A stretch of 64,000 nt of DNA, from contig JABUFA010000008.1 in NCBI GenBank assembly GCA_013314755.1, positions 1 through 64,000 of the forward strand, given 5' to 3'. The notes under the pieces are model-generated. The model ran no database searches. It saw nothing but the letters and a program-made list of their open reading frames with translations, and was not told where the DNA came from. This DNA comes from Chthonomonadia bacterium. Lineage in GTDB: Bacteria > Armatimonadota > HRBIN16. The translations under genes were made by a program, and so were the position numbers. Position 1 is the stretch's first letter. Every line of letters starts with the position of its first letter. Shown here in pieces: positions 1-64,000 of this stretch.

Positions 1-110
1 CACCAGTGCTCCGGTTGGGTAACCGGGTGTATCTGCCGGTGGAGGCGCTGGAGCGCTTGACAGGTCTGAAGGTGCAGATAGACGGACAGGTGCTGAAGAT
101 GGGGCGTTAG
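1..110 (+). CDS. C-terminal end of a stalk-domain-like protein (partial)
   Basis: The reading frame is open from the left edge of the window to a TAG at 108-110, giving about 35 residues. The visible end, with LRLGNRVYLPVEALERLTG followed by a short strand ending in KMGR, looks like the last repeat of a copper-amine-oxidase N-terminal-like stalk domain, which is common at the ends of secreted bacterial proteins. That assignment rests on pattern only. It converges on the flippase gene, and the two stop codons overlap by four bases. The start and the main domain lie outside the window. Confidence 0.45.
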   Translation, partial: PVLRLGNRVYLPVEALERLTGLKVQIDGQVLKMGR

Positions 111-1324
111 GTTCGTGTCTCAATCTGGTAGCGGGTTGACGCCGACACGCCGACCAGCCACCACAGCGCGAACGCCATCAGGCACTGCGTCACCAACTGC
201 GCCCACGCCGCGCCCAGCAAGCCGTGACCGGGAAGCCACCACCACAGACAAATGGCAAGGCACGCCAGCCCGCCTGTCGCCACTGCGCCCACCCACGCCG
301 TGCGGTGGCGAACCAGCAGGGTGGCGTTTCCCCAGGCAACCACCGAAGCGGGAACCAGACACCACGCCAGCACACGCAGGACTGCCTCCGCAGGGGCATA
401 CTCGCCTCCGTAAAGCAAGCCAACCCAGACCTTTGCTCCCGCACTGAACGTTAACGCCATCAGCAGGGAGACCGCGAGCATCCAGCCCAGCACGCGACTG
501 CTCTGTCCAGCATGTTCGCTTCGCCTAGAGGCAAAGGCGGGCACAATCGCCAGCGCCATGGAGCCGGGCACCAGAACCGCCGCCCACAACAGCGTGCTGG
601 CGCTGCCGTACCAACCCGCATGTTGCGCCCCGTAATGCATTCCCACTGCAAGCAGGTCTAACCGCATGATGAGACCGTGACAGAGGTCGGCAACCATCAG
701 CGGCGCGCCAATCGCCATCAGGCGCAGGGATAGTAGTCGGTGCACGCGCATCGGTGGAAGAGCCAGCCGACGCAGAAGATACGCCACCGCCAGCACCCCT
801 CCGGCTATCACGCCTGCCAGCGCACCCGCAGAACCGAACCACACTGCCCCTGCCACAGCCAGCAGGACGGCTGAGGTGCGTTCCAGAATGACCGCCCGCG
901 CCTCCACATGCGCCTGCAAACGCGCCCGTGCTACTCCAGCCAGCAGCTGCCCGATGCACGCCAGCGACCAGTAGGTCCCCGCCAGCACCACCGCTACCCG
1001 CAGGCGGGGGGAACCGTAAAGGAGCCATGCGCTCAGCGTGACCGCAGATAGAAGGAGGAGGCTCTGCGCTAACCGTAAGCCCAGACTCGCGCTCAGCACT
1101 GCACGAGAACGGGGGCGCCGCGCGATATGCCGGGTGATTACCGCAGAAAGCCCCATGTCCGCAAGGGGAACCAGCGACCCCGCAAACGCCATCGCCTGCG
1201 CGAAGTCGCCATAGGAGGCAGGGGCGAGCAACCGCGCCAGCAGGATGTTGTTCACCAGCCCCAGCAGACGCGCCGCGACCTGCGAGCCGAGCAACCAGCG
1301 TGTGGTGAACTGCCACGCTTTCAC
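107..1324 (-). CDS. Polysaccharide flippase, MOP/Wzx-like
   Basis: A 405-residue, strongly hydrophobic protein with about a dozen membrane segments across its whole length. The N-terminus (RWLLGSQVAARLLGLVNN, then LLARLLAPASYGDFAQA) is the usual opening of Wzx-type lipid-linked oligosaccharide flippases of the MOP superfamily. It probably moves undecaprenyl-linked repeat units across the cytoplasmic membrane. Its GTG start overlaps the stop of the upstream sugar nucleotidyltransferase as GTGA, so the two are likely translationally coupled. It is the last gene of an exopolysaccharide operon that begins with a tyrosine autokinase. The transported substrate cannot be told from the sequence. Confidence 0.8.
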   Translation of the reverse strand: MKAWQFTTRWLLGSQVAARLLGLVNNILLARLLAPASYGDFAQAMAFAGSLVPLADMGLSAVITRHIARRPRSRAVLSASLGLRLAQSLLLLSAVTLSAWLLYGSPRLRVAVVLAGTYWSLACIGQLLAGVARARLQAHVEARAVILERTSAVLLAVAGAVWFGSAGALAGVIAGGVLAVAYLLRRLALPPMRVHRLLSLRLMAIGAPLMVADLCHGLIMRLDLLAVGMHYGAQHAGWYGSASTLLWAAVLVPGSMALAIVPAFASRRSEHAGQSSRVLGWMLAVSLLMALTFSAGAKVWVGLLYGGEYAPAEAVLRVLAWCLVPASVVAWGNATLLVRHRTAWVGAVATGGLACLAICLWWWLPGHGLLGAAWAQLVTQCLMAFALWWLVGVSASTRYQIETRT

Positions 1325-2385
1325 AGCAGGTTGACCTGACTGTTATCTCCCAGCATCAGCCTGACGGCGCGCGGCTTGCCCTCATCGCGACAGACGGTGA
1401 CATTGCGCCCCAGCAGGCTATCTTCCATGCGCGAGCCGATGTGCAGAATGCGACAGCCCTCTAATATCACGCTGTGCTCGATCTCGCTGGCGACAATGTG
1501 CACCTGGTCGGCAATGGAGGTGAACGGACCGATGTAGGCGTTCTCTATCAGGCAGTTCGTGCCGATGATGACGGGTCCTCGAATCACGCTGTTGACCACG
1601 CGCGTGCCTTCGCCGATGCACACCCGCCCGTGCAAGCGCGAACGTTCATCCACCTCTGCGCGGATGTCGCGTTCGATGTCCTCCAGCAGGATGCGGTTCG
1701 CCTCCAGAATGGCTTCGAGGTTGCCCGTATCCTTCCACCATCCGCTGATGATGTGCGAGCGCACCTGATAACCGTGGTCAATCAGATACTGGATGGCGTC
1801 GGTGATTTCCAGCTCGCCCCGTGCAGAAGGGCGGATGGCATTGACCGCCTCGAAGATATGCTCGTCAAACATATACACGCCCACCAGCGCGAGGTCAGAC
1901 GGGGGCTGTTTGGGCTTCTCTATCAGGCGCACCACGCGGTCTCCCTCCAGCACGGCGACGCCAAACTCCTGGGGATTGGGCACTCGCGCCAGCAGTATCT
2001 GCGCGTTGGGACGTATCTGCTCGAACTCGCGCACGAAGGGAGTGATGCCCTCCTTCACCAGATTATCGCCCAGATACATCACGAACGGCTCGTCCCCCAG
2101 AAAGTCCTGCGCGACCTTGACCGCATGCGCCAGCCCGAGAGGCTCCGGCTGGTGAATGTAGGTGACGCGAACGCCCCACCGACTGCCGTCGCCCACCGCC
2201 TGCATAATCTCCTCGCGCGTATCGCCCACGATGATGCCCACGTCGGTGATTCCGGCGTCGCGTATGGCTTCAATGCCGTAGAAGAGCACCGGCTTGTTGG
2301 CGATGGGGATGAGCTGTTTCGCGCCGGTGTAGGTGATGGGGCGCAGGCGAGTGCCCTTACCCCCGCTCAGGATAAGCCCTTTCAC
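1321..2385 (-). CDS. rmlA: Glucose-1-phosphate thymidylyltransferase, long form
   Basis: A 354-residue enzyme that would make dTDP-glucose from glucose-1-phosphate and dTTP. The N-terminal nucleotidyltransferase domain opens with KGLILSGGKGTRLRPIT, holding the G-G-x-G-T-R-L signature, and then shows YLGDNLVKEG with the metal-binding Asp. The C-terminal third is a left-handed beta-helix of hexapeptides, as in the long RmlA/archaeal-type family. The GTG at 2385 is chosen because AAGGAGGT lies just upstream; an in-frame extension to 2544 is inside the preceding gene. It overlaps that gene by GTGA and couples to the flippase in the same way. It supplies an activated sugar for the surface polysaccharide made by this operon. 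Confidence 0.85.
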   Translation of the reverse strand: MKGLILSGGKGTRLRPITYTGAKQLIPIANKPVLFYGIEAIRDAGITDVGIIVGDTREEIMQAVGDGSRWGVRVTYIHQPEPLGLAHAVKVAQDFLGDEPFVMYLGDNLVKEGITPFVREFEQIRPNAQILLARVPNPQEFGVAVLEGDRVVRLIEKPKQPPSDLALVGVYMFDEHIFEAVNAIRPSARGELEITDAIQYLIDHGYQVRSHIISGWWKDTGNLEAILEANRILLEDIERDIRAEVDERSRLHGRVCIGEGTRVVNSVIRGPVIIGTNCLIENAYIGPFTSIADQVHIVASEIEHSVILEGCRILHIGSRMEDSLLGRNVTVCRDEGKPRAVRLMLGDNSQVNLL

Positions 2386-4565
2386 GAGCGATACCTCCTT
2401 GTTATACGTCCGTAGTTTGCGTCGCCGTTCGCCACTATACCCAGTAGTCTGGTGTCTGGCAGAGCGCGAAGGGATTCCACGGCACTCAGCGCGAGGTCGC
2501 GGGAGGTTACCCCCGGCTGCACAACGAGCACAACGGCGTCGCATTGTAGTGCAAGCACCCGCGCATCGGCGAACGGCTCTACCGGCGGCGTATCCATTAG
2601 CACCACGTCATACCTGTCTCGCAAATGTGTAAGAAGTTCGCGCATTCTGGTACTTTCCAGTAGTTCAGTGGAGTTGGGCGACACGGCACCTGCAGGCAAG
2701 AGCCACAGGTTATCAACAGGCGTCGGACGGATGCACGCTTCGAGTTCGCCCTCACCCCGAAGCAGCTCCGCCAGTCCGGGCGAGGGGGACACGCCGTCAA
2801 AATGATGATGCGTTGGCTCACGCAGGTCGGCGTCTATCAGTATCACCTTCTGCCCAGATTGCGCTATGCTGACAGCAAGATGCCTGCTCACAAGCGTTTT
2901 GCCCTCTCTGTTTGCAGGTGAAGTGACCATCAATAGCCGCACAGAATGCTCTAACGAGGCGAGACGGATGGCGGTGCGCAGGTTACGAAACGCCTCTATC
3001 ACTGAAGGCTCCCACAGAATGGATGAGTCGGTGCTGTCGCGAAGCGGGGGGATTGTGCCCAGCAGGGGCAGGTCCAGCCATTCGGTGGCGTGTTGCGCCG
3101 AGGGCAGACGGCGGTCCAGGCGGTCCAGCAGAAGGACGAATCCGATAGCCAGAAGAGTGCCCAGAACCGTGCCCATCAGCATATTGAGGATGCGTCGCGG
3201 TTTGACGCGCTTGCCCGGAATCTGCGCCAGTTCCACCACACGCGCACCCCCCAGCTTCACCGCCTGGGTCAGTTCCGCCTCCTGCAGACGCTCCATCAGG
3301 AACAGGTACCGTTTCTCCAGAGCCTGCCGCTGACGCAGAAGCTGGGTGAGCTCCTTTTCCAGCTGAGGAACGGTCAGCATCTGCTGGCGAATGCTGTTCA
3401 TGGTATTTTCCAGTGCGCTCATCTGTGCCTCCTGCCCCACAATATCGGCAGAAAGCAGGGCGACGCTTTTGTATAACTCTTGATACACAGGGTTAGGCAG
3501 ACGTTGAACGCTTTCAATACGAAGCGATTCCTGCTTTAGGCGCTCTCGCAGGGCGTCCACTCGTGCCTGCGCAGATTGAACGCGCGGGTGCTCTTCGGTG
3601 AACTGTGCCTGCAGGGCGAGCAGTTCCGCTTCCGCCGTGACCAGCTGTTTTTTAATTTCCTGCACCGTCGGATTCTCGTAGATGGTGGGCGAGACAAGGG
3701 TAGAAGGTTCCTGACCGAGCCTGCGGCGCGTTTCGGCAAGGCGGGTTCGCAGGTCGGTCAAGCGCAGATTCCCCTGCCAGCGGCGGTTGCTCAGCTCCAC
3801 CATTTGCAGCATCAGAACGCGCATCTCTTCGTTCGCGTCCAGAAACATCTTCTGGCGTTTAAAAGATGCCAGCTGTTCGTCCGCGCGGGCAAGTTGCGTC
3901 TTCACTCCATTGGGACCGTCCAACTGCTCCCGGATGAATCGAACGGTGTTCCGTGCCTCTTCTTTGCGCAGTCGCTCATTCTGCCAGGCGATGACGATAG
4001 CGGCGGCGTTGGCTGCATCCTGCGCTCGGCGGGGTGAGCGCGCTTCGGCAAAGAGCTCAATCAAGCCGGTGTCCTCTACCAGCCTTGCCCGGACATCCTG
4101 CTCGAAGTCATCCTCGTCTTTCGGTTTAGCAGGGTTGCGCCCCTCTATCTGCGCGGCACGTGTCAGCACGCATTGCTCTACGTCGGCGCCGCCAGTATCA
4201 CATAGTTTGTTTTCAAATAAATCTCTAATTCTGTCTACATGATAGTATTGCGCTAAAGAAATGCCCTGATTTTCTGCAATGCTCACCATTGCGTCAACCA
4301 GCAGTTTATAGGGGTATGTGTCGGTCAGCTCAGCCTGCTCTTGGGGAACGGTGCGCGTAAAGCCAGCACCAAATACATCGGTACGCAGGACAAAGCCAGA
4401 GGGCTGTTCAATTTGCACCACTGCCTTCGCCCGATAGACCGGGCGTGTGGTAAACGTGACCAGTGCAGTGCCCAGCACCACGAGCACAAAACACGAAAGA
4501 GCATATGCCCGTCGCCGCTGAAGAGCATCCACTACCTGTGATAGCACTGTACGTTCGCGAGACAC
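2382..4565 (-). CDS. Polysaccharide co-polymerase / tyrosine autokinase (Wzc-like)
   Basis: About 727 residues. The order is: membrane helix near residue 25, Wzz-type periplasmic domain, long coiled coil, second membrane helix (MLMGTVLGTLLAIGFVLLL), then a C-terminal cytoplasmic BY-kinase domain with Walker A (SPANREGKT), Walker A' (ILIDADLREP) and Walker B (VVLMDTPPVEP). Such proteins set polysaccharide chain length and regulate export by tyrosine phosphorylation. The C-terminus has only two tyrosines (NYG, RRYRS), a small cluster for autophosphorylation. The GTG at 4565 is preferred over a TTG at 4619 because AGGAGG lies at 4578-4583 and a good promoter overlaps the longer start. The spacing of 12 bases is long, so the start is uncertain. 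Confidence 0.8.
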   Translation of the reverse strand: MSRERTVLSQVVDALQRRRAYALSCFVLVVLGTALVTFTTRPVYRAKAVVQIEQPSGFVLRTDVFGAGFTRTVPQEQAELTDTYPYKLLVDAMVSIAENQGISLAQYYHVDRIRDLFENKLCDTGGADVEQCVLTRAAQIEGRNPAKPKDEDDFEQDVRARLVEDTGLIELFAEARSPRRAQDAANAAAIVIAWQNERLRKEEARNTVRFIREQLDGPNGVKTQLARADEQLASFKRQKMFLDANEEMRVLMLQMVELSNRRWQGNLRLTDLRTRLAETRRRLGQEPSTLVSPTIYENPTVQEIKKQLVTAEAELLALQAQFTEEHPRVQSAQARVDALRERLKQESLRIESVQRLPNPVYQELYKSVALLSADIVGQEAQMSALENTMNSIRQQMLTVPQLEKELTQLLRQRQALEKRYLFLMERLQEAELTQAVKLGGARVVELAQIPGKRVKPRRILNMLMGTVLGTLLAIGFVLLLDRLDRRLPSAQHATEWLDLPLLGTIPPLRDSTDSSILWEPSVIEAFRNLRTAIRLASLEHSVRLLMVTSPANREGKTLVSRHLAVSIAQSGQKVILIDADLREPTHHHFDGVSPSPGLAELLRGEGELEACIRPTPVDNLWLLPAGAVSPNSTELLESTRMRELLTHLRDRYDVVLMDTPPVEPFADARVLALQCDAVVLVVQPGVTSRDLALSAVESLRALPDTRLLGIVANGDANYGRITRRYRS

Positions 4566-4597
4566 GTGGCGATGCAACCTCCTGCCCTTCGTCTTCC

Positions 4598-4626
4598 AGT
4601 GTATCAGCCCACCGAACAAAAGTCAA
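4598..4626 (-). promoter_or_regulatory. Sigma-70-type promoter of the exopolysaccharide operon
   Basis: On the minus strand TTGACT (4626-4621) is followed after exactly 17 bases by TACACT (4603-4598). This faces the autokinase gene and would give a leader of about 25 bases containing the AGGAGG. It lies between divergent operons, with parA starting at 4687. Confidence 0.6.
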
Positions 4627-4686
4627 TCACAGCAGGAATCGTCCGACCGTATGTTGAAGCCGAACCACAAGGGAGGCGATGCTTGG

Positions 4687-5463
4687 ATGGGACTGGTGTA
4701 CGCGGTTGTGAACCAGAAAGGCGGGGTAGGCAAGACCACCACGGCGGTGAACGTGGCGGCGTCGGTCGCGCTGGCGGGCAGGCGGGTGCTCTTGGTAGAC
4801 GTTGACCCCCAGGGTAATGCCACCAGTGGTGTGGGAATCGAGAAGAGCAAACTGGCAAACAGCGTTTACCATGTGCTGGTAGATGACCTTCCGATGGAGG
4901 AGGTTATTCTTCGTACATCGGTTGAAGGGCTGGATGTCGTACCATCTACGCTGGACCTGGCGGGTGCTGAGATTGAGTTGATGACCAGAATCAGCCGAGA
5001 ACAGGTGTTGAAACACGCCATCGAGCCGATCAGACAGCGTTACGACTACATTTTCCTTGACACTCCTCCCTCGCTCGGCTTACTTACGGTGAACTGCCTG
5101 ACGGCGTGCGATAGGGCGATAGTGCCCATTCAGTGCGAATATTACGCGCTGGAGGGGATTACGCAGTTAATGCGCACGGTGGACCTGGTCCGTCGCCGGC
5201 TGAATCCGACGTTGCGCATCGCGCATGTTCTGCTCACCATGAAGGACCCGCGGCTACGTCTTGCCCAGCAGGTAGAAGAAGAGGTGCGAGCGTTTTTCGG
5301 AGATGTGGTCTCCCCCGTGGTGATACCGCGCAACGTGCGTTTGAGTGAGGCGCCCAGTTTCGGGATGCCTGTGGTGTTATACGATCCGAAGTCACGGGGC
5401 GCGGAGGCATATCGGCAATTTGCGCTGGAGGTGATGAGCGATGACTCGCAAGGCACTGGGTAG
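4687..5463 (+). CDS. parA: Chromosome partitioning ATPase ParA (Soj)
   Basis: A 258-residue MinD/ParA-family ATPase with the deviant Walker A VNQKGGVGKTTTAVN at the N-terminus, LLVDVDPQGNATSG (Walker A') and YIFLDTPPSLGLLT (Walker B). It drives ParB-parS segregation. The ATG at 4687 is chosen because GGGAGG lies at 4671-4676; a frame open from 4651 adds 12 unlikely residues. The gene overlaps parB by 23 bases, the usual arrangement of a chromosomal parAB operon. The ending PKSRGAEAYRQFALEV is typical of chromosomal Soj proteins, which argues against a plasmid ParA. Confidence 0.95.
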   Translation: MGLVYAVVNQKGGVGKTTTAVNVAASVALAGRRVLLVDVDPQGNATSGVGIEKSKLANSVYHVLVDDLPMEEVILRTSVEGLDVVPSTLDLAGAEIELMTRISREQVLKHAIEPIRQRYDYIFLDTPPSLGLLTVNCLTACDRAIVPIQCEYYALEGITQLMRTVDLVRRRLNPTLRIAHVLLTMKDPRLRLAQQVEEEVRAFFGDVVSPVVIPRNVRLSEAPSFGMPVVLYDPKSRGAEAYRQFALEVMSDDSQGTG

Positions 5464-6292
5464 GGGGCTTTCCGCGTTGATTGGAGGTTCGGAAGAGGTA
5501 GAAGAGTCGATTACCGAAATCCCGTTGTCGTCGATTGTGCCAAATCCGGACCAGCCGCGCCGGGATATTGACCGTGACAGCATAGAGGAACTGGCGGCGT
5601 CGATTCGGGAGCACGGAGTGCTTCAACCCGTAATCGTTCAGCCCTTACCGGACGGCAGGTATCAGCTGGTAGCGGGTGAGCGCAGGTGGCGGGCGGCGCG
5701 GGTTGCCGGTTTATCTGCCGTGCCAGCGATTATCAGGAGAGTGAGTGACGAGGAGCGTCTGGAGCTGGCTTTGGTAGAGAACGTGCAGAGGGAGGATATC
5801 AACGCGGTAGACGAGGCGATTGCGTATCGTGCGTTGATGGAGCGGTTCGGCATGACGCAGGAGGAGGTTGCGCGTAAGGTTGGGAAGAGCCGAACAGCGG
5901 TGGCAAACACGCTTCGGCTTTTAACCCTGGACACGGAGATTCTGGACGGCTTGAGGCAGGGCAAGATTACGGAGGGTCATGCGCGTGCGCTGCTGATGGC
6001 TCCTGAAGGAGCACGGTTGGAGTTGTATCGCCGGGCGGTGCGAGCAGGGTGGAGCGTGCGTGAGGTAGAACGAGCGGCGCGGGCGGCGAGCAAGGAGACT
6101 TCGGAACCTTCCGAGATTGTTTCACGTGAAACACCTGCTCCTGACCCTCATGTGCTTGCGCTGGAGGACAGACTGCGCAGCGTACTCGCAACGCGGGTGC
6201 AGATACGCTGTGTAGATGGAAGAGGCGCGATAGAAATTCACTTCTATGACATAGACGACCTGACCCGTATCGTGGACATCATCGCCCGGTAA
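5441..6292 (+). CDS. parB: Chromosome partitioning protein ParB (Spo0J)
   Basis: A 283-residue CTP-dependent DNA clamp that loads at parS and works with ParA. The N-terminus KALGRGLSALIGG is the ParA-contacting segment. The ParB/sulfiredoxin-type domain follows, with PNPDQPRR, LQPVIV and the nucleotide-binding LVAGERRWRAA. Next come ENVQREDINAVDEA and the helix-turn-helix around TQEEVARKVGKSRTAVANTLR. A variable linker containing VSRET is encoded by an internal parS site. The C-terminal dimerisation helix region ends in DDLTRIVDIIAR. It starts inside the end of parA, so the pair is one transcript. Confidence 0.95.
   Translation: MTRKALGRGLSALIGGSEEVEESITEIPLSSIVPNPDQPRRDIDRDSIEELAASIREHGVLQPVIVQPLPDGRYQLVAGERRWRAARVAGLSAVPAIIRRVSDEERLELALVENVQREDINAVDEAIAYRALMERFGMTQEEVARKVGKSRTAVANTLRLLTLDTEILDGLRQGKITEGHARALLMAPEGARLELYRRAVRAGWSVREVERAARAASKETSEPSEIVSRETPAPDPHVLALEDRLRSVLATRVQIRCVDGRGAIEIHFYDIDDLTRIVDIIAR
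6118..6133. promoter_or_regulatory. parS centromere site inside parB
   Basis: The 16 bases TGTTTCACGTGAAACA match the bacterial parS consensus at every position and form a perfect palindrome. They sit in the linker region of parB and encode the residues around VSRET. This is the ParB loading site; I found no other perfect copy in the window. Confidence 0.92.
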
Positions 6293-6362
6293 ACGCTATC
6301 TTAACGGCGTGGCAAGCGGCGTATCCAGGTTTTTCCGTTACTGTCTTCTCTGGGGGTGAGGA

Positions 6363-7982
6363 ATGAACGAACTGCTGGCGGAACAGATGTTTGTGCTGTT
6401 TGTCATCCTCGCCATTGGATGCTGGCTGGGACAGCTATCCGTGCGAGGCGTGTCGCTGGGTGCTGCTGGCGTTCTGTTTGTGGCACTGGCTTTCGGGCAC
6501 TTTGGATATAAGGTACCCAAGGAGGTGCGTGACCTCGGCTTACTACTGTTTGTGTATGCCGTCGGTCTGCAGGCGGGTCCGCGCTTCTTCCGGGCATTTA
6601 AGAAACAGGGACTGCCGTTCGTGATAATCGGGGTGGTTAGCGTTCTTGCTGCTTCAGTCAGTACGGCAGTGGTAGCAAGCCTGTGGCACCTTTCTCCGGA
6701 GCTGGCAACAGGGTTGTATACTGGCGCCGTGACAAACACCCCGGCACTCGCTTCGGCAATAGACGCAGTGGAACGCATCGCGTCGCAGAAAGTGGGGGAG
6801 GTAAGTGTGGGCTACGGTGTTGCCTATCCGTTCAGCATGATAGGCACGGTACTGCTTGTCCAGTTCTTGCCCCGGTTGCTTCGCCGCAATATTTGGGAAG
6901 AGGAACAGGCATGGAGAAAACAACAGGAGCGGGAATCGCCTAAACTGCTGGCAAAACGGTTCGTTATCACCAACCCGAACTGCGATGGCAAATCTATCCG
7001 TGAGATTAATCCGCACCGCATGAGTATGGCAAATATCTCACGGGTGCGTCATGGCGATACTGTCTATCCTGCCACCCCCGACTTTGTCCTGCATTGCGGG
7101 GACGTGGTAATGGCGGTTGGAACAGAGCAGGAACTGGAAAAACTGCGACTGCTGCTGGGAGAAGAGACGCAGGTGCCGATGGATATTAACCCGAACGTCA
7201 TCGCCGCCGATGTGGACGTTACGGAAGGTACAGTGGCTGGTAAGAAGATACAGGAACTGCGCGTGTGGGAACAGTACGGCGTGGTTATCACGCGCGTCCG
7301 ACGACAGGGAGCAGAGATAACACCAGTGGGCGATGTCACTCTGGAACTTGGCGATACGTTGCGTATCGTGGGTGAGCGAGAATCTGTAGAACGTTTCGCT
7401 AAATTAGTGGGAACAGGCACGCATAAAGACGAAACCAGTATGGTCACCTTTCTGGCCGGGCTGGTGGTGGGCATTGCTGTTGGCTCTATCCCCTTTCAGC
7501 TCTCGGGGGGAATCCAGGTCAAGATGGGCGCGGCAGGCGGAGCATTCCTTGCCAGTTTGCTCATCGGACATTTCGGAAGAATCGGGAAATTATCGCTGTA
7601 TGTGCCTCCCGCTGCCAGAAATCTGTCTCGTGAATTGGGGCTGATGCTTTTTCTGGCAGGTGCTGGTACCAGCGCAGGGGCAGATTTCGTACGTGTTCTT
7701 CAGAGCCAGGGACCCAGCCTTTTTGCTGCCGGGGCGATAATTACCGTCTGTACAGCTTTGCTCACCCTCCTGCTGGCACTGTACCTCTACCGAATGAGCA
7801 CACTGGCGACAATGGGAGCACTTGCCTCCTGCATGACCAACCCCCCTGCGCTGGGAGCTGCTGCCTCGCAGACGGATACAGACCTAGCCACCCTCGCCTA
7901 CGCCAGCGTTTACCCGGTAGCGCTGATATTCAAAATCCTCGTTGCTCAGATAATGCTGAAGGTGCTCAGCTGGATACTATAG
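6363..7982 (+). CDS. AspT/YidE-type membrane transporter with two TrkA-C domains
   Basis: A 539-residue protein with two homologous membrane halves (about residues 1-180 and 360-539). Each half ends near a conserved NTPAL or TNPPALGAA motif. Between them are two cytoplasmic TrkA-C/RCK-C regulatory domains (about residues 195-275 and 280-360). This is the AspT/YidE/YbjL antiporter layout: AspT exchanges aspartate and alanine, while the substrates of YidE-like members are unknown. The start at ATG 6363 follows a GGGTGAGGA ribosome binding site. It is a single gene between parB and the convergent fhs. I would call it a putative anion or amino acid exchanger only. Confidence 0.8.
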   Translation: MNELLAEQMFVLFVILAIGCWLGQLSVRGVSLGAAGVLFVALAFGHFGYKVPKEVRDLGLLLFVYAVGLQAGPRFFRAFKKQGLPFVIIGVVSVLAASVSTAVVASLWHLSPELATGLYTGAVTNTPALASAIDAVERIASQKVGEVSVGYGVAYPFSMIGTVLLVQFLPRLLRRNIWEEEQAWRKQQERESPKLLAKRFVITNPNCDGKSIREINPHRMSMANISRVRHGDTVYPATPDFVLHCGDVVMAVGTEQELEKLRLLLGEETQVPMDINPNVIAADVDVTEGTVAGKKIQELRVWEQYGVVITRVRRQGAEITPVGDVTLELGDTLRIVGERESVERFAKLVGTGTHKDETSMVTFLAGLVVGIAVGSIPFQLSGGIQVKMGAAGGAFLASLLIGHFGRIGKLSLYVPPAARNLSRELGLMLFLAGAGTSAGADFVRVLQSQGPSLFAAGAIITVCTALLTLLLALYLYRMSTLATMGALASCMTNPPALGAAASQTDTDLATLAYASVYPVALIFKILVAQIMLKVLSWIL

Positions 7983-7984
7983 CG

Positions 7985-8004
7985 ACGGAGTACCTCGCCT
8001 CCGT
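7985..8004. terminator. Short hairpin between convergent genes
   Basis: ACGGAG and CTCCGT pair across an 8-base loop in the 23-base gap between the transporter and fhs. There is no T-run, so it is only a weak candidate for a bidirectional transcription end. Confidence 0.25.
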
Positions 8005-8005
8005 G

Positions 8006-9673
8006 TTACCAGGATGCACCGGTAATCTGCCCGCTTCCGTCCACGTCCATCTTCAGGGCAGCAGGCGCGGCGGGCAGACCGGGCATGGTCATCATGTCTC
8101 CACATAACACGCGCACGAAACCCGCTCCCGATGCCAGCTGCGCGTCTGTGACCGACAGCGTAAAACCTCTGGGGGCACCTTTCAGATTCGGGTCGTGCGA
8201 CAGCGAAAACTGTGTTTTTGCAAAACAGATGGGCAGTTTGCCGAAGCCCCACCGCTCAAACTGCTTCAGCTTGGACCGCACGCCCGCCTCGTAGCGCACC
8301 TCACTCGCTCCATATATCTGTGTGGCAACTGCCGTTATTTTCTCCTGAAGCGAAGCATCGGGACAGTATAAAGGCTTGAAATCGGTTTTGTTTGCATCGG
8401 AAACCGCTCGCACGGCTTCTGCGAGGTCTATGCCCCCCTCCGCACCGCGTGCGAAGCTTTCCAAAACGGCGACCCCTTCTGCCCCCGCCTGCCTCGCCAG
8501 CCTGTACAGAAATTCGATCTCCGCTTCGGTATCGGAGGGAAATCGGTTGATTGCCACCACCACCGGCACTCCCAAGCGATGGACGATGTCGATGTGTGCC
8601 TTTAGGTTAACCGCGCCCTGTTCGAGCGCAGGCAGGTTCTCCTGATCCAGCTCTGCAGGCAGCGGCTTGCCCGACACTACTTTGAACTTTCCGCTGTGTA
8701 CCTTCAACGCACGTATAGTAGTGACCAGCACCGCCGCATCGGGCGACTTGCCGAGAACGGGAGATACAATATGACAGAACTTCTCGAACCCCAGGTCGGA
8801 GCCGAAGCCTGCTTCGGTGACCACAAAATCGCTGGTTTGCATGGCGATTCGGTCTGCGATAATTGAATTACATCCTGTTGCAATATTTCCAAACGGTCCC
8901 GTGTGCACAAACAGCGGTGTTCCCTCCAGCGTCTGCACCAGGTTGGGCATCAGCGCATCGCGCAACAGCACCGTTAACGCTCCCGCCGCCCCGAGGTCTT
9001 CCACTGTAATGGGATTCTCATCAACGGTCGCGCCCACCACGATTTGTCCCAGACGCCTGCGCAGGTCGTTGAGGTCCCTGCTTAACGAGAGCACTGCCAT
9101 GATTTCGGATGCGGCGGTAATCTCAAAACCTGTTTCACGGGGCACACCGTTAGACTTGCCTCCGATGCCGACGATCACCCTGCGCAGGGAGCGGTCGGGC
9201 ACGTCCAGCACACGGTTCCACCAGACGCCATGAGTGTCAAAGCGAAGGGCATTACCGTGATGGATATGAGCTTCAATGAGAGCGGCAAGCAGGTTATGCG
9301 CCGCAGTGACCGCATGAAAATCGCCGGTGAAGTGCAGATTGATGTCATCGGCGGGATATGCCTGAGCGCGTCCGCCGCCGGTGCCGCCTCCCTTCACACC
9401 GAACACGGGTCCCAGTGACGGCTCGCGGATACATACCGAGACGTTCTCCCCGATGCGTCGCAGAGCATCTCCAAGCCCGATGGTGGTAACGGTTTTGCCT
9501 TCTCCTGCCGGTGTGGGGGTGATGGCGGTAACCACAATCAGTTTGCCCTGTGGACGGGACGCAAGGCGTTCAATGGCGCTCAGGCGGACTTTCGCTTTGT
9601 ATTCTCCATAGGGTATCAGCTCCTCGTCGAGCAAGCCCAACCGATTCGCCACGTCGCGAATGGGTGATGGCAT
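8006..9673 (-). CDS. fhs: Formate--tetrahydrofolate ligase
   Basis: A 555-residue enzyme, the family's usual length, that activates formate with ATP and tetrahydrofolate to give 10-formyl-THF. The nucleotide-binding segment TPTPAGEGKTVTTIGLGDAL is near residue 52, followed by REPSLGPVFGVKGGGTGGGR and DINLHFTGDFHA, both highly conserved in Fhs. The ATG at 9673 follows AGGAGG. It stands alone here, without other Wood-Ljungdahl genes, although a KorAB oxidoreductase is encoded about 6 kb away. A C1-supply role in purine and formylmethionine synthesis is as likely as acetogenesis. Confidence 0.96.
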   Translation of the reverse strand: MPSPIRDVANRLGLLDEELIPYGEYKAKVRLSAIERLASRPQGKLIVVTAITPTPAGEGKTVTTIGLGDALRRIGENVSVCIREPSLGPVFGVKGGGTGGGRAQAYPADDINLHFTGDFHAVTAAHNLLAALIEAHIHHGNALRFDTHGVWWNRVLDVPDRSLRRVIVGIGGKSNGVPRETGFEITAASEIMAVLSLSRDLNDLRRRLGQIVVGATVDENPITVEDLGAAGALTVLLRDALMPNLVQTLEGTPLFVHTGPFGNIATGCNSIIADRIAMQTSDFVVTEAGFGSDLGFEKFCHIVSPVLGKSPDAAVLVTTIRALKVHSGKFKVVSGKPLPAELDQENLPALEQGAVNLKAHIDIVHRLGVPVVVAINRFPSDTEAEIEFLYRLARQAGAEGVAVLESFARGAEGGIDLAEAVRAVSDANKTDFKPLYCPDASLQEKITAVATQIYGASEVRYEAGVRSKLKQFERWGFGKLPICFAKTQFSLSHDPNLKGAPRGFTLSVTDAQLASGAGFVRVLCGDMMTMPGLPAAPAALKMDVDGSGQITGASW

Positions 9674-9739
9674 GTTTAACCTCCTTTTTCACGACGATGC
9701 CGTATATATTTTCCCTCTTCGCGTGCCGGTTTCCTTTTG

Positions 9740-10108
9740 CTATCCTGCAGCGGAGTCTTCCACATCGGGCATGGGGAAGTTCAGGAAGGAGTAACCAGCC
9801 CCACAGCATTCCGGGCAAAACAGCAGGAGGAACCGTCCGGGTCTCTCAGGGTGTGGTGTGCGCACCACGCCGGGCAGGGTGTGGTCTACGGGGGGCTGAA
9901 GCACCACCATCTCAATATGGGGATGAAGAGCGCAGAAGTAGCACACCTTCACAGGTTCCTGCTCCTTAGAGGTGCGTCGCCGGTACAGCGTTTTCGTGCG
10001 CCAGCGATGTCCGTTGGGGAGCAGGTATACCTGATAGATGCGCGTCCAGCGGAAAACCTGTCGCCGCACCTCACGCCGCGATATGTGCTCTTCCTGTGGC
10101 TCTCGCAT
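9740..10108 (-). CDS. Small Cys-rich hypothetical protein, zinc-ribbon-like
   Basis: About 122 residues with no family I recognise. A basic, arginine-rich N-terminal half (WRTKTLYRRRTSKEQEPVK) is followed by two CxxC pairs, VCYFCALHPH and FCPECCGAG, separated by about 45 residues. This spacing suggests a zinc ribbon or rubredoxin-like knuckle. Two consecutive ATGs (10111 and 10108) are possible starts; the second has the better six-base distance from an AGGGG. It lies upstream of fhs on the same strand, about 66 bases away, but nothing ties it to folate metabolism. Confidence 0.5.
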   Translation of the reverse strand: MREPQEEHISRREVRRQVFRWTRIYQVYLLPNGHRWRTKTLYRRRTSKEQEPVKVCYFCALHPHIEMVVLQPPVDHTLPGVVRTPHPERPGRFLLLFCPECCGAGYSFLNFPMPDVEDSAAG

Positions 10109-10217
10109 CATCAACCCCTACGCTTAGTATCGGCAGGATAACACGAGAATTGAAGCCGGCAACGGGAAGTGCTTAAGAGACAGCCCTGCAGATGAAGGTT
10201 GGGGGCAAATTTGGAGT

Positions 10218-10356
10218 GCTGAAGCTTGCTTCAGCGACCTGCACCGGCGGAGGCTTTAACCTGCATGAGCAGGTTTCGTCCTGTGTTGCCTGCGACTTCC
10301 AGTCGCAAGGGCAGAGTAAAAGAGGAGTTTTTGAACTGCTGAAGCATGGCTTCAGC
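10218..10356. repeat. Cluster of intergenic palindromes in a 450-base non-coding gap
   Basis: The gap from 10112 to 10564 has no convincing gene. Within it are four inverted repeats: GCTGAAGCTTGCTTCAGC (10218-10235), AACCTGC-ATGA-GCAGGTT (about 10258-10275), GCGACTTCCAGTCGC (about 10291-10305) and GCTGAAGCATGGCTTCAGC (10338-10356). The first and last are versions of the same element. The remainder of the gap, up to the GH88 ribosome binding site, shows nothing I can name. Confidence 0.6.
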
Positions 10357-10564
10357 AATCCATATGCCTGCGTTATCAGGTCTCGCCAGACGCGTTCGCG
10401 TCGGCGACGAGCATCCGCGCAATCTGCTGTCTCGCCATCGCAAGAGAGTGTTCGGATACTACACGGCGGAGCGATGCCTGTTCAGCGTGACGCGACAGGA
10501 AACGGATACTGTGCCGACGTAGAATCATCCCGTACACGCACGCGGAGGGCAGAAGGACCCGGCA

Positions 10565-11956
10565 ATGCTCCATATCGATAACAGTCTGACTCCCGACGAT
10601 TTGACCGCCGCCATCGGCAGGATGTGGGAACTGTCGGCGCAGAAACTGCTGGCAATCGAGCAGACCTGGTCGCCCGGGGCTGGTGCGCCGGTGTTCACGG
10701 TAGGTGGGCGCTACACCAGCCGCGCGTGGACCGACTGGACACAGGGCTTTCAGTTCGGCTCTGCGCTCCTGCAATATGATGCAACCGGCGAGGAGCGGTT
10801 CCTGCATCTCGGGCGTGAGAACATCTATCGCTATATGCCCGTACACATCACGCACACCGGCGTGCATGACCACGGGTTCAATACCATCAGCACCTATGGC
10901 AACCTGTGGCGACTGTTTCGCGAGGGGCGCCTTCCCCATGACCCCGCCGAACTGCGCCTGTGCGAACTTGCCATCTGCTGTAGCGGTGCGGTGCAGGCGA
11001 TGCGATGGGCACGGACGGCAGACGGTGGAGGCTACATCTACTCGTTCAACGGACCACACTCGCTGTTTGCCGATACCATGCGCACCCTGCGTGTGCTGGC
11101 GCTGGCACATCTGCTGGGGCATGTGCTGAAAGGCGAAGGTGACCAGCCCATCTCTCTGCTTGAGCGTCTTCTTCAGCACGCGCAAACCACCGCCCGCTAC
11201 ACCGTGTACTATGGCGAAGGGCGCGACATCTATGACGTGCGCGGCAGAGTGGCACATGAGAGCCTGTTCAACCCGAACAACGGCAGTTACCGCGCCCCCA
11301 GCACCCAGCAGGGTTACTCGCCATTCAGCACGTGGACGCGCGGACTGGCATGGGTTCTGCTGGGCTTTGCGGAGCAGCTGGAGTTTACCGACGTCCTGCA
11401 GGATGCCCAGCTGGAGCCGTTTGGGGGGTGCACCGCCGTACAGGAACTGCTCCTTCGCCCCGCGCTGACAACGGCAGATTTCTACCTGCAGAACACGCCC
11501 ACCGACGGCATCCCTTACTGGGATACCGGCGCGCCGGGGTTGGTGCATCTGGGCGACTATCTGAACCGACCAGCAGACCCCTTCAATCCATACGAGCCGG
11601 TGGACAGCTCCGCCGCTGCCATTGCCGCGCAGGGACTGCTGAGACTGGGGCACTGGCTGAGCGGACAGGGAAGAGATGAGGAGGGCACACGCTACTGGCA
11701 AGCTGGATTGACGGTGCTGAAACGCCTGTTAGAGGAGCCGTACCTGTGCACCGACCCCCACCATCAGGGGCTGTTACTGCACAGCGTGTATCACCGCCCA
11801 AACGGCTGGGACCATGTGCCCGAAGGTCAGCGCGTGCCCGGCGGCGAAGCCACCATGTGGGGTGACTACCACCTGCGCGAGGTGTGCCTGTACGTTCAGC
11901 GTATCGCACGGGACGAACGATACCATGCGTTTTTTGCACCGACGGAGGGAGGTTAG
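10565..11956 (+). CDS. Unsaturated glucuronyl hydrolase, GH88 family
   Basis: A 463-residue alpha/alpha-barrel enzyme expected to remove the unsaturated uronic acid left by polysaccharide lyases. GH88 features are HTGVHDHGFN and PSTQQGYSPFSTWTRGLAW, with PYEPVDSSAAAIAAQGLLRL near the C-terminus. Asp102 (in HDHGF) and Asp170 (in FADTMRT) probably correspond to the two catalytic Asp residues known in the family. No signal peptide is visible, so it should act in the cytoplasm on imported oligosaccharides. The ATG follows GAAGGA by eight bases. It leads an operon with a TIM-barrel hydrolase and an SDR; the gap to the next gene is two bases. Confidence 0.88.
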   Translation: MLHIDNSLTPDDLTAAIGRMWELSAQKLLAIEQTWSPGAGAPVFTVGGRYTSRAWTDWTQGFQFGSALLQYDATGEERFLHLGRENIYRYMPVHITHTGVHDHGFNTISTYGNLWRLFREGRLPHDPAELRLCELAICCSGAVQAMRWARTADGGGYIYSFNGPHSLFADTMRTLRVLALAHLLGHVLKGEGDQPISLLERLLQHAQTTARYTVYYGEGRDIYDVRGRVAHESLFNPNNGSYRAPSTQQGYSPFSTWTRGLAWVLLGFAEQLEFTDVLQDAQLEPFGGCTAVQELLLRPALTTADFYLQNTPTDGIPYWDTGAPGLVHLGDYLNRPADPFNPYEPVDSSAAAIAAQGLLRLGHWLSGQGRDEEGTRYWQAGLTVLKRLLEEPYLCTDPHHQGLLLHSVYHRPNGWDHVPEGQRVPGGEATMWGDYHLREVCLYVQRIARDERYHAFFAPTEGG

Positions 11957-11958
11957 AG

Positions 11959-13629
11959 ATGTCTGTGCGTCCATCCATTCAGGCGAGCGATGTGGTCTTC
12001 ATGTATGCGCCGGAGCCTGCGCAGTACGATATTTACTCTGGCACGGTTACTGCATGGGGCGGGCGAGCACGCTCACTGCAATCCCGTGATGTGGAAGCCT
12101 TTCGGGCGCGGGTGAACGAAGCCAAAAAACGCAAGATGCGCTACTGCGCCAGCGTGGACTTCCTGGTGGACTTTGGCGGGTTCATCGACTTCCGCCCGGA
12201 CAACTTCATGGAAGCCGTCTGCCGCGATCTGGACGGCAATCCCCTTCGCGTGCCCTGGCTCCATGACCACAGCCACAAGGGGCATCCCGCCTACTGGTTC
12301 TGCACAAACAACCCGGACTATCGCGCCTATCTGATGGATCAGGTCAAGCGCGCCTGTGTGGCGCCGATAGACGGGCTGCACATCGACGACTATCGGGGCA
12401 CGTTTGCGTGCGCTTCATGGAACGGTGGGTGCTTTTGTGAGCACTGTATGAAGGGCTTCCGCGACTACCTGCGGCGAACGGGGGGAATGTCTTTCCCCAA
12501 TACGGAGGCGGCGGAGCGGTTTGACTATCGGGAGTACCTGCGCCGGTTTGGAGTGACCGCCCAGAAGTTCCGCGCCAACCCACGAGAAGCGCCCCTCGGC
12601 GAGCAATTTCTGAACTTTCAGCGCGAGCAGATGATGGAGCTGATTCGGCAGGTGTTCGAGCAGGCGGAGCGGACACGCGGTAAACTGCTGTTGCGCAGTG
12701 TCAACTCCAGCGCATCCTCCGCCGAGGCAGTAATCGTCGAGCCGCTGGTGGACTACTTCTGCGGCGAGGTGGACCACCACGCTTCGTCTGGCACGCTCTC
12801 GCAGGAGCCAATCTTCGTGTACCGGGTGGTCGAGGCGTTTGGCAAGCGACAGACCGCCACCGCTACCGGCTGGGACTGGGCATGGATAGCTGCCAACAAC
12901 AAGCCGGGCATGGTGCAGGCGTGGATTGCGCAGGCTTACGCCTTCGGTTCCGCCTTCATGGTCCCGCATAACCAGTGGTGCTACACCCCCGAGAAGGGCA
13001 CGCACTGGTGGAAAGGCAAGCCGGAGGACTTCGCCTTCCTGTACCGTTTCGTGCGGGAGCATCATTACCTGCTGGACGACTACTATCCGCTCACCAACAC
13101 CGTGCTGGATTTTGACGAGAGCGAGTTCGAAGAGGCGAAGCGTATCGCGATAGAGATGATCGTCGCCAATGTGCCTTTCGCGGTGAAATATCGGGAGCGG
13201 CTGATAGAACATGTGGCGAAAAGTGTTTCACGAGACAGCATTCCAGTCCCCGCTTACTGGAACATGAGGGATGACTCCCGGCGATGGCGAGGAATTGCCG
13301 ACCTTTCGGAACGGTCCGCGAAGCAGGTGCGGGTAGAGTCGGAGGGGGTTTTTGTCGTTTCCCCGCGCCGCCGGTTGACGCGAGGTCGCTATCCGGTGGT
13401 ATGCCACCTCCTCAATCGCGATTACGACAGGGAGAGAGACGCCATAAACCCCGCGGATGTTTCGGTCGGCATCCTGCGCGATCTGCTGCCTGCCGGTTTC
13501 AATCCGCGCGAGGCGGATCTTTTCGCGCCCGGTCAGAAAGCGAGGCGCGTGCCGGTGAAACGGCTGGGCGAGCACATCGTGTTTGAGGTCAAGGGGGCAG
13601 GCTTGTGGATGATCGCGGCGCTGATATAG
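11959..13629 (+). CDS. Putative TIM-barrel glycoside hydrolase
   Basis: A 556-residue protein without a signal peptide and without a family I can name firmly. The pattern of strands with acidic ends (VDFLVDFGGFIDFRPD, then GLHIDDYRG) and the cysteine cluster GGCFCEHCMKGF are common in uncharacterised TIM-barrel glycosidases of Armatimonadota and Planctomycetota. Later segments (TATGWDWAWIAANNKPGM, VPHNQWCYTP) fit a carbohydrate-binding barrel, and a C-terminal beta domain follows. The ATG at 11959 with GGAGGT upstream is preferred over an in-frame start at 11884 inside the GH88 gene. It overlaps the SDR gene by 25 bases. Operon context suggests action on the same glycan as GH88. Confidence 0.6.
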   Translation: MSVRPSIQASDVVFMYAPEPAQYDIYSGTVTAWGGRARSLQSRDVEAFRARVNEAKKRKMRYCASVDFLVDFGGFIDFRPDNFMEAVCRDLDGNPLRVPWLHDHSHKGHPAYWFCTNNPDYRAYLMDQVKRACVAPIDGLHIDDYRGTFACASWNGGCFCEHCMKGFRDYLRRTGGMSFPNTEAAERFDYREYLRRFGVTAQKFRANPREAPLGEQFLNFQREQMMELIRQVFEQAERTRGKLLLRSVNSSASSAEAVIVEPLVDYFCGEVDHHASSGTLSQEPIFVYRVVEAFGKRQTATATGWDWAWIAANNKPGMVQAWIAQAYAFGSAFMVPHNQWCYTPEKGTHWWKGKPEDFAFLYRFVREHHYLLDDYYPLTNTVLDFDESEFEEAKRIAIEMIVANVPFAVKYRERLIEHVAKSVSRDSIPVPAYWNMRDDSRRWRGIADLSERSAKQVRVESEGVFVVSPRRRLTRGRYPVVCHLLNRDYDRERDAINPADVSVGILRDLLPAGFNPREADLFAPGQKARRVPVKRLGEHIVFEVKGAGLWMIAALI

Positions 13630-14411
13630 TCGCGGAGCGCGAGCATCCTGTCGCGCTGGTTACCGGGGGCACGCGGGGCATCGGACTGGGTGTCGCCCGT
13701 GCGCTGGCGCGGGAAGGCTATGCCCTGGCGCTGAACGGCGTGCGTGCTCCCGAATCGGTACAGCCGGTGCTGGAAGAACTGCGTGCGCAGGGCGTGCCCG
13801 TGGAATACTTTCAGGCGGACATCAGCCAGCCTGCGGGAAGGGATTCGCTCGTGCAGGGGGTGCGGGAGCGTTTCAGGCGGCTGAACGTGCTGGTGAACAA
13901 CGCCGGAATCGCTCCGCCCGTTCGCGCCGACATCCTGGAGGCGACGGAGGATAGCTTTGATACCGTGATGGCGGTCAACCTGCGCGCTCCCTACTTTCTC
14001 ACGCAGGCGGTGGCACGCTGGATGATAGAGCAGAAGCAGGCGGACCCCGAATACCGCGGGTGTATCGTGTTCATCACCTCCATCTCCGCCACCATTGCTT
14101 CTACCAATCGCGGCGAATACTGCATCTCCAAAGCGGGGCTGGCGATGGCGGCGCAATTGTGGGCGGTCCGGCTGGCGGAATATGATATTCCCGTGTACGA
14201 GGTGCGCCCGGGCATCATCCAGACCGACATGACCGCGCCCGTGCAGGAACGCTACAACCGTCTGATTGCCGAGGGGCTGACGCTTCAACGGCGATGGGGC
14301 ACGCCCGATGACGTGGGCAGGGCAGTGGCGATGCTGGCGCGGGGCGACCTGCCTTACTCTACGGGGGCGGTCATCATGGTGGACGGCGGGCTGACGGTGG
14401 CACGCCTGTAG
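13605..14411 (+). CDS. Short-chain dehydrogenase/reductase (SDR), FabG-like
   Basis: A 268-residue classical SDR. It has the cofactor motif TGGTRGIG, the structural NNAG motif (VLVNNAGIAPP), and the active-site Ser ... Tyr-x3-Lys in SISATIASTNRGEYCISKAG. It also has the RPGIIQTDMT and MVDGGL ends of the 3-oxoacyl-ACP-reductase-like group. The start is GTG at 13605, inside the preceding gene, with an AGGGGG upstream. Such enzymes are often annotated as 3-ketoacyl-ACP reductases. As the third gene of a GH88 operon, a sugar-acid or ketouronate reductase role is equally plausible, for example handling the 4-deoxy-5-keto-uronate released by GH88. Confidence 0.85.
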   Translation: MDDRGADIVAEREHPVALVTGGTRGIGLGVARALAREGYALALNGVRAPESVQPVLEELRAQGVPVEYFQADISQPAGRDSLVQGVRERFRRLNVLVNNAGIAPPVRADILEATEDSFDTVMAVNLRAPYFLTQAVARWMIEQKQADPEYRGCIVFITSISATIASTNRGEYCISKAGLAMAAQLWAVRLAEYDIPVYEVRPGIIQTDMTAPVQERYNRLIAEGLTLQRRWGTPDDVGRAVAMLARGDLPYSTGAVIMVDGGLTVARL

Positions 14412-14448
14412 CCCCAAAGGTGGTAGAATAGAGCTGGAGGTGAGGGCG

Positions 14449-14709
14449 GTGAAGGTCGCCATTCGTGCCCGTTTTGATGGCGAAGTATTCGTGCCCGAAG
14501 AGCCGGTGGACCTGGCAGAGGGGGAGAGGGTGCTGATACAAGTACTGTCGCCGGTGCCTTTTGCAGGCAAGGCAGTAACGCCGGAGGAAGTAGAGGCAGT
14601 ACTTGCGGAACTTCGCATGACCGCCCTGGAGCGTTTTGTGTCGCGGGGAGTTTCGGGCGTTAATCTTCCCGATGAGGCGTTGCGACGGGAGAGCATCTAT
14701 GAGGATTGA
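14449..14709 (+). CDS. Antitoxin, AF2212-like (DUF104) family
   Basis: An 86-residue protein beginning KVAIRARFDGEVFVPEEPVDL and continuing EGERVLIQV, the compact beta-barrel of AF2212-like antitoxins, with a C-terminal tail (SGVNLPDEALRRESIYED) that would contact the toxin. The GTG at 14449 has GGAGG eight bases upstream; an earlier GTG at 14440 overlaps that site. A TAGAAT at 14424 could be a -10 box. It overlaps the following PIN gene by 11 bases, the standard order for type II toxin-antitoxin pairs. It appears intact although the toxin does not. Confidence 0.75.
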   Translation: MKVAIRARFDGEVFVPEEPVDLAEGERVLIQVLSPVPFAGKAVTPEEVEAVLAELRMTALERFVSRGVSGVNLPDEALRRESIYED

Positions 14710-15151
14710 AAAGCTGCTGGTGGACAGCAACGTGCTTCTTCGCCTGAGTGATTTGAGCAGTCCCCAGCATCCCATCTGTCGTCAAGCAATGCTTGAGTGT
14801 ATCCGTAAAGGCATTCCCCTGACAGTCTGCACCCAGATACTGATAGAGTTCTGGAGCGTTTCCACTCGTCCTCTTGATGTCAACGGGTTGAATCGTACCA
14901 TGGATGACACATACCAGTCTTGCCTTGACATCCTGAACTTCGCCCTCTTCCTGCCTGAACCAGAGGATATTTTTGACCGATGGCTGGACCTCGTTCACCG
15001 CTATGAGGTGCGGGGTAAACAGGTGCATGATGCCCGTCTGGTGGCTTTCGCGTAGGCGCATGGCATCTCGCAGATACTGACGCTCAATCCACAAGATTTC
15101 GCCCGCTACACTGAAGTTACCACCATCCTGCCGAAAGACGTTCTGCGCTGA
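14699..15151 (+). pseudogene. PIN-domain toxin gene interrupted by TAG
   Basis: The intact reading would be a 150-residue VapC-like PIN ribonuclease. Acidic residues expected at the active site are Asp9 (LLVDSN), Glu50 (QILIEF) and Asp111 (QVHDARLVAF). Codon 119 is TAG (15053-15055). The same frame then continues with AHGISQILTLNPQDFARY, the normal last conserved block of PIN proteins including the fourth polar/acidic position, and ends at TGA 15149-15151. One base change therefore removes the last motif. It may be a real inactivating mutation, a sequencing error, or suppressed. The ATG at 14699 overlaps the antitoxin end. Confidence 0.75.
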
Positions 15152-15167
15152 CGACTGGTATGACAAA

Positions 15168-15240
15168 AAGCCCCTTCCCCTATTCCGCATGATGTTTGAG
15201 CGTCACGCTGAGCAGGATGAAGGGGCTTGAGAGCCTTTTT
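15168..15240. terminator. Compound bidirectional terminator between PIN and korB
   Basis: AAGCCCCTTC (15168-15177) pairs perfectly with GAAGGGGCTT (15219-15228) around a 41-base loop that itself contains AGCG-TCA-CGCT. On the plus strand GGCT-TGAG-AGCC is followed by TTTTT (15236-15240); on the minus strand the outer stem is followed by five T. It can end transcription from both sides. The loop carries the GTCACGCTGA core seen also at 53466. Confidence 0.65.
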
Positions 15241-15246
15241 ACTGCC

Positions 15247-16128
15247 CTATTGATACCTTCGGAACAACTGCTCCACGCTGGGGTTTTCGGTATACGCCTG
15301 TCGTTTAATCATGGCGACCTGTTCGTCCAGCGTGGGGCGGTCCACCCGGTAGAAGATGCCGATGGGAAACATCCCGTCTTCTTCTGCCAGGCGCAGGGCG
15401 GCTAACTTGTCTGTCGGGTCGTGCGTGTCGGGTATCTCGTATACTTTGCCTTTGTAGTAGTCGTAGGTCTGGACCTTGTTAAAGGTCACACAGGGGCTGA
15501 AGACGTCCACCAGCGCGAATCCGGGATGCTTGATGGCTTCGGCGAAGATACGTGCCAGATGATTGGGCATGCTGGAGTATCCACGCGCCACAAAGGTGGC
15601 TCCCGACACGATAGCAATCTGCAACGGGTTCAGCGCACCTTCCACATTGCCGAAGGGCGTGGTCTTCGTCACGAACTGCAGTGAGCTGGTCGGCGAGGTC
15701 TGCCCTTTGGTCAAGCCGTAAATCTGGTTGTTCATGACGATATAGGTGATGTCGATATTGCGTCGCGCGGCGTGCGGGAAGTGCCCGAGACCGATGGAGT
15801 AGCCATCGCCATCGCCCCCGACACCAATGACCGTCAGCTCGGGGTTCGCCAGCTTGATGCCAGTGGCGACGGGTAAAACGCGCCCATGCACGCCATGAAA
15901 GCCGTACGTGACCACAAAGCCCGGCAGTCGGCTGGAGCATCCGATGCCCGATACGAGCACGGTCTTGTCGGGGTCCAGGTTCAGCTGGCTCAGCGCCTTG
16001 AAAAGCGCATTGAGCACGCCGTAGTCACCACAGCCGGGGCACCATATCGGTTCCAGGTCGCTCTTATAGTCTTTTGGCTGGCGCTGGACCTGTTGCGTTT
16101 CCACGTGAATGGTCTGAGTGTTTTCCAT
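15247..16128 (-). CDS. korB: 2-oxoacid:ferredoxin oxidoreductase, beta subunit
   Basis: About 293 residues carrying the thiamine-diphosphate domain. WCPGCGDYGVLNAL near the N-terminus and SGIGCSSR are typical of KorB/PorB. GVGGDGDGYSIGLGHF followed by VMNNQIYGLTKGQ is the GDG...NN cofactor motif. With KorA it would convert a 2-oxoacid (2-oxoglutarate most likely) and CoA to the acyl-CoA with reduction of ferredoxin. ATG 16128 is preferred because AGGAGGT lies at 16133-16139; the in-frame GTG at 16146 overlaps korA. It follows korA by 14 bases. Confidence 0.92.
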   Translation of the reverse strand: MENTQTIHVETQQVQRQPKDYKSDLEPIWCPGCGDYGVLNALFKALSQLNLDPDKTVLVSGIGCSSRLPGFVVTYGFHGVHGRVLPVATGIKLANPELTVIGVGGDGDGYSIGLGHFPHAARRNIDITYIVMNNQIYGLTKGQTSPTSSLQFVTKTTPFGNVEGALNPLQIAIVSGATFVARGYSSMPNHLARIFAEAIKHPGFALVDVFSPCVTFNKVQTYDYYKGKVYEIPDTHDPTDKLAALRLAEEDGMFPIGIFYRVDRPTLDEQVAMIKRQAYTENPSVEQLFRRYQ

Positions 16129-16142
16129 CTGTACCTCCTGCC

Positions 16143-17882
16143 TCACATCCGGGCAACGTGGATGATTTCCTCTTTAATCTCTTCGGGGTCGAAGGGCAGA
16201 CCCGTGTCCTTCGCATACGAGATAGGACGGACGTTAGTCTGCGCACGCAGGTAAGCCGCAAACTCGCCGGTGAAGTTCTTTTCGGGAACCAGCACCCTCT
16301 TCACCTTGCTGGCGAACTCCTCGATGATATGCACCGGAAGGGGCATCAGCATCTTGGGATAGAGCGCAGCCGCCTTCACGCCTTCCGCCTGCGCCAGCTG
16401 CATCGCCTCACGGATAACCCCCTCGGTGGATCCCCAGCCGATAATGCCCACATCGGCGCCTTCGGGGTCGCCCCAGATGCGCACGAACTGCTCGGCATAC
16501 TCCTCGCCAAGTGTTTGCAGTTTGCGGAAGCGCTTGGACTTCATCGCCTGCAGATTTTCGGGGGTGTAGGTTGGGTCACTATATTCGTTGTGCTCGATGC
16601 CGGTCGCCGTGTATGCCAGTCCGGGCATACCGGGTATCGCCATCGGTGAGATGCCCGTTTCGGTAATCGCGTAGCGGGCGTATTCGCCGTTGGTGCCGGG
16701 TTCAGGGACGATTCGCTCCCATCGCGGCACGCGCATCAGGTCGGGTTTCGGGATGGTACAGCGACGGTGTCCCAGCGACTGGTCCGAGAGCACAATCACC
16801 GGCACCTGGTATCGCTCGGCGATGTTCAGTGCGTGCTGGACCAGGTAGAAACAGTCTTCCACACTGGTAGGCGCCAGCACTACGCGCGGGGATTCGTTGT
16901 GCACGCCATACACGGCAATGTTCAGGTCGCCCTGTGAGGTTTTGGTGGGCAAGCCGGTACTGGCGCCGCCGCGCTGAACGTCCACAATCACCGCCGGGAT
17001 TTCCGCCTGCCCCGCCAGGTTAATCTGCTCCACCATCAGCGAGAGTCCGGGACCAGAGGTGGCGGTCATGGCGCGCTTGCCGGCGAAAGAGGCTCCCAGC
17101 ACCATGCCCAGCGCTGCGATTTCGTCCTCTGCCTGCATTACCACTCCACCAAAGCGGGGTAGAATGGGAGCCAGCACCTCCATAATGTCAGTAGCGGGGG
17201 TGATGGGATAGCCTGCATAGAATTCCAGCCCGCCGTGCACTGCTCCCAGCGCCAGCGCTTCATTACCGTTGATGATGAGGCGATTGGGGTTGACCTCTGC
17301 CACACCCTGCAGGAGAGGTCTGGAGCAATCCGCATACTGCTCTATATAGTTATAACCAGCATGCAGTGCCTGAAAGTTCTTCTGTACAACCTCTTCGCCC
17401 TTGCGCTTGAAGGTCTGTTCGGCAATCTGCTCACCTGCTTGCACGGGAGCGCCGATGTAGCGCAGGATTGCCCCCAGCGCCACCACGTTCTTGGTGAGCA
17501 CGGAGCCAATCTCCTTTTTGGCAATGGTGCCTATGGGTACGGGAACAACGCAATTGTTGGGCAGGTCGTGCACGGGAACGTTGTCGCTGTCGTAAATCAG
17601 CGTGCCTCCGGGGCGCAGAGCACTGATGTTATCACGGTATCCCTCTTCGTTCAGCGCCACGAAAATATCTACCTGACTACCGTAGGAAAGAAGCAGGTGG
17701 TCTGCTACGCGCACCTGATACAGGACGGTGCCTCCTTTGATTTCTGCGGGATAGGTGCGGAAGGTATATACTTCATACCCCAGGCGCGCCAGCGCCGTCG
17801 TCAGCATCTCGCCGAGGCTCAGCACTCCTTCGCCCGACTCTCCCGCCAGACGCACCACAAAATCGGTTCGTGAGCCTTCCAT
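16143..17882 (-). CDS. korA: 2-oxoacid:ferredoxin oxidoreductase, fused gamma-alpha subunit
   Basis: A 579-residue protein with the gamma domain at residues 1-190 (RLAGESGEGVLSLGEML, FRTYPAEIKGG) fused to the alpha domain (GNEALALGAVHGGLEFYAGYPITPATDIME, shown here only in part as GYPITPATDIME). Later come TSGPGLSLM and RGGASTGLPTKTSQGD. This gamma-alpha fusion is the usual KorA form in bacteria and archaea with a two-subunit enzyme. The start at ATG 17882 has AAAGGAG eight bases upstream. It forms an operon with korB. The enzyme suggests a reductive or ferredoxin-linked TCA step, hinting at micro-oxic or thermophilic life. Confidence 0.92.
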   Translation of the reverse strand: MEGSRTDFVVRLAGESGEGVLSLGEMLTTALARLGYEVYTFRTYPAEIKGGTVLYQVRVADHLLLSYGSQVDIFVALNEEGYRDNISALRPGGTLIYDSDNVPVHDLPNNCVVPVPIGTIAKKEIGSVLTKNVVALGAILRYIGAPVQAGEQIAEQTFKRKGEEVVQKNFQALHAGYNYIEQYADCSRPLLQGVAEVNPNRLIINGNEALALGAVHGGLEFYAGYPITPATDIMEVLAPILPRFGGVVMQAEDEIAALGMVLGASFAGKRAMTATSGPGLSLMVEQINLAGQAEIPAVIVDVQRGGASTGLPTKTSQGDLNIAVYGVHNESPRVVLAPTSVEDCFYLVQHALNIAERYQVPVIVLSDQSLGHRRCTIPKPDLMRVPRWERIVPEPGTNGEYARYAITETGISPMAIPGMPGLAYTATGIEHNEYSDPTYTPENLQAMKSKRFRKLQTLGEEYAEQFVRIWGDPEGADVGIIGWGSTEGVIREAMQLAQAEGVKAAALYPKMLMPLPVHIIEEFASKVKRVLVPEKNFTGEFAAYLRAQTNVRPISYAKDTGLPFDPEEIKEEIIHVARM

Positions 17883-17935
17883 CGGACCACTCCTTTGTGT
17901 CGTCAGAAGATGCGACATCGCACCTCGTTATTTCA

Positions 17936-18035
17936 ATTATACCGCATTCGGTGCGAGTCACACAATCTTGGCTATGCAAAATGTAAGCTTTTAACCATAC
18001 TGAAGGAATTATACCACGATAACTATTCTTGTCTC
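17936..18035 (-). promoter_or_regulatory. Two candidate promoters upstream of korAB
   Basis: The divergent gap 17883-18160 contains two perfect minus-strand TATAAT boxes, at 18013-18008 and 17941-17936. The upstream one has GAGACA 16 bases before it; the nearer one has TTGTGT 18 bases before it. Both face korA. The plus-strand half of the gap shows only the AAGGAGGT of the BON gene. Confidence 0.4.
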
Positions 18036-18160
18036 CAGCACGGGTGAAACTTCAATCCCCTGTCAGCCGTCTAATCAATCGGTAAAGCATTTATCGCTAA
18101 AACCGCTTGCATCTCTGGTTGTGCGTCACCTGACCCATGAGGGAAAGGAGGTGACAGGAG

Positions 18161-18400
18161 GTGCCCATAGAGGATGTCGCCCTGCGTCGGCAGCTGATGC
18201 ACGAGGTGGCAAAACGCCCTATTGACTACTCATTGCTGGACCTGCACGTGGTGCACGGCGTGGTGTACCTGCGAGGCACAGTGCGGAAGTTGCGCGGCTA
18301 CGATGCCGACCCGGCACAGGAGATTGAGAAGCTGTGCCGCATCTTCCGCCAGAAGCCGGGTATCCGCGAAGTGGTCAACGAAGTGACCATCCGGCATTAG
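18161..18400 (+). CDS. Small BON-domain-like protein
   Basis: A 79-residue protein whose strand-helix-strand pattern (LDLHVVHGVVYLRGTVRKL, a helix through EIEKLCRIFRQKPGI, then REVVNEVTI) matches a single BON domain. No signal peptide is present, so unlike OsmY-type proteins it would stay in the cytoplasm. The start is GTG at 18161, with AAGGAGGT at about 18146. BON domains bind membranes or other partners; nothing more specific can be said. It stands alone between korAB and a convergent CBM9-like gene. Confidence 0.65.
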   Translation: MPIEDVALRRQLMHEVAKRPIDYSLLDLHVVHGVVYLRGTVRKLRGYDADPAQEIEKLCRIFRQKPGIREVVNEVTIRH

Positions 18401-18433
18401 CGGTGCGTTGACGCCCCGCGTGTCGACCGCGAG

Positions 18434-19150
18434 TCACTCCGATTCGCGAGAAGAGAGGGGTATCGGTTTGTCTCTGAACACCAGATACCCGAAGCGATGG
18501 GGGCGGTGGAAAGCCACATTCTCTCCCAGCACCGGTGACCAGCAGGTGTATTCCGTTTCCTTCCCACTCATCTCAATCCGATAGAGGTTCACCCGCCACA
18601 CGTCGCCATCCTGAGGGGGAAGGTTGGGAGCATCACGAAACACCGCAAACGGGATAGACACTTCGCACTGCCAGCCCGCAACCTCCCTGCCGTCTATTAC
18701 CGTTTTGCCTGTTTTCACCGCCCATTTCATGCCTTTGGCATCCCACTCGATGAACATGTGAAACTTGCCCTCTTCGAACCACACTACCACGAGGTCAACA
18801 CAAGCCCCCAGCGCGTTCCACTCGAACTCGCAGTAGTCGCGCAGGTCCTGACCGGCATCCGCAAAGAACTCTACCACCTCTTCCAGCCACAACAGGTCAT
18901 CGCGCCGGCGCATCTTACAGCGGAAATCGTCGTCCTCTACCCAGTAGGCAATGTACAGGTTCTTGGTGTCCCACGCCATTCTGACCCGCGTTTCGCGTTC
19001 CGGCGTAGTGCCGTCTTTCCACGAGGTCAGGCGTATCGCTGGCGCGCGTTTCCATGTGGCTTCGTTCAGCACGCCATCGATGCGGATGCGGTCTATCGTT
19101 CGGTAGCACTCGTAACGAGGCAAGGGAAACGGTTCACGCCCCTGAATCAT
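18434..19150 (-). CDS. CBM9-like carbohydrate-binding protein
   Basis: A 238-residue beta-sandwich protein of the CBM9-like (DOMON-related) group. The opening DGVLNEATWKRAPAIRL, the early ETRVRMAWDTKNLYIAYWVED, then EVVEFFADAG, and the terminal GDVWRVNLYRIE and CWSPVL are the standard landmarks. No signal peptide is seen. Such proteins are frequent in Armatimonadota and Planctomycetota near glycan genes and are thought to bind sugars. The ATG follows GGAGGG by seven bases. It diverges from the BlaI operon with about 100 bases between. Confidence 0.75.
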   Translation of the reverse strand: MIQGREPFPLPRYECYRTIDRIRIDGVLNEATWKRAPAIRLTSWKDGTTPERETRVRMAWDTKNLYIAYWVEDDDFRCKMRRRDDLLWLEEVVEFFADAGQDLRDYCEFEWNALGACVDLVVVWFEEGKFHMFIEWDAKGMKWAVKTGKTVIDGREVAGWQCEVSIPFAVFRDAPNLPPQDGDVWRVNLYRIEMSGKETEYTCWSPVLGENVAFHRPHRFGYLVFRDKPIPLSSRESE

Positions 19151-19242
19151 GCTTTCGCCCTCCGGCAGATTGGGATTAGCGACATCTTACCGCAGGGCGA
19201 AAGGGCTGTCAAGACATCTTTCTATCAGCTGTCGAATTGCGG

Positions 19243-19248
19243 TATACT
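19243..19248 (+). promoter_or_regulatory. -10 box for a probably leaderless blaI transcript
   Basis: TATACT ends seven bases before the ATG at 19255, which has no spaced ribosome binding site. The transcript would start at or next to the start codon. No good -35 box is visible at the usual distance. Confidence 0.45.
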
Positions 19249-19254
19249 AAAGGC

Positions 19255-19671
19255 ATGAGACGATTTCGCTTCAAACCTGAACCGACGGGCGTACGCACGG
19301 AGCTGGGCGACCTCGAGCGCACCGTGATGGAGACACTGTGGGAGCACGGTGTGTGCACGGCGTCGGAGGTGCATCAGCTGGTCTCACGCACTCATCAGGT
19401 CGCACTGACCACCATTGCCACCACTCTGGAGCGGCTGTGCAAGAAGGGGCTGGTGGAGCGCAGCGGCGAGCGCAGGAGCTACCAGTACCGCGCGACCCTC
19501 AGCAGGGAACAGCTGGAGCGGCGCATCGTCGGCGAGGCGCTGGCACACCTGGCGCAGCGTTTCCCGGAGGCGCTGGCGGTCTATTTCCATCGTGCCCCCG
19601 AAGAGGTCTCCCCGGAGATGCTTCAGCGCTGGGCGCAGGAGATCCGTCAGATGGAAGAGGAGGAGGGCTAG
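19255..19671 (+). CDS. BlaI/MecI/CopY-family transcriptional repressor
   Basis: A 138-residue winged-helix repressor. LGDLERTVMETLWEHGVCTASEVHQLV, quoted in part as LERTVMETLWEHG, then ALTTIATTLERLCKKGLVER (recognition helix and wing) are typical of the family, which dimerises through the C-terminal helices. Family members are released from DNA when cut by a BlaR1-type M56 protease or, in CopY, by copper. The next gene encodes an M56 protease and the third a metal-binding HMA protein. It lies just after a TATACT box and probably represses its own operon. Confidence 0.88.
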   Translation: MRRFRFKPEPTGVRTELGDLERTVMETLWEHGVCTASEVHQLVSRTHQVALTTIATTLERLCKKGLVERSGERRSYQYRATLSREQLERRIVGEALAHLAQRFPEALAVYFHRAPEEVSPEMLQRWAQEIRQMEEEEG

Positions 19672-19675
19672 CTCC

Positions 19676-20650
19676 GTGCACGACTGGCAGCACGCGATTG
19701 CCGGTGGAGTGCTGGCGGTGGCGGTCTTTCTGCTCATTTGTGGGGTAACTGCTCCGCTGAGCACGCTGGTGTGGCGGCTCCGCCGCCGGATAAACCTTGC
19801 CGACTTGAAAGTCGCCCTGGCGCTGGTGACGTTGTTACCCCTGCAGGTAGCGGTGCTGGTAGCCTTCTCGTTCTCATTGCCCTCCTGCGTCTATCAGAGC
19901 GGTTGCTATGCGGGCTGGCTACAGCATCTCTTCGGTGCGGGCTTCTCCCTGTGGATGCGTCCCATTGCTGTTTTCGTCGGGGGTATCCTGGTGGTATGGA
20001 TAGCCCGGCTGGTATACAGGGGAGCATCGCTGATTCGCACCATGTGCGAACTGTATGCCCATTCACATCCGCCCTCGCCGAAGTTGCTGACGGTGCTTCG
20101 TCAGGTGGTTCCGCAGGACTGGCACTCGCGCTTTCGCGAGGTGGACATGCCCTCCGAGGCAGATGGCGTGTATGGGGGAACCTGTTTGCTGTCGCGCGAA
20201 ACGGTCGGCAGTCTGAACGAGGCGCAGTTGAAAGCGGTTGTGGCTCACGAGTATCAGCACCTGCGGGCAGGAGATGGCTGGTTCGCGCTGTGGGTGGGAC
20301 TGCTGGTGAACAGCACCGCGCTGGGGATATGGAACATGGCTTACCGCTACTGGAGCAGGGCGGCGGAACTGCTGGCAGACGCCAGAGCGGCGCAGTCGGG
20401 CGTGGCACGCACGGAATTGGCTCGCGCCCTGCTGAACCGTCAGGCGGAGGCACAGGGCATGGTGCTCGGCTTCGCCTCGGAGGGCATACTGCTGGAGGAG
20501 CGGCTGCAGAGTCTGCTCGCCTCCCAGCCTCTGAAATCCTCTGCCCGGGTAACGTGGGTGCTGATAGCGGTATGTGTCGGTGGAGTGCTGTACCTGGTGT
20601 CGAAGGTGGGAGCCGCTTCTACCTGCACGGTACACTGTGTCCTGTTTTGA
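19676..20650 (+). CDS. M56-family membrane metalloprotease (BlaR1-like)
   Basis: A 324-residue protein with four or five membrane helices. The zinc motif HExxH is at His191 (VVAHEYQHLRAGD), with the third ligand probably in the later ELLADARAAQ. This is the BlaR1/MecR1 protease core, which cleaves the BlaI repressor on the cytoplasmic side. It lacks the penicillin-binding sensor domain: after a last helix (VLIAVCVGGVLYLV) the protein ends in a short tail STCTVHCVLF with a CxxxC. The GTG at 19676 has AGGAGG upstream, four bases after the blaI stop. Sensing of metal or redox through the tail is my inference. Confidence 0.8.
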   Translation: MHDWQHAIAGGVLAVAVFLLICGVTAPLSTLVWRLRRRINLADLKVALALVTLLPLQVAVLVAFSFSLPSCVYQSGCYAGWLQHLFGAGFSLWMRPIAVFVGGILVVWIARLVYRGASLIRTMCELYAHSHPPSPKLLTVLRQVVPQDWHSRFREVDMPSEADGVYGGTCLLSRETVGSLNEAQLKAVVAHEYQHLRAGDGWFALWVGLLVNSTALGIWNMAYRYWSRAAELLADARAAQSGVARTELARALLNRQAEAQGMVLGFASEGILLEERLQSLLASQPLKSSARVTWVLIAVCVGGVLYLVSKVGAASTCTVHCVLF

Positions 20651-20666
20651 GTGAGGAGGTGTTGGG

Positions 20667-20882
20667 ATGCACGTACGATTGAGCGCACCGGATATCGCCT
20701 GCAAAAGCTGCGCGAACGCCATCACGAACGCCCTGAACCGGCTGAGCGGCGTCCAGCAGGTCACGGTGGACATCGCCGGCAAGCTGGTGGATGTCCAGTT
20801 TGACGAGGCTCAGGTGAGCATAGAGCAAATCCTGCAGCGTCTGGACGACGCCGGGTTTCCCGCCACGGTGGTTTTCGGCTAA
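20667..20882 (+). CDS. Heavy-metal-associated (HMA) domain protein, CopZ-like
   Basis: A 71-residue ferredoxin-fold metallochaperone with the CxxC metal site in PDIACKSCANAITNAL and the typical ending DDAGFPATVVFG. CopZ-type proteins carry Cu(I), though CKSC could also bind other thiophilic metals. It follows the M56 gene by 16 bases with a GAGGAGG site and is the third gene of the BlaI operon. That fits the idea that this regulatory system senses metal rather than a beta-lactam. Confidence 0.85.
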   Translation: MHVRLSAPDIACKSCANAITNALNRLSGVQQVTVDIAGKLVDVQFDEAQVSIEQILQRLDDAGFPATVVFG

Positions 20883-20885
20883 CCG

Positions 20886-23594
20886 CTATCTTGCGGCGCT
20901 GGTCAGTTCGATATCATCCAGATAGAAGACGCTGGTATCGGTGGCGTTGCTCACAAAGCCGACCCATGTCAGCGTTTCAAATCCCTCGTCGGCGGGCAGT
21001 CCGTCAAAGCGGTGTTCCGTGCCGTCGGGCAGGGTAAAACGCACACCCCATCTGCCCCCGCTGGGATTGCCTATCTGCGCCCAGACCTCCACAACGACCC
21101 ACTGGCTGACCGGAATGGCGACCGGCTCCGCACCCCGCACCCGCACAGTGCCTCCCTCTATGCTGAAACTGGGTCCCACGCGGTAGGGAGATCTGCGCCA
21201 GTCGCGCCACTCGTGGTGCATCACTGCGCCCGGCTCCACGCGCAGAGCAAACCGGAGGCGTGTTGTGCCCTTGCGGTGGTTCGGCATGTAGGCAAAATGC
21301 GGATTGAAGGCAAACTGCAAGCCGGGCGCGTCGGTTACTTTCAGGCATCTTCTGCCGGTGAAGGCGGCCTCCTCCGTCACGGCGATGCTATCGCCTTTCC
21401 CTTCCACATACACCTGTGCTCCGACAGGCGGCATTCCGACTGGCGTGCTCTCGAAGCCGTCCTTCAGGCTGAGCGGCGGCGGTTCGGGGGCGAACTGCAC
21501 CGGCGGATACCGGCGGGAGCGTGCCCGCTTGATCCACTGCGCGTCGCCGGTCACGCCCGCTCGCGTGTAGTCAAACGGTTTGAAGCCGATGCGCTGAGCG
21601 GGGGAACCCGGGCGCAGGCGGAAGTCGTAGCGGTCGGCGTCGTAAAACAGCGGGTCGGCAATCAGGGAGCCTTCATCTTTGCCCAGCTGGCGCCATTGCT
21701 CCCACGAAAGGTCTTCAAAGGTGAACGGTTGTGCGCCCGCTTTGTAGTAAAGGTTTTGCCTCAGGATGACGTTCGCATCCTTCCATGAACCGAAGAACAG
21801 CGGTCCCTCTTTCCAGTAGACGATATTGCGCTCGAAGGTGAAGGAGAGATGCGGTTCCACGCGCGAGCGCTGGAGCTGCCCATCCATGCTGAAGGCGAGA
21901 ATATTGTTGCGCACCACGTTCTCGCGCCCGTAGTGCTGGTGGTAGGTGCCGGTCTTCACGTTATACACCAGGTTGTTTTCCATCACGATGTGCGTGCTTC
22001 CCTCATCGTTATACAGTCCCCAGCCGCCGCGTCCGTAGCGGTCATAGGAGTACACGTCGTGGATGACGTTGTTGCTGACGGTAGTGCCGTCGGAGACGCC
22101 CAGCGTATACACACCGCCCATATCGCTGAGCACTCCCCAGCCCAGATGGTGGATGTGGTTGAACTCAATACGGTTGCGCTGAGCGCGGCTTTCACCGTAT
22201 CCCCACGTCCAGCCCACCGAAACGCCGGTATAGAAGAAGTCGCCGAGGTCGTTGTGGGTAATCTGGTTATCGCCGCTCTGTCCGATCCACACTCCTACCG
22301 CGCCGTGGTGGATGCGCCCGCCTTCCTGAATGATGCAGTTGTGCACGGTAATGCGCCCGGTCTCCTGGCTGGCAGGAGGGATATTGCCCTCGCCGATGCG
22401 CACTCCACCTGCGCCCATATCGTGCAGATGGCATTTCTCCACGCGGCAGTCGGTGCAGGCGCGTCGGAACCAGATGGCGTACGTGCCGATATGGGCGATT
22501 TCGCATTCCCGCAGGGTGATGTGCCTTGCTCCATCTGCCATCACCACCGCCGGAACGGTATAAGCCGCCTGCCAGTCGCCGTGTCCCTGGGGAGGCAGAA
22601 CGTACTGCGCGTGGCGGAAGGTCAGCCCCCTGAAGGCGAGATGCTCCACCCATTTGCCCTCGTCGGGCTTACCTTCGAAGCGAATGAAAGCTTCGGTGAC
22701 AGGAGCAAACACCTGAGCGGTGCGCATGTCTTCACCCGGCAGGGGCTTGTAGTACAGCGTGCCATCGCGAGAGAGGAACCATTCGCCCGGCTGGTCCAGC
22801 GCGTCGCGGAAGTTTTCAAGGTGGTATCGCTGATTGGGTCCCCAGTACAGGAAGTCCCAGGTGTGTCCCCCTGTGGTGATGACCGCGCCGGTCTCCGCAT
22901 CCACCGAGGCGATGCGATGGCGCGAAATCTCCCACGAGTGGTACACCACCACCGTGACATCGCGCAGCTGTTCGGGCGAAAGGGAAAGCAGGGGGCGGAT
23001 ATCCTCCCGTCGCGCCACGAAGGCTCGGTTGGACAGTTTGGTGCGCTGACCGGTCAGGGGGTCTATGCCCTCGTCCACGCGGCTGAGCATGTAGTGGTAG
23101 AAGCGGTTGGGTGAGCGGGCGCGGGTCGCGCGTCTGCCGTTCACCCATAACTGTTCAAAGTACCATTTGCCCTCGCGCACCTGTTGAACGGTGGCTGTCC
23201 AGATACCATCCGTCCCCTTGCGAAAACCAGCGATGCGCCTGCCCCCTTCGAACACGGGTTTCGCGCCGGGCATCGCCTCGTAGGTGATGGGCGTGCTGGC
23301 GGTTCCGCTGTCTTCGGGGGTGAAGATAACGGGTTCGCTCATCGGGTATGTGCCGGTGGCGAACAGCACCTGCACGGGCGCACGCAGACCTCCAGCCGAC
23401 CTCAACCGCCTGACCGCATCCCGCGCCCCCTTCAGCGTCGCGAGCGGTCCATCCGTTCTCCTGGCGTTGGGACGTGCCAGCCTGCCCGACCAGCGGTCGT
23501 TGCCGTCCGGTGCCACATAAATCCTGATCGGTTGCGCAGTCGCCCCCACCATCAGCGCAAGCAGTGTCACGATGAGCAACCACCTTCCGCGCAT
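20886..23594 (-). CDS. Secreted right-handed beta-helix protein
   Basis: A 902-residue protein with an N-terminal signal peptide ([16 protein letters not shown]). The opening [19 protein letters not shown] and [16 protein letters not shown] is the hallmark of secreted parallel beta-helix proteins related to pectate lyases and GH141/GH110-type enzymes. The repeated right-handed coils run from about residue 330 to 640 ([28 protein letters not shown]). A C-terminal concanavalin-like domain (about 720-902) ends the protein. It probably binds or cuts a plant-type polysaccharide. It is second in an operon with the DUF4838 protein, 18 bases apart. Confidence 0.75.
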
Positions 23595-23612
23595 GGGTTC
23601 CTCCCCTGAGTA

Positions 23613-25979
23613 TTAATCCGCCGGCACAAGATACACCCGGTCCACCCACACCGCTTTCACGTTCGCCTCGCCTTCGCTGACGTGCACGGGACCGTCGATA
23701 CCCGATGCCGGCGGCGCCACCCAGATATACATGCTAAGTTTCAGTTCCACCGTGCCGATGAGGAACGAGCGGTAGCTCTTCTCATCCGTGTCGGCGATTT
23801 TGCCGCGTATCTCGCCTGCCGATTTCCACGCCGCTGTGTCCCAGACGCCTGCCCAGAAGGCATCTTTCTGGGGGTCTACGTTCGCCTTTTTGTCCACTCG
23901 CAGCACCACGTACACCTTCCACCGCCCTTTGTGCGCACGCTCCGGCAGGGCAGAGATGGGCACATGATACGCCCACTCGTGGTGATTGCCGGGCATCTTC
24001 ACCGCCAATCCATCCGATGCCAGCGGGTCGCCTGCGTAGACGCCCCAGTTGCCTTCGTTGGTGATGCGTGCCACCGATTCCTGAGCGTCCACACACTGGC
24101 GCGGGTCTACCCCAGCGATGTCCGATGGCGGCGGGATGACGCCGGTCCGGCGCACGCTTTCGGGAATCACGGGGTCAGGCTCATCCACCGCGAACCGCTC
24201 GATAAACTTCTGCGGGGTCAATCCGCCCTCGTTTACATGGGTCATGGGCGACCAGCCTTTGGGACCGGGGCCTGTCGCTACCTGCAGCCACTCATCCGCT
24301 ACCGCCTTGCGCGACAGGGGCAGGGGCCATTCGCCGCCCTTCAGCAGGCACTCGCGGCGCAGGCGTGTCCAGTTGGTCAGGAAAGCGTAGCGCACCGGCA
24401 GGTGTCCTATCCTGACGCGCCACAGCAGGTCGGGGTTGTCCTTCACCGCCTGTTCCGCCTTCTGCCACAGCTTCTCCGCTTTGCTCAGGGTCTCGTAGTT
24501 CAAGAAGGGAGCATTGGTGCCGGTGAAACAGGTCATGTAGAAGTCCTTTGCGGCGTCCGCCATCATCTCCATATACTGCTTGATGTAAGGCGCCGCTTTG
24601 CCGTAGTAGCCCTTCAGGAACTCGTCAATCAGCTTGCGGTCGTCCTGATAGGGGTTCCACAGCAGTTGCGCCAGCACCCACGCCCGCAGTTCCGAAAACT
24701 CCGAGCCGTGCGACTGGTATGCGCCCTGTTCAAACAGCCCGCGCACGCCATGCTGGTGGAAGAAGCGCACGTTCGGTCCCAGCACGAAATAGTTGGGATG
24801 GGGCTGAACATAGTGTGCAAAGTTGGTGGTGTAGTCCCACACGTACAGGCGATTGCTCATCTGCGACCAGCCGCGGATGTCGTCGGCGAACGCTTTGTTG
24901 CTCGGGTGCTCTAACGGCTGGGCGAAGTTGCATTCAATAGAGCACAAACGCACAATCACATTGTGGCGTGGCTTGAGCGTTTTAGTGGGTTTACGGGTGT
25001 ACTGGTATGCCAGCGTATCAAACGCCACGTTGGGGAACTCGCTCTCCAGCCGCTCGGCGATGTAGTTCAGCAGGTCCAGCACCGAGCCGGCATGAGTGCC
25101 TTCGCGCTCGTCAATCGCCTTGCAGTTGTCGCACTCGCACGCGCCGCCCCAGTCGTTCTGGGAGATGGAGATGATGCTCGCTTCGGGCGACTCCTTCAGC
25201 CACTGGCGCACGCGCTCCACCAGAAACTCGCGCAGTTCGGGGTTGGTGGTACACAGCTGGGCGTGCTGGTAGGTGCGCTTGCCGCCGATCAGGCTGTACC
25301 ATTCGGGATGTTTTTCGAAGTACTGTTCGGGCGGAACCAGCGGGTAGAAGGTGTGTACGAAGCCCTTGTAGATGATTTTGCCACCGTGCTTTTCGGTAAG
25401 ACGGGCAGAGTGGCCGTTATAGTAGTTTCGCGCCGCCCAGTCGCCGTCAAACGCAGGATACCAGAACGGCTCGCGATACTCGAAGGCAGGTTTCTCTTCG
25501 ATGGACAGAGCGGACACGCGCAGGGTGCTTTTCTTCGGGATATGCGTTGCCCAGGGCGTCCACCAGCGCACGCCCAGCTGTCCGCTCAGGAAACGATATA
25601 CCGCATAAAGCGTTCCACGCGGACGTCCGCCTGCCAGCAGGAGGTGGTTGCCCTTCGTGCGGATGGTGAGCTGTTCGCCGCCGAACTCGGCGAGTTTCAC
25701 TTCGGGGAAAACCGCCTCGGCAAGGTGTCCCGGTCCAATGATGATTCCGCTCTGGGGCACTTCGCCCGGGTGCACCTCTCGCAGTTCAAAACGGGCGCCC
25801 GTGATTTGCTGGAGATGGCTTGCCAGCTCCTCAGCGGCGTAGCGCTCGGTCTGCGTTGCGCCGTACTGGATGAGGATGGGTAATCGCGCCCTGCCTCCTG
25901 TCGCCAGCGTCACCTGCGCGTGAGCGGACGCTGCACACAACAGAATCAGCGCGGGATAGATTCCAAGACCTGCTTTCAC
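23613..25979 (-). CDS. Secreted DUF4838 protein, glycosidase-like
   Basis: A 788-residue protein with a signal peptide (ALILLCAASAHAQ). Residues 25-140 form a GH20/GH67-like N-terminal alpha/beta domain (YGATQTERYAAEELASHLQQ; SGIIIGPGHL). The DUF4838 TIM barrel follows, with LLAGGRPRGTLYAVYRFL, SISQNDWGGACECDNCKAID and YVWDYTTNFAHY. A C-terminal sandwich (from about 620) may bind sugar. DUF4838 is related to alpha-glucuronidases, but its activity is unknown. It leads the operon with the beta-helix protein. Confidence 0.82.
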   Translation of the reverse strand: MKAGLGIYPALILLCAASAHAQVTLATGGRARLPILIQYGATQTERYAAEELASHLQQITGARFELREVHPGEVPQSGIIIGPGHLAEAVFPEVKLAEFGGEQLTIRTKGNHLLLAGGRPRGTLYAVYRFLSGQLGVRWWTPWATHIPKKSTLRVSALSIEEKPAFEYREPFWYPAFDGDWAARNYYNGHSARLTEKHGGKIIYKGFVHTFYPLVPPEQYFEKHPEWYSLIGGKRTYQHAQLCTTNPELREFLVERVRQWLKESPEASIISISQNDWGGACECDNCKAIDEREGTHAGSVLDLLNYIAERLESEFPNVAFDTLAYQYTRKPTKTLKPRHNVIVRLCSIECNFAQPLEHPSNKAFADDIRGWSQMSNRLYVWDYTTNFAHYVQPHPNYFVLGPNVRFFHQHGVRGLFEQGAYQSHGSEFSELRAWVLAQLLWNPYQDDRKLIDEFLKGYYGKAAPYIKQYMEMMADAAKDFYMTCFTGTNAPFLNYETLSKAEKLWQKAEQAVKDNPDLLWRVRIGHLPVRYAFLTNWTRLRRECLLKGGEWPLPLSRKAVADEWLQVATGPGPKGWSPMTHVNEGGLTPQKFIERFAVDEPDPVIPESVRRTGVIPPPSDIAGVDPRQCVDAQESVARITNEGNWGVYAGDPLASDGLAVKMPGNHHEWAYHVPISALPERAHKGRWKVYVVLRVDKKANVDPQKDAFWAGVWDTAAWKSAGEIRGKIADTDEKSYRSFLIGTVELKLSMYIWVAPPASGIDGPVHVSEGEANVKAVWVDRVYLVPAD

Positions 25980-26298
25980 CTTCGCCCTCCGTGTGTCAGA
26001 TGGATTGCTACATACAGATTCTCGCGCGCACAGCCCCTTCCTGCCGGTCGTGCGACCCCTTTATACCCGTTGTGTTGCGGGATTTTGTGTACAGGTTCCC
26101 AAAAATCACGCCGAATCGCTTGACAAATCCCAAAAAAGGGTATACAATCATAGTGTAAACTCTTAAACGATTAAGAGAACGACCCAAGAAGCCACTGAAC
26201 AAGGTATCAAGGCACGATGTTGCCTTATACAACGCGCTGTTTACCATCCGTACGGCGCCATATACACAATCTTAAACTTACAGGAGGGTGCATCTAGC
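25980..26298. other. Divergent intergenic region with the prepilin promoter
   Basis: This 319-base gap separates the DUF4838 operon from the prepilin-like gene. It holds a strong plus-strand promoter at 26120-26148, a perfect inverted repeat CTCTTAA-ACGA-TTAAGAG at 26160-26177 just after the expected transcription start, and a 5' leader of about 140 bases. A minus-strand TATAAA at 26065-26060 could serve the DUF4838 gene. I see no gene. Confidence 0.6.
26120..26148 (+). promoter_or_regulatory. Strong sigma-70-type promoter of the prepilin-like gene
   Basis: TTGACA (26120-26125) and TACAAT (26143-26148) are separated by exactly 17 bases. Transcription should start near 26155, immediately before the palindrome at 26160-26177. 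Confidence 0.75.
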
Positions 26299-27123
26299 AT
26301 GAACCGTAAAGCGTTTACGCTCATCGAGCTGCTGGTGGTGATAGCAATTATCGCCATCCTCGCAGCCATCCTCTTCCCCGTCTTCTCGCAGGCACGTGAG
26401 AAGGCACGCGGGGCGACCTGTCTGAGCAACCTCAAGCAGATTGGTCTCGGCGTGATGATGTACGTGCAGGACTACGACGAGACCTTCCCCATGTCCCAGT
26501 ATGGTGGCGGTAGCACCGGTGTGCCCCAGCAAGCGTGGTACAGCGTCATCTGGCCCTATATTAAGAACGGCGACCGCTATCGCGATGCACAGGGAGTAGA
26601 GTACAGCTGGGGTACCCATGGCATTTATGCCTGTCCGTCCTTCCCCGACAGGAACCAGAGCGGCAAGTACGGCTGCCACTACGACGTGTTTGCTGATTTC
26701 TGGAACTGGCCCGTTGGAGGCAACGATGCCCGCCATCGCGTGACGCCCATCTCCGCGCTGGAGACCCCTGCCGAGAAGGTGATGATTACCGAGAAGGGTG
26801 TGAACGATGCCTCCTGGGGCTGGGTGTACTTCGGCACCTGGGAGTGGGACTGGGTGGACTGGATTGGTCGCCCGCCACAGAGAGATGGTGCGAACATCGC
26901 TCTCCAGCGTGACTGCGACTTGGTCAACGATGGCGACGGCAACGCCACCTGGGCAGGCTGTGGTATGATGCCTCGCTATCGCCACACCGGAACCGCCAAC
27001 GTGGTCTTCTTCGACGGTCACGCCAAGGCGATGGGACGCGGGCAAATCCTCTGGTACAGGAACATCTTCGTGCCAGTGGGACTGCCTGCTCAGTGGGTAT
27101 CCGAAGGCTGGTATCCATACTAA
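26299..27123 (+). CDS. Prepilin-like secreted protein (type II pseudopilin / DUF1559-like)
   Basis: A 274-residue protein with a short basic leader and the class III signal [20 protein letters not shown], cleaved before the Phe of FTLIE and then N-methylated. The signature [19 protein letters not shown] and [10 protein letters not shown], and the late [10 protein letters not shown] (H-x9-DG type), are the pattern massively duplicated in Armatimonadota and Planctomycetota. Assembly into a pseudopilus or surface display is inferred. It has a consensus promoter, a leader hairpin and an AGGAGG site, so it should be strongly expressed. A small membrane protein gene follows after a hairpin. Confidence 0.88.
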
Positions 27124-27139
27124 TCCATTCCGTCAACAC

Positions 27140-27161
27140 GGGGGCAGGGTAACCTGCCCCC
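27140..27161 (+). terminator. Intercistronic hairpin after the prepilin gene
   Basis: GGGGGCAGG-GTAA-CCTGCCCCC is a perfect nine-pair stem with a four-base loop, 16 bases after the prepilin stop. There is no T-run, so it may stabilise the upstream mRNA or attenuate expression of the next gene rather than end transcription fully. Confidence 0.55.
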
Positions 27162-27185
27162 AATTCGCTGGAGGAGAGATGCAGG

Positions 27186-27446
27186 ATGGATAACAACAAG
27201 AAGGTGCTTGTCGCGGTGGTGCTGATTATCCTCGCGGCGGTGATATTCGCCTTCCAGTATCAGCGCACGAAGGAGCCACCACCCAAGCGAATGACCGTCG
27301 AGGACATCAAAGCGGAGATTCAGCGCATCCAGAACAACCCGAACATGCCTCCGCAGGCAAAGGCAATTGCCATCAACCAGCTCCTGCAATATCACCCCGA
27401 GGCTGCGAAGGAACTCCAGAGCCAGCAGGCAACTCCTGGCAGGTAG
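27186..27446 (+). CDS. Small single-pass membrane protein, unknown
   Basis: An 86-residue protein: short charged N-terminus, one membrane helix (VLVAVVLIILAAVIFAF), then a soluble helical tail (TVEDIKAEIQRIQNNP, MPPQAKAIAINQLLQ, ending in QQATPGR). I do not recognise a family. It follows the prepilin-like gene by 62 bases across a hairpin, with GGAGGAG upstream of its ATG. A partner or assembly role for the pseudopilin is inferred from position only. Confidence 0.6.
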   Translation: MDNNKKVLVAVVLIILAAVIFAFQYQRTKEPPPKRMTVEDIKAEIQRIQNNPNMPPQAKAIAINQLLQYHPEAAKELQSQQATPGR

Positions 27447-27463
27447 TTATCTGGCTGGTTTGC

Positions 27464-27490
27464 ACAGGGCATGCTTCCCGCATGCCCTGT
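27464..27490. terminator. Hairpin between convergent genes
   Basis: ACAGGGCATG (27464-27473) pairs perfectly with CATGCCCTGT (27481-27490) over a seven-base loop, in the 49-base gap between the small membrane protein gene and the convergent isomerase gene. It lacks a T-run on the plus side; it is a likely bidirectional end point. Confidence 0.5.
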
Positions 27491-27495
27491 ATGTA

Positions 27496-28389
27496 TTACA
27501 CTCCTAACTGCTGCCCTATCCTCTCCAAAAACTCGCGCGAGCGGATGTACGCCCTCTCAATATCCGGCACGTTGCCGATATCAATAGCCACATAACCGTC
27601 GTAGCCGTGTTTGCGCAGGGCGGTGAACACGCCTTCCCAGTCGATAGTGCCTTCGCCCAGGGCGAGGTGTTCGTTCGTTCTACCGTCGTTATCCGAGACG
27701 TGCACGTAGAAGATGCGTTTGCCCAGCTTCTCCACCGACAGGGGCAGTATCTCCTTCTGGGCGTTCTGGTGGCCGGTGTCCAGCACCATACCGAAGTTCT
27801 CACTGCCGACGTGCTCCCACAGGCGCAGGAAGGCGTCGGTATTGCTAATGAGTTCGCCCACGCGCGGCTCTAAGCAGAACTTCAGCCCCGCATCTCTGGC
27901 TCGCTCGGCGCAGAAGCGGAAGCTATCCACCATCGCCGACCACAGCCCCTCCCAGCGGAAGGCAGGGTCTATCTTCACCTTGAACTGCCTACCGAACTTG
28001 ATGGCTTCTTTGTAGGGAACGTCGCCCACGAACTCCAGCGGCGGGATGAAGCTGTCGGTCTGAACCGTCTCACAGCCGAAGTAGTTTGCCAGCTCAACGC
28101 CGAGCAGATAGAGGTCTTTCGCTTTCTGGCGTTTTGCCTCATCCAGCGAAACGATGTCGGGCAGGACAGGGCAGAAGTTAATCACCTTCAAGCCCAGCTC
28201 CTCGCAGTGCGCCTTCAGCTCGGCACGGTGCTGGTAAACCTCTTTCAGATTCTCCTCGCGCACGCCTTCCAGTTCGATGCTGTCGAAGCCCATCTGCTTC
28301 ATCTCGGTCAACACCCTGAAGGTGTCCTCCAGCGAGGGCGGATAGCCGTATTTACTGATGGCATACAGCCAACAGCAGCTGATTTTCAC
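27496..28389 (-). CDS. Sugar phosphate isomerase/epimerase (xylose isomerase-like TIM barrel)
   Basis: A 297-residue AP-endonuclease-2-type TIM barrel. Landmarks are EMKQMGFDSIELEG near the start, LEPRVGELISNTDAFLRLW, MVLDTGHQNAQ (metal-binding Asp and His), YVHVSDNDGRTNEHLALGEG and GYDGYVAIDIG. Family members isomerise sugars or inositol derivatives using a divalent metal. It is the last gene of an operon after iolB and a PIG-L deacetylase, suggesting inositol or related cyclitol/amino-sugar metabolism, though the substrate cannot be read from sequence. Confidence 0.8.
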   Translation of the reverse strand: MKISCCWLYAISKYGYPPSLEDTFRVLTEMKQMGFDSIELEGVREENLKEVYQHRAELKAHCEELGLKVINFCPVLPDIVSLDEAKRQKAKDLYLLGVELANYFGCETVQTDSFIPPLEFVGDVPYKEAIKFGRQFKVKIDPAFRWEGLWSAMVDSFRFCAERARDAGLKFCLEPRVGELISNTDAFLRLWEHVGSENFGMVLDTGHQNAQKEILPLSVEKLGKRIFYVHVSDNDGRTNEHLALGEGTIDWEGVFTALRKHGYDGYVAIDIGNVPDIERAYIRSREFLERIGQQLGV

Positions 28390-28412
28390 CGGATGTACCT
28401 CCTCTCCATCTA

Positions 28413-29096
28413 TTATCCAAAAGTAGGCAGAAGGTTTGAGCGCAGGAATGCCTCGGCGTAGCGCGTGCCGCGGGCGTAGCCGCGCACCATCCCCAGCGCC
28501 TCGATGTAGCTCATGATGCCCGGCAGAACCGCGAACTGACTCTGCTGGGTTTCCATCGCCCGAAGCTTTTTGGTCATAAACTCGCTGATGTCTATCAGCA
28601 GGGAGGGATGCGGGAACAGCTCCAGCACCTCGTAGTAGTACAGCTCAGGCGTGTACCACGGCTCGCCAAGGTCCGCCAGCACGTTTTCATACGCCTTCCA
28701 GCGGGCTTCGTCAGTAAGGGCTGAGATGGCGCGATGGTCGCGGTGCTTATCCTCGTTCCAGTGAGTAAGGATGACATCGGGGCGATATTTGCGTATCAAC
28801 TGCACGCACTGCTGATAGGTCTCGCGGTCGTTCACGACGCCCTGTGTGGGCTTGCCCAGGATTACCCGCTCGGTGATGTTCAGTACCCGGTCGCACTCTC
28901 GCGCCTCCTCGAGGCGTCTCTGGGCAATGGTGTCCCTCTCTTCGGGGCTGCTGTAACCTGTTTCGCCCGCGCAGAAGGTGACCACGAACACCTGCCTGCC
29001 CGCCGCGGTGAGGCGGGCAATCGTGCCCCCGCAACCGATAATCTCATCGTCGGGGTGGGCGGCAAACACCAGAACTCGTTGCCAGTGCTCGATCAT
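28413..29096 (-). CDS. PIG-L family deacetylase
   Basis: About 227 residues of LmbE/PIG-L fold. The zinc site is HPDDE in VFAAHPDDEIIGCGGTIA, with the second part in HRDHRA (NEDKHRDHRAISAL). The family removes N-acetyl groups from amino sugars, for example in mycothiol, bacillithiol or glycolipid synthesis. ATG 29096 is chosen with AGGAGGT four bases upstream; a GTG one codon earlier is too close. It sits between iolB and a sugar isomerase, with 9- and 23-base gaps, so the three form an operon. Confidence 0.85.
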   Translation of the reverse strand: MIEHWQRVLVFAAHPDDEIIGCGGTIARLTAAGRQVFVVTFCAGETGYSSPEERDTIAQRRLEEARECDRVLNITERVILGKPTQGVVNDRETYQQCVQLIRKYRPDVILTHWNEDKHRDHRAISALTDEARWKAYENVLADLGEPWYTPELYYYEVLELFPHPSLLIDISEFMTKKLRAMETQQSQFAVLPGIMSYIEALGMVRGYARGTRYAEAFLRSNLLPTFG

Positions 29097-29105
29097 CACG
29101 ACCTC

Positions 29106-29918
29106 CTACAGGTTACGCTGCCACTCACGCAGGACCGCCTCTGTGTCCTTCATCCAGCGATAATCGGGGGCGTCATTGGGGATAAGGTCTCGGCTCTCCC
29201 CAGCCAGCGTCCACAGGTAGTACACGCGCGTACCGGGCGCTGCGGCGATGGGGTGGTAGCCCTTTCGGATTAACAGCACCGAGTTATCGCGGATGGGATA
29301 CAGCTCGTCTACGTCGCCCTCGGCGGTGTACAGCCTTGCCACACCGAAGCTGTTCGCGGGCTGAACCTTGAAGAAGTACACCTCTTCCTGCTTGCTCTCG
29401 AAGGGCGGGTGGTGCACGTCGTGCTTGTGCGGGGGCCAGCTGGACCAGTTGCCGGGCGGGTTAATCGTCTCGCCCACCACCAGACGCGAGGCGGGGATGC
29501 GTTTGTCCACGATGTCTTTCACGTCGCGCCGCCAGTTCCACACGCCCACATCGCGCACGTTCACCTCTTGAGGCGCAATCAATCGGGGCTCGCCCGCGGC
29601 GGGTACGCGCGTCTGGCTGATTGCCACCTCCGCCTCGTCCACCACCTCAACGGTGATGCTGGTATGGTTGGGGGCGTACAGGCTCCAGGCGTTGCCCTCA
29701 AAGACACTGCGTCGCCCGCCTACTTGGGGGTAGGTCTGTTCGTTTACGTGCAGGTGGCATCTGCCCGACAGGATGACCAGCACCGCCTCGTGCTCGCCGG
29801 TATCCAGCGTGAAGGTATCGCCGGCACTGCCCCTGTAGACGCCGAACTGGATATATTCCATCTCGCCCTCGCGGACGAGCGAGTTGTATCCCTGCTGAAG
29901 GGTTACCTGTTTCATCAT
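29106..29918 (-). CDS. iolB: 5-deoxy-glucuronate isomerase
   Basis: A 270-residue double cupin. The second cupin shows GNWSSWPPHKHD...ESKQEEVYFFKV, with metal ligands in PPHKHDVH and the Glu of EEVYFF, and IRKGYHPIAAAPGTRVYYLW, all characteristic of IolB. In myo-inositol catabolism IolB converts 5-deoxy-glucuronate to 2-deoxy-5-keto-gluconate. No other iol gene is visible except the generic isomerase downstream, so the pathway is either elsewhere or this is a variant. Two ATGs in a row (29918, 29915) are possible starts. Confidence 0.88.
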   Translation of the reverse strand: MMKQVTLQQGYNSLVREGEMEYIQFGVYRGSAGDTFTLDTGEHEAVLVILSGRCHLHVNEQTYPQVGGRRSVFEGNAWSLYAPNHTSITVEVVDEAEVAISQTRVPAAGEPRLIAPQEVNVRDVGVWNWRRDVKDIVDKRIPASRLVVGETINPPGNWSSWPPHKHDVHHPPFESKQEEVYFFKVQPANSFGVARLYTAEGDVDELYPIRDNSVLLIRKGYHPIAAAPGTRVYYLWTLAGESRDLIPNDAPDYRWMKDTEAVLREWQRNL

Positions 29919-30033
29919 CTCCCATCCCTCTACCAGATAGTTGTGTGTACCCTGTTCCAGCTACGGGGAGGGGATTCCTGCAGTGGGGTATCGGTGGAGT
30001 TTGCTCACCCATGCGAGATGGTCGGGATTGGGG

Positions 30034-30615
30034 TTATCCCCGTGTCGTTGCAGAGGAAACCTTCAGGAGCGAACGAGCCAGATCCGATTGCGGCGCCGGC
30101 AACGTGCGTTCGAAATTCGTGACCGCCTTGCCCTGACGACGGTAAAGCTCGACTTCTATCTGGTGCACCAGGACGTTGCGACTCCAGCCGTGCGAAAGGG
30201 TTTGCTGGACATACCAGAGGCGCTCGTTGGGGTTTTTCACCCTGTCCAGCAACACGCAATGGTGCCCCCACGGAATTTGTCCAACAAGCTGCTGGACAAT
30301 TTGCTCGTCGTGCCATGCCTCAGCGAATGCCCGCATATAGAAAAGGTTGGCTCTGGATAGTCCCTTCATCTCGGGAAATTCGCGCCTGAGGTCTTGAGCC
30401 AGGCGTTCAATCACCTTCGCGCCCCAGCCTTCCTGTTCTTGCCTTTGGAGAATCTCTCTGCCGATGTGCCAGTAGAGCAGAACCAGCTCCCGATTGACCG
30501 ACAGAGCAGCCCGAATCTGCGCCTGGCGAATACGCGCCTTGAGGCTTTCCAGCAGTTCTGAATAGCAGGTGGGTAACAGTGCAACAGGTTGTTGCACTTT
30601 TCGGTTAGCGGTCAT
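30034..30615 (-). pseudogene. DUF1016 N-terminal domain, truncated YhcG-like gene
   Basis: A 193-residue protein matching the N-terminal domain of YhcG-type nucleases (YWHIGREILQRQEQEGWG, LSRANLFYMRAFAEAW, ERLWYVQQTLSHGWSR, FERTLPAPQSDLA). Complete members are about 340-380 residues. They continue with a D-P-Y-x-F-D-F-L motif and a PD-(D/E)XK nuclease domain. Here the similarity stops at DLARSLLK and the reading frame ends after nine unrelated residues; the DNA downstream does not contain the missing domain in any frame I could see. It is most likely a 3' deletion remnant, though a free-standing N-domain cannot be excluded. Confidence 0.65.
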
Positions 30616-30746
30616 AGCTCGACTCCTGAAACCCTGCTCTTTTTCGGTCTTCGTGACGCTTTCGTGTTTTCCTGCAAACCTGCCAAACCCGGAAGGTCGG
30701 TTGTCGGCGCCATCGCCAGCGGTGAGAAAACCATCTGCACCATCGG

Positions 30747-30776
30747 TTGACGACCGACCGCCCTTTCATGTATAAT
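30747..30776 (+). promoter_or_regulatory. Promoter of the aroF operon
   Basis: TTGACG (30747-30752), an 18-base spacer and a perfect TATAAT (30771-30776) precede the aroF ribosome binding site. It should drive aroF-tyrA-aroA-cmk-plsC. Confidence 0.7.
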
Positions 30777-30820
30777 TCGTTCACCATCCCCACACCGATT
30801 GAAGGAGGAGCACTGCTACC

Positions 30821-31843
30821 TTGGTTATCGTGCTAACGCCTCAAGCGACAGACAAAGATATCGAGGAGCTGACCGACAATCTGAAGGCACGCGGGTTCGG
30901 CGTGCATATCTCTCGCGGCGTCGAGCGCACCATCGTCGGCTGTATCGGCGTGCTGGACAGCGAAAAGGCGGCGCTTTCTGAACAGCTGCGCGCCCTGCCC
31001 TACGTGGACCAGGTGATTATCATCTCCAAGCCGTACAAGCTGGTTGGGCGTCCCTTCCGACCCGAGGGCACTGTCATCGACGTTCGGGGCGTGAAAATCG
31101 GCGGAGAGCAGCTGACCATCATGGCGGGACCCTGCACCATCGAGTCCGAAGAGCAGTTGATGCAGACCGCCCGGTTCGTCAAGCAGATGGGCGCACACAT
31201 CCTGCGTGGCGGCGCGTACAAACCCAGTACCTCACCGTATTCGTTCCACGGAATGGGCGAGGAGGGGCTGAAACTGCTGGCGCAGGCACGCGAAGAGACC
31301 GGTCTGCCCATCGTGACCGAGGTAATGGACACGCGCGACGTGGAGCTCGTGGCGCAGTACGCCGACATCCTGCAGGTCGGCACGCGCAACATGACGAACT
31401 TTTCTCTGTTGAAGGAAATCGGCAACACGCGAGTGCCCGTACTGCTCAAGCGAGGCTGGGCGTCGCTGATTGAGGAGTGGATGCAGGCGGCGGAATACAT
31501 CGCTTCGCGCGGTAACTACAACATCATCCTGTGCGAACGCGGTATCCGTACCTTTGAAACCTATACCCGAAACACCTTTGACATCAATGCCATCCCTGTC
31601 GTGAAAGAGCTGTCGCATCTACCCATTATCGCCGACCCTTCACATGGCACGGGCAAGGCCAGTCTGGTGCCAGCCATTGCCGCCGCAGCCATCGCAGCGG
31701 GCGCGGATGGCATCATCGTGGAAGTGCACCCCCAGCCCGAGCGTGCCCTGAAGGACGGGCCGCAGTCCCTGCGGTTCGAAGCCTTTGAGGAGATGATGCA
31801 GAAACTGCGTCGGCTGGCGCCGGCAGTGGGGCGCAGTCTGTAG
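30821..31843 (+). CDS. aroF: 3-deoxy-7-phosphoheptulonate synthase (DAHP synthase, AroF/AroG-beta type)
   Basis: A 340-residue enzyme for the first step of the shikimate pathway (PEP plus erythrose-4-phosphate). Residues 1-70 form a ferredoxin-like regulatory domain, as in the Thermotoga-type enzyme, where it gives feedback control by tyrosine. The barrel has MAGPCTIESEEQL, LRGGAYKPSTSPYSFHG, VGTRNMTNFSLL, LCERGIRTFE and IIADPSHGTGK, covering metal and phosphate ligands. The start is TTG at 30821, after AAGGAGGA; a GTG at 30830 is an alternative. It is first in the operon and nine bases before tyrA. Confidence 0.95.
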   Translation: MVIVLTPQATDKDIEELTDNLKARGFGVHISRGVERTIVGCIGVLDSEKAALSEQLRALPYVDQVIIISKPYKLVGRPFRPEGTVIDVRGVKIGGEQLTIMAGPCTIESEEQLMQTARFVKQMGAHILRGGAYKPSTSPYSFHGMGEEGLKLLAQAREETGLPIVTEVMDTRDVELVAQYADILQVGTRNMTNFSLLKEIGNTRVPVLLKRGWASLIEEWMQAAEYIASRGNYNIILCERGIRTFETYTRNTFDINAIPVVKELSHLPIIADPSHGTGKASLVPAIAAAAIAAGADGIIVEVHPQPERALKDGPQSLRFEAFEEMMQKLRRLAPAVGRSL

Positions 31844-31852
31844 GAGGTCGTA

Positions 31853-32701
31853 ATGGCAGAGACGATTTGCGAAAGGCTGTGTATCGTTGGCGTGGGGCTT
31901 ATCGGAGGCTCCATTGGCATGGGGGCACGCCGGCGAGCGCTGGCAAAACAGGTGGTGGGTGTCGGACGCAGCGCTGAACGGCTTCAGGTGGCGTTGCAGG
32001 CGGGCGCGATCGACTCGGCAACCACCTCTCTGCAGGAAGGGGTCACTGGGGCGGATATGGTGGTGGTATGTACACCCGTGGGGTTAATCGTGCCCACCAT
32101 GCGGCTGTTCCAGCAATGGATTTCCCCCCAGTGCGTGGTGACGGACGTGGGCTCGGTGAAAAGCAGTATCGTTCGGCAAGCCACCGACCTGCTAGGGGTG
32201 CGTTTCGTTGGAGGGCATCCCATGGCGGGGTCGGAACAAACGGGGGTGCACAACGCACGCGCCGACCTGTTCGAGAACACCACCTGGGCGCTCACCCCCA
32301 CCGAGCAGACGTCGCCAGAGGCTCTACAGAAGGTCTCTGCCCTGGCGCAGGCGCTGGGAGCGCAGGTCATCACCGCCGACCCCGACGAGCATGACCGCGC
32401 CGTTGCGCTGACCAGCCACCTGCCCCATGCGCTGGCGCTGGCACTGGTACACGTCGCCGAGAACACTCCGTACCCCCAGTTAATCGGCGGCAGTTTTCGG
32501 GATGGCACGCGCGTTGCGGGCAGCTCGCCCGAGCTGTGGCGCGATATTTTCCTGTTTAACCGCGAGCATGTTCTCTGGGCAATCGACGAGTTTATCGGCA
32601 AACTGCAGGAGGTGCGCTCTGCCATCGCCGAGGAAGACGCCGAGACCATTCAGCGTCTGTTTACCGAGGCGCATATCCTTCGGCAGGCGTTTGGACTATG
32701 A
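31853..32701 (+). CDS. tyrA: Prephenate (or arogenate) dehydrogenase
   Basis: A 282-residue NAD(P)-dependent enzyme of tyrosine synthesis. The Rossmann motif is GVGLIGGSIGMG, followed by DVGSVKSSI, FVGGHPMAGSEQTG and HLPHALALALV, the standard TyrA landmarks. The C-terminal helical dimer domain is present. There is no ACT domain, so regulation probably lies in the AroF N-terminal domain. The stop overlaps the aroA start as ATGA, implying coupled translation. Confidence 0.94.
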   Translation: MAETICERLCIVGVGLIGGSIGMGARRRALAKQVVGVGRSAERLQVALQAGAIDSATTSLQEGVTGADMVVVCTPVGLIVPTMRLFQQWISPQCVVTDVGSVKSSIVRQATDLLGVRFVGGHPMAGSEQTGVHNARADLFENTTWALTPTEQTSPEALQKVSALAQALGAQVITADPDEHDRAVALTSHLPHALALALVHVAENTPYPQLIGGSFRDGTRVAGSSPELWRDIFLFNREHVLWAIDEFIGKLQEVRSAIAEEDAETIQRLFTEAHILRQAFGL

Positions 32702-33996
32702 CCTCTATTCGCGAAATCGTTCCTCTGCGCTCGGTACCGGAGGCTGTGGTAGACCTGCCGGGTTCCAAAAGCATCACCAACCGCGCTTTACTGCTCGCCG
32801 CCCTCTGTCCTCAGCAGGTAACCATCACCCACGCCCTGGACTCGGAAGATACCCAGGTGATGCAGGAGAGCCTGACGCGGCTGGGGTTCCAGATAACGAA
32901 GCCCTGCCCCGACACTATCATCATCCGAGGGGAAGGGGGCAAAATACCCGCCGCGCAGGCTGACCTGTGGGTGGCGAACGCCGGAACCGCCGCGCGCTTT
33001 CTCACCGCGATGGTCGCACTGGGCGATGGAACCTATCGGTTAGACGGCACACCGCGCATGCGCCAGCGACCCATTCAGCCCCTGCTGGATGCCCTGAACG
33101 CGCTGGGAGCCGAAGCGGTTTCGGAAGCGGGGACAGGCTGTCCACCGGTGACCGTTCGCGCCCGCGGGTTAAAAGGGGGAGAGGTTTCCGTGCGCGGCGA
33201 CATCAGCAGTCAGTTCCTGTCCGCGCTGATGATGGTGGCTCCCTGTGCGTCGGGCTCGGTTACCATACACATTGAGGGCAATCTGGTATCTGCGCCCTTT
33301 GTGCAGATGACCCTGCGCATGATGAAGCAGTTCGGGGTGGACGCCTGCTGGGAGGAAAGAAACGCGCGCATCGTCGTGCCCGCTCCCCAGCAATATCACC
33401 TGACAGGTGATGCCACCTATGCTGTAGAGCCTGACGCTACCGCTGCCTCCTACTTCTTCGCCGCCGCAGCTATCACCGGGGGGCGAGTGCGTGTGCCGGG
33501 GCTGAGCCGTGAATCCCTGCAGGGTGATATTCGCTTCGTGGATATTCTCGAACAGATGGGATGTGCCGTGTGCTGGCTCCCCGACGCGGTGGAAGTTCAG
33601 GGCACGGCCACCCTGCACGGTGTGGATGTGAACATGTCGGACATCTCGGATACCTTTATCACGCTGGCGGTGGTGGCGCCGTTTGCCGACGGCCCAACTC
33701 GCATCCGGGGTGTGGAGCACGCCCGCTATCAGGAGAGCAACCGGGTCAGCGCGGTCGCCACCGAGTTGAGAAGGTTAGGCGTCTCTGTGGAAGAACATAC
33801 TGATGGGTTAACAATCTATCCGGGCAAGCCGACGGGAGGCATTGTGCAAACGTACAACGACCATCGTATCGCGATGGCGTTCGCGCTGATTGGGCTTCGC
33901 GTGCCCGGCATCGCCATCGCCGACCCGGAGTGCGTGCACAAAACCTTTCCGAACTTCTTCGAGAAGTTGCAGGAACTGCAAGGAGGTGCGCGGTGA
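32698..33996 (+). CDS. aroA: 3-phosphoshikimate 1-carboxyvinyltransferase (EPSP synthase)
   Basis: A 432-residue two-domain enzyme that adds enolpyruvate from PEP to shikimate-3-phosphate. It shows LPGSKSITNRALLLAAL at the N-terminus, NAGTAARFLTAM, GTPRMRQRPIQPLLDAL, DISSQFLSALMM and KTFPNFFEKL near the end. The NAGTAxR loop is of the T-A-A-R type, as in many class II-like enzymes, so inhibitor sensitivity cannot be deduced. It overlaps tyrA (ATGA) and cmk (GTGA) by four bases each. Confidence 0.95.
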   Translation: MTSIREIVPLRSVPEAVVDLPGSKSITNRALLLAALCPQQVTITHALDSEDTQVMQESLTRLGFQITKPCPDTIIIRGEGGKIPAAQADLWVANAGTAARFLTAMVALGDGTYRLDGTPRMRQRPIQPLLDALNALGAEAVSEAGTGCPPVTVRARGLKGGEVSVRGDISSQFLSALMMVAPCASGSVTIHIEGNLVSAPFVQMTLRMMKQFGVDACWEERNARIVVPAPQQYHLTGDATYAVEPDATAASYFFAAAAITGGRVRVPGLSRESLQGDIRFVDILEQMGCAVCWLPDAVEVQGTATLHGVDVNMSDISDTFITLAVVAPFADGPTRIRGVEHARYQESNRVSAVATELRRLGVSVEEHTDGLTIYPGKPTGGIVQTYNDHRIAMAFALIGLRVPGIAIADPECVHKTFPNFFEKLQELQGGAR

Positions 33997-34685
33997 AGCA
34001 GAGAGTGGTCGCCATTGACGGTCCCGCTGGGGCTGGCAAGAGCAGTGTGGCAAAGCGCGTGGCGCAGGCGCTGGGCTACCGGTATCTGGACACGGGCGCG
34101 CTGTACCGTGCGCTAGCGTGGAAGGCTATTAAGAGCGGATTGCGCCCGCAGGACGCCAGCTATATCGTGGACATGACCCGCGAGACGAAGGTGGAACTGC
34201 AACAGCACAACGGGGAACAGCGCGTGCTGGTGGACGGCGAGGACGTCACCGAGGCGATTCGCGCGCCCGAGGTTGCCAACCTTGCCTCGCCCATTTCCGC
34301 CATCCCCGAGGTGCGCGAGATTCTGCTGGACTGGCAGAGAGATTTCGCCCGGCAGGGCGGCACCGTTGCCGAGGGGCGCGATACGGGCACGGTGGTCTTC
34401 CCCAATGCGGGAGTGAAGATATTTCTCACCGCGTCGCTGGACGAGCGCGCCCGCAGGCGACACAGGGAACTTCTGGAGCGAGGCATCAACATCTCCCTTC
34501 AGCAGGTGAAGCTGGACATGGAAGCGCGAGACCAGCGCGACAGTACCCGCCATATTGCCCCTCTTCGCCCTGCGCCCGACGCGGTGATTATCGACACCGA
34601 ACACCTGAGCCTGGACGAGGTGGTGGAGGAGGTGCTCAAGATATGCCGTGCCCGGTTCACGAACGAAGCGCCACCCTCTACCTGA
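33993..34685 (+). CDS. cmk: Cytidylate kinase
   Basis: A 230-residue P-loop kinase that phosphorylates CMP and dCMP. Walker A is IDGPAGAGKSSVAKRVA, followed by YRYLDTGALYRALAW, VAEGRDTGTVVFPNAGVKIFL (given here as EGRDTGTVVFPNA) and RDSTRHIAPL, all typical of Cmk. The start is GTG at 33993, overlapping the aroA stop, with AGGAGG upstream. The order aroA-cmk is widespread in bacteria. It overlaps plsC by 43 bases. Confidence 0.95.
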   Translation: MKQRVVAIDGPAGAGKSSVAKRVAQALGYRYLDTGALYRALAWKAIKSGLRPQDASYIVDMTRETKVELQQHNGEQRVLVDGEDVTEAIRAPEVANLASPISAIPEVREILLDWQRDFARQGGTVAEGRDTGTVVFPNAGVKIFLTASLDERARRRHRELLERGINISLQQVKLDMEARDQRDSTRHIAPLRPAPDAVIIDTEHLSLDEVVEEVLKICRARFTNEAPPST

Positions 34686-35338
34686 TTTCGCGCTGGGTGA
34701 TATGCCCCATCCTGCGCATCTTCTTCTGGATGAAGGTAGAGGGGCGCGAGAACATCCCGCCCGGCGCGGCGATTCTGGCTCCCAACCACACGAGTTACAT
34801 GGACCCGCCCGTGGTGGGGTGCGCCGCCTGGCCCCGGCGATGCTGTTTCATGGGCAAGGCGCCGCTCTTCAAGATACCCCTTTTAGGCTGGTACATCTGC
34901 CGCGTGGGGTGCTTCCCCGTCCACCAGAACACCGCCGACCGCCAGGCGTTGCGCACCGCGCTGGATGTGCTGAGGCAGGGTGAACTGCTGATCATGTTTC
35001 CCGAAGGCACGCGCAGTGGAGACGGCTATCTGCTGGAGCCGCAGACCGGCGTGGCCCTGCTGGCAAAGATGAGCGGTGCGCCCGTTGTGCCCACGGCGAT
35101 TATTGGCACGCGCGAGATTATGCCCGCAGACTCTCGCCTGCCGCGATGGCACCGTTTGCAGGTCGTCTTCGGGGAGCCGATGCACTACGAACAGTTCGCC
35201 CAGCAATACGAAAGCGACCGTCAGGCGCGGGAAGCGTTCAGCCATGAGCTGATGCGCCGCATCGGCGAGATGATGGAGAGCCGAGGCTACCCCGCCTTCC
35301 GCCCAAAGACGCCTGACCAGCCGGCATCTGCCAGATAG
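34643..35338 (+). CDS. plsC: 1-acyl-sn-glycerol-3-phosphate acyltransferase
   Basis: A 231-residue membrane-associated acyltransferase for phosphatidic acid synthesis. The catalytic NHxxxxD motif is in APNHTSYMDPPV, and the substrate-binding block is MFPEGTRSGDG, followed by APVVPTAIIG. An N-terminal hydrophobic helix (LISRWVICPILRIFFW) anchors it. ATG 34643 has GGAGGAGGT nine bases upstream, inside cmk. The cmk-plsC order is conserved in many bacteria. Confidence 0.93.
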   Translation: MPCPVHERSATLYLISRWVICPILRIFFWMKVEGRENIPPGAAILAPNHTSYMDPPVVGCAAWPRRCCFMGKAPLFKIPLLGWYICRVGCFPVHQNTADRQALRTALDVLRQGELLIMFPEGTRSGDGYLLEPQTGVALLAKMSGAPVVPTAIIGTREIMPADSRLPRWHRLQVVFGEPMHYEQFAQQYESDRQAREAFSHELMRRIGEMMESRGYPAFRPKTPDQPASAR

Positions 35339-35373
35339 CTGCCACGTGGTATAATACAAGAAGGTGATAAGTG

Positions 35374-36243
35374 ATGGCTTTAGAAACTCTCGAGGATATC
35401 ATTCGCGCCTTACAGGAGCATCCCGAGTGGCGAGAGCCTCTGCTGGAAGCACTCCTGCCTGAACGTTATAAGCGACTTCCTGAACGTACAGACCGTCTGG
35501 AAGAAGCGCTGATACGCCTCGCGGAACAGAGCACAGAAACCGATCGGCGTCTGCGTGAACTGGCTGAGGAGACAAACAAGCGATTTCAGGAGATGGCAGT
35601 GCGACAGGAGGCGACCGACCGTCGGCTGGAACAGCTTACCGAACGAGTGGATGCGCTCACCGCACGGGTGGATGACCTTACCGTCAGGTTGGAACAACTC
35701 ACCGCACGGGTGGATGACCTTACCGTCAGGTTGGAACAACTCACCGCACGGGTGGACGATATTGCCGCCCAGCTGAACAGGCTGATAGAACGTGTTGACA
35801 ACATGCAGAAGGACATTGGCGAACTGAAAGGATTTCATCTGGAGCACTATTATCGTAACAACGCTACCGCAATCCTGGGGCTTTTCTTCCGCAAGCTTCG
35901 CGTAGTGGACAAGGGGAGGCTGATTGACTCGCTGTATGAACAGCATCCTCTGAGCCGTGAGGAGTGGGAGCAGATTCTGGCGGTAGACCTGCTGGTCACC
36001 GGCCGCCATCGCGCTACCGACGAAGAGTATCTGATGGTGTGGGAGATTTCGTGGACTGTGGACGAAAGCGATGTGCTTCGCGCCCTTGAGCGGGCGGATC
36101 TTTTGCGCCGACGAGGGATGAGCACCCTGCCGGTAGTGGCGGGAAAAGGCGTTACCGGTAACGCTCGCTCTCTGGCAGAAGCACGCCAAGTGCTGGTCGT
36201 TCTGGACTCGTTTCCTGTGGATGGCACAGGGATAATGAGATAG
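35374..36243 (+). CDS. Coiled-coil protein with a degenerate PD-(D/E)XK-like domain
   Basis: A 289-residue protein. Residues 30-155 form a long coiled coil, including a 14-residue unit (LTARVDDLTVRLEQ) repeated exactly at the DNA level. Residues 160-289 resemble the DUF3782-type nuclease-like domain (LEHYYRNNATAILGLFFRK, AVDLLVTGRHRATDEEYLMV, WEISWTVDESDVLRALERA). The usual ExK of the nuclease motif reads E-I-S here, so catalysis is doubtful. A TATAAT at 35350-35355 suggests its own promoter. The function of this group is unknown. Confidence 0.65.
   Translation: MALETLEDIIRALQEHPEWREPLLEALLPERYKRLPERTDRLEEALIRLAEQSTETDRRLRELAEETNKRFQEMAVRQEATDRRLEQLTERVDALTARVDDLTVRLEQLTARVDDLTVRLEQLTARVDDIAAQLNRLIERVDNMQKDIGELKGFHLEHYYRNNATAILGLFFRKLRVVDKGRLIDSLYEQHPLSREEWEQILAVDLLVTGRHRATDEEYLMVWEISWTVDESDVLRALERADLLRRRGMSTLPVVAGKGVTGNARSLAEARQVLVVLDSFPVDGTGIMR
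35656..35756 (+). repeat. 42-base tandem repeat coding for coiled-coil heptads
   Basis: Two exact 42-base units (35656-35697 and 35698-35739) plus 17 bases of a third. Each encodes 14 residues, i.e. two heptads, so copy-number change keeps frame and coiled-coil register. Confidence 0.9.
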
Positions 36244-36245
36244 CC

Positions 36246-37292
36246 CTACTCTACCACAATCAACCCCGGCTCCGCCTCTAACACCTCACCAATGACCTGC
36301 GCACAGGGGGTCTGGTGTTTGTGCAGTGCCGTCAGCAGGGCATCCGCTCGCTCGGGTGCTACCGCAATCACCAGCCCTCCTGAAGTCTGCGGGTCCAGCA
36401 AGACATGCTGAATCGACAGGGGAACGCTGTCGCTTGTTTGCAGAAACTCTCCAACGTACTCGCGGTTCAGGCTTCCGCCTCGTGTGGTGTTACCCTGCAT
36501 TGCCAGGCGTTCGGCGTCGGGCAGAAACGGTATCCTCTGCCAGTTCAGGCGAATCGCCACCCCACTTACCCGCGCCATCTGGTGCAGATGCCCAATCAGC
36601 CCGAAGCCGGTTACGTCCGTTGCCGCGTGCACGCCTACCTCCTGCATTGCCTCAGCTGCTCCAGCGTTCAGCGTCGCCATCACCTGTATCGCCTCGTCCA
36701 GAACTTCGGGGGGACACTCGTCGAACTTCGCTGCGGTGGTGATGATGCCCACCCCCAGCGGCTTGGTCAACACCAGCAGGTCGCCGGGCACCGCTCCGGC
36801 GTTGGTAACCACCTTCTGCGGGTGCACCAAGCCCGTTACCGCCATGCCGTATTTGGGTTCGGGGTCGTCCACGCTGTGCCCGCCGACGATGACCACGCCT
36901 GCCTCCTGTGCCTTGTCGTAACCACCGCGCAGGATGTCTGCCAGCATCTCGGCGGGAGCGTTTTCAATGGGGAAGCAGACCAGATTCAACGCGGTCAGCG
37001 GTCTGCCCCCCATCGCGTACACGTCGCTGAAGCTGTTTGCGGCGGCGATGGCGCCGTACCAGTAGGGGTCATCCACCACCGGAGTGAAGAAATCCACCGT
37101 CTGCACGAGCGCGAGGTCCTCGCGGACGCGAAACACTCCTGCATCGTCGCGGGTGTCAATCCCTACCAGCAGGTCCGGGTGAGCGATATCCGGGAACTGA
37201 CGCAGAACCTGCGCCAGCTGGGTGGGTCCCAGTTTGCTCGCTCAACCCGCACAGCGCACCAGCTGGGTGAGCCTCAGGCGTTTGTCCTGCAA
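36246..37292 (-). CDS. selD: Selenide, water dikinase with in-frame UGA (selenocysteine)
   Basis: Reading TGA at codon 17 (37242-37244) as selenocysteine gives a 348-residue SelD, the usual length. It makes selenophosphate from selenide and ATP. The N-terminus reads RLTQLVRCAG-U-ASKLGP, where the UGA falls exactly on the catalytic Cys/Sec position of SelD. It is followed by LLVGIDTRDDAGVFRV, TVDFFTPVVDDPYWYG, GGHSVDDPEPKYG and ATDVTGFGLIGHL. The start is TTG at 37292 with GGGAGG upstream, one base after the purE stop. A model that ignores recoding would start at GTG 37136 and lose about 52 residues including the active site. A hairpin follows the UGA. Confidence 0.9.
37211..37241 (-). promoter_or_regulatory. 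Candidate bacterial SECIS hairpin in selD
   Basis: Directly after the UGA the mRNA can fold with GCGAGC pairing to GCU-GG-CGC (two-base bulge) and an inner UGGG/CCCA stem with a small loop. Position and size fit a bacterial SECIS bound by SelB. The loop has no clear GU motif, so pairing needs testing. Confidence 0.5.
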
Positions 37293-37293
37293 T

Positions 37294-37782
37294 TTATCCT
37301 CCCTGCAGTTTCCGGTTCTTCTCGCGCGACTGCTCGGCTATCTGCTCTTTAAACTGCACCAGCTTCGCGTGAAGTTCGGGGTTTGCTGTGGCCAGTATCT
37401 GCACCGCCAGAATGCCTGCGTTGCGCCCGCCGCCGATGGCTACCGTCGCCACGGGCACGCCGGGAGGCATCTGCACGATGGAGAGCAGGGAATCCAGCCC
37501 CTGCAGTTTGCTCTCAATGGGCACACCAATCACAGGCAGGGTGGTTACCCCGGCGACCACGCCGGGCAGGTGTGCGGCACCGCCTGCCCCTGCGATAATC
37601 ACCCGCAAGCCGCGTTCGTGCGCCGTGCGGGCATACTCTATGGTATCAAATGGTGTGCGATGCGCCGAGGAGACCTTCATCTCGTAGGGTACGCCGAATT
37701 GCTCCAGCACTTCCGCCGCCTGTTTCATCACCGGCAGGTCGGAATCACTGCCCATCAGAATCCCCACCAGCGGTTGCGACAT
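37294..37782 (-). CDS. purE: N5-carboxyaminoimidazole ribonucleotide mutase
   Basis: A 162-residue class I PurE of the purine pathway. It has [14 protein letters not shown] at the N-terminus, [15 protein letters not shown] with the catalytic His, and [16 protein letters not shown], then [18 protein letters not shown]. The length and the SAHR motif fit the bacterial mutase that partners PurK; purK is not in the window. The TAA stop is followed after one base by the selD start, so purE and selD share a message. A GGAGGT site precedes the ATG. Confidence 0.96.
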
Positions 37783-37816
37783 CTCCTACCTCCTTCCGTT
37801 TTTCCCGAATGATACC

Positions 37817-39394
37817 CTATTCTGCCGTCACCTTCGCAATGGCCTCGCGCAGGGCGAACAGGGTCACCGGCTTGATCAGCACATAGTCCACCAGATGCGA
37901 ATAGGCATTTTGCGACACGCGCTGGTCGCCGAACCCGGTGAGCAAAATGATGGGCTTGTTGGGGGCAATCTTCTTGATTTCCGCCGCCAGCTGCTCTCCG
38001 CTCATGACCGGCATCGCCAGGTCGGTAATCACCAGGTCATAGCGCGACGCCAGAAACCGCTCCAGCCCCTGTTTGCCGTCCGATGCCACGTCCACCGTAT
38101 GCCCCTGCCGGAGCAGGTGCTCTACCACAACCTCGCGCACCAGAGGCTTGTCCTCCACGAACAGGATTCGCAGAGGGCGCAGGGGGGCAGTATCCTCCTT
38201 CACAAGCGTGTCCTCCGCCGGGGCAGAATCCACCGGCAGATACACCCGCATCACCGTGCCCTTGCCTATCGCGCTTTCTACCTCTATCCTGCCCTCATGC
38301 CTCTGTACAATGCCGTATACCATCGCCAGCCCCAGCCCCGATCCCTGCTCACTCTTCGTTGTAAAGAACGGCTCGAAACAGCGCGCGCGGGTCTCTTCGT
38401 CCATGCCGATGCCGTTATCCTCCACCTCCATCAGCACCCATGTGCGTCCACATTCGCTCACCGTGCGCGTGCGCACGATAATGTCTCCACCGCGAGGAAG
38501 GGCATCTACCGCGTTGAAGATGAGGTTCTGCAACACTTCGCGCAGTTCGCTGCCGTTGGCACGAAGGAGAGGAACCGGCTGAAGGTCGGTATGCATCTGA
38601 ATAAAAACGCCTCTTGCCTCCGCCTGCTCGCGCCAGCGGGGAGCGGTCATCTGAACGGCTTCCTCTACCAGCGCGTTCACGTCTACCGGCTGGCGCAGCT
38701 CGGCGCGTCCGCGCGGGCGATAGAACTCACGCAGGCGGCTGACCGTCTGTGCTGCGTCCTGTGCCGCGGTGTGAATCATCTCCAGATAACGGCGCACCTG
38801 AGGGTCAGCGGTGACAGCCGGGTTGTCCAGCAGAAGCTCGGTCAGACCCAGAATGGGCGTGAGCGCGTTGTTGAAGTCGTGAGCGATGCCGCTTGCCATC
38901 TCGCCAAGCGCGCGCAGGCGTTGTTGCTGGATAATCTGCTGTTGGGTCTCCTGCAACTGCCTCAACGCCTCCTGAAGCGATTGATGCGACCGCTGGAGCT
39001 CCTGCATCGCCTGCGCATGGGACTGCTTCAGCCGTTCGCGCTCTATCGCCTCTACGATGGCATCGGGCAGGCGAGCCAGATGCCCCTTCAGCACATAATC
39101 GCTCAGCCCCTCACGCATCCCCTGTACGGCAATCTCCTCACTACCCGAGTCGGTGACCATAACGACGGGAACGTGAGGATACCGAAGTTTGACCGTCTGC
39201 AGTACCGCCAGCCCATCCGACCAGTGCAGGTGGTAGTCGGTGAGCACAACGTCAAAGCCGCCCTCGTCCAGGGCGCGTTTGAAGCTCTCGTGGTCTGTCG
39301 CTTCTATCACCTGCAGGTCAGGAATGTGTTTGCGCAACAGCCTTGTAATCAACACGCGGTCGTTCGGGTTATTATCTACCAGCAGCACTTTCAT
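37817..39394 (-). CDS. Hybrid signalling protein: REC - histidine kinase - REC
   Basis: A 525-residue cytoplasmic protein. The N-terminal receiver (residues 1-120) has the phospho-acceptor Asp in FDVVLTDYHLHWSDG. A coiled coil leads into an HDFNN-type kinase box (MASGIAHDFNNALTPILGL), then the ATPase domain with NLIFNAVDAL, VEDNGIGMDEE and GSGLGLAMVYGIV. The C-terminal receiver has DLVITDLAMPVMSG and the conserved Lys in VLIKPVT. No membrane or DNA-binding domain is seen. ATG 39394 follows AAGGTG. It overlaps the upstream kinase gene by 23 bases and completes a KaiC-kinase-kinase operon. Confidence 0.9.
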   Translation of the reverse strand: MKVLLVDNNPNDRVLITRLLRKHIPDLQVIEATDHESFKRALDEGGFDVVLTDYHLHWSDGLAVLQTVKLRYPHVPVVMVTDSGSEEIAVQGMREGLSDYVLKGHLARLPDAIVEAIERERLKQSHAQAMQELQRSHQSLQEALRQLQETQQQIIQQQRLRALGEMASGIAHDFNNALTPILGLTELLLDNPAVTADPQVRRYLEMIHTAAQDAAQTVSRLREFYRPRGRAELRQPVDVNALVEEAVQMTAPRWREQAEARGVFIQMHTDLQPVPLLRANGSELREVLQNLIFNAVDALPRGGDIIVRTRTVSECGRTWVLMEVEDNGIGMDEETRARCFEPFFTTKSEQGSGLGLAMVYGIVQRHEGRIEVESAIGKGTVMRVYLPVDSAPAEDTLVKEDTAPLRPLRILFVEDKPLVREVVVEHLLRQGHTVDVASDGKQGLERFLASRYDLVITDLAMPVMSGEQLAAEIKKIAPNKPIILLTGFGDQRVSQNAYSHLVDYVLIKPVTLFALREAIAKVTAE

Positions 39395-40454
39395 CACTTT
39401 CACCTTCTACCAGAGGCAGTTCCACCCAGAACACGCTTCCTTCGCCCGCTTGTGATATCGCACCATATCGCCCGTTCAGGGCTGTAACCGCTTTTTTCAT
39501 GATGCTCAAACCCAGTCCCACTCCCGGATACTCTTCCACCCCATGCAGACGAACGAAGGGGGCAAAAACCCGTTCCACATCTTCCTGTGCCATGCCGATA
39601 CCGTTGTCCTGCACCTCGATGCGACAGAACTCCCCTCGGGGATAAGCGCGTATATCGACGCGAACAGCCCGGTTCTTATCGCGGAACTTCAGCGCGTTGG
39701 AAACCAAGTTCTTCACCACCAGCTTGAGCAGTAGCGGGTCAGCCTCCACGACCTCACACTGCAGATCACATTCTATTTGCGCGTTTGCTGTAGCGATTTC
39801 CTGTGCCAGTTCTCTCAGAGAGTCGTCAATCAGAGGTTTCAGCCACACGCTATAAATCTCCACCTCACGCCCCAGTCGCGCGAAGGTCAGCAGGGACCCA
39901 AGCACGTTTTTCATCTCCTGCGCCGAATCGGCGATACGCTTCAGATAGTCGGCGGTCTCGCTATCCGGCGGCACTCCGGCGTCCTCGATAACCGCCTGCG
40001 CGAAGCCCTCCATCGCCCGCAGAGGTGCGCGCAGTTCGTGTGTGACGGCGTGCACGAACGCCTCCATGTCCTGATTGCGCTGGTACAGCTCCAGCGAGAG
40101 TCGCCTTGCCCGAAGCATTACTTCCACCCGTGCCTGAAGCTCCACCCGCTGAATCGGCGTGAGGATGACCTCATCAATGGATTTCCACAGATTGCGCGTT
40201 GCCAGCCCCACGTTTTGCCTCGAGGTGATAAGCAGAACGGGTAAGAAGGTCGGAAGCGCATCCTGTTTCGCCTGCAGGATGGCATCCATATAGCGCTCCA
40301 GCATGACCCCGTCCACGACGATAAGGTCACACGCGCGCAGGGAGCCGCGGTAACGCTCCTCATCCAGCGCGACGACCGCATAGCGGTCTGCCAGAGCCTC
40401 CTCCAGCAGGCGCAGGTTTGTCCTGTTTGAGAGTATCACGAGCAGGCGGTTCAT
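39372..40454 (-). CDS. Histidine kinase with N-terminal receiver-like domain
   Basis: A 360-residue cytoplasmic kinase. Residues 1-115 look like a receiver-type fold (NRLLVILSNRTNLRLLEEAL; ACDLIVVDGVMLERYMDAIL; LPVLLITSRQ), but the surrounding acidic residues are reduced, so it may be a pseudo-receiver. The phosphorylated His is in FVHAVTHELRAPLRAMEGFA. The ATPase domain has NLVSNALKFRDKN, EVQDNGIGMAQEDVERVF and GVGLGLSIMKKAV. It begins as ATGA over the KaiC-like stop. It could receive its signal from the KaiC-like ATPase, as SasA does from KaiC; that link is inferred. Confidence 0.85.
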   Translation of the reverse strand: MNRLLVILSNRTNLRLLEEALADRYAVVALDEERYRGSLRACDLIVVDGVMLERYMDAILQAKQDALPTFLPVLLITSRQNVGLATRNLWKSIDEVILTPIQRVELQARVEVMLRARRLSLELYQRNQDMEAFVHAVTHELRAPLRAMEGFAQAVIEDAGVPPDSETADYLKRIADSAQEMKNVLGSLLTFARLGREVEIYSVWLKPLIDDSLRELAQEIATANAQIECDLQCEVVEADPLLLKLVVKNLVSNALKFRDKNRAVRVDIRAYPRGEFCRIEVQDNGIGMAQEDVERVFAPFVRLHGVEEYPGVGLGLSIMKKAVTALNGRYGAISQAGEGSVFWVELPLVEGESDESAAGR

Positions 40455-41905
40455 TGCTCTTCTTCCCACACCGGAGTGTCCGCCACGATGTGACGCAGGG
40501 TGGAAATGGGATGCCCTATCCAGATACCCTGTGAGGTGATTCGGAACTCGCGGAGGGTGTGGTCGAAGTCGCCGAGCCGCTTCTTTAGCACCCCAATCAC
40601 CCGCGTGAGTTCCGCCCGCGTGGGCGTGTATTTTTCGGCGTAGCGCAGGAACAACACCGTATCCGCCAGATAGCTCAGCCCCACCTCGCTGATCAGCAGG
40701 GGACCAGACACGGTGTGCGTCTCGTTGATAAGAAGCGTCACCACCCCGCGACTCTGCAGCCATTTGCACAGCGCATGTAACTGCCCCACCAGGTCCTCGC
40801 CGTGCAGTGCCAGCCGATAACCTGCCACACTGTCTATCATCACGATGCGCGTCCCATGTTTCTCCACCTCTTCGCGCACCATGTAGGCGAACTCTATGGC
40901 AGAGTGCTGAAGCGGTTCTACCTTTACCAGCGAGATCTTACCCTGCTCCGTCATCTCCGCCGCGGGGATACCCACCGAGGCACACCGGTTCAGAATAAGC
41001 GGCACTTCTTCCTCGAAGGTGTACACCACCGAGCGTTCGCCCCGTGTGGCTGCTTCCTTCATGAACTGCATTCCCAGCGTGGTTTTGCCCACCCCGCTTG
41101 CGCCCGTTATCAGCACAATGGTGCCGCGCTCCAGCCCGCCATGCAACAGCTGGTCCAGCGCAGGCACACCGGACGAAATCTGCTCCTGAACGGCGGTGAA
41201 ACGTTCTGGCTCCGGGAGCAGTTGCGGATACACATGCACACCCTGGCTGTTGATTCGCAAGGCGTGCACTCCGGTCCGAAACCCGCTACCCCGCATCTTG
41301 GTCACGCTCACACGTCGATGTCCGCCGTTCATCTCCAGATGGATAATGCCGTCGCTCAGTGACTGGAGGTCGTCATCCGGGGCAAGAGCACTGCTCTCAG
41401 AAGTGAACATCACCGTTGCGCCCTGCTCGGTGAGGAAACGCAGAAACGACAGCACCTGCTTGCGATATTCAAACTCGTTGGGGGTGAGATACCGGAAGTG
41501 AGTCATCGAGTCCACAAACACGCGCTGAGGCTGTAAACGGGACACAGTTTCCACCAGCAGCTGAGTAAGCGGGGAACGCTCTACCTCCGCGGGTGCAAAC
41601 AGGTCGTATGCCTGCGCCTGAGCAAAAAACTCCGAAGATGGGCTGAGGTCTAAGAAGTGTACCCAGCGCAGGTTCAGCCCCACGCTGGCGGCGTTCTGGC
41701 GGATTTTGCGCTCAGACTCATCCAGCGCCACGAACAGGCTGTTTTCCCGCCGCGTGCCTGCCGCCAGGAAGTGTAACCCAATCAGCGTCTTGCCTGTGCC
41801 CGGCGCACCCCGCAGAAGATACGCCCTCTGGGGGATGAGACCGCCCCCCAGTATCTCATCCAGCCCCGAAATACCTGTGGATATTCGCCGGGGTGCTTTG
41901 TGCAT
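40451..41905 (-). CDS. KaiC-like tandem RecA-fold ATPase
   Basis: A 484-residue protein with two KaiC-type domains. Walker A motifs are GAPGTGKT (residues 33-40) and GASGVGKT in the second half. The paired catalytic carboxylates appear as ALDESERK and TFEEEVPL, and Walker B-like strands as RVFVDSMTHF and RIVMIDSVAGYR. This is the circadian-clock KaiC layout, also found in many non-clock signal ATPases of archaea and bacteria. KaiA and KaiB are not encoded nearby, and I do not see the clear S/T autophosphorylation pair of clock KaiC. It is the first gene of a three-gene operon with two histidine kinases. Confidence 0.88.
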   Translation of the reverse strand: MHKAPRRISTGISGLDEILGGGLIPQRAYLLRGAPGTGKTLIGLHFLAAGTRRENSLFVALDESERKIRQNAASVGLNLRWVHFLDLSPSSEFFAQAQAYDLFAPAEVERSPLTQLLVETVSRLQPQRVFVDSMTHFRYLTPNEFEYRKQVLSFLRFLTEQGATVMFTSESSALAPDDDLQSLSDGIIHLEMNGGHRRVSVTKMRGSGFRTGVHALRINSQGVHVYPQLLPEPERFTAVQEQISSGVPALDQLLHGGLERGTIVLITGASGVGKTTLGMQFMKEAATRGERSVVYTFEEEVPLILNRCASVGIPAAEMTEQGKISLVKVEPLQHSAIEFAYMVREEVEKHGTRIVMIDSVAGYRLALHGEDLVGQLHALCKWLQSRGVVTLLINETHTVSGPLLISEVGLSYLADTVLFLRYAEKYTPTRAELTRVIGVLKKRLGDFDHTLREFRITSQGIWIGHPISTLRHIVADTPVWEEEQ

Positions 41906-41988
41906 CGCGTCACCACCACGCTCTGAAGGCAGATTTACTTTTTTTCTTGCAAATGCAGAGAAGTTCCTGCTTCTGGTACAGGGTGACC

Positions 41989-42933
41989 CTAACTCTCAGC
42001 CATCGGCGTCTTTTTCATGAACTCCAGCGTCTCTTCCAGCGAGCGCACGCCGGTGGTAGCGCCCAGAGCGGTCACGCACAGAGCGCCCACCGCGTTGGCG
42101 AACCGTCCGGTCTGCTCCAGGTCCCATCCTTTCACTACGCCCGTCAGGAACCCTGCAGCGAACGCATCGCCTGCGCCCAGCGCGTCCACCGCCTGCACCT
42201 GATAGCGGGGGATAGCCAGCTTCACGTCGCGGGTGCGGATATAGCATCCCCGTTCGCCCATCTTCAGACCGACCACCTTCACGCCGTGGTCCAGAAACAC
42301 CTGCGCGATGTCCTCCGGGTCTTCTTTGCCCGTGAGCATCTTCGCTTCCTCGATGCTGGGTATCATGTAGTCCACATAGGGCAGGCAGGGCTTGACCGTT
42401 TGCATCCATCCACTGCTGGTGTTCCACACGGTATCAAAGCTGGTGATGACGCCCATCTCCTTCGCGCGGCGCAGGAGCTCCGCCGTTGGTTCGCCGTCGA
42501 TACCGGGCATCACCAGCGCGCCCGCCACATGCAGAACCTTGCTCTGGCGCACAATGTCCATATCCACATCTTCCAGACGCAGGGCAGCGTTCGCGCCGAT
42601 GTAGTGCAGGAACGAGCGTTCTCCGTCGCTGTGCACCATCACCATCGTGGCGCTGGTAGCTTCCTTCTCGTCGCGCTTCACGCCGCGCGTGTCAATACCG
42701 TGCTTTTGCAATACCTGCACCAGAAAATCGCCGAAGCCGTCGTTGCCCACCTTGCCGATGACCGCCGTTTTGATGCCAATCTTCGCCAGCGAGACGCCGG
42801 TGTTCGCCGCACAGCCGCCGCTGTGCAGTTCCATCCGTTCCACCAGATTCAGCCGACCGCGCTCGGGATAGGTGTCAATCGGCTTCCCGACGACATCGGC
42901 AACCAGGATGCCCAGACAGGTTACCTCGTACAT
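41989..42933 (-). CDS. PfkB-family carbohydrate kinase
   Basis: A 314-residue ribokinase-fold enzyme. The N-terminal substrate block is HSGGCAANTGVSLAKIG with VGNDGFGDF. The ATP and catalytic block is VDALGAGDAFAAGFLTG, where the Asp of GAGDAF is the catalytic base. It phosphorylates a sugar or nucleoside, but the substrate is not evident; similarity of layout suggests the ribokinase/ketohexokinase-like group. The ATG follows AAGGAGGG. It is last in an operon after a membrane protein and a large secreted protein, with 30- and 9-base gaps. Confidence 0.88.
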   Translation of the reverse strand: MYEVTCLGILVADVVGKPIDTYPERGRLNLVERMELHSGGCAANTGVSLAKIGIKTAVIGKVGNDGFGDFLVQVLQKHGIDTRGVKRDEKEATSATMVMVHSDGERSFLHYIGANAALRLEDVDMDIVRQSKVLHVAGALVMPGIDGEPTAELLRRAKEMGVITSFDTVWNTSSGWMQTVKPCLPYVDYMIPSIEEAKMLTGKEDPEDIAQVFLDHGVKVVGLKMGERGCYIRTRDVKLAIPRYQVQAVDALGAGDAFAAGFLTGVVKGWDLEQTGRFANAVGALCVTALGATTGVRSLEETLEFMKKTPMAES

Positions 42934-42963
42934 GCGCTTTGCACCCTCCTTGTTCGTTTGATC

Positions 42964-43752
42964 TTACTCATCGGGCAGGCGAAACTGCTCATCGGGGATA
43001 ATCTCCGGCTCTGGCGGAAGCACAATCACGCCGTAGTTTATCAACAGCGCGCGCGTCCAGTACACCACCGCCAGCGATGCGAAGCCGGAGTACATCAGCG
43101 CAAGCCCCACCACGCTGAAGAAGCAGAAAATGCCCCACACAGCGATGATGGCGAACATCCCCGCGCTGAACGGCAGGTTGCCAATGGTCAACAGCAGTGA
43201 CCGCCGAAGCACCCGCCTCAGCCAGCTCGCTTTGCTCTGCTCGCCTTTGTAGGCCCCAAAGATGTGCTCCACCAGAAGCGGATATTGATACAGCATCGCG
43301 GTTATCCACAACAGCAACAGATACAGAATCACCACCCCGAAAATGCGCATGAACACCAGCGGACTCTGCAGATACAACGCCATGTTTATGAATATCACAA
43401 GGGTCACGAAGGTCTGAATCACCGACAACCACAGCGTTTTCCATCCCAGCCCCCGCCATGCCTCCACAAAGCACAGCAGGGAAGGCTCATCGCGGGTGGC
43501 GATGCGATAGGCGAGGTACACACAAGCTGTCCATACCTCGGCAAGCAGGATTGCGCCCACAAAGATCCCTGCCAGAACCACCAGTACCTGCTGGGTGCGC
43601 ACCAGCGTGCCGATTGCTAAGGACACAGCCCCCAGCATGGCAAACCATAGCAGACTGCTGGCAAGGGTCAAGCCCAGTCGGTCGTAGGCGTCGCCCGTTG
43701 CCTGGCGCAGGGCTTTGAAGAAAGTCACGGTGGGAGAAGCAGGCTTTTCCAT
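42964..43752 (-). CDS. Multi-pass membrane protein, DUF624/YesL-like
   Basis: A 262-residue protein with five or six hydrophobic segments (for example LASSLLWFAMLGAVSLAIG, VVLAGIFVGAILLAEVWTA, FGVVILYLLLLWITAMLYQY, GMFAIIAVWGIFCFFSVVG). The arrangement and a loop with FVEAWRGLGWKTLWLS recall YesL/DUF624 proteins, which accompany sugar transport and glycan-degradation genes. No catalytic motif is visible. It sits between a large secreted protein and a sugar kinase, supporting a carbohydrate theme. Confidence 0.6.
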   Translation of the reverse strand: MEKPASPTVTFFKALRQATGDAYDRLGLTLASSLLWFAMLGAVSLAIGTLVRTQQVLVVLAGIFVGAILLAEVWTACVYLAYRIATRDEPSLLCFVEAWRGLGWKTLWLSVIQTFVTLVIFINMALYLQSPLVFMRIFGVVILYLLLLWITAMLYQYPLLVEHIFGAYKGEQSKASWLRRVLRRSLLLTIGNLPFSAGMFAIIAVWGIFCFFSVVGLALMYSGFASLAVVYWTRALLINYGVIVLPPEPEIIPDEQFRLPDE

Positions 43753-43761
43753 ACGATGAAC

Positions 43762-46248
43762 CTACCTAACCGGCGGTTTGACCGTGCCCTGTGGGATGAT
43801 GTTCTCGGCGGTGAGGAGCACCACATCACACCACTGCACGTAGGGCGTGCTCGTGTCGCCCACACGATTCACCACCCTCAGCTCCAGCGTGTGGAATCCG
43901 GGCGACAGCCTGACCGTTCCCAGGCGCGCCCACCCGAACCCTTCGCCGTACTCGCCGACCACCACGTTGCTTTCGGGGGGCTGGGGCGCGTTGTCGTCGA
44001 TGCTCCACAACAGCGGTGAAACGCCTTCGGTGCGCCGCGCCACCCACATGGTGTAGTTTCCTTCCTCTTTCACCGCGAATCGATAACGCAGGAAATAGCC
44101 GCGCGCTGGCGGGTCATTATAGTTCTCCAGGCGAACAACCTTGCCGTCGCTTGCCCAGGTGCGTTCCAGCACCTCGTCGAAGTTGCTCTCGTCCGCCGTT
44201 TCCGCCTCCATCCACAGGTACTGCGCGAGACGCTGGATCAGCTCGTTCAATGCCTCGCTGGCAAGCAGATAGGCGGTGTACACCTGCCCCGACCGCAGGT
44301 TATCGCGAGCCTGTTGCCAGCGGAAGCGTGCTGTGCCCACATCCGTACGGCGCGACTCGCCCAGCTTGATCAATCGCGCCAGCTCGTTGACGGCATCTTC
44401 CGCTGCCTCCACGGGGAACAGGCTGCCGCTGTTGGTAAACACCACGGGCACCGTGGGCAGATTCATCGAAAAGTTGCGCCCCTTGCCGCTGACCTTGACC
44501 GGCGTGCCATCGGGCAGCTGCGCGGTGAACACGCGCGGCTCGGTCAGGCGGAAGCTGGTTTTGCGCTCCCTGTCCACCGCCCACATCACGTACTGCTGAC
44601 CGCCAAGCGTGCTGATTTGATAGGCGCGATAGTTCTGCCCCACGTTGACGATGGCTCCCGAGCGCACGGAAGGAAGCCACCACACGTCGCCCGGCAGCTT
44701 CTTTACCTCGCAGATGCCCGAAGCGGACTGGGGGAAGAACAGCACCTTCGGCGGTTTCTGCCACTCGGCGTTCGCCTGCGCGGACTGCTGGAAAGAGCGG
44801 AGCCACTGCAGAACCGCCGCGTCTACCGTGTTCGCACTGACGCGGAAGAACCAACCCCGACTTCCCGCCTGAGCCAGCGTTTCGGCTTCGCTGTGCAGGG
44901 TCTGGCTATCGGCGTAGTCCTGTTTGATGTCGCGCGTGACCAGGGCGACCAGCCACGTCGGGCGCACGCTTTCGGTCGCCTGTCCCATCGCCAGAGCCAT
45001 TGATTTCGTGGCGAGGTTGAAACCGCGCTCCGACGTCACCACCAGCAAGCCGTCCACGCCCGGCTGGTTCTGAGTGCTGACATACACCGGGTGGAACTTC
45101 TGCCAGCCTAACAGCACCGGCACATCCGCCACGTGCATGCGCAGAACCGATGCCATCCGGTCCGCCGCGTTCTGCAGAGACTCGCGCAGATACTGGCTGA
45201 CATCTGTCCAGTAGGCGCATCTTGCGGATTCCACCCGTCGCAGGTTGCCCGTTTTGAGGTCGTAGAGCAATGGGAGCCCCTTCAGACCGCGCCAGAGCGC
45301 CAGCTGGCGTGCCGCGTCGGCGAACGACTCCAGATTGCGCTCGGAGAGCGCCCACGCGCTCATCAGGTTCTCCAGCGTCTGGTACTTGCGTGCCAGAAAC
45401 GCTTCGAAGCCCAGCCGAAACATCTGCGACGACGGCACGATGCCCTGGTCATCCGAAGGCAGGGTCCATCGTCCGAGCGGGTCGGCGAAGAAGCGAAGCC
45501 CCTTGCCAAAGCGCACTTTGCCCAGCGTCTGCAGGATGCTGTCGCGCCAGGCGTCGTAGCCGTCCCACACGTCGGGCACGAACCCCGCCGAATCCGCCAG
45601 CGGACGGTGCGGATAAGCCACCATCACCGCGCGCACGCCCTCCGATATCTGCAGGGGCAGGCGACCGATACCCTGCTCCACGCTGGCACGCGAGTGGCTC
45701 AGCACGCTGTTATCATGGGTATCCACGACAAAGGTGAGTGCATGATCGGCGTACGGCGTGCGAAAGACGACCACCCCGCTCTGGATGATGTTGGCGATAC
45801 GGTTGGATGCGGGCGCGACCACATAGCCCTGAGCGATGGGCAGACCCGCCTCGCCCAGCGAGATGCCGTAGCGGAGGTTGCGCGACTCCAGCGCGTCCAC
45901 GAACCTCTGCCACCGCTCGGGGGGCACGGTGCTTCCCGCTTCGCGCGGCACCACGCACACGTCCGTTATCCCCGCCTGAGCGAGCGCATCCAGCACCTGC
46001 TCGTCGCGCTGGAAATCGGCTTCGGTGGCATCCGCCCGCAGAGACTGTGGGCTGAACCACACGCCCGCCGGCAGATAGACCGCCCCGTCCCATTGCAGGC
46101 TGTGTGCGGGGGTTACCTGCCAGCGATGTGTTCCCCCGTCACGGTCGGTAAAAATACCCTGCCCTGCTACCAGCCCCTGGGCGTTCACCCCTGGAGCAGT
46201 AACCAGCAGGACCGCCCACGCCACCAGAGCGGCGACTCCCTTTCTCAC
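43762..46248 (-). CDS. Large secreted protein with glycosidase-like barrel and sugar-binding C-terminus
   Basis: An 828-residue protein with a signal peptide (ALVAWAVLLVTAPGVNAQG). Residues 50-480 look like a TIM-barrel hydrolase of the GH42/GH14-like superfamily, with repeated strands such as ITDVCVVPRE, LRYGISLGEAG and VPVLLGWQKFHP, but I cannot place catalytic residues. About 690-828 forms a CBM6/35-like sandwich (MEAETADESNFDEVLERTW; NYTMWVARRTEG; GFHTLELRVVNRVGD). The GTG at 46248 follows GAGGTGAG. It heads an operon with the membrane protein and PfkB kinase and diverges from ftsE. Confidence 0.6.
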   Translation of the reverse strand: MRKGVAALVAWAVLLVTAPGVNAQGLVAGQGIFTDRDGGTHRWQVTPAHSLQWDGAVYLPAGVWFSPQSLRADATEADFQRDEQVLDALAQAGITDVCVVPREAGSTVPPERWQRFVDALESRNLRYGISLGEAGLPIAQGYVVAPASNRIANIIQSGVVVFRTPYADHALTFVVDTHDNSVLSHSRASVEQGIGRLPLQISEGVRAVMVAYPHRPLADSAGFVPDVWDGYDAWRDSILQTLGKVRFGKGLRFFADPLGRWTLPSDDQGIVPSSQMFRLGFEAFLARKYQTLENLMSAWALSERNLESFADAARQLALWRGLKGLPLLYDLKTGNLRRVESARCAYWTDVSQYLRESLQNAADRMASVLRMHVADVPVLLGWQKFHPVYVSTQNQPGVDGLLVVTSERGFNLATKSMALAMGQATESVRPTWLVALVTRDIKQDYADSQTLHSEAETLAQAGSRGWFFRVSANTVDAAVLQWLRSFQQSAQANAEWQKPPKVLFFPQSASGICEVKKLPGDVWWLPSVRSGAIVNVGQNYRAYQISTLGGQQYVMWAVDRERKTSFRLTEPRVFTAQLPDGTPVKVSGKGRNFSMNLPTVPVVFTNSGSLFPVEAAEDAVNELARLIKLGESRRTDVGTARFRWQQARDNLRSGQVYTAYLLASEALNELIQRLAQYLWMEAETADESNFDEVLERTWASDGKVVRLENYNDPPARGYFLRYRFAVKEEGNYTMWVARRTEGVSPLLWSIDDNAPQPPESNVVVGEYGEGFGWARLGTVRLSPGFHTLELRVVNRVGDTSTPYVQWCDVVLLTAENIIPQGTVKPPVR

Positions 46249-46366
46249 CTGCTACTCACCTCTGCTAATACATTGACATATACGCTTTCGCCTTCGGGGC
46301 GGGGTGTTCCTGCCGAGAGGGTTTTCGCGTCCGGGTTGCGAATCATACGCCAGCAGGTACTGTGAT

Positions 46367-47053
46367 ATGATAGAGATCCAGGAAGTGTCGGTGACATATC
46401 CCAACGGCGTGCATGCGCTGAGGAACATCAACCTGCGCGTGGAAAAGGGGGAGTTCGTGTTTCTGGTAGGGGCGACGGGAGCGGGCAAGTCTACTCTACT
46501 CAAACTCATCACGCGCGAAGTCGTGCCAACGACCGGCAAAGTGATTGTCGCCGGGCGCAACGTTGCCGAAATCCCACCGCACGAAGTGCCCTACTATCGC
46601 CGGACGATGGGCGTGGTGTTTCAGGATTTCGGACTCCTGCCCAACAAGACGGTGTGGGAGAACGTGGCGTTCGCCCTGCGCGTGCTGGGACTGCCCCGCA
46701 AGGAGATTCGCAAGCGCACCGCCCACGCTCTTGAACTGGTCGGTCTGCTCAAACGGTGCAATAGCTTCCCGGCGCAGTTATCGGGCGGGGAGGCGCAGCG
46801 AGTGGCGATTGCCCGCGCCATCGCCAACGACCCACCCCTCCTGCTGGCGGATGAACCGACGGGCAACCTGGACCCCGATACTTCGTGGGACATTATGCAA
46901 CTGCTCAGCCATATCAATATTCGCGGCACCACGGTGCTGGTCGCCAGTCACGATAAATACGTGATTGACCGGATGCGCAAGCGCGTGGTGATGTTAGAAC
47001 GCGGTACTATCATCAGCGATGTGCCCTGTGGGGTGTATGCACATGAACCTTAG
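46367..47053 (+). CDS. ftsE: Cell division ABC transporter ATP-binding protein FtsE
   Basis: A 228-residue ABC ATPase. Walker A is GATGAGKSTLLKLI, the Q-loop MGVVFQDFGLLPNKTV (typical FtsE wording), the signature LSGGEAQRVAIARAI, Walker B LLLADEPTGNLD and the H-loop VLVASHDKYV. FtsE with FtsX controls septal peptidoglycan hydrolases. The ATG at 46367 begins the conserved MIEIQEVS; an in-frame start at 46304 is less likely. It overlaps ftsX by 11 bases, and an M23 peptidase follows, the classical trio. Confidence 0.95.
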   Translation: MIEIQEVSVTYPNGVHALRNINLRVEKGEFVFLVGATGAGKSTLLKLITREVVPTTGKVIVAGRNVAEIPPHEVPYYRRTMGVVFQDFGLLPNKTVWENVAFALRVLGLPRKEIRKRTAHALELVGLLKRCNSFPAQLSGGEAQRVAIARAIANDPPLLLADEPTGNLDPDTSWDIMQLLSHINIRGTTVLVASHDKYVIDRMRKRVVMLERGTIISDVPCGVYAHEP

Positions 47054-47927
47054 CCACGTGGAGTTTCTGATTGAAGAGGCTCTGGTGAACCTGCGTCGCA
47101 ACGGCTTGATGACCTTAGCGGCAATCGGCACGGTGGCGCTGGCGCTGGCGGTGTTCGGCGGGTTCGGGCTGATTGTGTGGAGGTTAGAGAACCTGGCAAA
47201 CAGCCTGCCGCCCAAGTTCGCCATTGATGTTTTCCTGAAGGATAGCGTCTCGCGCGAGCGGGCGCTGGAACTGCAAAAGCAGATACAGAAACACCCCGAC
47301 ATCGCACAGGTCACCTTCAAGCCCAAGGAGCAGGCGTGGCCCGAGTTCCAGAAGGAGCTCCAGCAGGAGATTACCGCCGCCCTGCCGTATAACCCCTTAC
47401 CCGATAGTTTCATCATTCAGGTCAAAGACCCATCGCGCACGGGAGCGGTCAGCGCGTGGCTGAAGAGCTTGCCGGAAGTGGACGCCGTGCGCGACGCCAA
47501 AGAAGAGGTGGACATCATCCTGTCGGTGGCGGCGGTGGTACGCTGGATTGGCATCGGTGGAACGCTCCTTCTGCTGATTGCCACCAGCGTGATTATCTAC
47601 AACGCGGTTCGGTTGACCGTCTTCGCCCGGCGGCGCGAGATACGTATCATGCAGCTCATCGGCGCCACGTCGGGCACGATTCGCACGCCGTTTGTGCTGG
47701 AAGGAGTGGTGCAGGGCGTGCTGGGCGCGTGGATTGCCTGCGGGTTAATTCTGGGCGTGTCGCAGCTGGTCTCGCACTTCGTGATGCGCAAGCTGGTGTT
47801 CATCGACAGCCTGGGAGGTGCGCCCTTGCCGTTCTGGGTGGTGTTCCTGGTGCTGACCCTGCTGGGCGCAGCGATAGGGGGTGCGGTCAGCGTGCTCTCC
47901 GTCCGAAAATACCTGCAGGCAGTGTAA
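47043..47927 (+). CDS. ftsX: Cell division ABC transporter permease FtsX
   Basis: A 294-residue membrane protein with the FtsX layout: one N-terminal helix (GLMTLAAIGTVALALAVFGGF), an extracytoplasmic domain (IDVFLKDSVSRERALELQ, VTFKPKEQAW, NPLPDSFIIQV), then three C-terminal helices with the ARRREIRIMQLIGATSGTIR loop. The external domain is where FtsX activates its hydrolase partner. ATG 47043 is favoured by distance from GGGGT; 47037 is possible. It is followed after 19 bases by the M23 peptidase. Confidence 0.94.
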   Translation: MNLSHVEFLIEEALVNLRRNGLMTLAAIGTVALALAVFGGFGLIVWRLENLANSLPPKFAIDVFLKDSVSRERALELQKQIQKHPDIAQVTFKPKEQAWPEFQKELQQEITAALPYNPLPDSFIIQVKDPSRTGAVSAWLKSLPEVDAVRDAKEEVDIILSVAAVVRWIGIGGTLLLLIATSVIIYNAVRLTVFARRREIRIMQLIGATSGTIRTPFVLEGVVQGVLGAWIACGLILGVSQLVSHFVMRKLVFIDSLGGAPLPFWVVFLVLTLLGAAIGGAVSVLSVRKYLQAV

Positions 47928-47946
47928 GGCGAAAAGGGGGTGTATC

Positions 47947-49104
47947 ATGGGGTTACGCAGGGGATGGCTGATTAGCCTGCTTATTGTTCTGTCCGTTTTG
48001 TGTGCGGCGCTGGCGGCGCCGCCCCAGCAAGCCTCCAAACCGTCCACCGCCAAAAAAGCCGAACTGCAGGCGAAACTGGAACGGGTCAAAAAGCAGATCC
48101 GGCAGGTTCGAGCAGAGGTGCGGCAAATCCGCAGGCGCGAGCGCGCCGTGACCGCCGACCTGCTGGCGACCGAGCAGAACCTGGATGCCACCCGCCAACG
48201 CCTACATGCTGTGCGTGCGCGATTGAGTGCCGTACGCTCCCTTCAGCGCAAAACCGCCGCCCGCCTGAAAGAGCTGGAAGGGCGTCTGCAACAGCGTCAG
48301 CAGCTGCTGGCGCGTCGGGTGCGCGTGGCATACCAGCAGGGCAACGCCAGCACGGTGCGCGTATTGCTCGGCTCGCGCGATGTGCATGACCTCATCAGCC
48401 GGTCGTATGTGCTGGGGCGCATCGCCCGGGCGGACTCGCGGCTGGTGCTTGCCATCCAGCAGGACCGGCAGGAGGTGGCTCAGGCGAAGGCGCAGCTGGA
48501 CCGACAGGCGCAGGAAATCGCCCAGCTGGAGGCAGAGCTGGCACAGCAGACGCGCCTTCTGCAGGAACAGACCGAAGCGAAGCGCGAGATTCTGCAGGAC
48601 ATCGCCCGTGACCGCGCCCTGAAGGAACAGGCACTGGACGAGTGGGAAGAGGAGTCGCGCCAGATTGCGGCCATGCTCCGCGCGATGGAGCAGACCCCGC
48701 GTGGTCAGGCGCGGCTGGCGAAACCGTTCCGCGGAGGGTTCATCCGCCCTGTTAACGGCGCAATTGTTTCGGGGTTCGGAATGCGCTACCATCCCATCCT
48801 GAAGGTCAACCGGATGCATAACGGCGTGGACATCGCCGCACCGTACGGCACACCTATCAAAGCGGCTGCTGCCGGTGAGGTGATTTTCGCCGGTTACCGC
48901 CGCGGCTACGGCAACACGGTCATCATCGACCACGGTGGGGGAGTGGCTACGCTGTATGCGCACTGCTCTGCGCTGGCGGTTGGCGAGGGAGCGGTGGTCA
49001 AGCAGGGTCAGGTGATTGGCTACGTGGGCGCAACGGGTCTGGCGACGGGACCGCATCTGCATTTCGAGGTGCGCCACAACGGCGAGCCGGTGAACCCGCT
49101 GTAA
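47947..49104 (+). CDS. Coiled-coil M23 peptidase, EnvC-like
   Basis: A 385-residue exported protein: signal peptide (LISLLIVLSVLCAALAA), two long coiled-coil stretches to about residue 255, then a C-terminal LytM/M23 domain. The zinc and catalytic residues are all present: His291 and Asp295 (HNGVD), YAHCS, and His370/His372 (HLHFEV). E. coli EnvC has a degenerate LytM domain and activates amidases; this one should be an active endopeptidase under FtsEX control, comparable in role to PcsB. It ends the ftsE-ftsX operon. Confidence 0.9.
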   Translation: MGLRRGWLISLLIVLSVLCAALAAPPQQASKPSTAKKAELQAKLERVKKQIRQVRAEVRQIRRRERAVTADLLATEQNLDATRQRLHAVRARLSAVRSLQRKTAARLKELEGRLQQRQQLLARRVRVAYQQGNASTVRVLLGSRDVHDLISRSYVLGRIARADSRLVLAIQQDRQEVAQAKAQLDRQAQEIAQLEAELAQQTRLLQEQTEAKREILQDIARDRALKEQALDEWEEESRQIAAMLRAMEQTPRGQARLAKPFRGGFIRPVNGAIVSGFGMRYHPILKVNRMHNGVDIAAPYGTPIKAAAAGEVIFAGYRRGYGNTVIIDHGGGVATLYAHCSALAVGEGAVVKQGQVIGYVGATGLATGPHLHFEVRHNGEPVNPL

Positions 49105-49534
49105 CAGGGTTGCCGCTTTACCGATAGGCACCTGACCCCCAGCCCTCCCGCGCGAGATAGCCCCCCTGTCATCCCCCCGCAAGCAGGGACAGTGCGTCCT
49201 CGCCTGCGGGGAGGTCAGGAGGGGCTGTTCTGCGTCACTGGGCAACCACAGGGGGTTGCCCCTACAACATCTTTTGGAGGGCGAGGCTCCTGCCGAGCCG
49301 TGTATGAGTCCCTCCCCGCCTGCGGGGAGGTCAGGAGGGGCTATGCAGGGTCGGCTCACCGGGAGGTTCGCCCTCCAGCATGAGGGGTCACCTCTCCCCG
49401 CGTCGGGGAGAGGCTGGGAGAGGGGTTTACTCCGTGTTTCCCTCTCCTTGTGGGAGAGGGTCAGGGTGAGGGCTTCTTTCCATCCTCTCCCCGCGTCGGG
49501 GAGAGGTCTGGAGAGGGGTCTATGCAATGCCACC
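49105..49534. repeat. Stack of intergenic repeat elements
   Basis: This 430-base gap between the M23 gene and tauE is made of several palindromic modules. A GGGGAGGTCAGGAGGGGCT module occurs near 49208 and again near 49324, each after CCTGC. A CTCTCCCCGCGTCGGGGAGAG palindrome occurs near 49392 and again near 49486, each followed by a (T)GGAGAGGGG tail. A related CCCTCTCCTTGTGGGAGAGGG lies near 49440. In addition there are a GGGCAACCACAGGGGGTTGCCC hairpin (stem GGGCAACC/GGTTGCCC, about 49233) and a GGCGAGGCTCCTGCCGAGCC element (about 49280). No gene is supported. Confidence 0.75.
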
Positions 49535-50305
49535 TCATCGCCACATATCCCATACCAGCCGCGCCAGTATCGCCGCCACCGCCCACAGGAAAAACCGGCG
49601 GATGAAGGGACTGCCCTGTCGCATCGCCAGGCGACTGCCCAGCCACCCTCCCAGCACGTTCGCCAGCAGGAAGGGAACGGCAAAAAGCCACTGCACGTGT
49701 CCCTGCCAGCCAAAGGTAATCAACGCAGCCAGATTGGTGGTGCAGTTCAGCACTTTGGTATGAGCGGTTGCGCTGAGGAAGTCCATCCCTAACAGAGCGG
49801 TCATGCCAAACATCATAAAACTGCCCGTGCCCGGACCGAAGAAGCCATCGTATACCCCGCATATCAGCGCAATCAGGCTCAGCACGCGCACAGGGTGCTT
49901 CGCGGTGGCGGGCTGATGTGCGGTCACCCCCAGCGACCTGCGCCGCCAGGTATACAGCCACACCGCCACCAGCATCACCACCACCAAGGGGCGCATGACG
50001 GCGGAACTGAGATAGGTTGCCAGCCGCGCCCCCAGTGCGGAGCCGACAAAAGCTGCCACGATGGGCAGATACAGTCTGCGCCACTGTACGTGTCCGCCGC
50101 GGGTGTACTGCCACGCCGCCATCGTGGTGCCGCTGATGGCGATAAGCTTGTTTGTGCCCAGAACCGTCGCCGGGGCGAACTGGGGAAACAGCAGAAGCAG
50201 AGCGGGTATCTGAATCAACCCGCCGCCGCCCACAATGGCGTCAAAAAAGCCCGCCCCCAGCGAGGCAAAACACATCAAAAGCGTGTTGGGCGATAGCAGG
50301 CTCAT
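49535..50305 (-). CDS. TauE/SafE (TSUP) family membrane transporter
   Basis: A 256-residue protein with about eight membrane helices. The N-terminal GAGFFDAIVGGGGLIQIPALLL and the repeat-half motif CGVYDGFFGPGTGSFMMFG are the two hallmark G-x-x-D-G/A blocks of TSUP proteins, which export sulfite, sulfoacetate or related anions. The substrate is unknown. It overlaps the upstream PhoR-like gene as ATGA, so it is last in the regulator operon. The two-component pair may regulate it, which would hint at a sulfur-anion or other oxyanion signal. Confidence 0.85.
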   Translation of the reverse strand: MSLLSPNTLLMCFASLGAGFFDAIVGGGGLIQIPALLLLFPQFAPATVLGTNKLIAISGTTMAAWQYTRGGHVQWRRLYLPIVAAFVGSALGARLATYLSSAVMRPLVVVMLVAVWLYTWRRRSLGVTAHQPATAKHPVRVLSLIALICGVYDGFFGPGTGSFMMFGMTALLGMDFLSATAHTKVLNCTTNLAALITFGWQGHVQWLFAVPFLLANVLGGWLGSRLAMRQGSPFIRRFFLWAVAAILARLVWDMWR

Positions 50306-51492
50306 GAGGCGGAGTTACTCTCCTTCGGTTGCGGGCAGGTATCAGGAAACACCACACCAAAGCGACTGCCCACGTTCATCTCGCTTTCCACCCACACCCG
50401 CCCTCCGTGTGCCTCCACCAGATGCTTCACAATCGACAAACCCAGTCCGGTACCCCCCCTGGCGCGACTGCGTGCCTTGTCCACGCGATAGAAGCGTTCA
50501 AACACCCGTTCCAGATGCTCATGCGGGATGCCGATACCGGTGTCCTCGATAATGATTTCACTGCTGTCCGGGTGTTTGACCGCACGGACGAACACCTGCC
50601 CGCCCGGACGATTGTATTTGATGGCGTTATCTATCAGGTTCCACAGTATCTGCTCGAGATGGTCACGTTGAGCGCAGATGGTGAAGTCCGCCGGCACATC
50701 CACGTTGAGGCTCACTTTTGCCTCCTCTGCCTGGGGGCGAACCTGATCGAGCAGGGGACGAAGCACGCTGTGCAGTTTTACCTTCTGTACCTGGGGCACG
50801 GGGCGTGCCTCTGCCTTCGCCAGCACCAGCAGGTCCTCCGTCATGCGGGTCAGGCGTTCGGTCTGATGCACGATGGTGTTCAGGAACCTCTGCTGGATGG
50901 CGGGGTCATCGGGGGGTGACTCCAGCAGAGCCTCTGCGTTCGCCCGAATCGAAGCCAGCGGAGTGCGCAGCTCGTGCGAGACGTTCGCCACGAAATCACT
51001 GCGGATTTGTTCCAGACGACGCAGTTCGCTGATGTCGGTCAGCACCACCAGATAGGTCGATTCCGCGGCATCGGGAGCGGTGGGCAGCGGCAGGATGCGC
51101 ACGAAAACGGTTCGCGTCTGCGGATGGCTGATTTGCAGCTCGGCATGTTGTGGACGCTGTGTCTGGACGCATCGGGTCAGAAGCAGGTTCAGGTCATAGC
51201 ACAGCGTGCGCTGGAGCAGGGTTCGCCCCAGAAGCCCTTCACCGAGCAGGCGGATAGCGGCAGGGTTGGCGGAGGTAATCACGCCCTCTGCCGTTACCAG
51301 CATCACCGCGTCCTGCAGAGATTCCATCACATGCTGGAGCAGGGAGCGATAGTGCTGAAGTTCCGCCGAGGTCTGCTCATATCGCTGTTCTAACGGGGCA
51401 ACCTGCTCCTCCGTACGACGCAGTTTAATCGCCAGCACCATGACCGCCACACCGAGCACCAGCACCAGCAGCCATGGCAATAGTGCAATCAT
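50302..51492 (-). CDS. phoR: Sensor histidine kinase, PhoR-like
   Basis: A 396-residue kinase: one N-terminal membrane helix (LPWLLVLVLGVAVMVLAI), coiled coil, PAS domain (residues about 55-155), HisKA box FVANVSHELRTPLASIRAN and ATPase domain (NLIDNAIKYN, IEDTGIGIPHEHLERVFERF, GTGLGLSIVKHLVEAHGG). A single helix without a large external domain is the PhoR layout in many bacteria. It follows the response regulator by three bases and overlaps tauE. Phosphate sensing is not proven; no pst genes are present. Confidence 0.85.
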   Translation of the reverse strand: MIALLPWLLVLVLGVAVMVLAIKLRRTEEQVAPLEQRYEQTSAELQHYRSLLQHVMESLQDAVMLVTAEGVITSANPAAIRLLGEGLLGRTLLQRTLCYDLNLLLTRCVQTQRPQHAELQISHPQTRTVFVRILPLPTAPDAAESTYLVVLTDISELRRLEQIRSDFVANVSHELRTPLASIRANAEALLESPPDDPAIQQRFLNTIVHQTERLTRMTEDLLVLAKAEARPVPQVQKVKLHSVLRPLLDQVRPQAEEAKVSLNVDVPADFTICAQRDHLEQILWNLIDNAIKYNRPGGQVFVRAVKHPDSSEIIIEDTGIGIPHEHLERVFERFYRVDKARSRARGGTGLGLSIVKHLVEAHGGRVWVESEMNVGSRFGVVFPDTCPQPKESNSAS

Positions 51493-51495
51493 TCT

Positions 51496-52173
51496 TCATC
51501 CCCGAAACTTGTAGCCCACTCCCCGCACCGTCAGCAGATACTTCGGTTTGCGTGGGTTTGGCTCGATCTTCTCGCGAAGCCAGTGGATGTGTACGTCCAC
51601 CGTGCGCTCTTCGATGTACTTATCTTCACCCCACACACGGTCCAGCAGGGTCTGACGCGAAAAGACCTGCCCGGGGTGCTCCATCAGGAAGCGCAGCAGT
51701 TCGAACTCTTTAGGTGAGAGGTTCAACAGCCTGTCGCCCAGCCGGGCTTCATACTGATTGACATCCACCGTGAGGTCTCCCGCTTTCAACACGGGACCGG
51801 CGGGAGCGGAGGAGGCTGAAGCCCGCCTCATCACCGACCGGATGCGCGCCATCAGCTCGCGCATGCTGAACGGCTTGGTGATGTAGTCGTCCGCGCCGAT
51901 TTCCAGCCCCACCACGCGGTCGCCCTCTGCCCCTCTGGCGGTTAACATGATGATGGGCACGTTACTCTGTTTGCGCAGAATCTGGCAGACCTCAAAGCCG
52001 CTTCGCGTGGGCAGCATCACGTCCAGAATGACCAGGTCGGGGTTCTGCTCGTTGAAGAGCTGGATTGCCTGTTCGGAGTCGGTTGCAGTGATGACCTCGA
52101 ACCCCTCGCGCTGGAGCGCATACTGCAGGGCGTCCAGCAACGGTTGTTCGTCGTCCACGACCAGGGCTTTCAT
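51496..52173 (-). CDS. phoB: OmpR/PhoB-family response regulator
   Basis: A 225-residue regulator. The receiver shows VVDDEQPLLDALQ, the phospho-acceptor Asp in DLVILDVMLPTRSG and the Lys in YITKPFSMRELMARI. The winged-helix domain has LSPKEFELLRFLMEHPGQVF, LLDRVWGEDKYIEERTVDVH and the ending RGVGYKFRG. It binds direct repeats upstream of its targets and is activated by the adjacent kinase. It lies 13 bases after the unknown KOW-type gene on the same strand. Confidence 0.9.
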   Translation of the reverse strand: MKALVVDDEQPLLDALQYALQREGFEVITATDSEQAIQLFNEQNPDLVILDVMLPTRSGFEVCQILRKQSNVPIIMLTARGAEGDRVVGLEIGADDYITKPFSMRELMARIRSVMRRASASSAPAGPVLKAGDLTVDVNQYEARLGDRLLNLSPKEFELLRFLMEHPGQVFSRQTLLDRVWGEDKYIEERTVDVHIHWLREKIEPNPRKPKYLLTVRGVGYKFRG

Positions 52174-52186
52174 CGCATTTCCCTGC

Positions 52187-53314
52187 TCACTCCGCGATAA
52201 TCTCTACGTTGGCGCGGGGAACCACCACGCGCTCGCCGTCCTCCAGCTGCGCCTCCAGCACGCGCACCATCGCGCCGGTAGGTATCTCCACCAGCTGCGG
52301 CGGCAGGGCGGTCACCGTCGCCAGCTTGCCGAAGTACGGCTCGCGGATGATGCGGATATGACTGCCGACCTCCAGTACCTGCGCCTCGAACGCGGCGCGC
52401 GGCAGAGGCTCGTTCGCCAGCTCAGGACGGGGTACTATCACCTCGGGGCGGATGACGCCGGCGCGAATCTGCGTGGCGCCGTTGATGGATGCCATCCTGC
52501 CCTCCAGACTGCGAAGCAGGTTGAAGGTGCGCTGTGCCATCCGAATCTCCCCGAAACCTTCGGTGAGAATAAGCGTCAGCGGGATGTCTTCATGCCCGGT
52601 GATAGCCACGCCGATATCGTAGCCCAGAAACTCCACCAGGTCGGTGTCCAGCGTGCCGCCCACCACGATACCCACAACGCCCATCTCTCCCGCTTTGCGC
52701 AGAGCGGAACCCGAGATGAAACTGCCCCCCACAATCACCTTGCCTGCGAGGTCGGGAGTTATCATTCCATCGGTGATCGGCTCATCGGGGCTGTTCACCA
52801 GCATTTTGATTTCGCCCAGTCGCTCGCCGCCCACGCCAAAGATGCCCTGCACCAGCGAGCCGTGCGTCTCGATCACCACGCCTTCCTGCGGGATAACCTC
52901 CACCACTTTGCCCGCGATGTATGCCCTCACCTCTAAGGGGGTGGGTTTCTCCCGGATGCCCACGTGTCCCGACACTTCGGAGATAAGCTCCACCGTGCCC
53001 TCAATGGGCGATTTGACCTCACTGCGGAACAAACCGAACAGCCCGCGCGACTCGGCGATCACCGTGCCCACCTGCACCTCGTCGCCTACTTTTACCTTCA
53101 GCATCCGGGGCAGCTCGTCCGGTTGCACACCCAGCTGTTCCGCCACTCGAACCGTCTGCATAATGCCCGGTATCTCCGCCCGGGCGACAACCGTATCTGG
53201 TGTGACCTCCTGCCCCTCCTGCACCGTCACCGTTCCCTTCAGGGGAAGGCGTCGCGTTTTGCGGATCAGGGCATGAGCACTTACCGCCAGACCGGGAGTA
53301 TATGCCGTTCCCAA
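52187..53314 (-). CDS. Conserved-looking unknown protein with barrel and KOW-like domains
   Basis: A 375-residue soluble protein I cannot name. Residues 20-160 show repeated short strands with glycine turns (KVKVGDEVQVGTVIAE, EVKSPIEGTVELISEVSG), resembling barrel-sandwich or lipoyl-type folds but without the lipoyl Lys. Residues 180-270 include GKVIVGGSFISGSALRKAGE and GVVGIVVGG. The last 70 residues (LEVGSHIRIIREPYFGKLA, VRVLEAQLEDGERVVVPRAN) look like a KOW/NusG-type beta barrel. The start is TTG at 53314 with GGAGG upstream. It precedes the PhoB-like gene by 13 bases. There is no signal peptide. Confidence 0.6.
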   Translation of the reverse strand: MGTAYTPGLAVSAHALIRKTRRLPLKGTVTVQEGQEVTPDTVVARAEIPGIMQTVRVAEQLGVQPDELPRMLKVKVGDEVQVGTVIAESRGLFGLFRSEVKSPIEGTVELISEVSGHVGIREKPTPLEVRAYIAGKVVEVIPQEGVVIETHGSLVQGIFGVGGERLGEIKMLVNSPDEPITDGMITPDLAGKVIVGGSFISGSALRKAGEMGVVGIVVGGTLDTDLVEFLGYDIGVAITGHEDIPLTLILTEGFGEIRMAQRTFNLLRSLEGRMASINGATQIRAGVIRPEVIVPRPELANEPLPRAAFEAQVLEVGSHIRIIREPYFGKLATVTALPPQLVEIPTGAMVRVLEAQLEDGERVVVPRANVEIIAE

Positions 53315-53460
53315 TGAGCAGTAACCTCCAGAATCCTTACTTTTTAATCCTTTGCTAGTGTATCGTGAGAGAGGCGGTGTGTCAAGTCACGCGCAAAGGA
53401 GCGATTGTTAAGGGAGTGTTATGTGGGAATGGTGTTGTATATTATGACCGTATAGGTCAT

Positions 53461-53523
53461 CCCCTGTCACGCTGAAAAGAAGTGAAGCATCTCACCTTTG
53501 AGATTCTTGGCTTCGTGCAGGGG
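53461..53523. repeat. Compound palindrome next to the restriction-modification genes
   Basis: Outer arms CCCCTGTCACG (53461-53471) and CGTGCAGGGG (53514-53523) pair with one bulged base. Inside, GAAGC/GCTTC and ATCTCA-CCTT-TGAGAT form an inner hairpin. It contains GTCACGCTGA, shared with the element at 15168-15240. The rest of the gap 53315-53531 shows no gene. Confidence 0.65.
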
Positions 53524-53531
53524 AGCAGTAA

Positions 53532-54398
53532 TCAGACAGACCGATAGTATCGCTCTACTCTCTCCTGAAGTAGCTTGCCAACTTCTTGGTACTCGCTTTC
53601 CTGTCGCGCGAGAAAATATTCTGCCAGTCGCGTCAGGGTGGCGCCACGTCTGAATAGTACCTTGATAATCCCCTGTTCCCACAGCTCATCTTTCTGTAGT
53701 ATCTTCTGCCATCGGCTAACAGGCAGGTCCTTGATTTCCCAGAAGCTTTTCTCCGGATTTGAATCGAAGTCTATCTCAGGTATCATGGGAATATCTTCCT
53801 TCCACCGCTTTAACCAATCAATCATCATGTCCCAGTACTCTGGCTTACCAAGAAATGCAAAAATGTCCTTGCCATAGAACAGGTGAAGAGGAACTCCATA
53901 CGACTCTTCAAGCTGCTTCAGCTCGCTTTCGTAATAAACCCTGTTCTTTGCAAGGGAAGGATCGACGAAGTACATTATTCCGGTCAGGGGGCTATAATGA
54001 ACGGAAAGGTACGCCAGTTTCTTTCGGAAATTGTCTATTTGCCCACGCTTTTTCGAGGAGTCATGGTCGTCCCGTATTTTTTGCTCAATAAAGAAGCAGG
54101 TTGAACCGTCTGTAAAGAACTGGTCTAAAGACAGTTTCTCCTCGCCGACATGAATGATCTTGGGTAGGTTCGAGAACCCCATGTCTTCTACCAGATTCTC
54201 AATGAATTGCTCTAACGCGCGTCCGAACCTTATCTCGTGAGACTGGAGCAAGTTTTGCAGTATCTTCGTTTCGGGCTTTGATGGCCTGAACAACCCGAGG
54301 AATCTTTCTGGACTCTCGGCAATCTTCTCAAGAAGGTCTCTTTTGCCGTGTTCGAAAATGCAAACGTTCATTATTTCACAAAATCTCGAGTAGTCCAT
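53532..54398 (-). CDS. Type II restriction endonuclease, probably GANTC-specific
   Basis: A 288-residue protein next to a HinfI-like methyltransferase, which it overlaps by 23 bases. A PD-(D/E)XK-type site is likely in LSLDQFFTDGSTCFFIEQKI, with Asp and the E-x-K at EQK. Other segments (RFGRALEQFIENLVEDMGF, LTGIMYFVDPSLAKN, GKDIFAFLGKPEYWDMMIDW) fit the HpyAIV/HinfI-type endonucleases as I remember them. The specificity is inferred from the partner enzyme. Base composition is clearly more AT-rich than the neighbours, supporting recent transfer. Confidence 0.75.
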   Translation of the reverse strand: MDYSRFCEIMNVCIFEHGKRDLLEKIAESPERFLGLFRPSKPETKILQNLLQSHEIRFGRALEQFIENLVEDMGFSNLPKIIHVGEEKLSLDQFFTDGSTCFFIEQKIRDDHDSSKKRGQIDNFRKKLAYLSVHYSPLTGIMYFVDPSLAKNRVYYESELKQLEESYGVPLHLFYGKDIFAFLGKPEYWDMMIDWLKRWKEDIPMIPEIDFDSNPEKSFWEIKDLPVSRWQKILQKDELWEQGIIKVLFRRGATLTRLAEYFLARQESEYQEVGKLLQERVERYYRSV

Positions 54399-55359
54399 CC
54401 TCGGTTTCCTCTACATTTAGGTGTTGGCTGGCTATCATTTCAATGGACGGGCGAAGGTCTATGGTTTTCAGAGGATGGTTGAACCTTTTTTGGATCCACT
54501 CCACGTACTTTGGGTTGATTTCAATCAACACAAAGTTCCTGTTGAGTGCCCTAGCAACATATCCCGTTGTACCTACCCCAGCAACAGGGTCCAGGATTAG
54601 AGAACCTTCATGGGTGGAAGTAAGAATCACTCGCTTCAACAGCTCAATGGGTTTCTGCGTGGAATGTACCTTCCTGCCCATCTCATCCTTCAGTCGCTCT
54701 TTGCCGTTGCACAGCGGAAGCACCCACACATTCGCCCCTACCTTGCCAATGCCGAGCTGCTTTGCCTGTTCCTTGTTGAACACGTACTTCTTGGCGTTTT
54801 TGTCTTTCACAGCCCATATCAGGGTCTCGGTGGCATTGGTGAAGCGAACGCTCAGCCAGTTGGGCATCGGATTGGTTTTGACCCAGATGACATCGTTTAA
54901 TATCCAGTATCCGAGGTCCTGCATGATCTTGCCTATCCTAAAAATACTGTGATACGTTGCTATTACCCAGATGGTTGCGTTGGGCTTCATGACCCTTTTT
55001 ACTTGGGTCAGCAGTTCACTGATAAACCTATCGTAAGCCTCAAAAGAGGGAAACTTATCCCACTCGTCGTCAACGCCCTCTACAACGGTCTTAACCGTCC
55101 ACCTTTTGAGCTCTTTCTTCGGAAGCTGCAGGAAGTAGGGAGGATCGATGAATACCATATCAAACACTTCTTCAGGCAGTTTCTTCAACACTTTCAGTGC
55201 GTCACCCAGGATAACGCCATTCATCACCTCTTCAATGGTGTAGGTTTGCCTCTGCTCGCAATCGGAAATGGACTTTATCTGGTCGGCTTGACCAGCATCC
55301 TCCATTGCAAACAAAGTGTTTGTCTCACTCACCTTTTCATTCTTGGTAGTGTATGCCAT
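54376..55359 (-). CDS. N6-adenine DNA methyltransferase, HinfI/CcrM-like (GANTC)
   Basis: A 327-residue beta-class methyltransferase. Catalytic motif IV is VFIDPPYFLQL. Then come GVDDEWDKFPSF, the target region with YHSIFRIGKIMQDLGYWILN and NDVIWVKTNPMPNW, HSTQKPIELL (motif X) and LDPVAGVGTTG (motif I, the AdoMet site). GVDDEWDKF, RIG.IMQ and ILNDVIW.KTNP.PN are diagnostic of M.HinfI relatives, which methylate the A in GANTC. About 40 extra N-terminal residues precede the core. It is upstream of the endonuclease, so protection is made first. Confidence 0.9.
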   Translation of the reverse strand: MAYTTKNEKVSETNTLFAMEDAGQADQIKSISDCEQRQTYTIEEVMNGVILGDALKVLKKLPEEVFDMVFIDPPYFLQLPKKELKRWTVKTVVEGVDDEWDKFPSFEAYDRFISELLTQVKRVMKPNATIWVIATYHSIFRIGKIMQDLGYWILNDVIWVKTNPMPNWLSVRFTNATETLIWAVKDKNAKKYVFNKEQAKQLGIGKVGANVWVLPLCNGKERLKDEMGRKVHSTQKPIELLKRVILTSTHEGSLILDPVAGVGTTGYVARALNRNFVLIEINPKYVEWIQKRFNHPLKTIDLRPSIEMIASQHLNVEETEDGLLEIL

Positions 55360-55666
55360 GCTCTCTCCCTCATCCTGCGCTCAAGTGCAGGCTATCTCTT
55401 ACAGCCAGTTGAAAGAAGCCGAGACGACTTATGCCGGCAGCAGCTCGCTCTATCATCCGGGCACTGTCAACCTCGCAAGTAGTAAGTTATCAGAAGGCAA
55501 AGGCTTTGTCAAGACAAGCAGCGTCTCATGTCATAGCTCAGAGCACGCATTCACGATACAGAATCGCTTCCTTCAGCGAAACAGCAATTCAGACGTCGCA
55601 GGCAGGAAAGGGCGCCGACGCTACGAAGAGTGGTGTACAGAGTGCATCGCTGACAGGAGGCTGAAG
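55360..55666. other. 307-base gap upstream of the split secreted gene
   Basis: No gene is supported here. The frame of the next gene happens to stay open back to 55316, but the composition is AT-richer like the restriction island and the encoded residues look random. A CAGGAGG site at 55654-55660 marks the true start of the next gene. I cannot point to a firm promoter. Confidence 0.55.
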
Positions 55667-57673
55667 ATGGGTCGGGCAATGGCGGCTCTGCTCGTTTTTT
55701 GCTGTGCGCTCTGCCTGGCGCAAAACCCCCTCACCAACGGCGGGTTTGAACTGCTGGACACACAGGGCAGACCGATAGACTGGCAACTGCTGGGCGAAAC
55801 CGTTACGGTAACCACCGATGCGCACTCCGGCAGATACGCCCTGCGCTTTGAACGCGGCACCGGGCGCAACGTGCCACCCGAAATCGGCTTGAACCGGGAC
55901 TGGCAACCCGATAGCGGACAGCAGGGCAGGATGCTTGCCGAACGCAAAGGGGGCATCGTGTTCTGGTATAAACTGCTCTCCGCTTCGCCGGGCGCGTCGG
56001 TCAGCATTCAGGTCATCCCCATGAGCGCACGTCCCTTTGAGGACACCGGCTCTTCGCGCGCGATTTACCAGATACCGCTTCGCCATGCGGGCGATGGACG
56101 GTGGCACCAGGGCAAGCTCGTATACGACTTCACCGATAACCCAAAGGTCAAATGGGTGCATGTGGGCGTGCGATTGACGGGCGGAGCCGCCGTGCTGATT
56201 GTGGACGACATGGAGTACGTGGCGCAGGTGGGCGCGGTGTTGCAGTTTGAAAAGATGCACTTCTATCCCGACCGGTCTACTCCGCATCGCGCAGGGATGT
56301 TCACCGCCAGCGTGACCAACAACGGCGACGCGCCCGCCCAGCCCGTGCAGGTGCAGATTCGCGTCCCTGAAGGATGGCAGGTAGAGCCTTTGCGCGTTCC
56401 GCAGGCGCGTGCCATCGCCCCGGGCGACGGAATCGTGTACCGATGGCTGGTGAAAGGCGTGCTGAAACCCGCCACCCTGCGATTGACCGCTACCGACGGC
56501 ACGGATACCGTGCAGGACGAGTTTGCGCTGTCGCCCCGCGTGGATCTGGAGAGCGTGCTGATGAAGCCCGCCATGGTGGCGCCCGGGGGGACGGCAGAGG
56601 TTATTGCGACATTACATAACCGTGGGAGCGCGATAGCGGAGGGAATTGCTCTGTCCGCTCAGGTGGTGACGGGGCGCACGCTGAGCCTGCTCTCGCCAGC
56701 CACACAGCGAGTGCCCGCCATTGCGCCCGGCAGAAAGGCGCAGGTACGCTGGAAGATACGCGCGGGCAGGTCGCTGGGCGAGTGGCAGGTAGTCTGCCAT
56801 CTGCCGACCAAAGGAGAATCCACGCAGAAGGCGAACGCCTCGCTTATCGTGACGGATGCCCTGAATAGACCAGCGGAGCATGTGGCAGGCACGTTGTGGA
56901 TACGACGCGGCTCTGACCGAATCGTTGGCGAACTGCGCGTCGGCAACCGACTGATGGCGCGAATGCCTCACTTAGGCAGTGTGGTGGTGCGTCTGCCGGA
57001 TGGTTCGGTGCAGCGGCTCTTCCCGCGCTACGGGATACCGATTTCCCGTGGTCGAAAGGAGCATCGGCTACTCACCGGGAGCGCTCGCGACCGCGCCGGC
57101 GCACGCTGGACGTTCACCCTGTCGGTTAGCGTTTTGGACAGGTATGCGCTGAGGTTGGAATATGCCTGTGCACCCGATAGACCGCGACAGGTGCTGGCGT
57201 TCGAGGGACCTATTCTGCTGGCAGGCGATGGAAGCACCGCCGACGCCAAGAGCGAAGCCCTCTTCCCCGGGTTGGAGTGGTTGGTCGCCGACGAAGTGAG
57301 CAGCAGCGACCTCGATATCGCCGCCGACCACCCTGACCGCATCCGCTTCGTACCCCATCCGCATAAGGTGACCATTCCCGCGATGGGCGTAAGGACACCA
57401 GTGGGCGTGGTGGGGCTGTTGTGGAACGTGCACGACCGCTGGAGTAGAGAACATGCTCTGCCTCAGCCCGTGTTTGCCGTGCCCGACCGGCTGAAAGGAA
57501 CCGCCACCCACCGGCTGGGACTGATAGCGCCCAATGTGCCCACAGGTCTCGGAGAGAACCGTCTGACCGCCCAAAAGCCCTTCGTGGTAACGCATGGCGA
57601 CTCTCTACGCCTGAACGCAGTGGTGGTCACCGACCCGCAGGCGAAAGATGCGCTGAGCGTGATAGACCGCTGA
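55667..57673 (+). CDS. Large secreted protein, N-terminal part (before in-frame TGA)
   Basis: 668 residues ending at a TGA (57671-57673) that interrupts a longer frame. A signal peptide (MAALLVFCCALCLAQ) is followed by a CBM-like sandwich (residues 22-180; LTNGGFELLDTQGRPIDWQL, ALRFERGTGRN, VGVRLTGGAAVLIVDDMEY). Two CARDB/NEW-like immunoglobulin repeats follow (about 200-300 and 300-395; VTNNGDAPAQPVQVQIRVP, ATLHNRGSAIAEGIALSAQ), then a beta-rich domain to about 640. The same reading frame continues after the stop with a catalytic-looking half. The ATG 55667 has CAGGAGG six bases upstream. It probably once formed a single protein of about 1,282 residues. Confidence 0.7.
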   Translation: MGRAMAALLVFCCALCLAQNPLTNGGFELLDTQGRPIDWQLLGETVTVTTDAHSGRYALRFERGTGRNVPPEIGLNRDWQPDSGQQGRMLAERKGGIVFWYKLLSASPGASVSIQVIPMSARPFEDTGSSRAIYQIPLRHAGDGRWHQGKLVYDFTDNPKVKWVHVGVRLTGGAAVLIVDDMEYVAQVGAVLQFEKMHFYPDRSTPHRAGMFTASVTNNGDAPAQPVQVQIRVPEGWQVEPLRVPQARAIAPGDGIVYRWLVKGVLKPATLRLTATDGTDTVQDEFALSPRVDLESVLMKPAMVAPGGTAEVIATLHNRGSAIAEGIALSAQVVTGRTLSLLSPATQRVPAIAPGRKAQVRWKIRAGRSLGEWQVVCHLPTKGESTQKANASLIVTDALNRPAEHVAGTLWIRRGSDRIVGELRVGNRLMARMPHLGSVVVRLPDGSVQRLFPRYGIPISRGRKEHRLLTGSARDRAGARWTFTLSVSVLDRYALRLEYACAPDRPRQVLAFEGPILLAGDGSTADAKSEALFPGLEWLVADEVSSSDLDIAADHPDRIRFVPHPHKVTIPAMGVRTPVGVVGLLWNVHDRWSREHALPQPVFAVPDRLKGTATHRLGLIAPNVPTGLGENRLTAQKPFVVTHGDSLRLNAVVVTDPQAKDALSVIDR

Positions 57674-57745
57674 TTCGCCCTGTTCACCGCCGACCCGCCT
57701 CTGCCCGCCCCGCAGGGGAGCGACCTCCAGCAGATAGCGTGGAGC

Positions 57746-59515
57746 ATGACCGCATACACCGATCCGCTGTGGGTCTCCGACGAGCAGGGCTGGCTGCCGT
57801 TTCAGGGCGGTCCCGCTATCTGGTCGCACCCGGCTTTCCGTGCGGACTATGTGTATGACCTGCTGAAAGCGCTGACCCTGCTCCCGCAACATGCCGACGC
57901 CCCGAAGTGGCGTGCGCTGGTGGACCGCACAGTGAGTCGGATAAGCACGCCCCAGGCGGAGGACATGCAGTTCGAGCATGGCGACCCGGCAAACAGCCTC
58001 GCCTTTTTGCGTGCTCGCGCGCTGGAACTGATACAGTCACAAAACCCCGATGGCTCGTGGGGCTTTGATGCCGACCGGCGCGACCAGGGCGTGTTCAAGG
58101 GCTATGACTATCATCTGTTAGGACCTCCAGACGCGGTGGAGCTGGGAACCTGCGCCCGCAACGCCTATGAAATCCTGCGCTATGCACGCCTCTCCGGCAG
58201 TGAGGAGGCTTATCGCGCGGGCGCGAAGACGCTGGAGTTCATGCGGCGTTTCACGGTGCCGCGCGCCGCGCAGGTCTGGGAGGTTCCGGTGCACACGCCC
58301 GACATCCTCGCGGCGGCAGACGCCGTGGACGCTTACTTAGAAGGCTACTGGTTCAGTGGCGACAGGCGATGGCTGGCGGAGGCGCGCCGCTGGGCGCGAG
58401 CGGGATTGCCGTTCGTGTACGTCTGGAACGCGCCAGGCAAGCCGTGGATGCGCTATGGCTCCATCCCGGTGTTCGGAGCGAGTCTGTATATGGTCAGCTG
58501 GTTTGGCAACATCGTGCAGTGGAACGGCTTACGCTATGCTTACGCGCTGTTGAAGCTGTGCGAAACCGATAAGAACGCGCCCCCGCTGTGGCGACAGATG
58601 GCTCTGGGCATCACCCGCTGTGCCATGTACCAGCAGTCTGCCTCTGGGCAGAACCTCACCCTCTGGCCCGACAGCTACCACACCATTACCGACGTGCGCG
58701 CCGCGTGGGATTTCCCGCCTCGCCAGATACTGAAGAACGTTTACCACTTCATTGGGCATGAGGAGGAACCTCGTACCGTTCGCCTGTCCAGTGGAGTGCG
58801 CATCACCAGCCGGGCGGCAAAGATGCAGGTTCGCGAGACAGCTGATACTCTGCATATCGTCCTGCGCCATCCGACGGGCGAAGCGGGCAGCGTGCTGGTG
58901 AGTGGGGTGACACGTCCAGCCTCGGTTACATTGAACGGCCAGGCTCTGCCGGAGGCTCAGCGCGCTTTTACCCGCGAGCCCAGCTGGAGATACTCGCCTC
59001 AGCACCACGCGCTTATCATTCGCGTGAACACTGATGCCGAGGTCACTATAGAGATACGCGGCGTGCGCAGGGCGGCTGTGCCCGCATTGCCCGGTCCGGT
59101 AACTGTCCTGCGCTTCGAGTTCGACGAGCACACAGAGGGCTGGGACGCCGCCAACGACCTGCAGCCGCTGGAGGTGGACGAAGGGGTGCTGAAGGTGCGC
59201 TCCACCGGCGGTGACCCCTATATGATACGCCCCATGTGCCGCTTCGACGGCGACGCCATAAGGCGCATCCGCATTCGCCTGCGGGGAACCGGAGGCAGAG
59301 GCGGTCAGTTCTACTGGACGACAGCCAGCTCTCCCGGTTATGACGAGACAAAGGTAATCCGTTTTGAACTGCCTCTGGACGGCGCGTGGCATGAGTTGGT
59401 GCTTCCGGTGGGCGAGCATCCCCTGTGGCGCGGACAGACCATTACCGCCATCCGCCTGGACCCGGGTTCCGCACCAAACACCGTCGTGGAGATAGACTGG
59501 ATACGGGGCGAGTAG
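57746..59515 (+). CDS. Large secreted protein, C-terminal part (after in-frame TGA)
   Basis: The frame is open from 57674, directly after the TGA; ATG 57746 is the first internal start but has no well-spaced ribosome binding site. The 589 residues form an alpha-helical toroid-like domain (YDLLKALTLLPQHADAPKW, IQSQNPDGSWGFDADRRDQG, AYEILRYARLSGSEEAYRAG), resembling alpha/alpha-barrel glycosidases or terpene-cyclase-like folds. C-terminal sandwich domains follow (DEHTEGWDAANDLQPLEVDE; RIRIRLRGTGGRGGQFYW). It has no signal peptide of its own, supporting the view that it is the second half of the preceding gene. Confidence 0.65.
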   Translation: MTAYTDPLWVSDEQGWLPFQGGPAIWSHPAFRADYVYDLLKALTLLPQHADAPKWRALVDRTVSRISTPQAEDMQFEHGDPANSLAFLRARALELIQSQNPDGSWGFDADRRDQGVFKGYDYHLLGPPDAVELGTCARNAYEILRYARLSGSEEAYRAGAKTLEFMRRFTVPRAAQVWEVPVHTPDILAAADAVDAYLEGYWFSGDRRWLAEARRWARAGLPFVYVWNAPGKPWMRYGSIPVFGASLYMVSWFGNIVQWNGLRYAYALLKLCETDKNAPPLWRQMALGITRCAMYQQSASGQNLTLWPDSYHTITDVRAAWDFPPRQILKNVYHFIGHEEEPRTVRLSSGVRITSRAAKMQVRETADTLHIVLRHPTGEAGSVLVSGVTRPASVTLNGQALPEAQRAFTREPSWRYSPQHHALIIRVNTDAEVTIEIRGVRRAAVPALPGPVTVLRFEFDEHTEGWDAANDLQPLEVDEGVLKVRSTGGDPYMIRPMCRFDGDAIRRIRIRLRGTGGRGGQFYWTTASSPGYDETKVIRFELPLDGAWHELVLPVGEHPLWRGQTITAIRLDPGSAPNTVVEIDWIRGE

Positions 59516-59522
59516 GCATCAC

Positions 59523-60437
59523 TCACAGTGCGGGCACTTTCGCGGGGCTGTGCAGGAACCCGGCGCGCTGTCTCAGTGTTTGCACATACTGAACCTGCTC
59601 GGGGGTGACTCCCACCTCGTGGGCGGTGGTCTGGATGTCCATTCCCCGCTCCAGTCGCCACAGGATGCGGTCCAGCGTAGTGTAGTCCATGCCGATTGCG
59701 CTCTCATCGCTCAGCCCCGGCAGGACATCCGGCGAGGGGGGACGCGCGATAATCTCTTGAGGGACGTTCAGGTACTCCGCCAGCGCACGCACCTGTGTTT
59801 TGTACAGCGGCGCCAGCGGAGCCACGTCCGCCGCCACATCGCCGTACTTCACGAAGAAGCCGATAGCCAGCTCCGTGCGGTTATCGGTGCCGAGCACGAG
59901 CAGGTTGCGCCTCTCGGCGTAGTAGTACAACAGCACCATGCGCAGGCGCACCTTGCACCGATGGTACGCCACGCCCTCGTTCAGCCACGGTGACTCCAAC
60001 CCCTGCGTGCCGACCATTACGGCGGAGAAGAGCGTTTCCCCCTCGCCCGGCGGGCTGCCGAACCGGGAATAGTAGTATCTTACCATCGTCTCACGCAGGC
60101 GGCGGAAAGGAATCCACCGAAGCGGCAGAAGGCGATAAACCCCTATCCCTTCCAGCAGAGGCGTCAGGTTGAAGGTTTCGCAGGCGATTCCCAAGGTATC
60201 GGCGAGGTGGCGTGCGAGGCGCGCGCTGTCGGGATGGCTGTCTCTTTCGGGCAGTATCAGCCCAAGCACTTTATCCACCCCCAGCGCGCGCACCGCCAGC
60301 GTCGCCACCACCGCCGAGTCGATACCTCCGCTCAGCCCGACAATCGCGCCGTCGCGACGAAACTCCTGCACGGCATCGCGGATAAACTGCTGTAGCGTGC
60401 TCGCGACTTGTGGCGCATTGATGCTCAGTTCAGACAT
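59523..60437 (-). CDS. nadE: NAD+ synthase (ammonia-dependent type)
   Basis: A 304-residue N-type ATP pyrophosphatase that amidates nicotinic acid adenine dinucleotide. The PP-loop is IVGLSGGIDSAVVATL, with LPERDSHPDS, LVLGTDNRTELAIGFFVKYGD and ADVAPLAPLYKTQVRALAEYL. There is no N-terminal nitrilase-like glutaminase domain, so it should use free ammonia or a separate glutaminase. ATG 60437 begins MSELSINA; longer in-frame starts lie inside the upstream gene. It overlaps the radical SAM gene by eight bases. Confidence 0.93.
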   Translation of the reverse strand: MSELSINAPQVASTLQQFIRDAVQEFRRDGAIVGLSGGIDSAVVATLAVRALGVDKVLGLILPERDSHPDSARLARHLADTLGIACETFNLTPLLEGIGVYRLLPLRWIPFRRLRETMVRYYYSRFGSPPGEGETLFSAVMVGTQGLESPWLNEGVAYHRCKVRLRMVLLYYYAERRNLLVLGTDNRTELAIGFFVKYGDVAADVAPLAPLYKTQVRALAEYLNVPQEIIARPPSPDVLPGLSDESAIGMDYTTLDRILWRLERGMDIQTTAHEVGVTPEQVQYVQTLRQRAGFLHSPAKVPAL

Positions 60438-61923
60438 GTTGCACCGGTGCATGGCTTTCCGCCTGCAGATATTCGCGCCGCCACACCGGCTCAAAGACCC
60501 GCCGGAGCGCCTCGTTATACTCCACCATGCCCCGGTAGTATTCAGGGTCCTGCAGGATAGCGGAAGCCGCTTCATCCTCCGGCTCAGGGCGATAGCGGTC
60601 AATCAGACTGCGCCCCATCGCGTAGTGGTCTCGCAGGGAACAGGGGATCAGCCAGTTTCCGCGCTCACAGGAACACCCCTTGCCGTGTGCGTAATCCTTC
60701 TGCCACTGCCGTATCGCGCGGAAGTAGGGCAGGTCATAGATGTCGTCCAGCGTGCCCCCGCGGCGATACACCTCCATGATGTTGGCGGGCGAGTAGGGCA
60801 CGAACACGCAGGGCATCACCTTGCCATTCCAGTCAATGTACAGATACCCTTCTGGTCTGCCCGCGGCGATACAGCCGTCGCTCAACGTCCCGCAGTTCCA
60901 GAAGTCCAACAGCATCATCTTCTTCTCCCGGATGAGATACCATGTGCGCTGCCACATCCACAGTCTCTGCTCAGGCGTGACCAGCATGTCCAGCGTGTAG
61001 CCCCGCCCGATGGGCATATACTGGAACAGCCACCCGAACAACGCTTGCTGTTGCTCGAAGAAGAAATCCAGAAACTCATCCGAGAGCAGTTCCTCGGCGT
61101 TCTGGCGGGTGGCGGTAAGTGAAATGCCGAACGGCACGCCTGCCTGCCTCAGATTCGCCATCGCCTGCAGGATGCGCTGGAACACCCCCTTGCCGCGCCG
61201 CTCATCGGTACGCGCTTCAAAGCCTTCCACCGAGATAGCAGGTATCAGGTTGCCCAGCTCCGCCATGCGTTGAGCCATCTTTTCATCAATCAGGGTGCCG
61301 TTCGTGTACATCATGAAGAAGCAGTCGTCGTTTTGCGCCACCAGGTCCAGTAGAGTTTTGCCGTCAGAGCGATATACCAGCGGCTCCCCACCCGAGATGG
61401 TGAAGAACCGCAAGCCCCACAACTGTTTCGCCTCCGTCACGATACGCTCCATTACCTCCCAGGGAAGATACTCTCGCGAGGTATCGGAGCTGGCATAACA
61501 GCCTTTACAGTGCAGGTTGCATGTCTTCGTTGGACTGATGACCATTGTAACGGGAGGGTAGCCGCCGTCGTGACGCTGAGCGAAACGCTGGCGTGCCTCT
61601 CGCGCCGATTGCCCACCTCCCAGCAACACCTCGCTGACCAGCGTGCGCAATAACCGGCGGAGCACATGACGGGAGATCTGTCTGCGTTCTATAGCGCGAT
61701 TGATGGCGTGCGTCATCGCGCGAGCTGCATCCATCTTATCACGCACAACCTGCCATGGTCGGTGCGGGTCATCGTTGACCTGCGTCTCCATGCGCTTTAG
61801 CAGGTAATCCATAATGAGGCGACGGGTTCCGTCGTTCCACAACGCTCGTTCTACAAGGGAGGACGTGAGGTCGATACTACCTTCTTTCAACCGCTGAGTA
61901 AGTAGCTCCATACCCACACTCAT
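60430..61923 (-). CDS. Radical SAM protein with SPASM-like C-terminal cysteines
   Basis: A 497-residue protein. Residues 1-125 are a helical region without a recognised family. The radical SAM cluster motif CxxxCxxC is in SPTKTCNLHCKGCYAS, followed by FFTISGGEPLV (SAM-binding GGE). Further cysteines (FWNCGTLSDGCIAAGR, WNGKVMPCVFVPY, GKGCSCERGNWLIPC) fit an auxiliary SPASM-type Fe-S cluster. Such enzymes modify peptides, proteins or lipids; the substrate is unknown. No precursor peptide is apparent nearby. It starts at ATG 61923 with AGGAGGT eight bases upstream and overlaps nadE. Confidence 0.8.
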   Translation of the reverse strand: MSVGMELLTQRLKEGSIDLTSSLVERALWNDGTRRLIMDYLLKRMETQVNDDPHRPWQVVRDKMDAARAMTHAINRAIERRQISRHVLRRLLRTLVSEVLLGGGQSAREARQRFAQRHDGGYPPVTMVISPTKTCNLHCKGCYASSDTSREYLPWEVMERIVTEAKQLWGLRFFTISGGEPLVYRSDGKTLLDLVAQNDDCFFMMYTNGTLIDEKMAQRMAELGNLIPAISVEGFEARTDERRGKGVFQRILQAMANLRQAGVPFGISLTATRQNAEELLSDEFLDFFFEQQQALFGWLFQYMPIGRGYTLDMLVTPEQRLWMWQRTWYLIREKKMMLLDFWNCGTLSDGCIAAGRPEGYLYIDWNGKVMPCVFVPYSPANIMEVYRRGGTLDDIYDLPYFRAIRQWQKDYAHGKGCSCERGNWLIPCSLRDHYAMGRSLIDRYRPEPEDEAASAILQDPEYYRGMVEYNEALRRVFEPVWRREYLQAESHAPVQHV

Positions 61924-61969
61924 CGCGGCACACCTCCTGATAGTGCGAGAGGAATTATTACCCTATTAC

Positions 61970-61999
61970 AGTATACGACAGTGTGTCCAGAGAAGGCAA
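61970..61999 (-). promoter_or_regulatory. Candidate promoter of the radical SAM-nadE operon
   Basis: On the minus strand TTGCCT (61999-61994), an 18-base spacer and TATACT (61975-61970) lie about 47 bases before the radical SAM start. The -35 box is only a partial match. Confidence 0.4.
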
Positions 62000-62015
62000 G
62001 AAAGGCTTTTTCGAC

Positions 62016-64000
62016 TTACCCGTTTATCACTTCACTTCCCGCAACAGGCGAACACACAAACATCTCGGGAGGCAGGTGACGGGGGGCGTAATAGCGAGTC
62101 GTGAGAGCATGTCGCACTGCCTCGCAGGCGTCCTCGCGCACCAGCACCAGAATACATCCGCCCAGCCCCGCGCCCAGTATCTGTGCGCCCAGCACGCCGG
62201 GCACGCTCAGCGCGGTATCCACCATGCAGTCGATTTCGGGGGTGCTGCAGGCGTACGCGCCCCTCTGCAGAGCAAGGTCGGCATCGCCGTCGCCCCATTG
62301 CGCCCGCTCTACCAGCTCTTGCAGAGCGCTGTCAGAGCAGTCTTCGGTGAACACCTCGTAATCGGTGCCGTCGGCGTTCCAACGTACCACCCGATCTCCG
62401 TCGTGTGAGCGGTTCATCCACAGCCCGAAGGTCTCTACGTCTCCTTCAGCCAGCAGCTGGGCGGTTCGGCGGCTCCGTTCGCATTCCGCCAGCCCGAACA
62501 GCACCACCGGGCGCAGAGGGTAGCGATTCAGCTTTTCGTCGTGCGTGCGCAGGTAAGCCATCACCTTCTCGGAGGGCAGGCGTTCCAGCAGGTGCTCGCG
62601 CTCGATGTTTTCCGGCAGATGCGAAAGCAGGGAGTACAGTTCGGCGAGGGAGATGCCCAGCCCTTCGGTGTTCACGTCGCGCAGGTGCTGGATTCGCGGG
62701 GCAAGGTGTGGGTACGTGTGCTTGAGCCACTCCCTGCCGAGGTGATAGCACGCCACGCGGTGATTGAACTGGTCCCGTGCGCCAGCCGTCTTCTTTGCCT
62801 GCTGATGCGAATGGCACACGAGCAGGCGATACCCTGCCGGAAACGCAGTTGTTCCCACCACGCGAAAGGGAAAGAAACTCATGGTGACCACCGAATCGCG
62901 CCGGGCGAACTTCATCGCGGCGTGGTCCCCAGAGCCTCCTCGCGTGCCCACGTACCACTCCGCTTCGCCACAAAGCTCCACAAACTGCTCGGGCGGCAAC
63001 TCGTAGCGATTCAGGTGAAGCAGAGCCTCCATCGTCGCCACGACCACCGCGGAGGAGGAGCTCAATCCCGAACCAACGGGCACGTTTCCGTCGGCGGTCA
63101 GGTTGAAGCCGGGCAGGACGTAGTCCGCCAGATGCGCCTGCAGGCGCGCGCACGCCGCCTTCACATACTGCGACCAGTCGCCCCGCGCCGACGCCACCGC
63201 CTCCAGTACCGGCGCACTGTTGACGAACTCCACCCATGCGCCCGGCTGATAACCGGGCAGAAGGTCATCCATCCCGAACTCGCGGGGCGGAAAGCTTTCG
63301 GGGCGCAGGTTCTGCAGATACACCCGGCGGTCAGAGCGCAAGCCCACTACCACATGCAGGTCTCGGTCAATAGCTATCATGTTCACGTGCCCGCCCTGGT
63401 GGTCAATGTGCCTGCCCATGATGTTTACACGCCCGGGCGCACGCGCGATAACTACCGGCTGGTCCCCAAACCGCTGAAGGTGCAGGCTCAGCAGGGACAG
63501 GATACGCTGACGTTTGCTCTCTATCAGTGCAGGGTCGCTGCCGTAGGTCTGATAAAGGTGGTTCATCAGTGCGGTGTCGCGCATCTCGAAGGCACGTAAC
63601 CACTCGCTGACCGGGCGCGTGCCGCGCGCAGGCTCCTGAACGCTTATCCGGCGTTTGGAAAGCAGATACTGTTCAATTGCCTGAAGCTCTTCGGGGGTGT
63701 TGAACGCCATCGTCTCCTCGGGGTAGGCGACAGGCACGGTGTGGATGGTGGCTCCTGCCTCTGCCAGAATGGCGATGATGTCGGTGAGATACTCCTCGCC
63801 CTGCGCGTTCTCGGCGTTTAGGCGTGTTAATGCGTGGTACAGCAGGGGCGCACGGAACAGGTATACCGACAGGTTGACTTCGCGTGCCTGCTCCACGCTG
63901 TCCACAGACAGCAGAGCGTTGCCCGCCCGGATGCCCTCGCACGGGGGGATGCGTTCTGCCGTCAGCGTCTCGCCTCGCCCTATCGTCTCCCACAGGTCGC
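62016..64000 (-). CDS. Nucleotidyltransferase - galactokinase-like GHMP kinase fusion (partial)
   Basis: The frame runs to the right edge of the window, so the true N-terminus is missing; 661 residues are visible. The first 120 are the end of a GlmU/UTP-sugar uridylyltransferase domain (VNLSVYLFRAPLLYHALTRL, NAQGEEYLTDIIAILAEAG, YPEETMAFNTPEELQAIEQY). After a linker comes a GHMP kinase with the galactokinase signature as ARAPGRVNIMGRHIDHQGG, the ATP motif PVGSGLSSSSAVVVATMEAL and the late AQILGAGLGGCILVLV. One protein could phosphorylate a sugar and then make the NDP-sugar. The HIDHQGG in place of HTDYNGG suggests a substrate other than galactose. Confidence 0.8.
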   Translation of the reverse strand, partial: DLWETIGRGETLTAERIPPCEGIRAGNALLSVDSVEQAREVNLSVYLFRAPLLYHALTRLNAENAQGEEYLTDIIAILAEAGATIHTVPVAYPEETMAFNTPEELQAIEQYLLSKRRISVQEPARGTRPVSEWLRAFEMRDTALMNHLYQTYGSDPALIESKRQRILSLLSLHLQRFGDQPVVIARAPGRVNIMGRHIDHQGGHVNMIAIDRDLHVVVGLRSDRRVYLQNLRPESFPPREFGMDDLLPGYQPGAWVEFVNSAPVLEAVASARGDWSQYVKAACARLQAHLADYVLPGFNLTADGNVPVGSGLSSSSAVVVATMEALLHLNRYELPPEQFVELCGEAEWYVGTRGGSGDHAAMKFARRDSVVTMSFFPFRVVGTTAFPAGYRLLVCHSHQQAKKTAGARDQFNHRVACYHLGREWLKHTYPHLAPRIQHLRDVNTEGLGISLAELYSLLSHLPENIEREHLLERLPSEKVMAYLRTHDEKLNRYPLRPVVLFGLAECERSRRTAQLLAEGDVETFGLWMNRSHDGDRVVRWNADGTDYEVFTEDCSDSALQELVERAQWGDGDADLALQRGAYACSTPEIDCMVDTALSVPGVLGAQILGAGLGGCILVLVREDACEAVRHALTTRYYAPRHLPPEMFVCSPVAGSEVING

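Follow-up and report, generated by a model that had tools for sequence, protein, structure and literature searches.

A BlaI, membrane protease and HMA chaperone operon as a candidate copper-type proteolytic switch

What could a BlaI/protease pair respond to if its protease has no penicillin-binding domain and the next gene encodes a copper-chaperone-like protein? This question is raised by three genes in the window, a stretch of 64,000 nucleotides. The window lies on contig C47 of a 3.95-Mb genome (88 contigs, 98.7% complete). The genes lie in the following order, with a gap of 4 nt between BlaI and the protease and of 16 nt between the protease and the HMA gene:

19255..19671, plus strand: BlaI/MecI/CopY-family repressor, 138 aa, ATG start; PF03965 at 87 bits (E 1.5e-24)
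19676..20650, plus strand: membrane M48/M56-type zinc protease, 324 aa, GTG start; PF01435 at 27.4 bits; HEYQH at residues 191-195
20653..20659, plus strand: Shine-Dalgarno-like GAGGAGG of the HMA gene, read from the sequence
20667..20882, plus strand: HMA-domain protein, CopZ/Atx1-like, 71 aa, ATG start; C12-K-S-C15; PF00403 at 54.9 bits

A CBM9-like gene upstream (18434-19150) and a 902-aa reading frame downstream (20886-23594) both run in the opposite orientation, and the operon is therefore bounded at either side. The comparison set comprised 10 genomes of the genus and 291 of the phylum. The BlaI-protease-HMA trio was present in 7 of the 10 genus genomes; BlaI occurred in the same seven genomes as the protease, and an HMA ortholog in eight. 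Gene order and strand were kept in all seven genomes with the protease, which bears out the operon proposed in an earlier reading of this DNA (hereafter the original prediction). A scan of genome contigs gave matches in two genus members only. A terminator-like stem at 20625-20640 overlaps the codons of the protease tail just 5' of the HMA gene, and was not above chance in the scan.

The original prediction had called the second gene product an M56 protease. It is indeed a membrane protease with HEYQH, but the name is loose: the M48 family (PF01435) was matched above its cut-off of 20.3 bits, whereas the M56 family (PF05569) reached 18.5 bits against a cut-off of 31. The proteases of the genus relatives are 48-52% identical to that of the window. 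H191, E192, H195, E231, and D235 were invariant in the genus, and the first four supply the HExxH and downstream Glu that are the hallmark of BlaR1 and MecR1. Like BlaR1/BlaI and MecR1/MecI, the locus pairs a repressor with an HExxH membrane protease whose protease domain precedes the last helix. It differs in that those systems carry a penicillin-binding sensor domain, whereas here a 10-residue tail stands in its place. Pfam detected no penicillin-binding domain, and the protein ends at residue 324, about 10 residues past its last helix, in ...STCTVHCVLF. Both the missing penicillin sensor and the CTVHC tail had been predicted correctly.

Five cysteines of the protease (C71, C77, C170, C317, and C321) were invariant in all seven genus proteases, as was H320. 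The protease of one relative (L025) has exactly these five cysteines and no further Cys. Their positions are as follows:

19886..19906, plus strand: C71-x5-C77 loop (codons 71-77) between helices 2 and 3, predicted outside; both Cys invariant in 7 of 7
20183..20185, plus strand: C170 codon, protease domain, predicted cytosolic side; invariant in the genus and present in 11 of 40 proteases, a single clade
20624..20638, plus strand: tail C317-T-V-H320-C321, predicted outside; C317, T318, H320, and C321 invariant

Averaged hydropathy placed helices at columns 14-32, 47-65, 91-109, and 296-314. A weaker peak at 203-221 lies between HExxH and the third zinc ligand, so this helix should not span the membrane. 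On average, the 33-46 loop holds 4.4 Lys and Arg residues, the 66-90 loop 0.4, and the tail 0.0; the protease domain was also positive. Because of the near-zero charge of the 66-90 loop and the tail, both Cys pairs are predicted to lie outside, where BlaR1 bears its penicillin sensor. C170 stands 21 residues before H191, on the protease side. Six of the nine tail positions (316-324) were invariant, compared to none of the 19 in the preceding helix (hypergeometric P 0.019 against the whole protein). The tail makes up only half of the likely sensing site, of which the C71-x5-C77 loop is probably the other half. The CTVHC tail had been put forward as a metal feature, and the invariance of its Cys and His agrees with this; the loop pair C71/C77 and C170 had been missed.

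An AlphaFold model of the protease, built from only three usable sequences, had a mean pLDDT of 56, with 31-47 in the tail, too low for placing the loop relative to the tail. A Foldseek comparison of this model with the PDB gave nothing at E <=0.001, and the M48 protease ZMPSTE24 ranked second at E 0.32. Searched by profile, PDB sequences yielded no relative of the protease. When three proteases were searched against plasmids, two had no match and the third had weak Paenibacillus matches only, two of three being annotated as M56. A viral scan gave no match.

We examined how far these cysteines extend in the phylum. The BlaI profile matched 48 of the 291 genomes at E 1e-12. Forty proteases were aligned: seven from the genus, 32 that adjoin BlaI, and L099, with L113 (shortened) and L103 (interrupted frame) left out. 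Loop and tail Cys were both present in 34 of the 40 and both absent from five; the sole mixed case was L131, whose protease has the loop Cys and no tail (Fisher P 9e-6). At the level of 18 clusters of 45% identity, 14 had both, three neither, and one was mixed (P 0.005). Such co-occurrence would be expected of two halves of one site, or of a disulfide. In the commonest form, the loop ends in H-x-C and the tail has a single Cys within S/T-L-x-C-x-x-E. In three of the five proteases with neither Cys (L095, L100, and L101), His occupies the tail Cys position and the loop is His-rich, and HlyD_D23, AcrB or outer-membrane efflux genes lie downstream of the pair.

The neighbour survey covered 37 BlaI loci outside the genus, with ordered neighbours for 27. 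At these loci, the scan covered 46 of 65 listed downstream and 36 of 51 upstream ORFs, and the family tables hold the best 25 of 45 and the best 25 of 33 families, so that single matches may lie beyond. Fourteen loci (10 missed before and four at contig ends) were re-examined, with 16 of 18 ORFs scanned. Eight loci carry no downstream information, six at contig ends (L104, L108, L111, L113, L122, and L098) and two where no adjacent protease was found (L126 and L129). Outside the C170 clade, 23 relatives in the phylum combine a loop Cys with a single tail Cys, and no metal gene was found downstream of them among the families listed, for those with scanned ORFs. The Cys pair on its own is thus no sure sign of metal, and may be a disulfide. 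Most sensor-less pairs between L105 and L132 show an SPH...RPHLC loop and an SLxCxxE tail, with NadD-like, LytR and other genes nearby and no metal genes among the matches listed. At L095, L100, L101, and L102, the BlaI-protease pair stands directly before efflux genes of the heavy-metal RND type (HlyD_D23, AcrB or outer-membrane).

The 11 proteases with C170, namely the seven of the genus, L096, L097, L099, and L102, formed one clade with a local support of 0.97 in a midpoint-rooted FastTree tree (337 columns, local support values). All tails of this clade have H-C, and all but that of L102 have C-x-x-H-C. The alignment of a genus protease profile with that of L096, L097, and L099 starts at residue 29 and includes the tail (E 4e-17). 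Three of the four clade members outside the genus adjoin cupredoxin, multicopper-oxidase or metal-efflux genes. Downstream of the pair, HMA was found in 7 of 7 genus members, cupredoxin and multicopper oxidase at L096, multicopper oxidase at L097, and HlyD_D23 and AcrB with a TolC-like frame (by eye) at L102. At L099, by contrast, the downstream proteins matched no Pfam family, metal families included, above cut-off. L103, with its interrupted protease frame, shows the Cys that corresponds to C170 within R-C-ILS, a C-x-x-Q-C tail, and cupredoxin and multicopper oxidase genes. The protease of this genome (G101; L103 5787-6700) is split into separate frames, and the copper-type genes behind it look intact. 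A long His-rich stretch was seen in the frame behind L102.

The third gene product matched PF00403 well above its cut-off of 24.8 bits, and C12-x-x-C15 was invariant. Its best NCBIfam model was CopZ (NF033795; 57.5 bits, below the cut-off of 91), and MerP was also matched at 45 bits. Copper ATPases were its best PDB matches, with CopZ among the matches. The description of this gene as CopZ-like with a CxxC motif thus held, with CopZ as the best model under its cut-off. Purine-rich sites before the HMA gene were also seen in the relatives whose junction was inspected. No HMA gene was found near BlaI outside the genus, and the HMA output is therefore local to the genus.

One genus member, G001 (98% complete), has no BlaI and no protease at threshold. 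At this locus (L093 7560-7860, G001:C1), on a contig of 288 kb, the HMA gene has kept its position and its flanking genes. Before it stand a TATAAT -10 hexamer, the first BlaI codons minus one base, and then the HMA ribosome-binding site. On the simplest reading of this sequence, a deletion of blaI and the protease gene fused the promoter to the HMA gene. The remnant BlaI start and promoter indicate that this promoter serves the HMA gene as its output, and the retention of that gene without the regulator pair suggests that BlaI and the protease are a removable control. That G001 has managed without the pair speaks, on the other hand, against the switch. An HMA gene unlinked in relatives, which the original prediction had named as a finding that would speak against it, was not observed: the gene is linked in 7 of 7 and stands on the same promoter in G001. 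In G008 (80% complete), the left neighbour is followed by an unrelated gene, and G007 (77% complete) gives no information on the locus.

The following elements were found before blaI:

19220..19225, plus strand: weak -35-like hexamer TTCTAT, read from the sequence, 17 nt before the -10
19223..19246, plus strand: conserved element between -35 and -10, candidate BlaI operator (TATCAGCTGTCGAATTGCGGTATA); pattern TATNNNCNRTCNAAWTNNGGTATA
19243..19248, plus strand: -10 hexamer TATACT, 6 nt before ATG; spacing identical in 7 of 7 trio genomes

The -35-like hexamer was missed by a consensus scan. The -10-like hexamers of the seven trio genomes (TATAAT in five, TATACT and TACAAT in one each) all lie exactly 6 nt from ATG, and no Shine-Dalgarno sequence was seen before blaI in any of them. 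A leaderless start of blaI, and with it of the operon, is therefore plausible. This had been predicted from TATACT close to the ATG, with a spacing of seven bases where we count 6 nt. Among 54 chosen ORFs of the window, a list that took the wrong frame over blaI itself, six had any TANNNT 5-8 nt before one of their first eight possible starts, and none of these was TATAAT-like. A leaderless transcript is thus plausible and would be unusual in this window.

The pattern TATNNNCNRTCNAAWTNNGGTATA was present with at most one mismatch at the blaI promoter of 6 of the 7 trio genomes, matches that exist by construction since the pattern was derived from these promoters. In the window's own genome (G000), the only match was its own blaI promoter. 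No match was found in G001, which is without BlaI and in which the -35/-10 element is changed. G006 has BlaI, yet its blaI promoter fails the pattern. A dyad in the candidate operator is, by eye, clear in G009 and weak in the window. Besides the blaI promoters, three sites with two mismatches were found across the 10 genus genomes, two of which are one stretch shared by two genomes; when the three were viewed as translated frames, visual inspection revealed no copper gene. By eye, the candidate operator was also absent upstream of the eight copA-type loci viewed, out of nine in the genus (all but L060). No wider BlaI regulon was found in these searches. The original prediction had suggested looking for the BlaI operator elsewhere in the genome, especially at P-type ATPase genes, and the search turned up none, either elsewhere in the window's own genome or at copA.

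BlaI of the six genus relatives is 83-91% identical to that of the window, and its C34 is invariant in the genus. The best NCBIfam model was CopY_TcrY (47 bits, below the cut-off of 122). Neither feature that defines CopY/TcrY, a C-terminal CxC and a cop-box operator, was found at the locus: BlaI has no such CxC, and the CopY box KACANNTGTA is absent from the window. The segment ALAxYFHRAPE (residues 106-116, window 19570-19602) is nearly invariant in the genus and is a candidate cleavage region; it lies near the site where S. aureus BlaI is cut.

Taken together, we lean towards a proteolytic switch of copper type, or possibly for another soft metal, that controls this operon. Without metal, a BlaI dimer would occupy the -35/-10 element and silence its own leaderless operon. 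Outside the membrane, the C71-x5-C77 loop and the CTxHC tail of the protease would together form a composite site for the metal. Once metal is bound there, the cytosolic HExxH site would be switched on, and BlaI would be cut. The operon would then be transcribed, giving more BlaI, protease, and CopZ/Atx1-like HMA chaperone, and the chaperone would handle incoming metal in the cytosol. From operon structure, invariant residues, charge topology, co-loss of loop and tail Cys, neighbour genes, and the deletion in G001, all read from sequence, we infer metal binding, the identity of the metal, BlaI cleavage, and repression.

A copper-responsive pair of this kind has been described. According to PMC7896320, the BlaI/BlaR-type pair PetRP of Synechocystis responds to copper, which causes the regulator to be degraded, and PetRP is also treated in PMC12292863, PMC13421787, PMC9252766, and PMC10141476. 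In Synechocystis sp. PCC 6803, a BlaI-family regulator (PetR) likewise adjoins a BlaR1-like membrane protease (PetP), shown as COG0501 in PMC9252766. The accessible text of PMC13421787 states that copper activates PetP without giving sensing residues, and that of PMC10141476 calls PetRP homologues in other phyla unresolved. The PetRP-type hallmark, a BlaI regulator adjacent to an M48/M56 membrane protease, is found at our locus. COG0501 is the M48/HtpX group. PetRP differs in that it switches plastocyanin and cytochrome c6, whereas here an HMA chaperone is the third gene of the same operon, in another phylum. The cop operon of Gram-positive bacteria also joins a BlaI-fold repressor and an HMA chaperone (CopY/CopZ) in one operon, but our operon includes a protease and lacks a P-type ATPase, its repressor has no CxC, and there is no cop box. 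We found no described case of an HMA chaperone as third gene of a BlaI/protease pair in the open-access literature searched. The metal-sensing BlaR/BlaI circuit of the original prediction is thus well supported by the comparison, through the outside Cys/His residues, the clade neighbours, and G001, but its principle was already known from PetRP. Given this precedent, a metal-triggered BlaI/protease pair is not new in kind, and the present locus would be a variant of it. What is new here is the chaperone as output, the putative composite Cys/His site outside, and the spread over the phylum.

Could the conserved cysteines serve redox sensing instead? The outside Cys might form disulfides (C71-C77, C317-C321, or between loop and tail) through which thiol redox or envelope stress gates the protease, or a disulfide might be purely structural. 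The joint presence of loop and tail Cys in 34 of 40 proteases, with five having neither, is just what this predicts, and relatives with one loop and one tail Cys had no metal genes among the matches listed. However, the His residues speak against it: H320 is invariant in the genus, C-x-x-H-C occurs again in L096, L097, and L099, loops are His-rich in L095, L096, L097, L099, L100, L101, and L103, and His takes the place of the tail Cys in three of the five proteases without these Cys. The HMA, cupredoxin, and multicopper-oxidase neighbours also speak for metal, and we consider the disulfide reading unlikely. The same circuit with zinc, silver, mercury, or cadmium in place of copper overlaps with our main reading and is possible, though on the doubtful side. 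The MerP match of the HMA protein would fit it, as would the RND-type neighbours of L095, L100, L101, and L102, which are not copper-specific. Copper is favoured by CopZ as the best NCBIfam match, by the PDB matches to copper ATPases and CopZ, and by the cupredoxin and multicopper-oxidase genes of the sister clade. An Asp before CxxC marks Zn-type HMA domains, and the HMA protein has none.

The sensor could also be BlaI itself, acting like CopY with the protease as a mere accessory. CopY_TcrY as the best model and the invariant C34 point in this direction, but the score is far under the cut-off, the box KACANNTGTA is missing from the window, and BlaI is without the C-terminal CxC pair, given as the metal site of CopY in PMC7253601; we regard this as quite improbable. 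More improbable still is a BlaR/BlaI circuit of the usual kind, for beta-lactams or the cell wall, in which the HMA gene is a chance passenger. BlaI with an HExxH membrane protease is the classical pair for such a circuit, but this protease stops after its last helix without a penicillin-binding domain, and the HMA gene is linked in 7 of 7 genomes and was left on the promoter in G001 after the pair was lost.

The copper-type switch may be one case of a wider class, an extension that we offer tentatively and think rather doubtful. Proteolytic metal sensors would occur across the phylum, and in these the penicillin sensor would be replaced by a composite site of two short outside segments, a loop of the form H-x-C or C-x5-C and a tail with CxxHC or HC. 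Sensors of the C170 clade would be two-sided, and C170 could take copper from the HMA chaperone of the operon, reporting back to the protease. A few residues worth mutating emerge from this locus and its relatives, and G001 is a natural genome with the switch gone and the output kept. If the copper-type reading is right, a few Cys and His residues take the place of a whole domain as one signalling scaffold moves from antibiotics to metals.

Elsewhere in the window, a small PIN-like frame was seen by eye at 14636-15055. The gene pair beside it (15247-17918) resembles, also by eye, a 2-oxoacid:ferredoxin oxidoreductase.

Follow-up and report, generated by a model that had tools for sequence, protein, structure and literature searches.

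An in-frame UGA at the catalytic codon of selD and the accompanying selenocysteine machinery in an Armatimonadota genome

The selD locus and its reading frame

Within the window (the whole stretch of DNA analysed, 64,000 nucleotides), selD occupies 36246..37292 on the minus strand and comprises 348 codons, with a TTG start, a TAG stop (36248-36246) and an in-frame TGA at codon 17 (37244-37242), which we read as selenocysteine (Sec). Translated with TGA as U, the frame is open from this codon to the TAG. The TTG (37292-37290) lies one base past the TAA stop (37296-37294) of the upstream neighbour purE (37294..37782, minus strand; TIGR01162, 222.7 bits), and a GGAGG ribosome binding site at the end of purE (37298..37302, minus strand) precedes it by five bases. 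In several congeners selD is likewise directly adjoined by purE, and the two genes are probably co-transcribed. Other genes were noted in the window. One at 35371-36243 (plus strand) is convergent with selD, with two bases between them, and encodes repeated LTARVDDLTVRLEQ-type coiled-coil units. Another at 40451-41905 (minus strand) encodes a protein that has two KaiC/RecA-like ATP-binding halves in tandem, as judged by eye from two GxxxxGKT motifs, and the genes adjoining it resemble a sensor kinase and a response regulator.

Reading UGA as a stop leaves a GTG-started ORF of 296 amino acids (36246..37136, minus strand), a truncated SelD without the catalytic residue. The TIGR00476 (selD) model matches the read-through protein across the TGA over residues 7-315 with 389.6 bits (cut-off 125), bearing out the proposal of the initial annotation that the SelD frame reaches back over the TGA to a TTG start near purE; for the GTG-started ORF the score drops to 335.7 bits. 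A second model, NF002098, matches the read-through SelD with 353.8 bits (cut-off 299). The TTG start is further supported because in congener selD genes the position aligned with the first residue of the source protein, or the one beside it, is occupied by a start codon, in most cases ATG.

Comparison with solved structures using phmmer aligns codon 17 with Cys17 of the E. coli-type SelD 3u0o (E 1.9e-75, alignment 3-347) and with the corresponding Cys of the chain ranked second, 2yye (E 2.3e-67), so that residue 17 matches the catalytic Cys of both, as expected from the earlier claim that this is the Cys/Sec site. The surrounding motif, G-U17-A-S-K20, fits G-[C/U]-x-x-K. TGA stands at codon 17 in each of the ten genomes analysed for the genus, among which the source SelD is 80-86% identical to the others, and in 26 Armatimonadota genomes where the codon was inspected base by base; it is also found at the same codon in SelD genes from many other phyla. 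Direct reading of codon 17 across 111 SelD loci gave TGA in 84, TGC or TGT in 27 and no other codon. The recurrence in ten congeners and many other phyla argues that the TGA is not there by chance.

A covarying hairpin downstream of the UGA

A bacterial SECIS hairpin, CUGGCGCAG-GUU-CUGCGUCAG, lies past the UGA at 37195..37219 (minus strand). Its 8-bp core stem pairs 37216-37209 with 37205-37198 and extends in the fold to 11 bp over 37219-37195; the apical loop GUU (37208-37206, inside GCAGGUUCUGC) is 33 nt past the UGA. The hairpin suggested by the initial annotation is thus present, SECIS-like and covarying, but the segment proposed for folding, 37205-37244, omits the 3′ arm, as the core ends at 37198. 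Published constraints for bSECIS elements are a loop of 3-9 nt, an upper stem of 4-16 bp, a G within the first two nucleotides of the loop, a spacing of 16-37 nt and an MFE <= −7.5 (PMC13188914). The selD hairpin lies within all of these limits (a 3-nt loop beginning with G, a stem of 8-11 bp, a 33-nt spacing and −15.7 kcal/mol). Its fold energy is unexceptional, being reached by 12% of synonymous recodings of the same peptide; hence the case for a SECIS rests on covariation and on the contrast between Sec- and Cys-type genes.

Covariation was measured on 42 distinct Sec-type hairpins from loci titled Armatimonadetes, Gemmatimonadetes, Anaeromyxobacter and other Myxococcaceae, Chloroflexi and others. 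In this set 94.3% of stem cells are paired as opposed to 27-52% with the partner slid, a somewhat favourable figure since the 42 were picked from 60 distinct hairpins after removal of near-duplicates and several of the poorest. Double-change cells number 27, compared with 4.2 in shuffles, and compensatory double changes occur at six of the eight stem pairs. The covariation score is 0.367 versus 0.146 when shuffled and at most 0.10 with the partner slid.

Across all 79 distinct Sec-type sequences, 91.9% of the cells in the 8-bp stem are paired, compared with 45.4% in Cys-type genes; within Armatimonadota alone the values are 90.7% and 50.0% (four Cys genes). Part of this contrast is owed to differing lineages and G+C content. 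The hairpin is missing from most Cys-type selD genes, and the peptide encoded by the region is predominantly L-A-Q-V-L-R in Sec-type genes whereas E, K and Q are common there in Cys-type genes. Some TGA-bearing relatives (e.g. L032, L038 and L039) are without a standard GGU hairpin. A covariance model, R1, returned the selD hairpin as its best match in the source genome and in each of the nine congeners. Rfam at the gathering threshold gave no match within the window, and the pattern GCAGGTNNTGC was discarded since its 312 matches genome-wide are far too frequent.

These data bear on whether the UGA might be a true stop, with translation of a shorter SelD beginning at the internal GTG (37136). 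Automatic gene finders would call that 296-residue ORF, yet SelD sequence in the 52 residues upstream of the GTG is conserved throughout the congeners, the short form has neither the catalytic residue nor K20, and the hairpin past the UGA covaries, making a true stop highly improbable. Still less credible is a sequencing error, in which the codon is really TGC or TGT, or a dead gene. Such an error is conceivable in a draft genome assembly of 88 contigs, but ten genomes of the genus and many other phyla share the TGA, beyond which their frames stay intact for about 330 codons, and the usual lack of the hairpin in Cys-type genes argues against a misread Cys codon. As the TGA stands in independent genomes, this reading is refuted; a TGC or TGT in place of the TGA was the very outcome that the initial annotation had named as fatal to its proposal.

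Selenocysteine machinery and its possible clients

The source genome contains selA (contig C66:207714-209072; 582 bits, cut-off 268) and selB (contig C66:211056-212933; 434 bits, cut-off 242), which lie about 5 kb apart or less, together with a tRNA-Sec gene, selC, with anticodon UCA (contig C40:90956-91051; 72.9 bits, gathering 47). The initial annotation had anticipated selA, selB and selC elsewhere in the genome and had staked its reading on selB and tRNA-Sec in particular; all are present above curated cut-offs. A genome-wide reassignment of UGA to a different amino acid, of the kind seen in codes where it means Trp or Gly, would also account for read-through in selD, but is scarcely credible given this machinery and the termination of four of 14 neighbouring genes in the window with TGA, which implies that the code is not globally reassigned.

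The source selD has the frame, the residue alignment and the covarying hairpin, and a complete selA/selB/selC/selD set is present in one genome. We conclude that the selD product is almost certainly a selenophosphate synthetase with selenocysteine as its catalytic residue 17. How the gene would be expressed and what its product would do we infer from what is established for SelA, SelB and SelD of bacteria. Translation would initiate at the TTG at 37292, and the hairpin, with its loop 33 nt past the UGA, would recruit SelB with Sec-tRNA-Sec so that Sec is inserted at codon 17 in place of termination. SelD would then convert selenide and ATP to selenophosphate and supply it to SelA, which would make Sec on tRNA-Sec; the product of selD would thus be needed for its own synthesis in a self-feeding loop.

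Among 61 Armatimonadota genomes, 38 have a SelD match (E <= 1e-28), with one TGA in 31 of these and none in seven. selA is found above cut-off in 35 of the 38 SelD genomes and in 0 of the remaining 23. The three SelD genomes without selA above cut-off are G009, G028 (in which SelD is fragmentary) and G059 (in which selA is fragmentary). G009 is a congener, 98% complete, with a TGA-containing selD and no selA match, probably reflecting an assembly gap. The seven genomes with a stop-free selD (G011, G016, G024, G027, G030, G038 and G040) retain selA and presumably make other selenoproteins.

A Sec-formate dehydrogenase was not found in the source genome, where the three clear molybdopterin-oxidoreductase-type ORFs matched by PF00384 all lack a TGA, and TIGR03167 gave no match at E <= 0.001 for the selenouridine synthase MnmH/YbbB. 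SelD may therefore rank among the main users of the Sec machinery. R1 yielded no second convincing SECIS in the source genome and nine congeners, and its next-best matches had no in-frame TGA within a recognisable gene; as R1 is tuned to selD, SECIS elements of other types may nevertheless occur.

A candidate second selenoprotein is encoded on contig C35 at about 73,091-73,948 (equivalent to L225:1378-2235; search match 73214-73450). The predicted protein has a signal-peptide-like N-terminus, a thioredoxin fold and C-terminal TPR repeats, and its frame is open for 60 codons before the TGA and 231 after it. The TGA provides the first residue of a CxxC-type motif (U-G-W-C, within DW-U-GWCKRL) and falls on the active-site Cys in an alignment with 2kuc; the read-through protein scores 61.8 bits against PF13899 (cut-off 27). 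Its candidate SECIS is atypical. Judged from sequence, this thioredoxin-fold/TPR protein is likely to be a second selenoprotein. Thioredoxin-type selenoproteins with a UxxC motif are already known.

The redox-protein search used a single query in which five E. coli proteins were joined end to end, and its reach is limited to relatives of Trx, Bcp, AhpC, ErpA and MsrA. An ErpA/HesB match with a TGA (contig C10) was rejected because the TGA precedes the real start, and a thioredoxin match with an in-frame TAA was seen on contig C74. We tentatively suggest that the genus may keep the Sec machinery without Sec-formate dehydrogenase or selenouridine synthesis, its clients being SelD and the exported-looking, little-known U-G-W-C protein on C35, the latter using an atypical SECIS.

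Relation to known selenophosphate synthetases

Our literature search found no paper describing Armatimonadota selenoproteins, and the present data document, for a phylum that has received little study, a Sec-decoding trait that is complete and has a well-covarying SECIS. The corrected gene model restores 52 residues, the catalytic one included, that are lost under a plain stop-codon reading. Like the organisms that have Sec-SelD and no FdhA (PMC1794560), the source genome keeps Sec-SelD without a detected Sec-formate dehydrogenase; those organisms mostly also make selenouridine (PMC1794560), whereas no MnmH/YbbB was found here. With both usual reasons for selenium retention (Sec-FdhA and selenouridine) apparently missing, the maintenance of Sec coding becomes testable in this genus.

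The source SelD aligns over its full length with the E. coli-type SelD (3u0o), position 17 being matched, and has Sec17 and Ser19 where the latter has Cys17 and Cys19. A 2016 survey listed 394 sequences of Sec-containing SelD from 383 organisms, which made it the second most widespread bacterial selenoprotein (PMC5029168). The source SelD belongs to this long-known family, and its kind is itself not new: it shares with other Sec-containing bacterial SelD proteins the Sec/Cys position in the N-terminal loop, the following Lys, the UGA together with an in-frame bSECIS and the genomic selA, selB and selC, and nothing essential differs.
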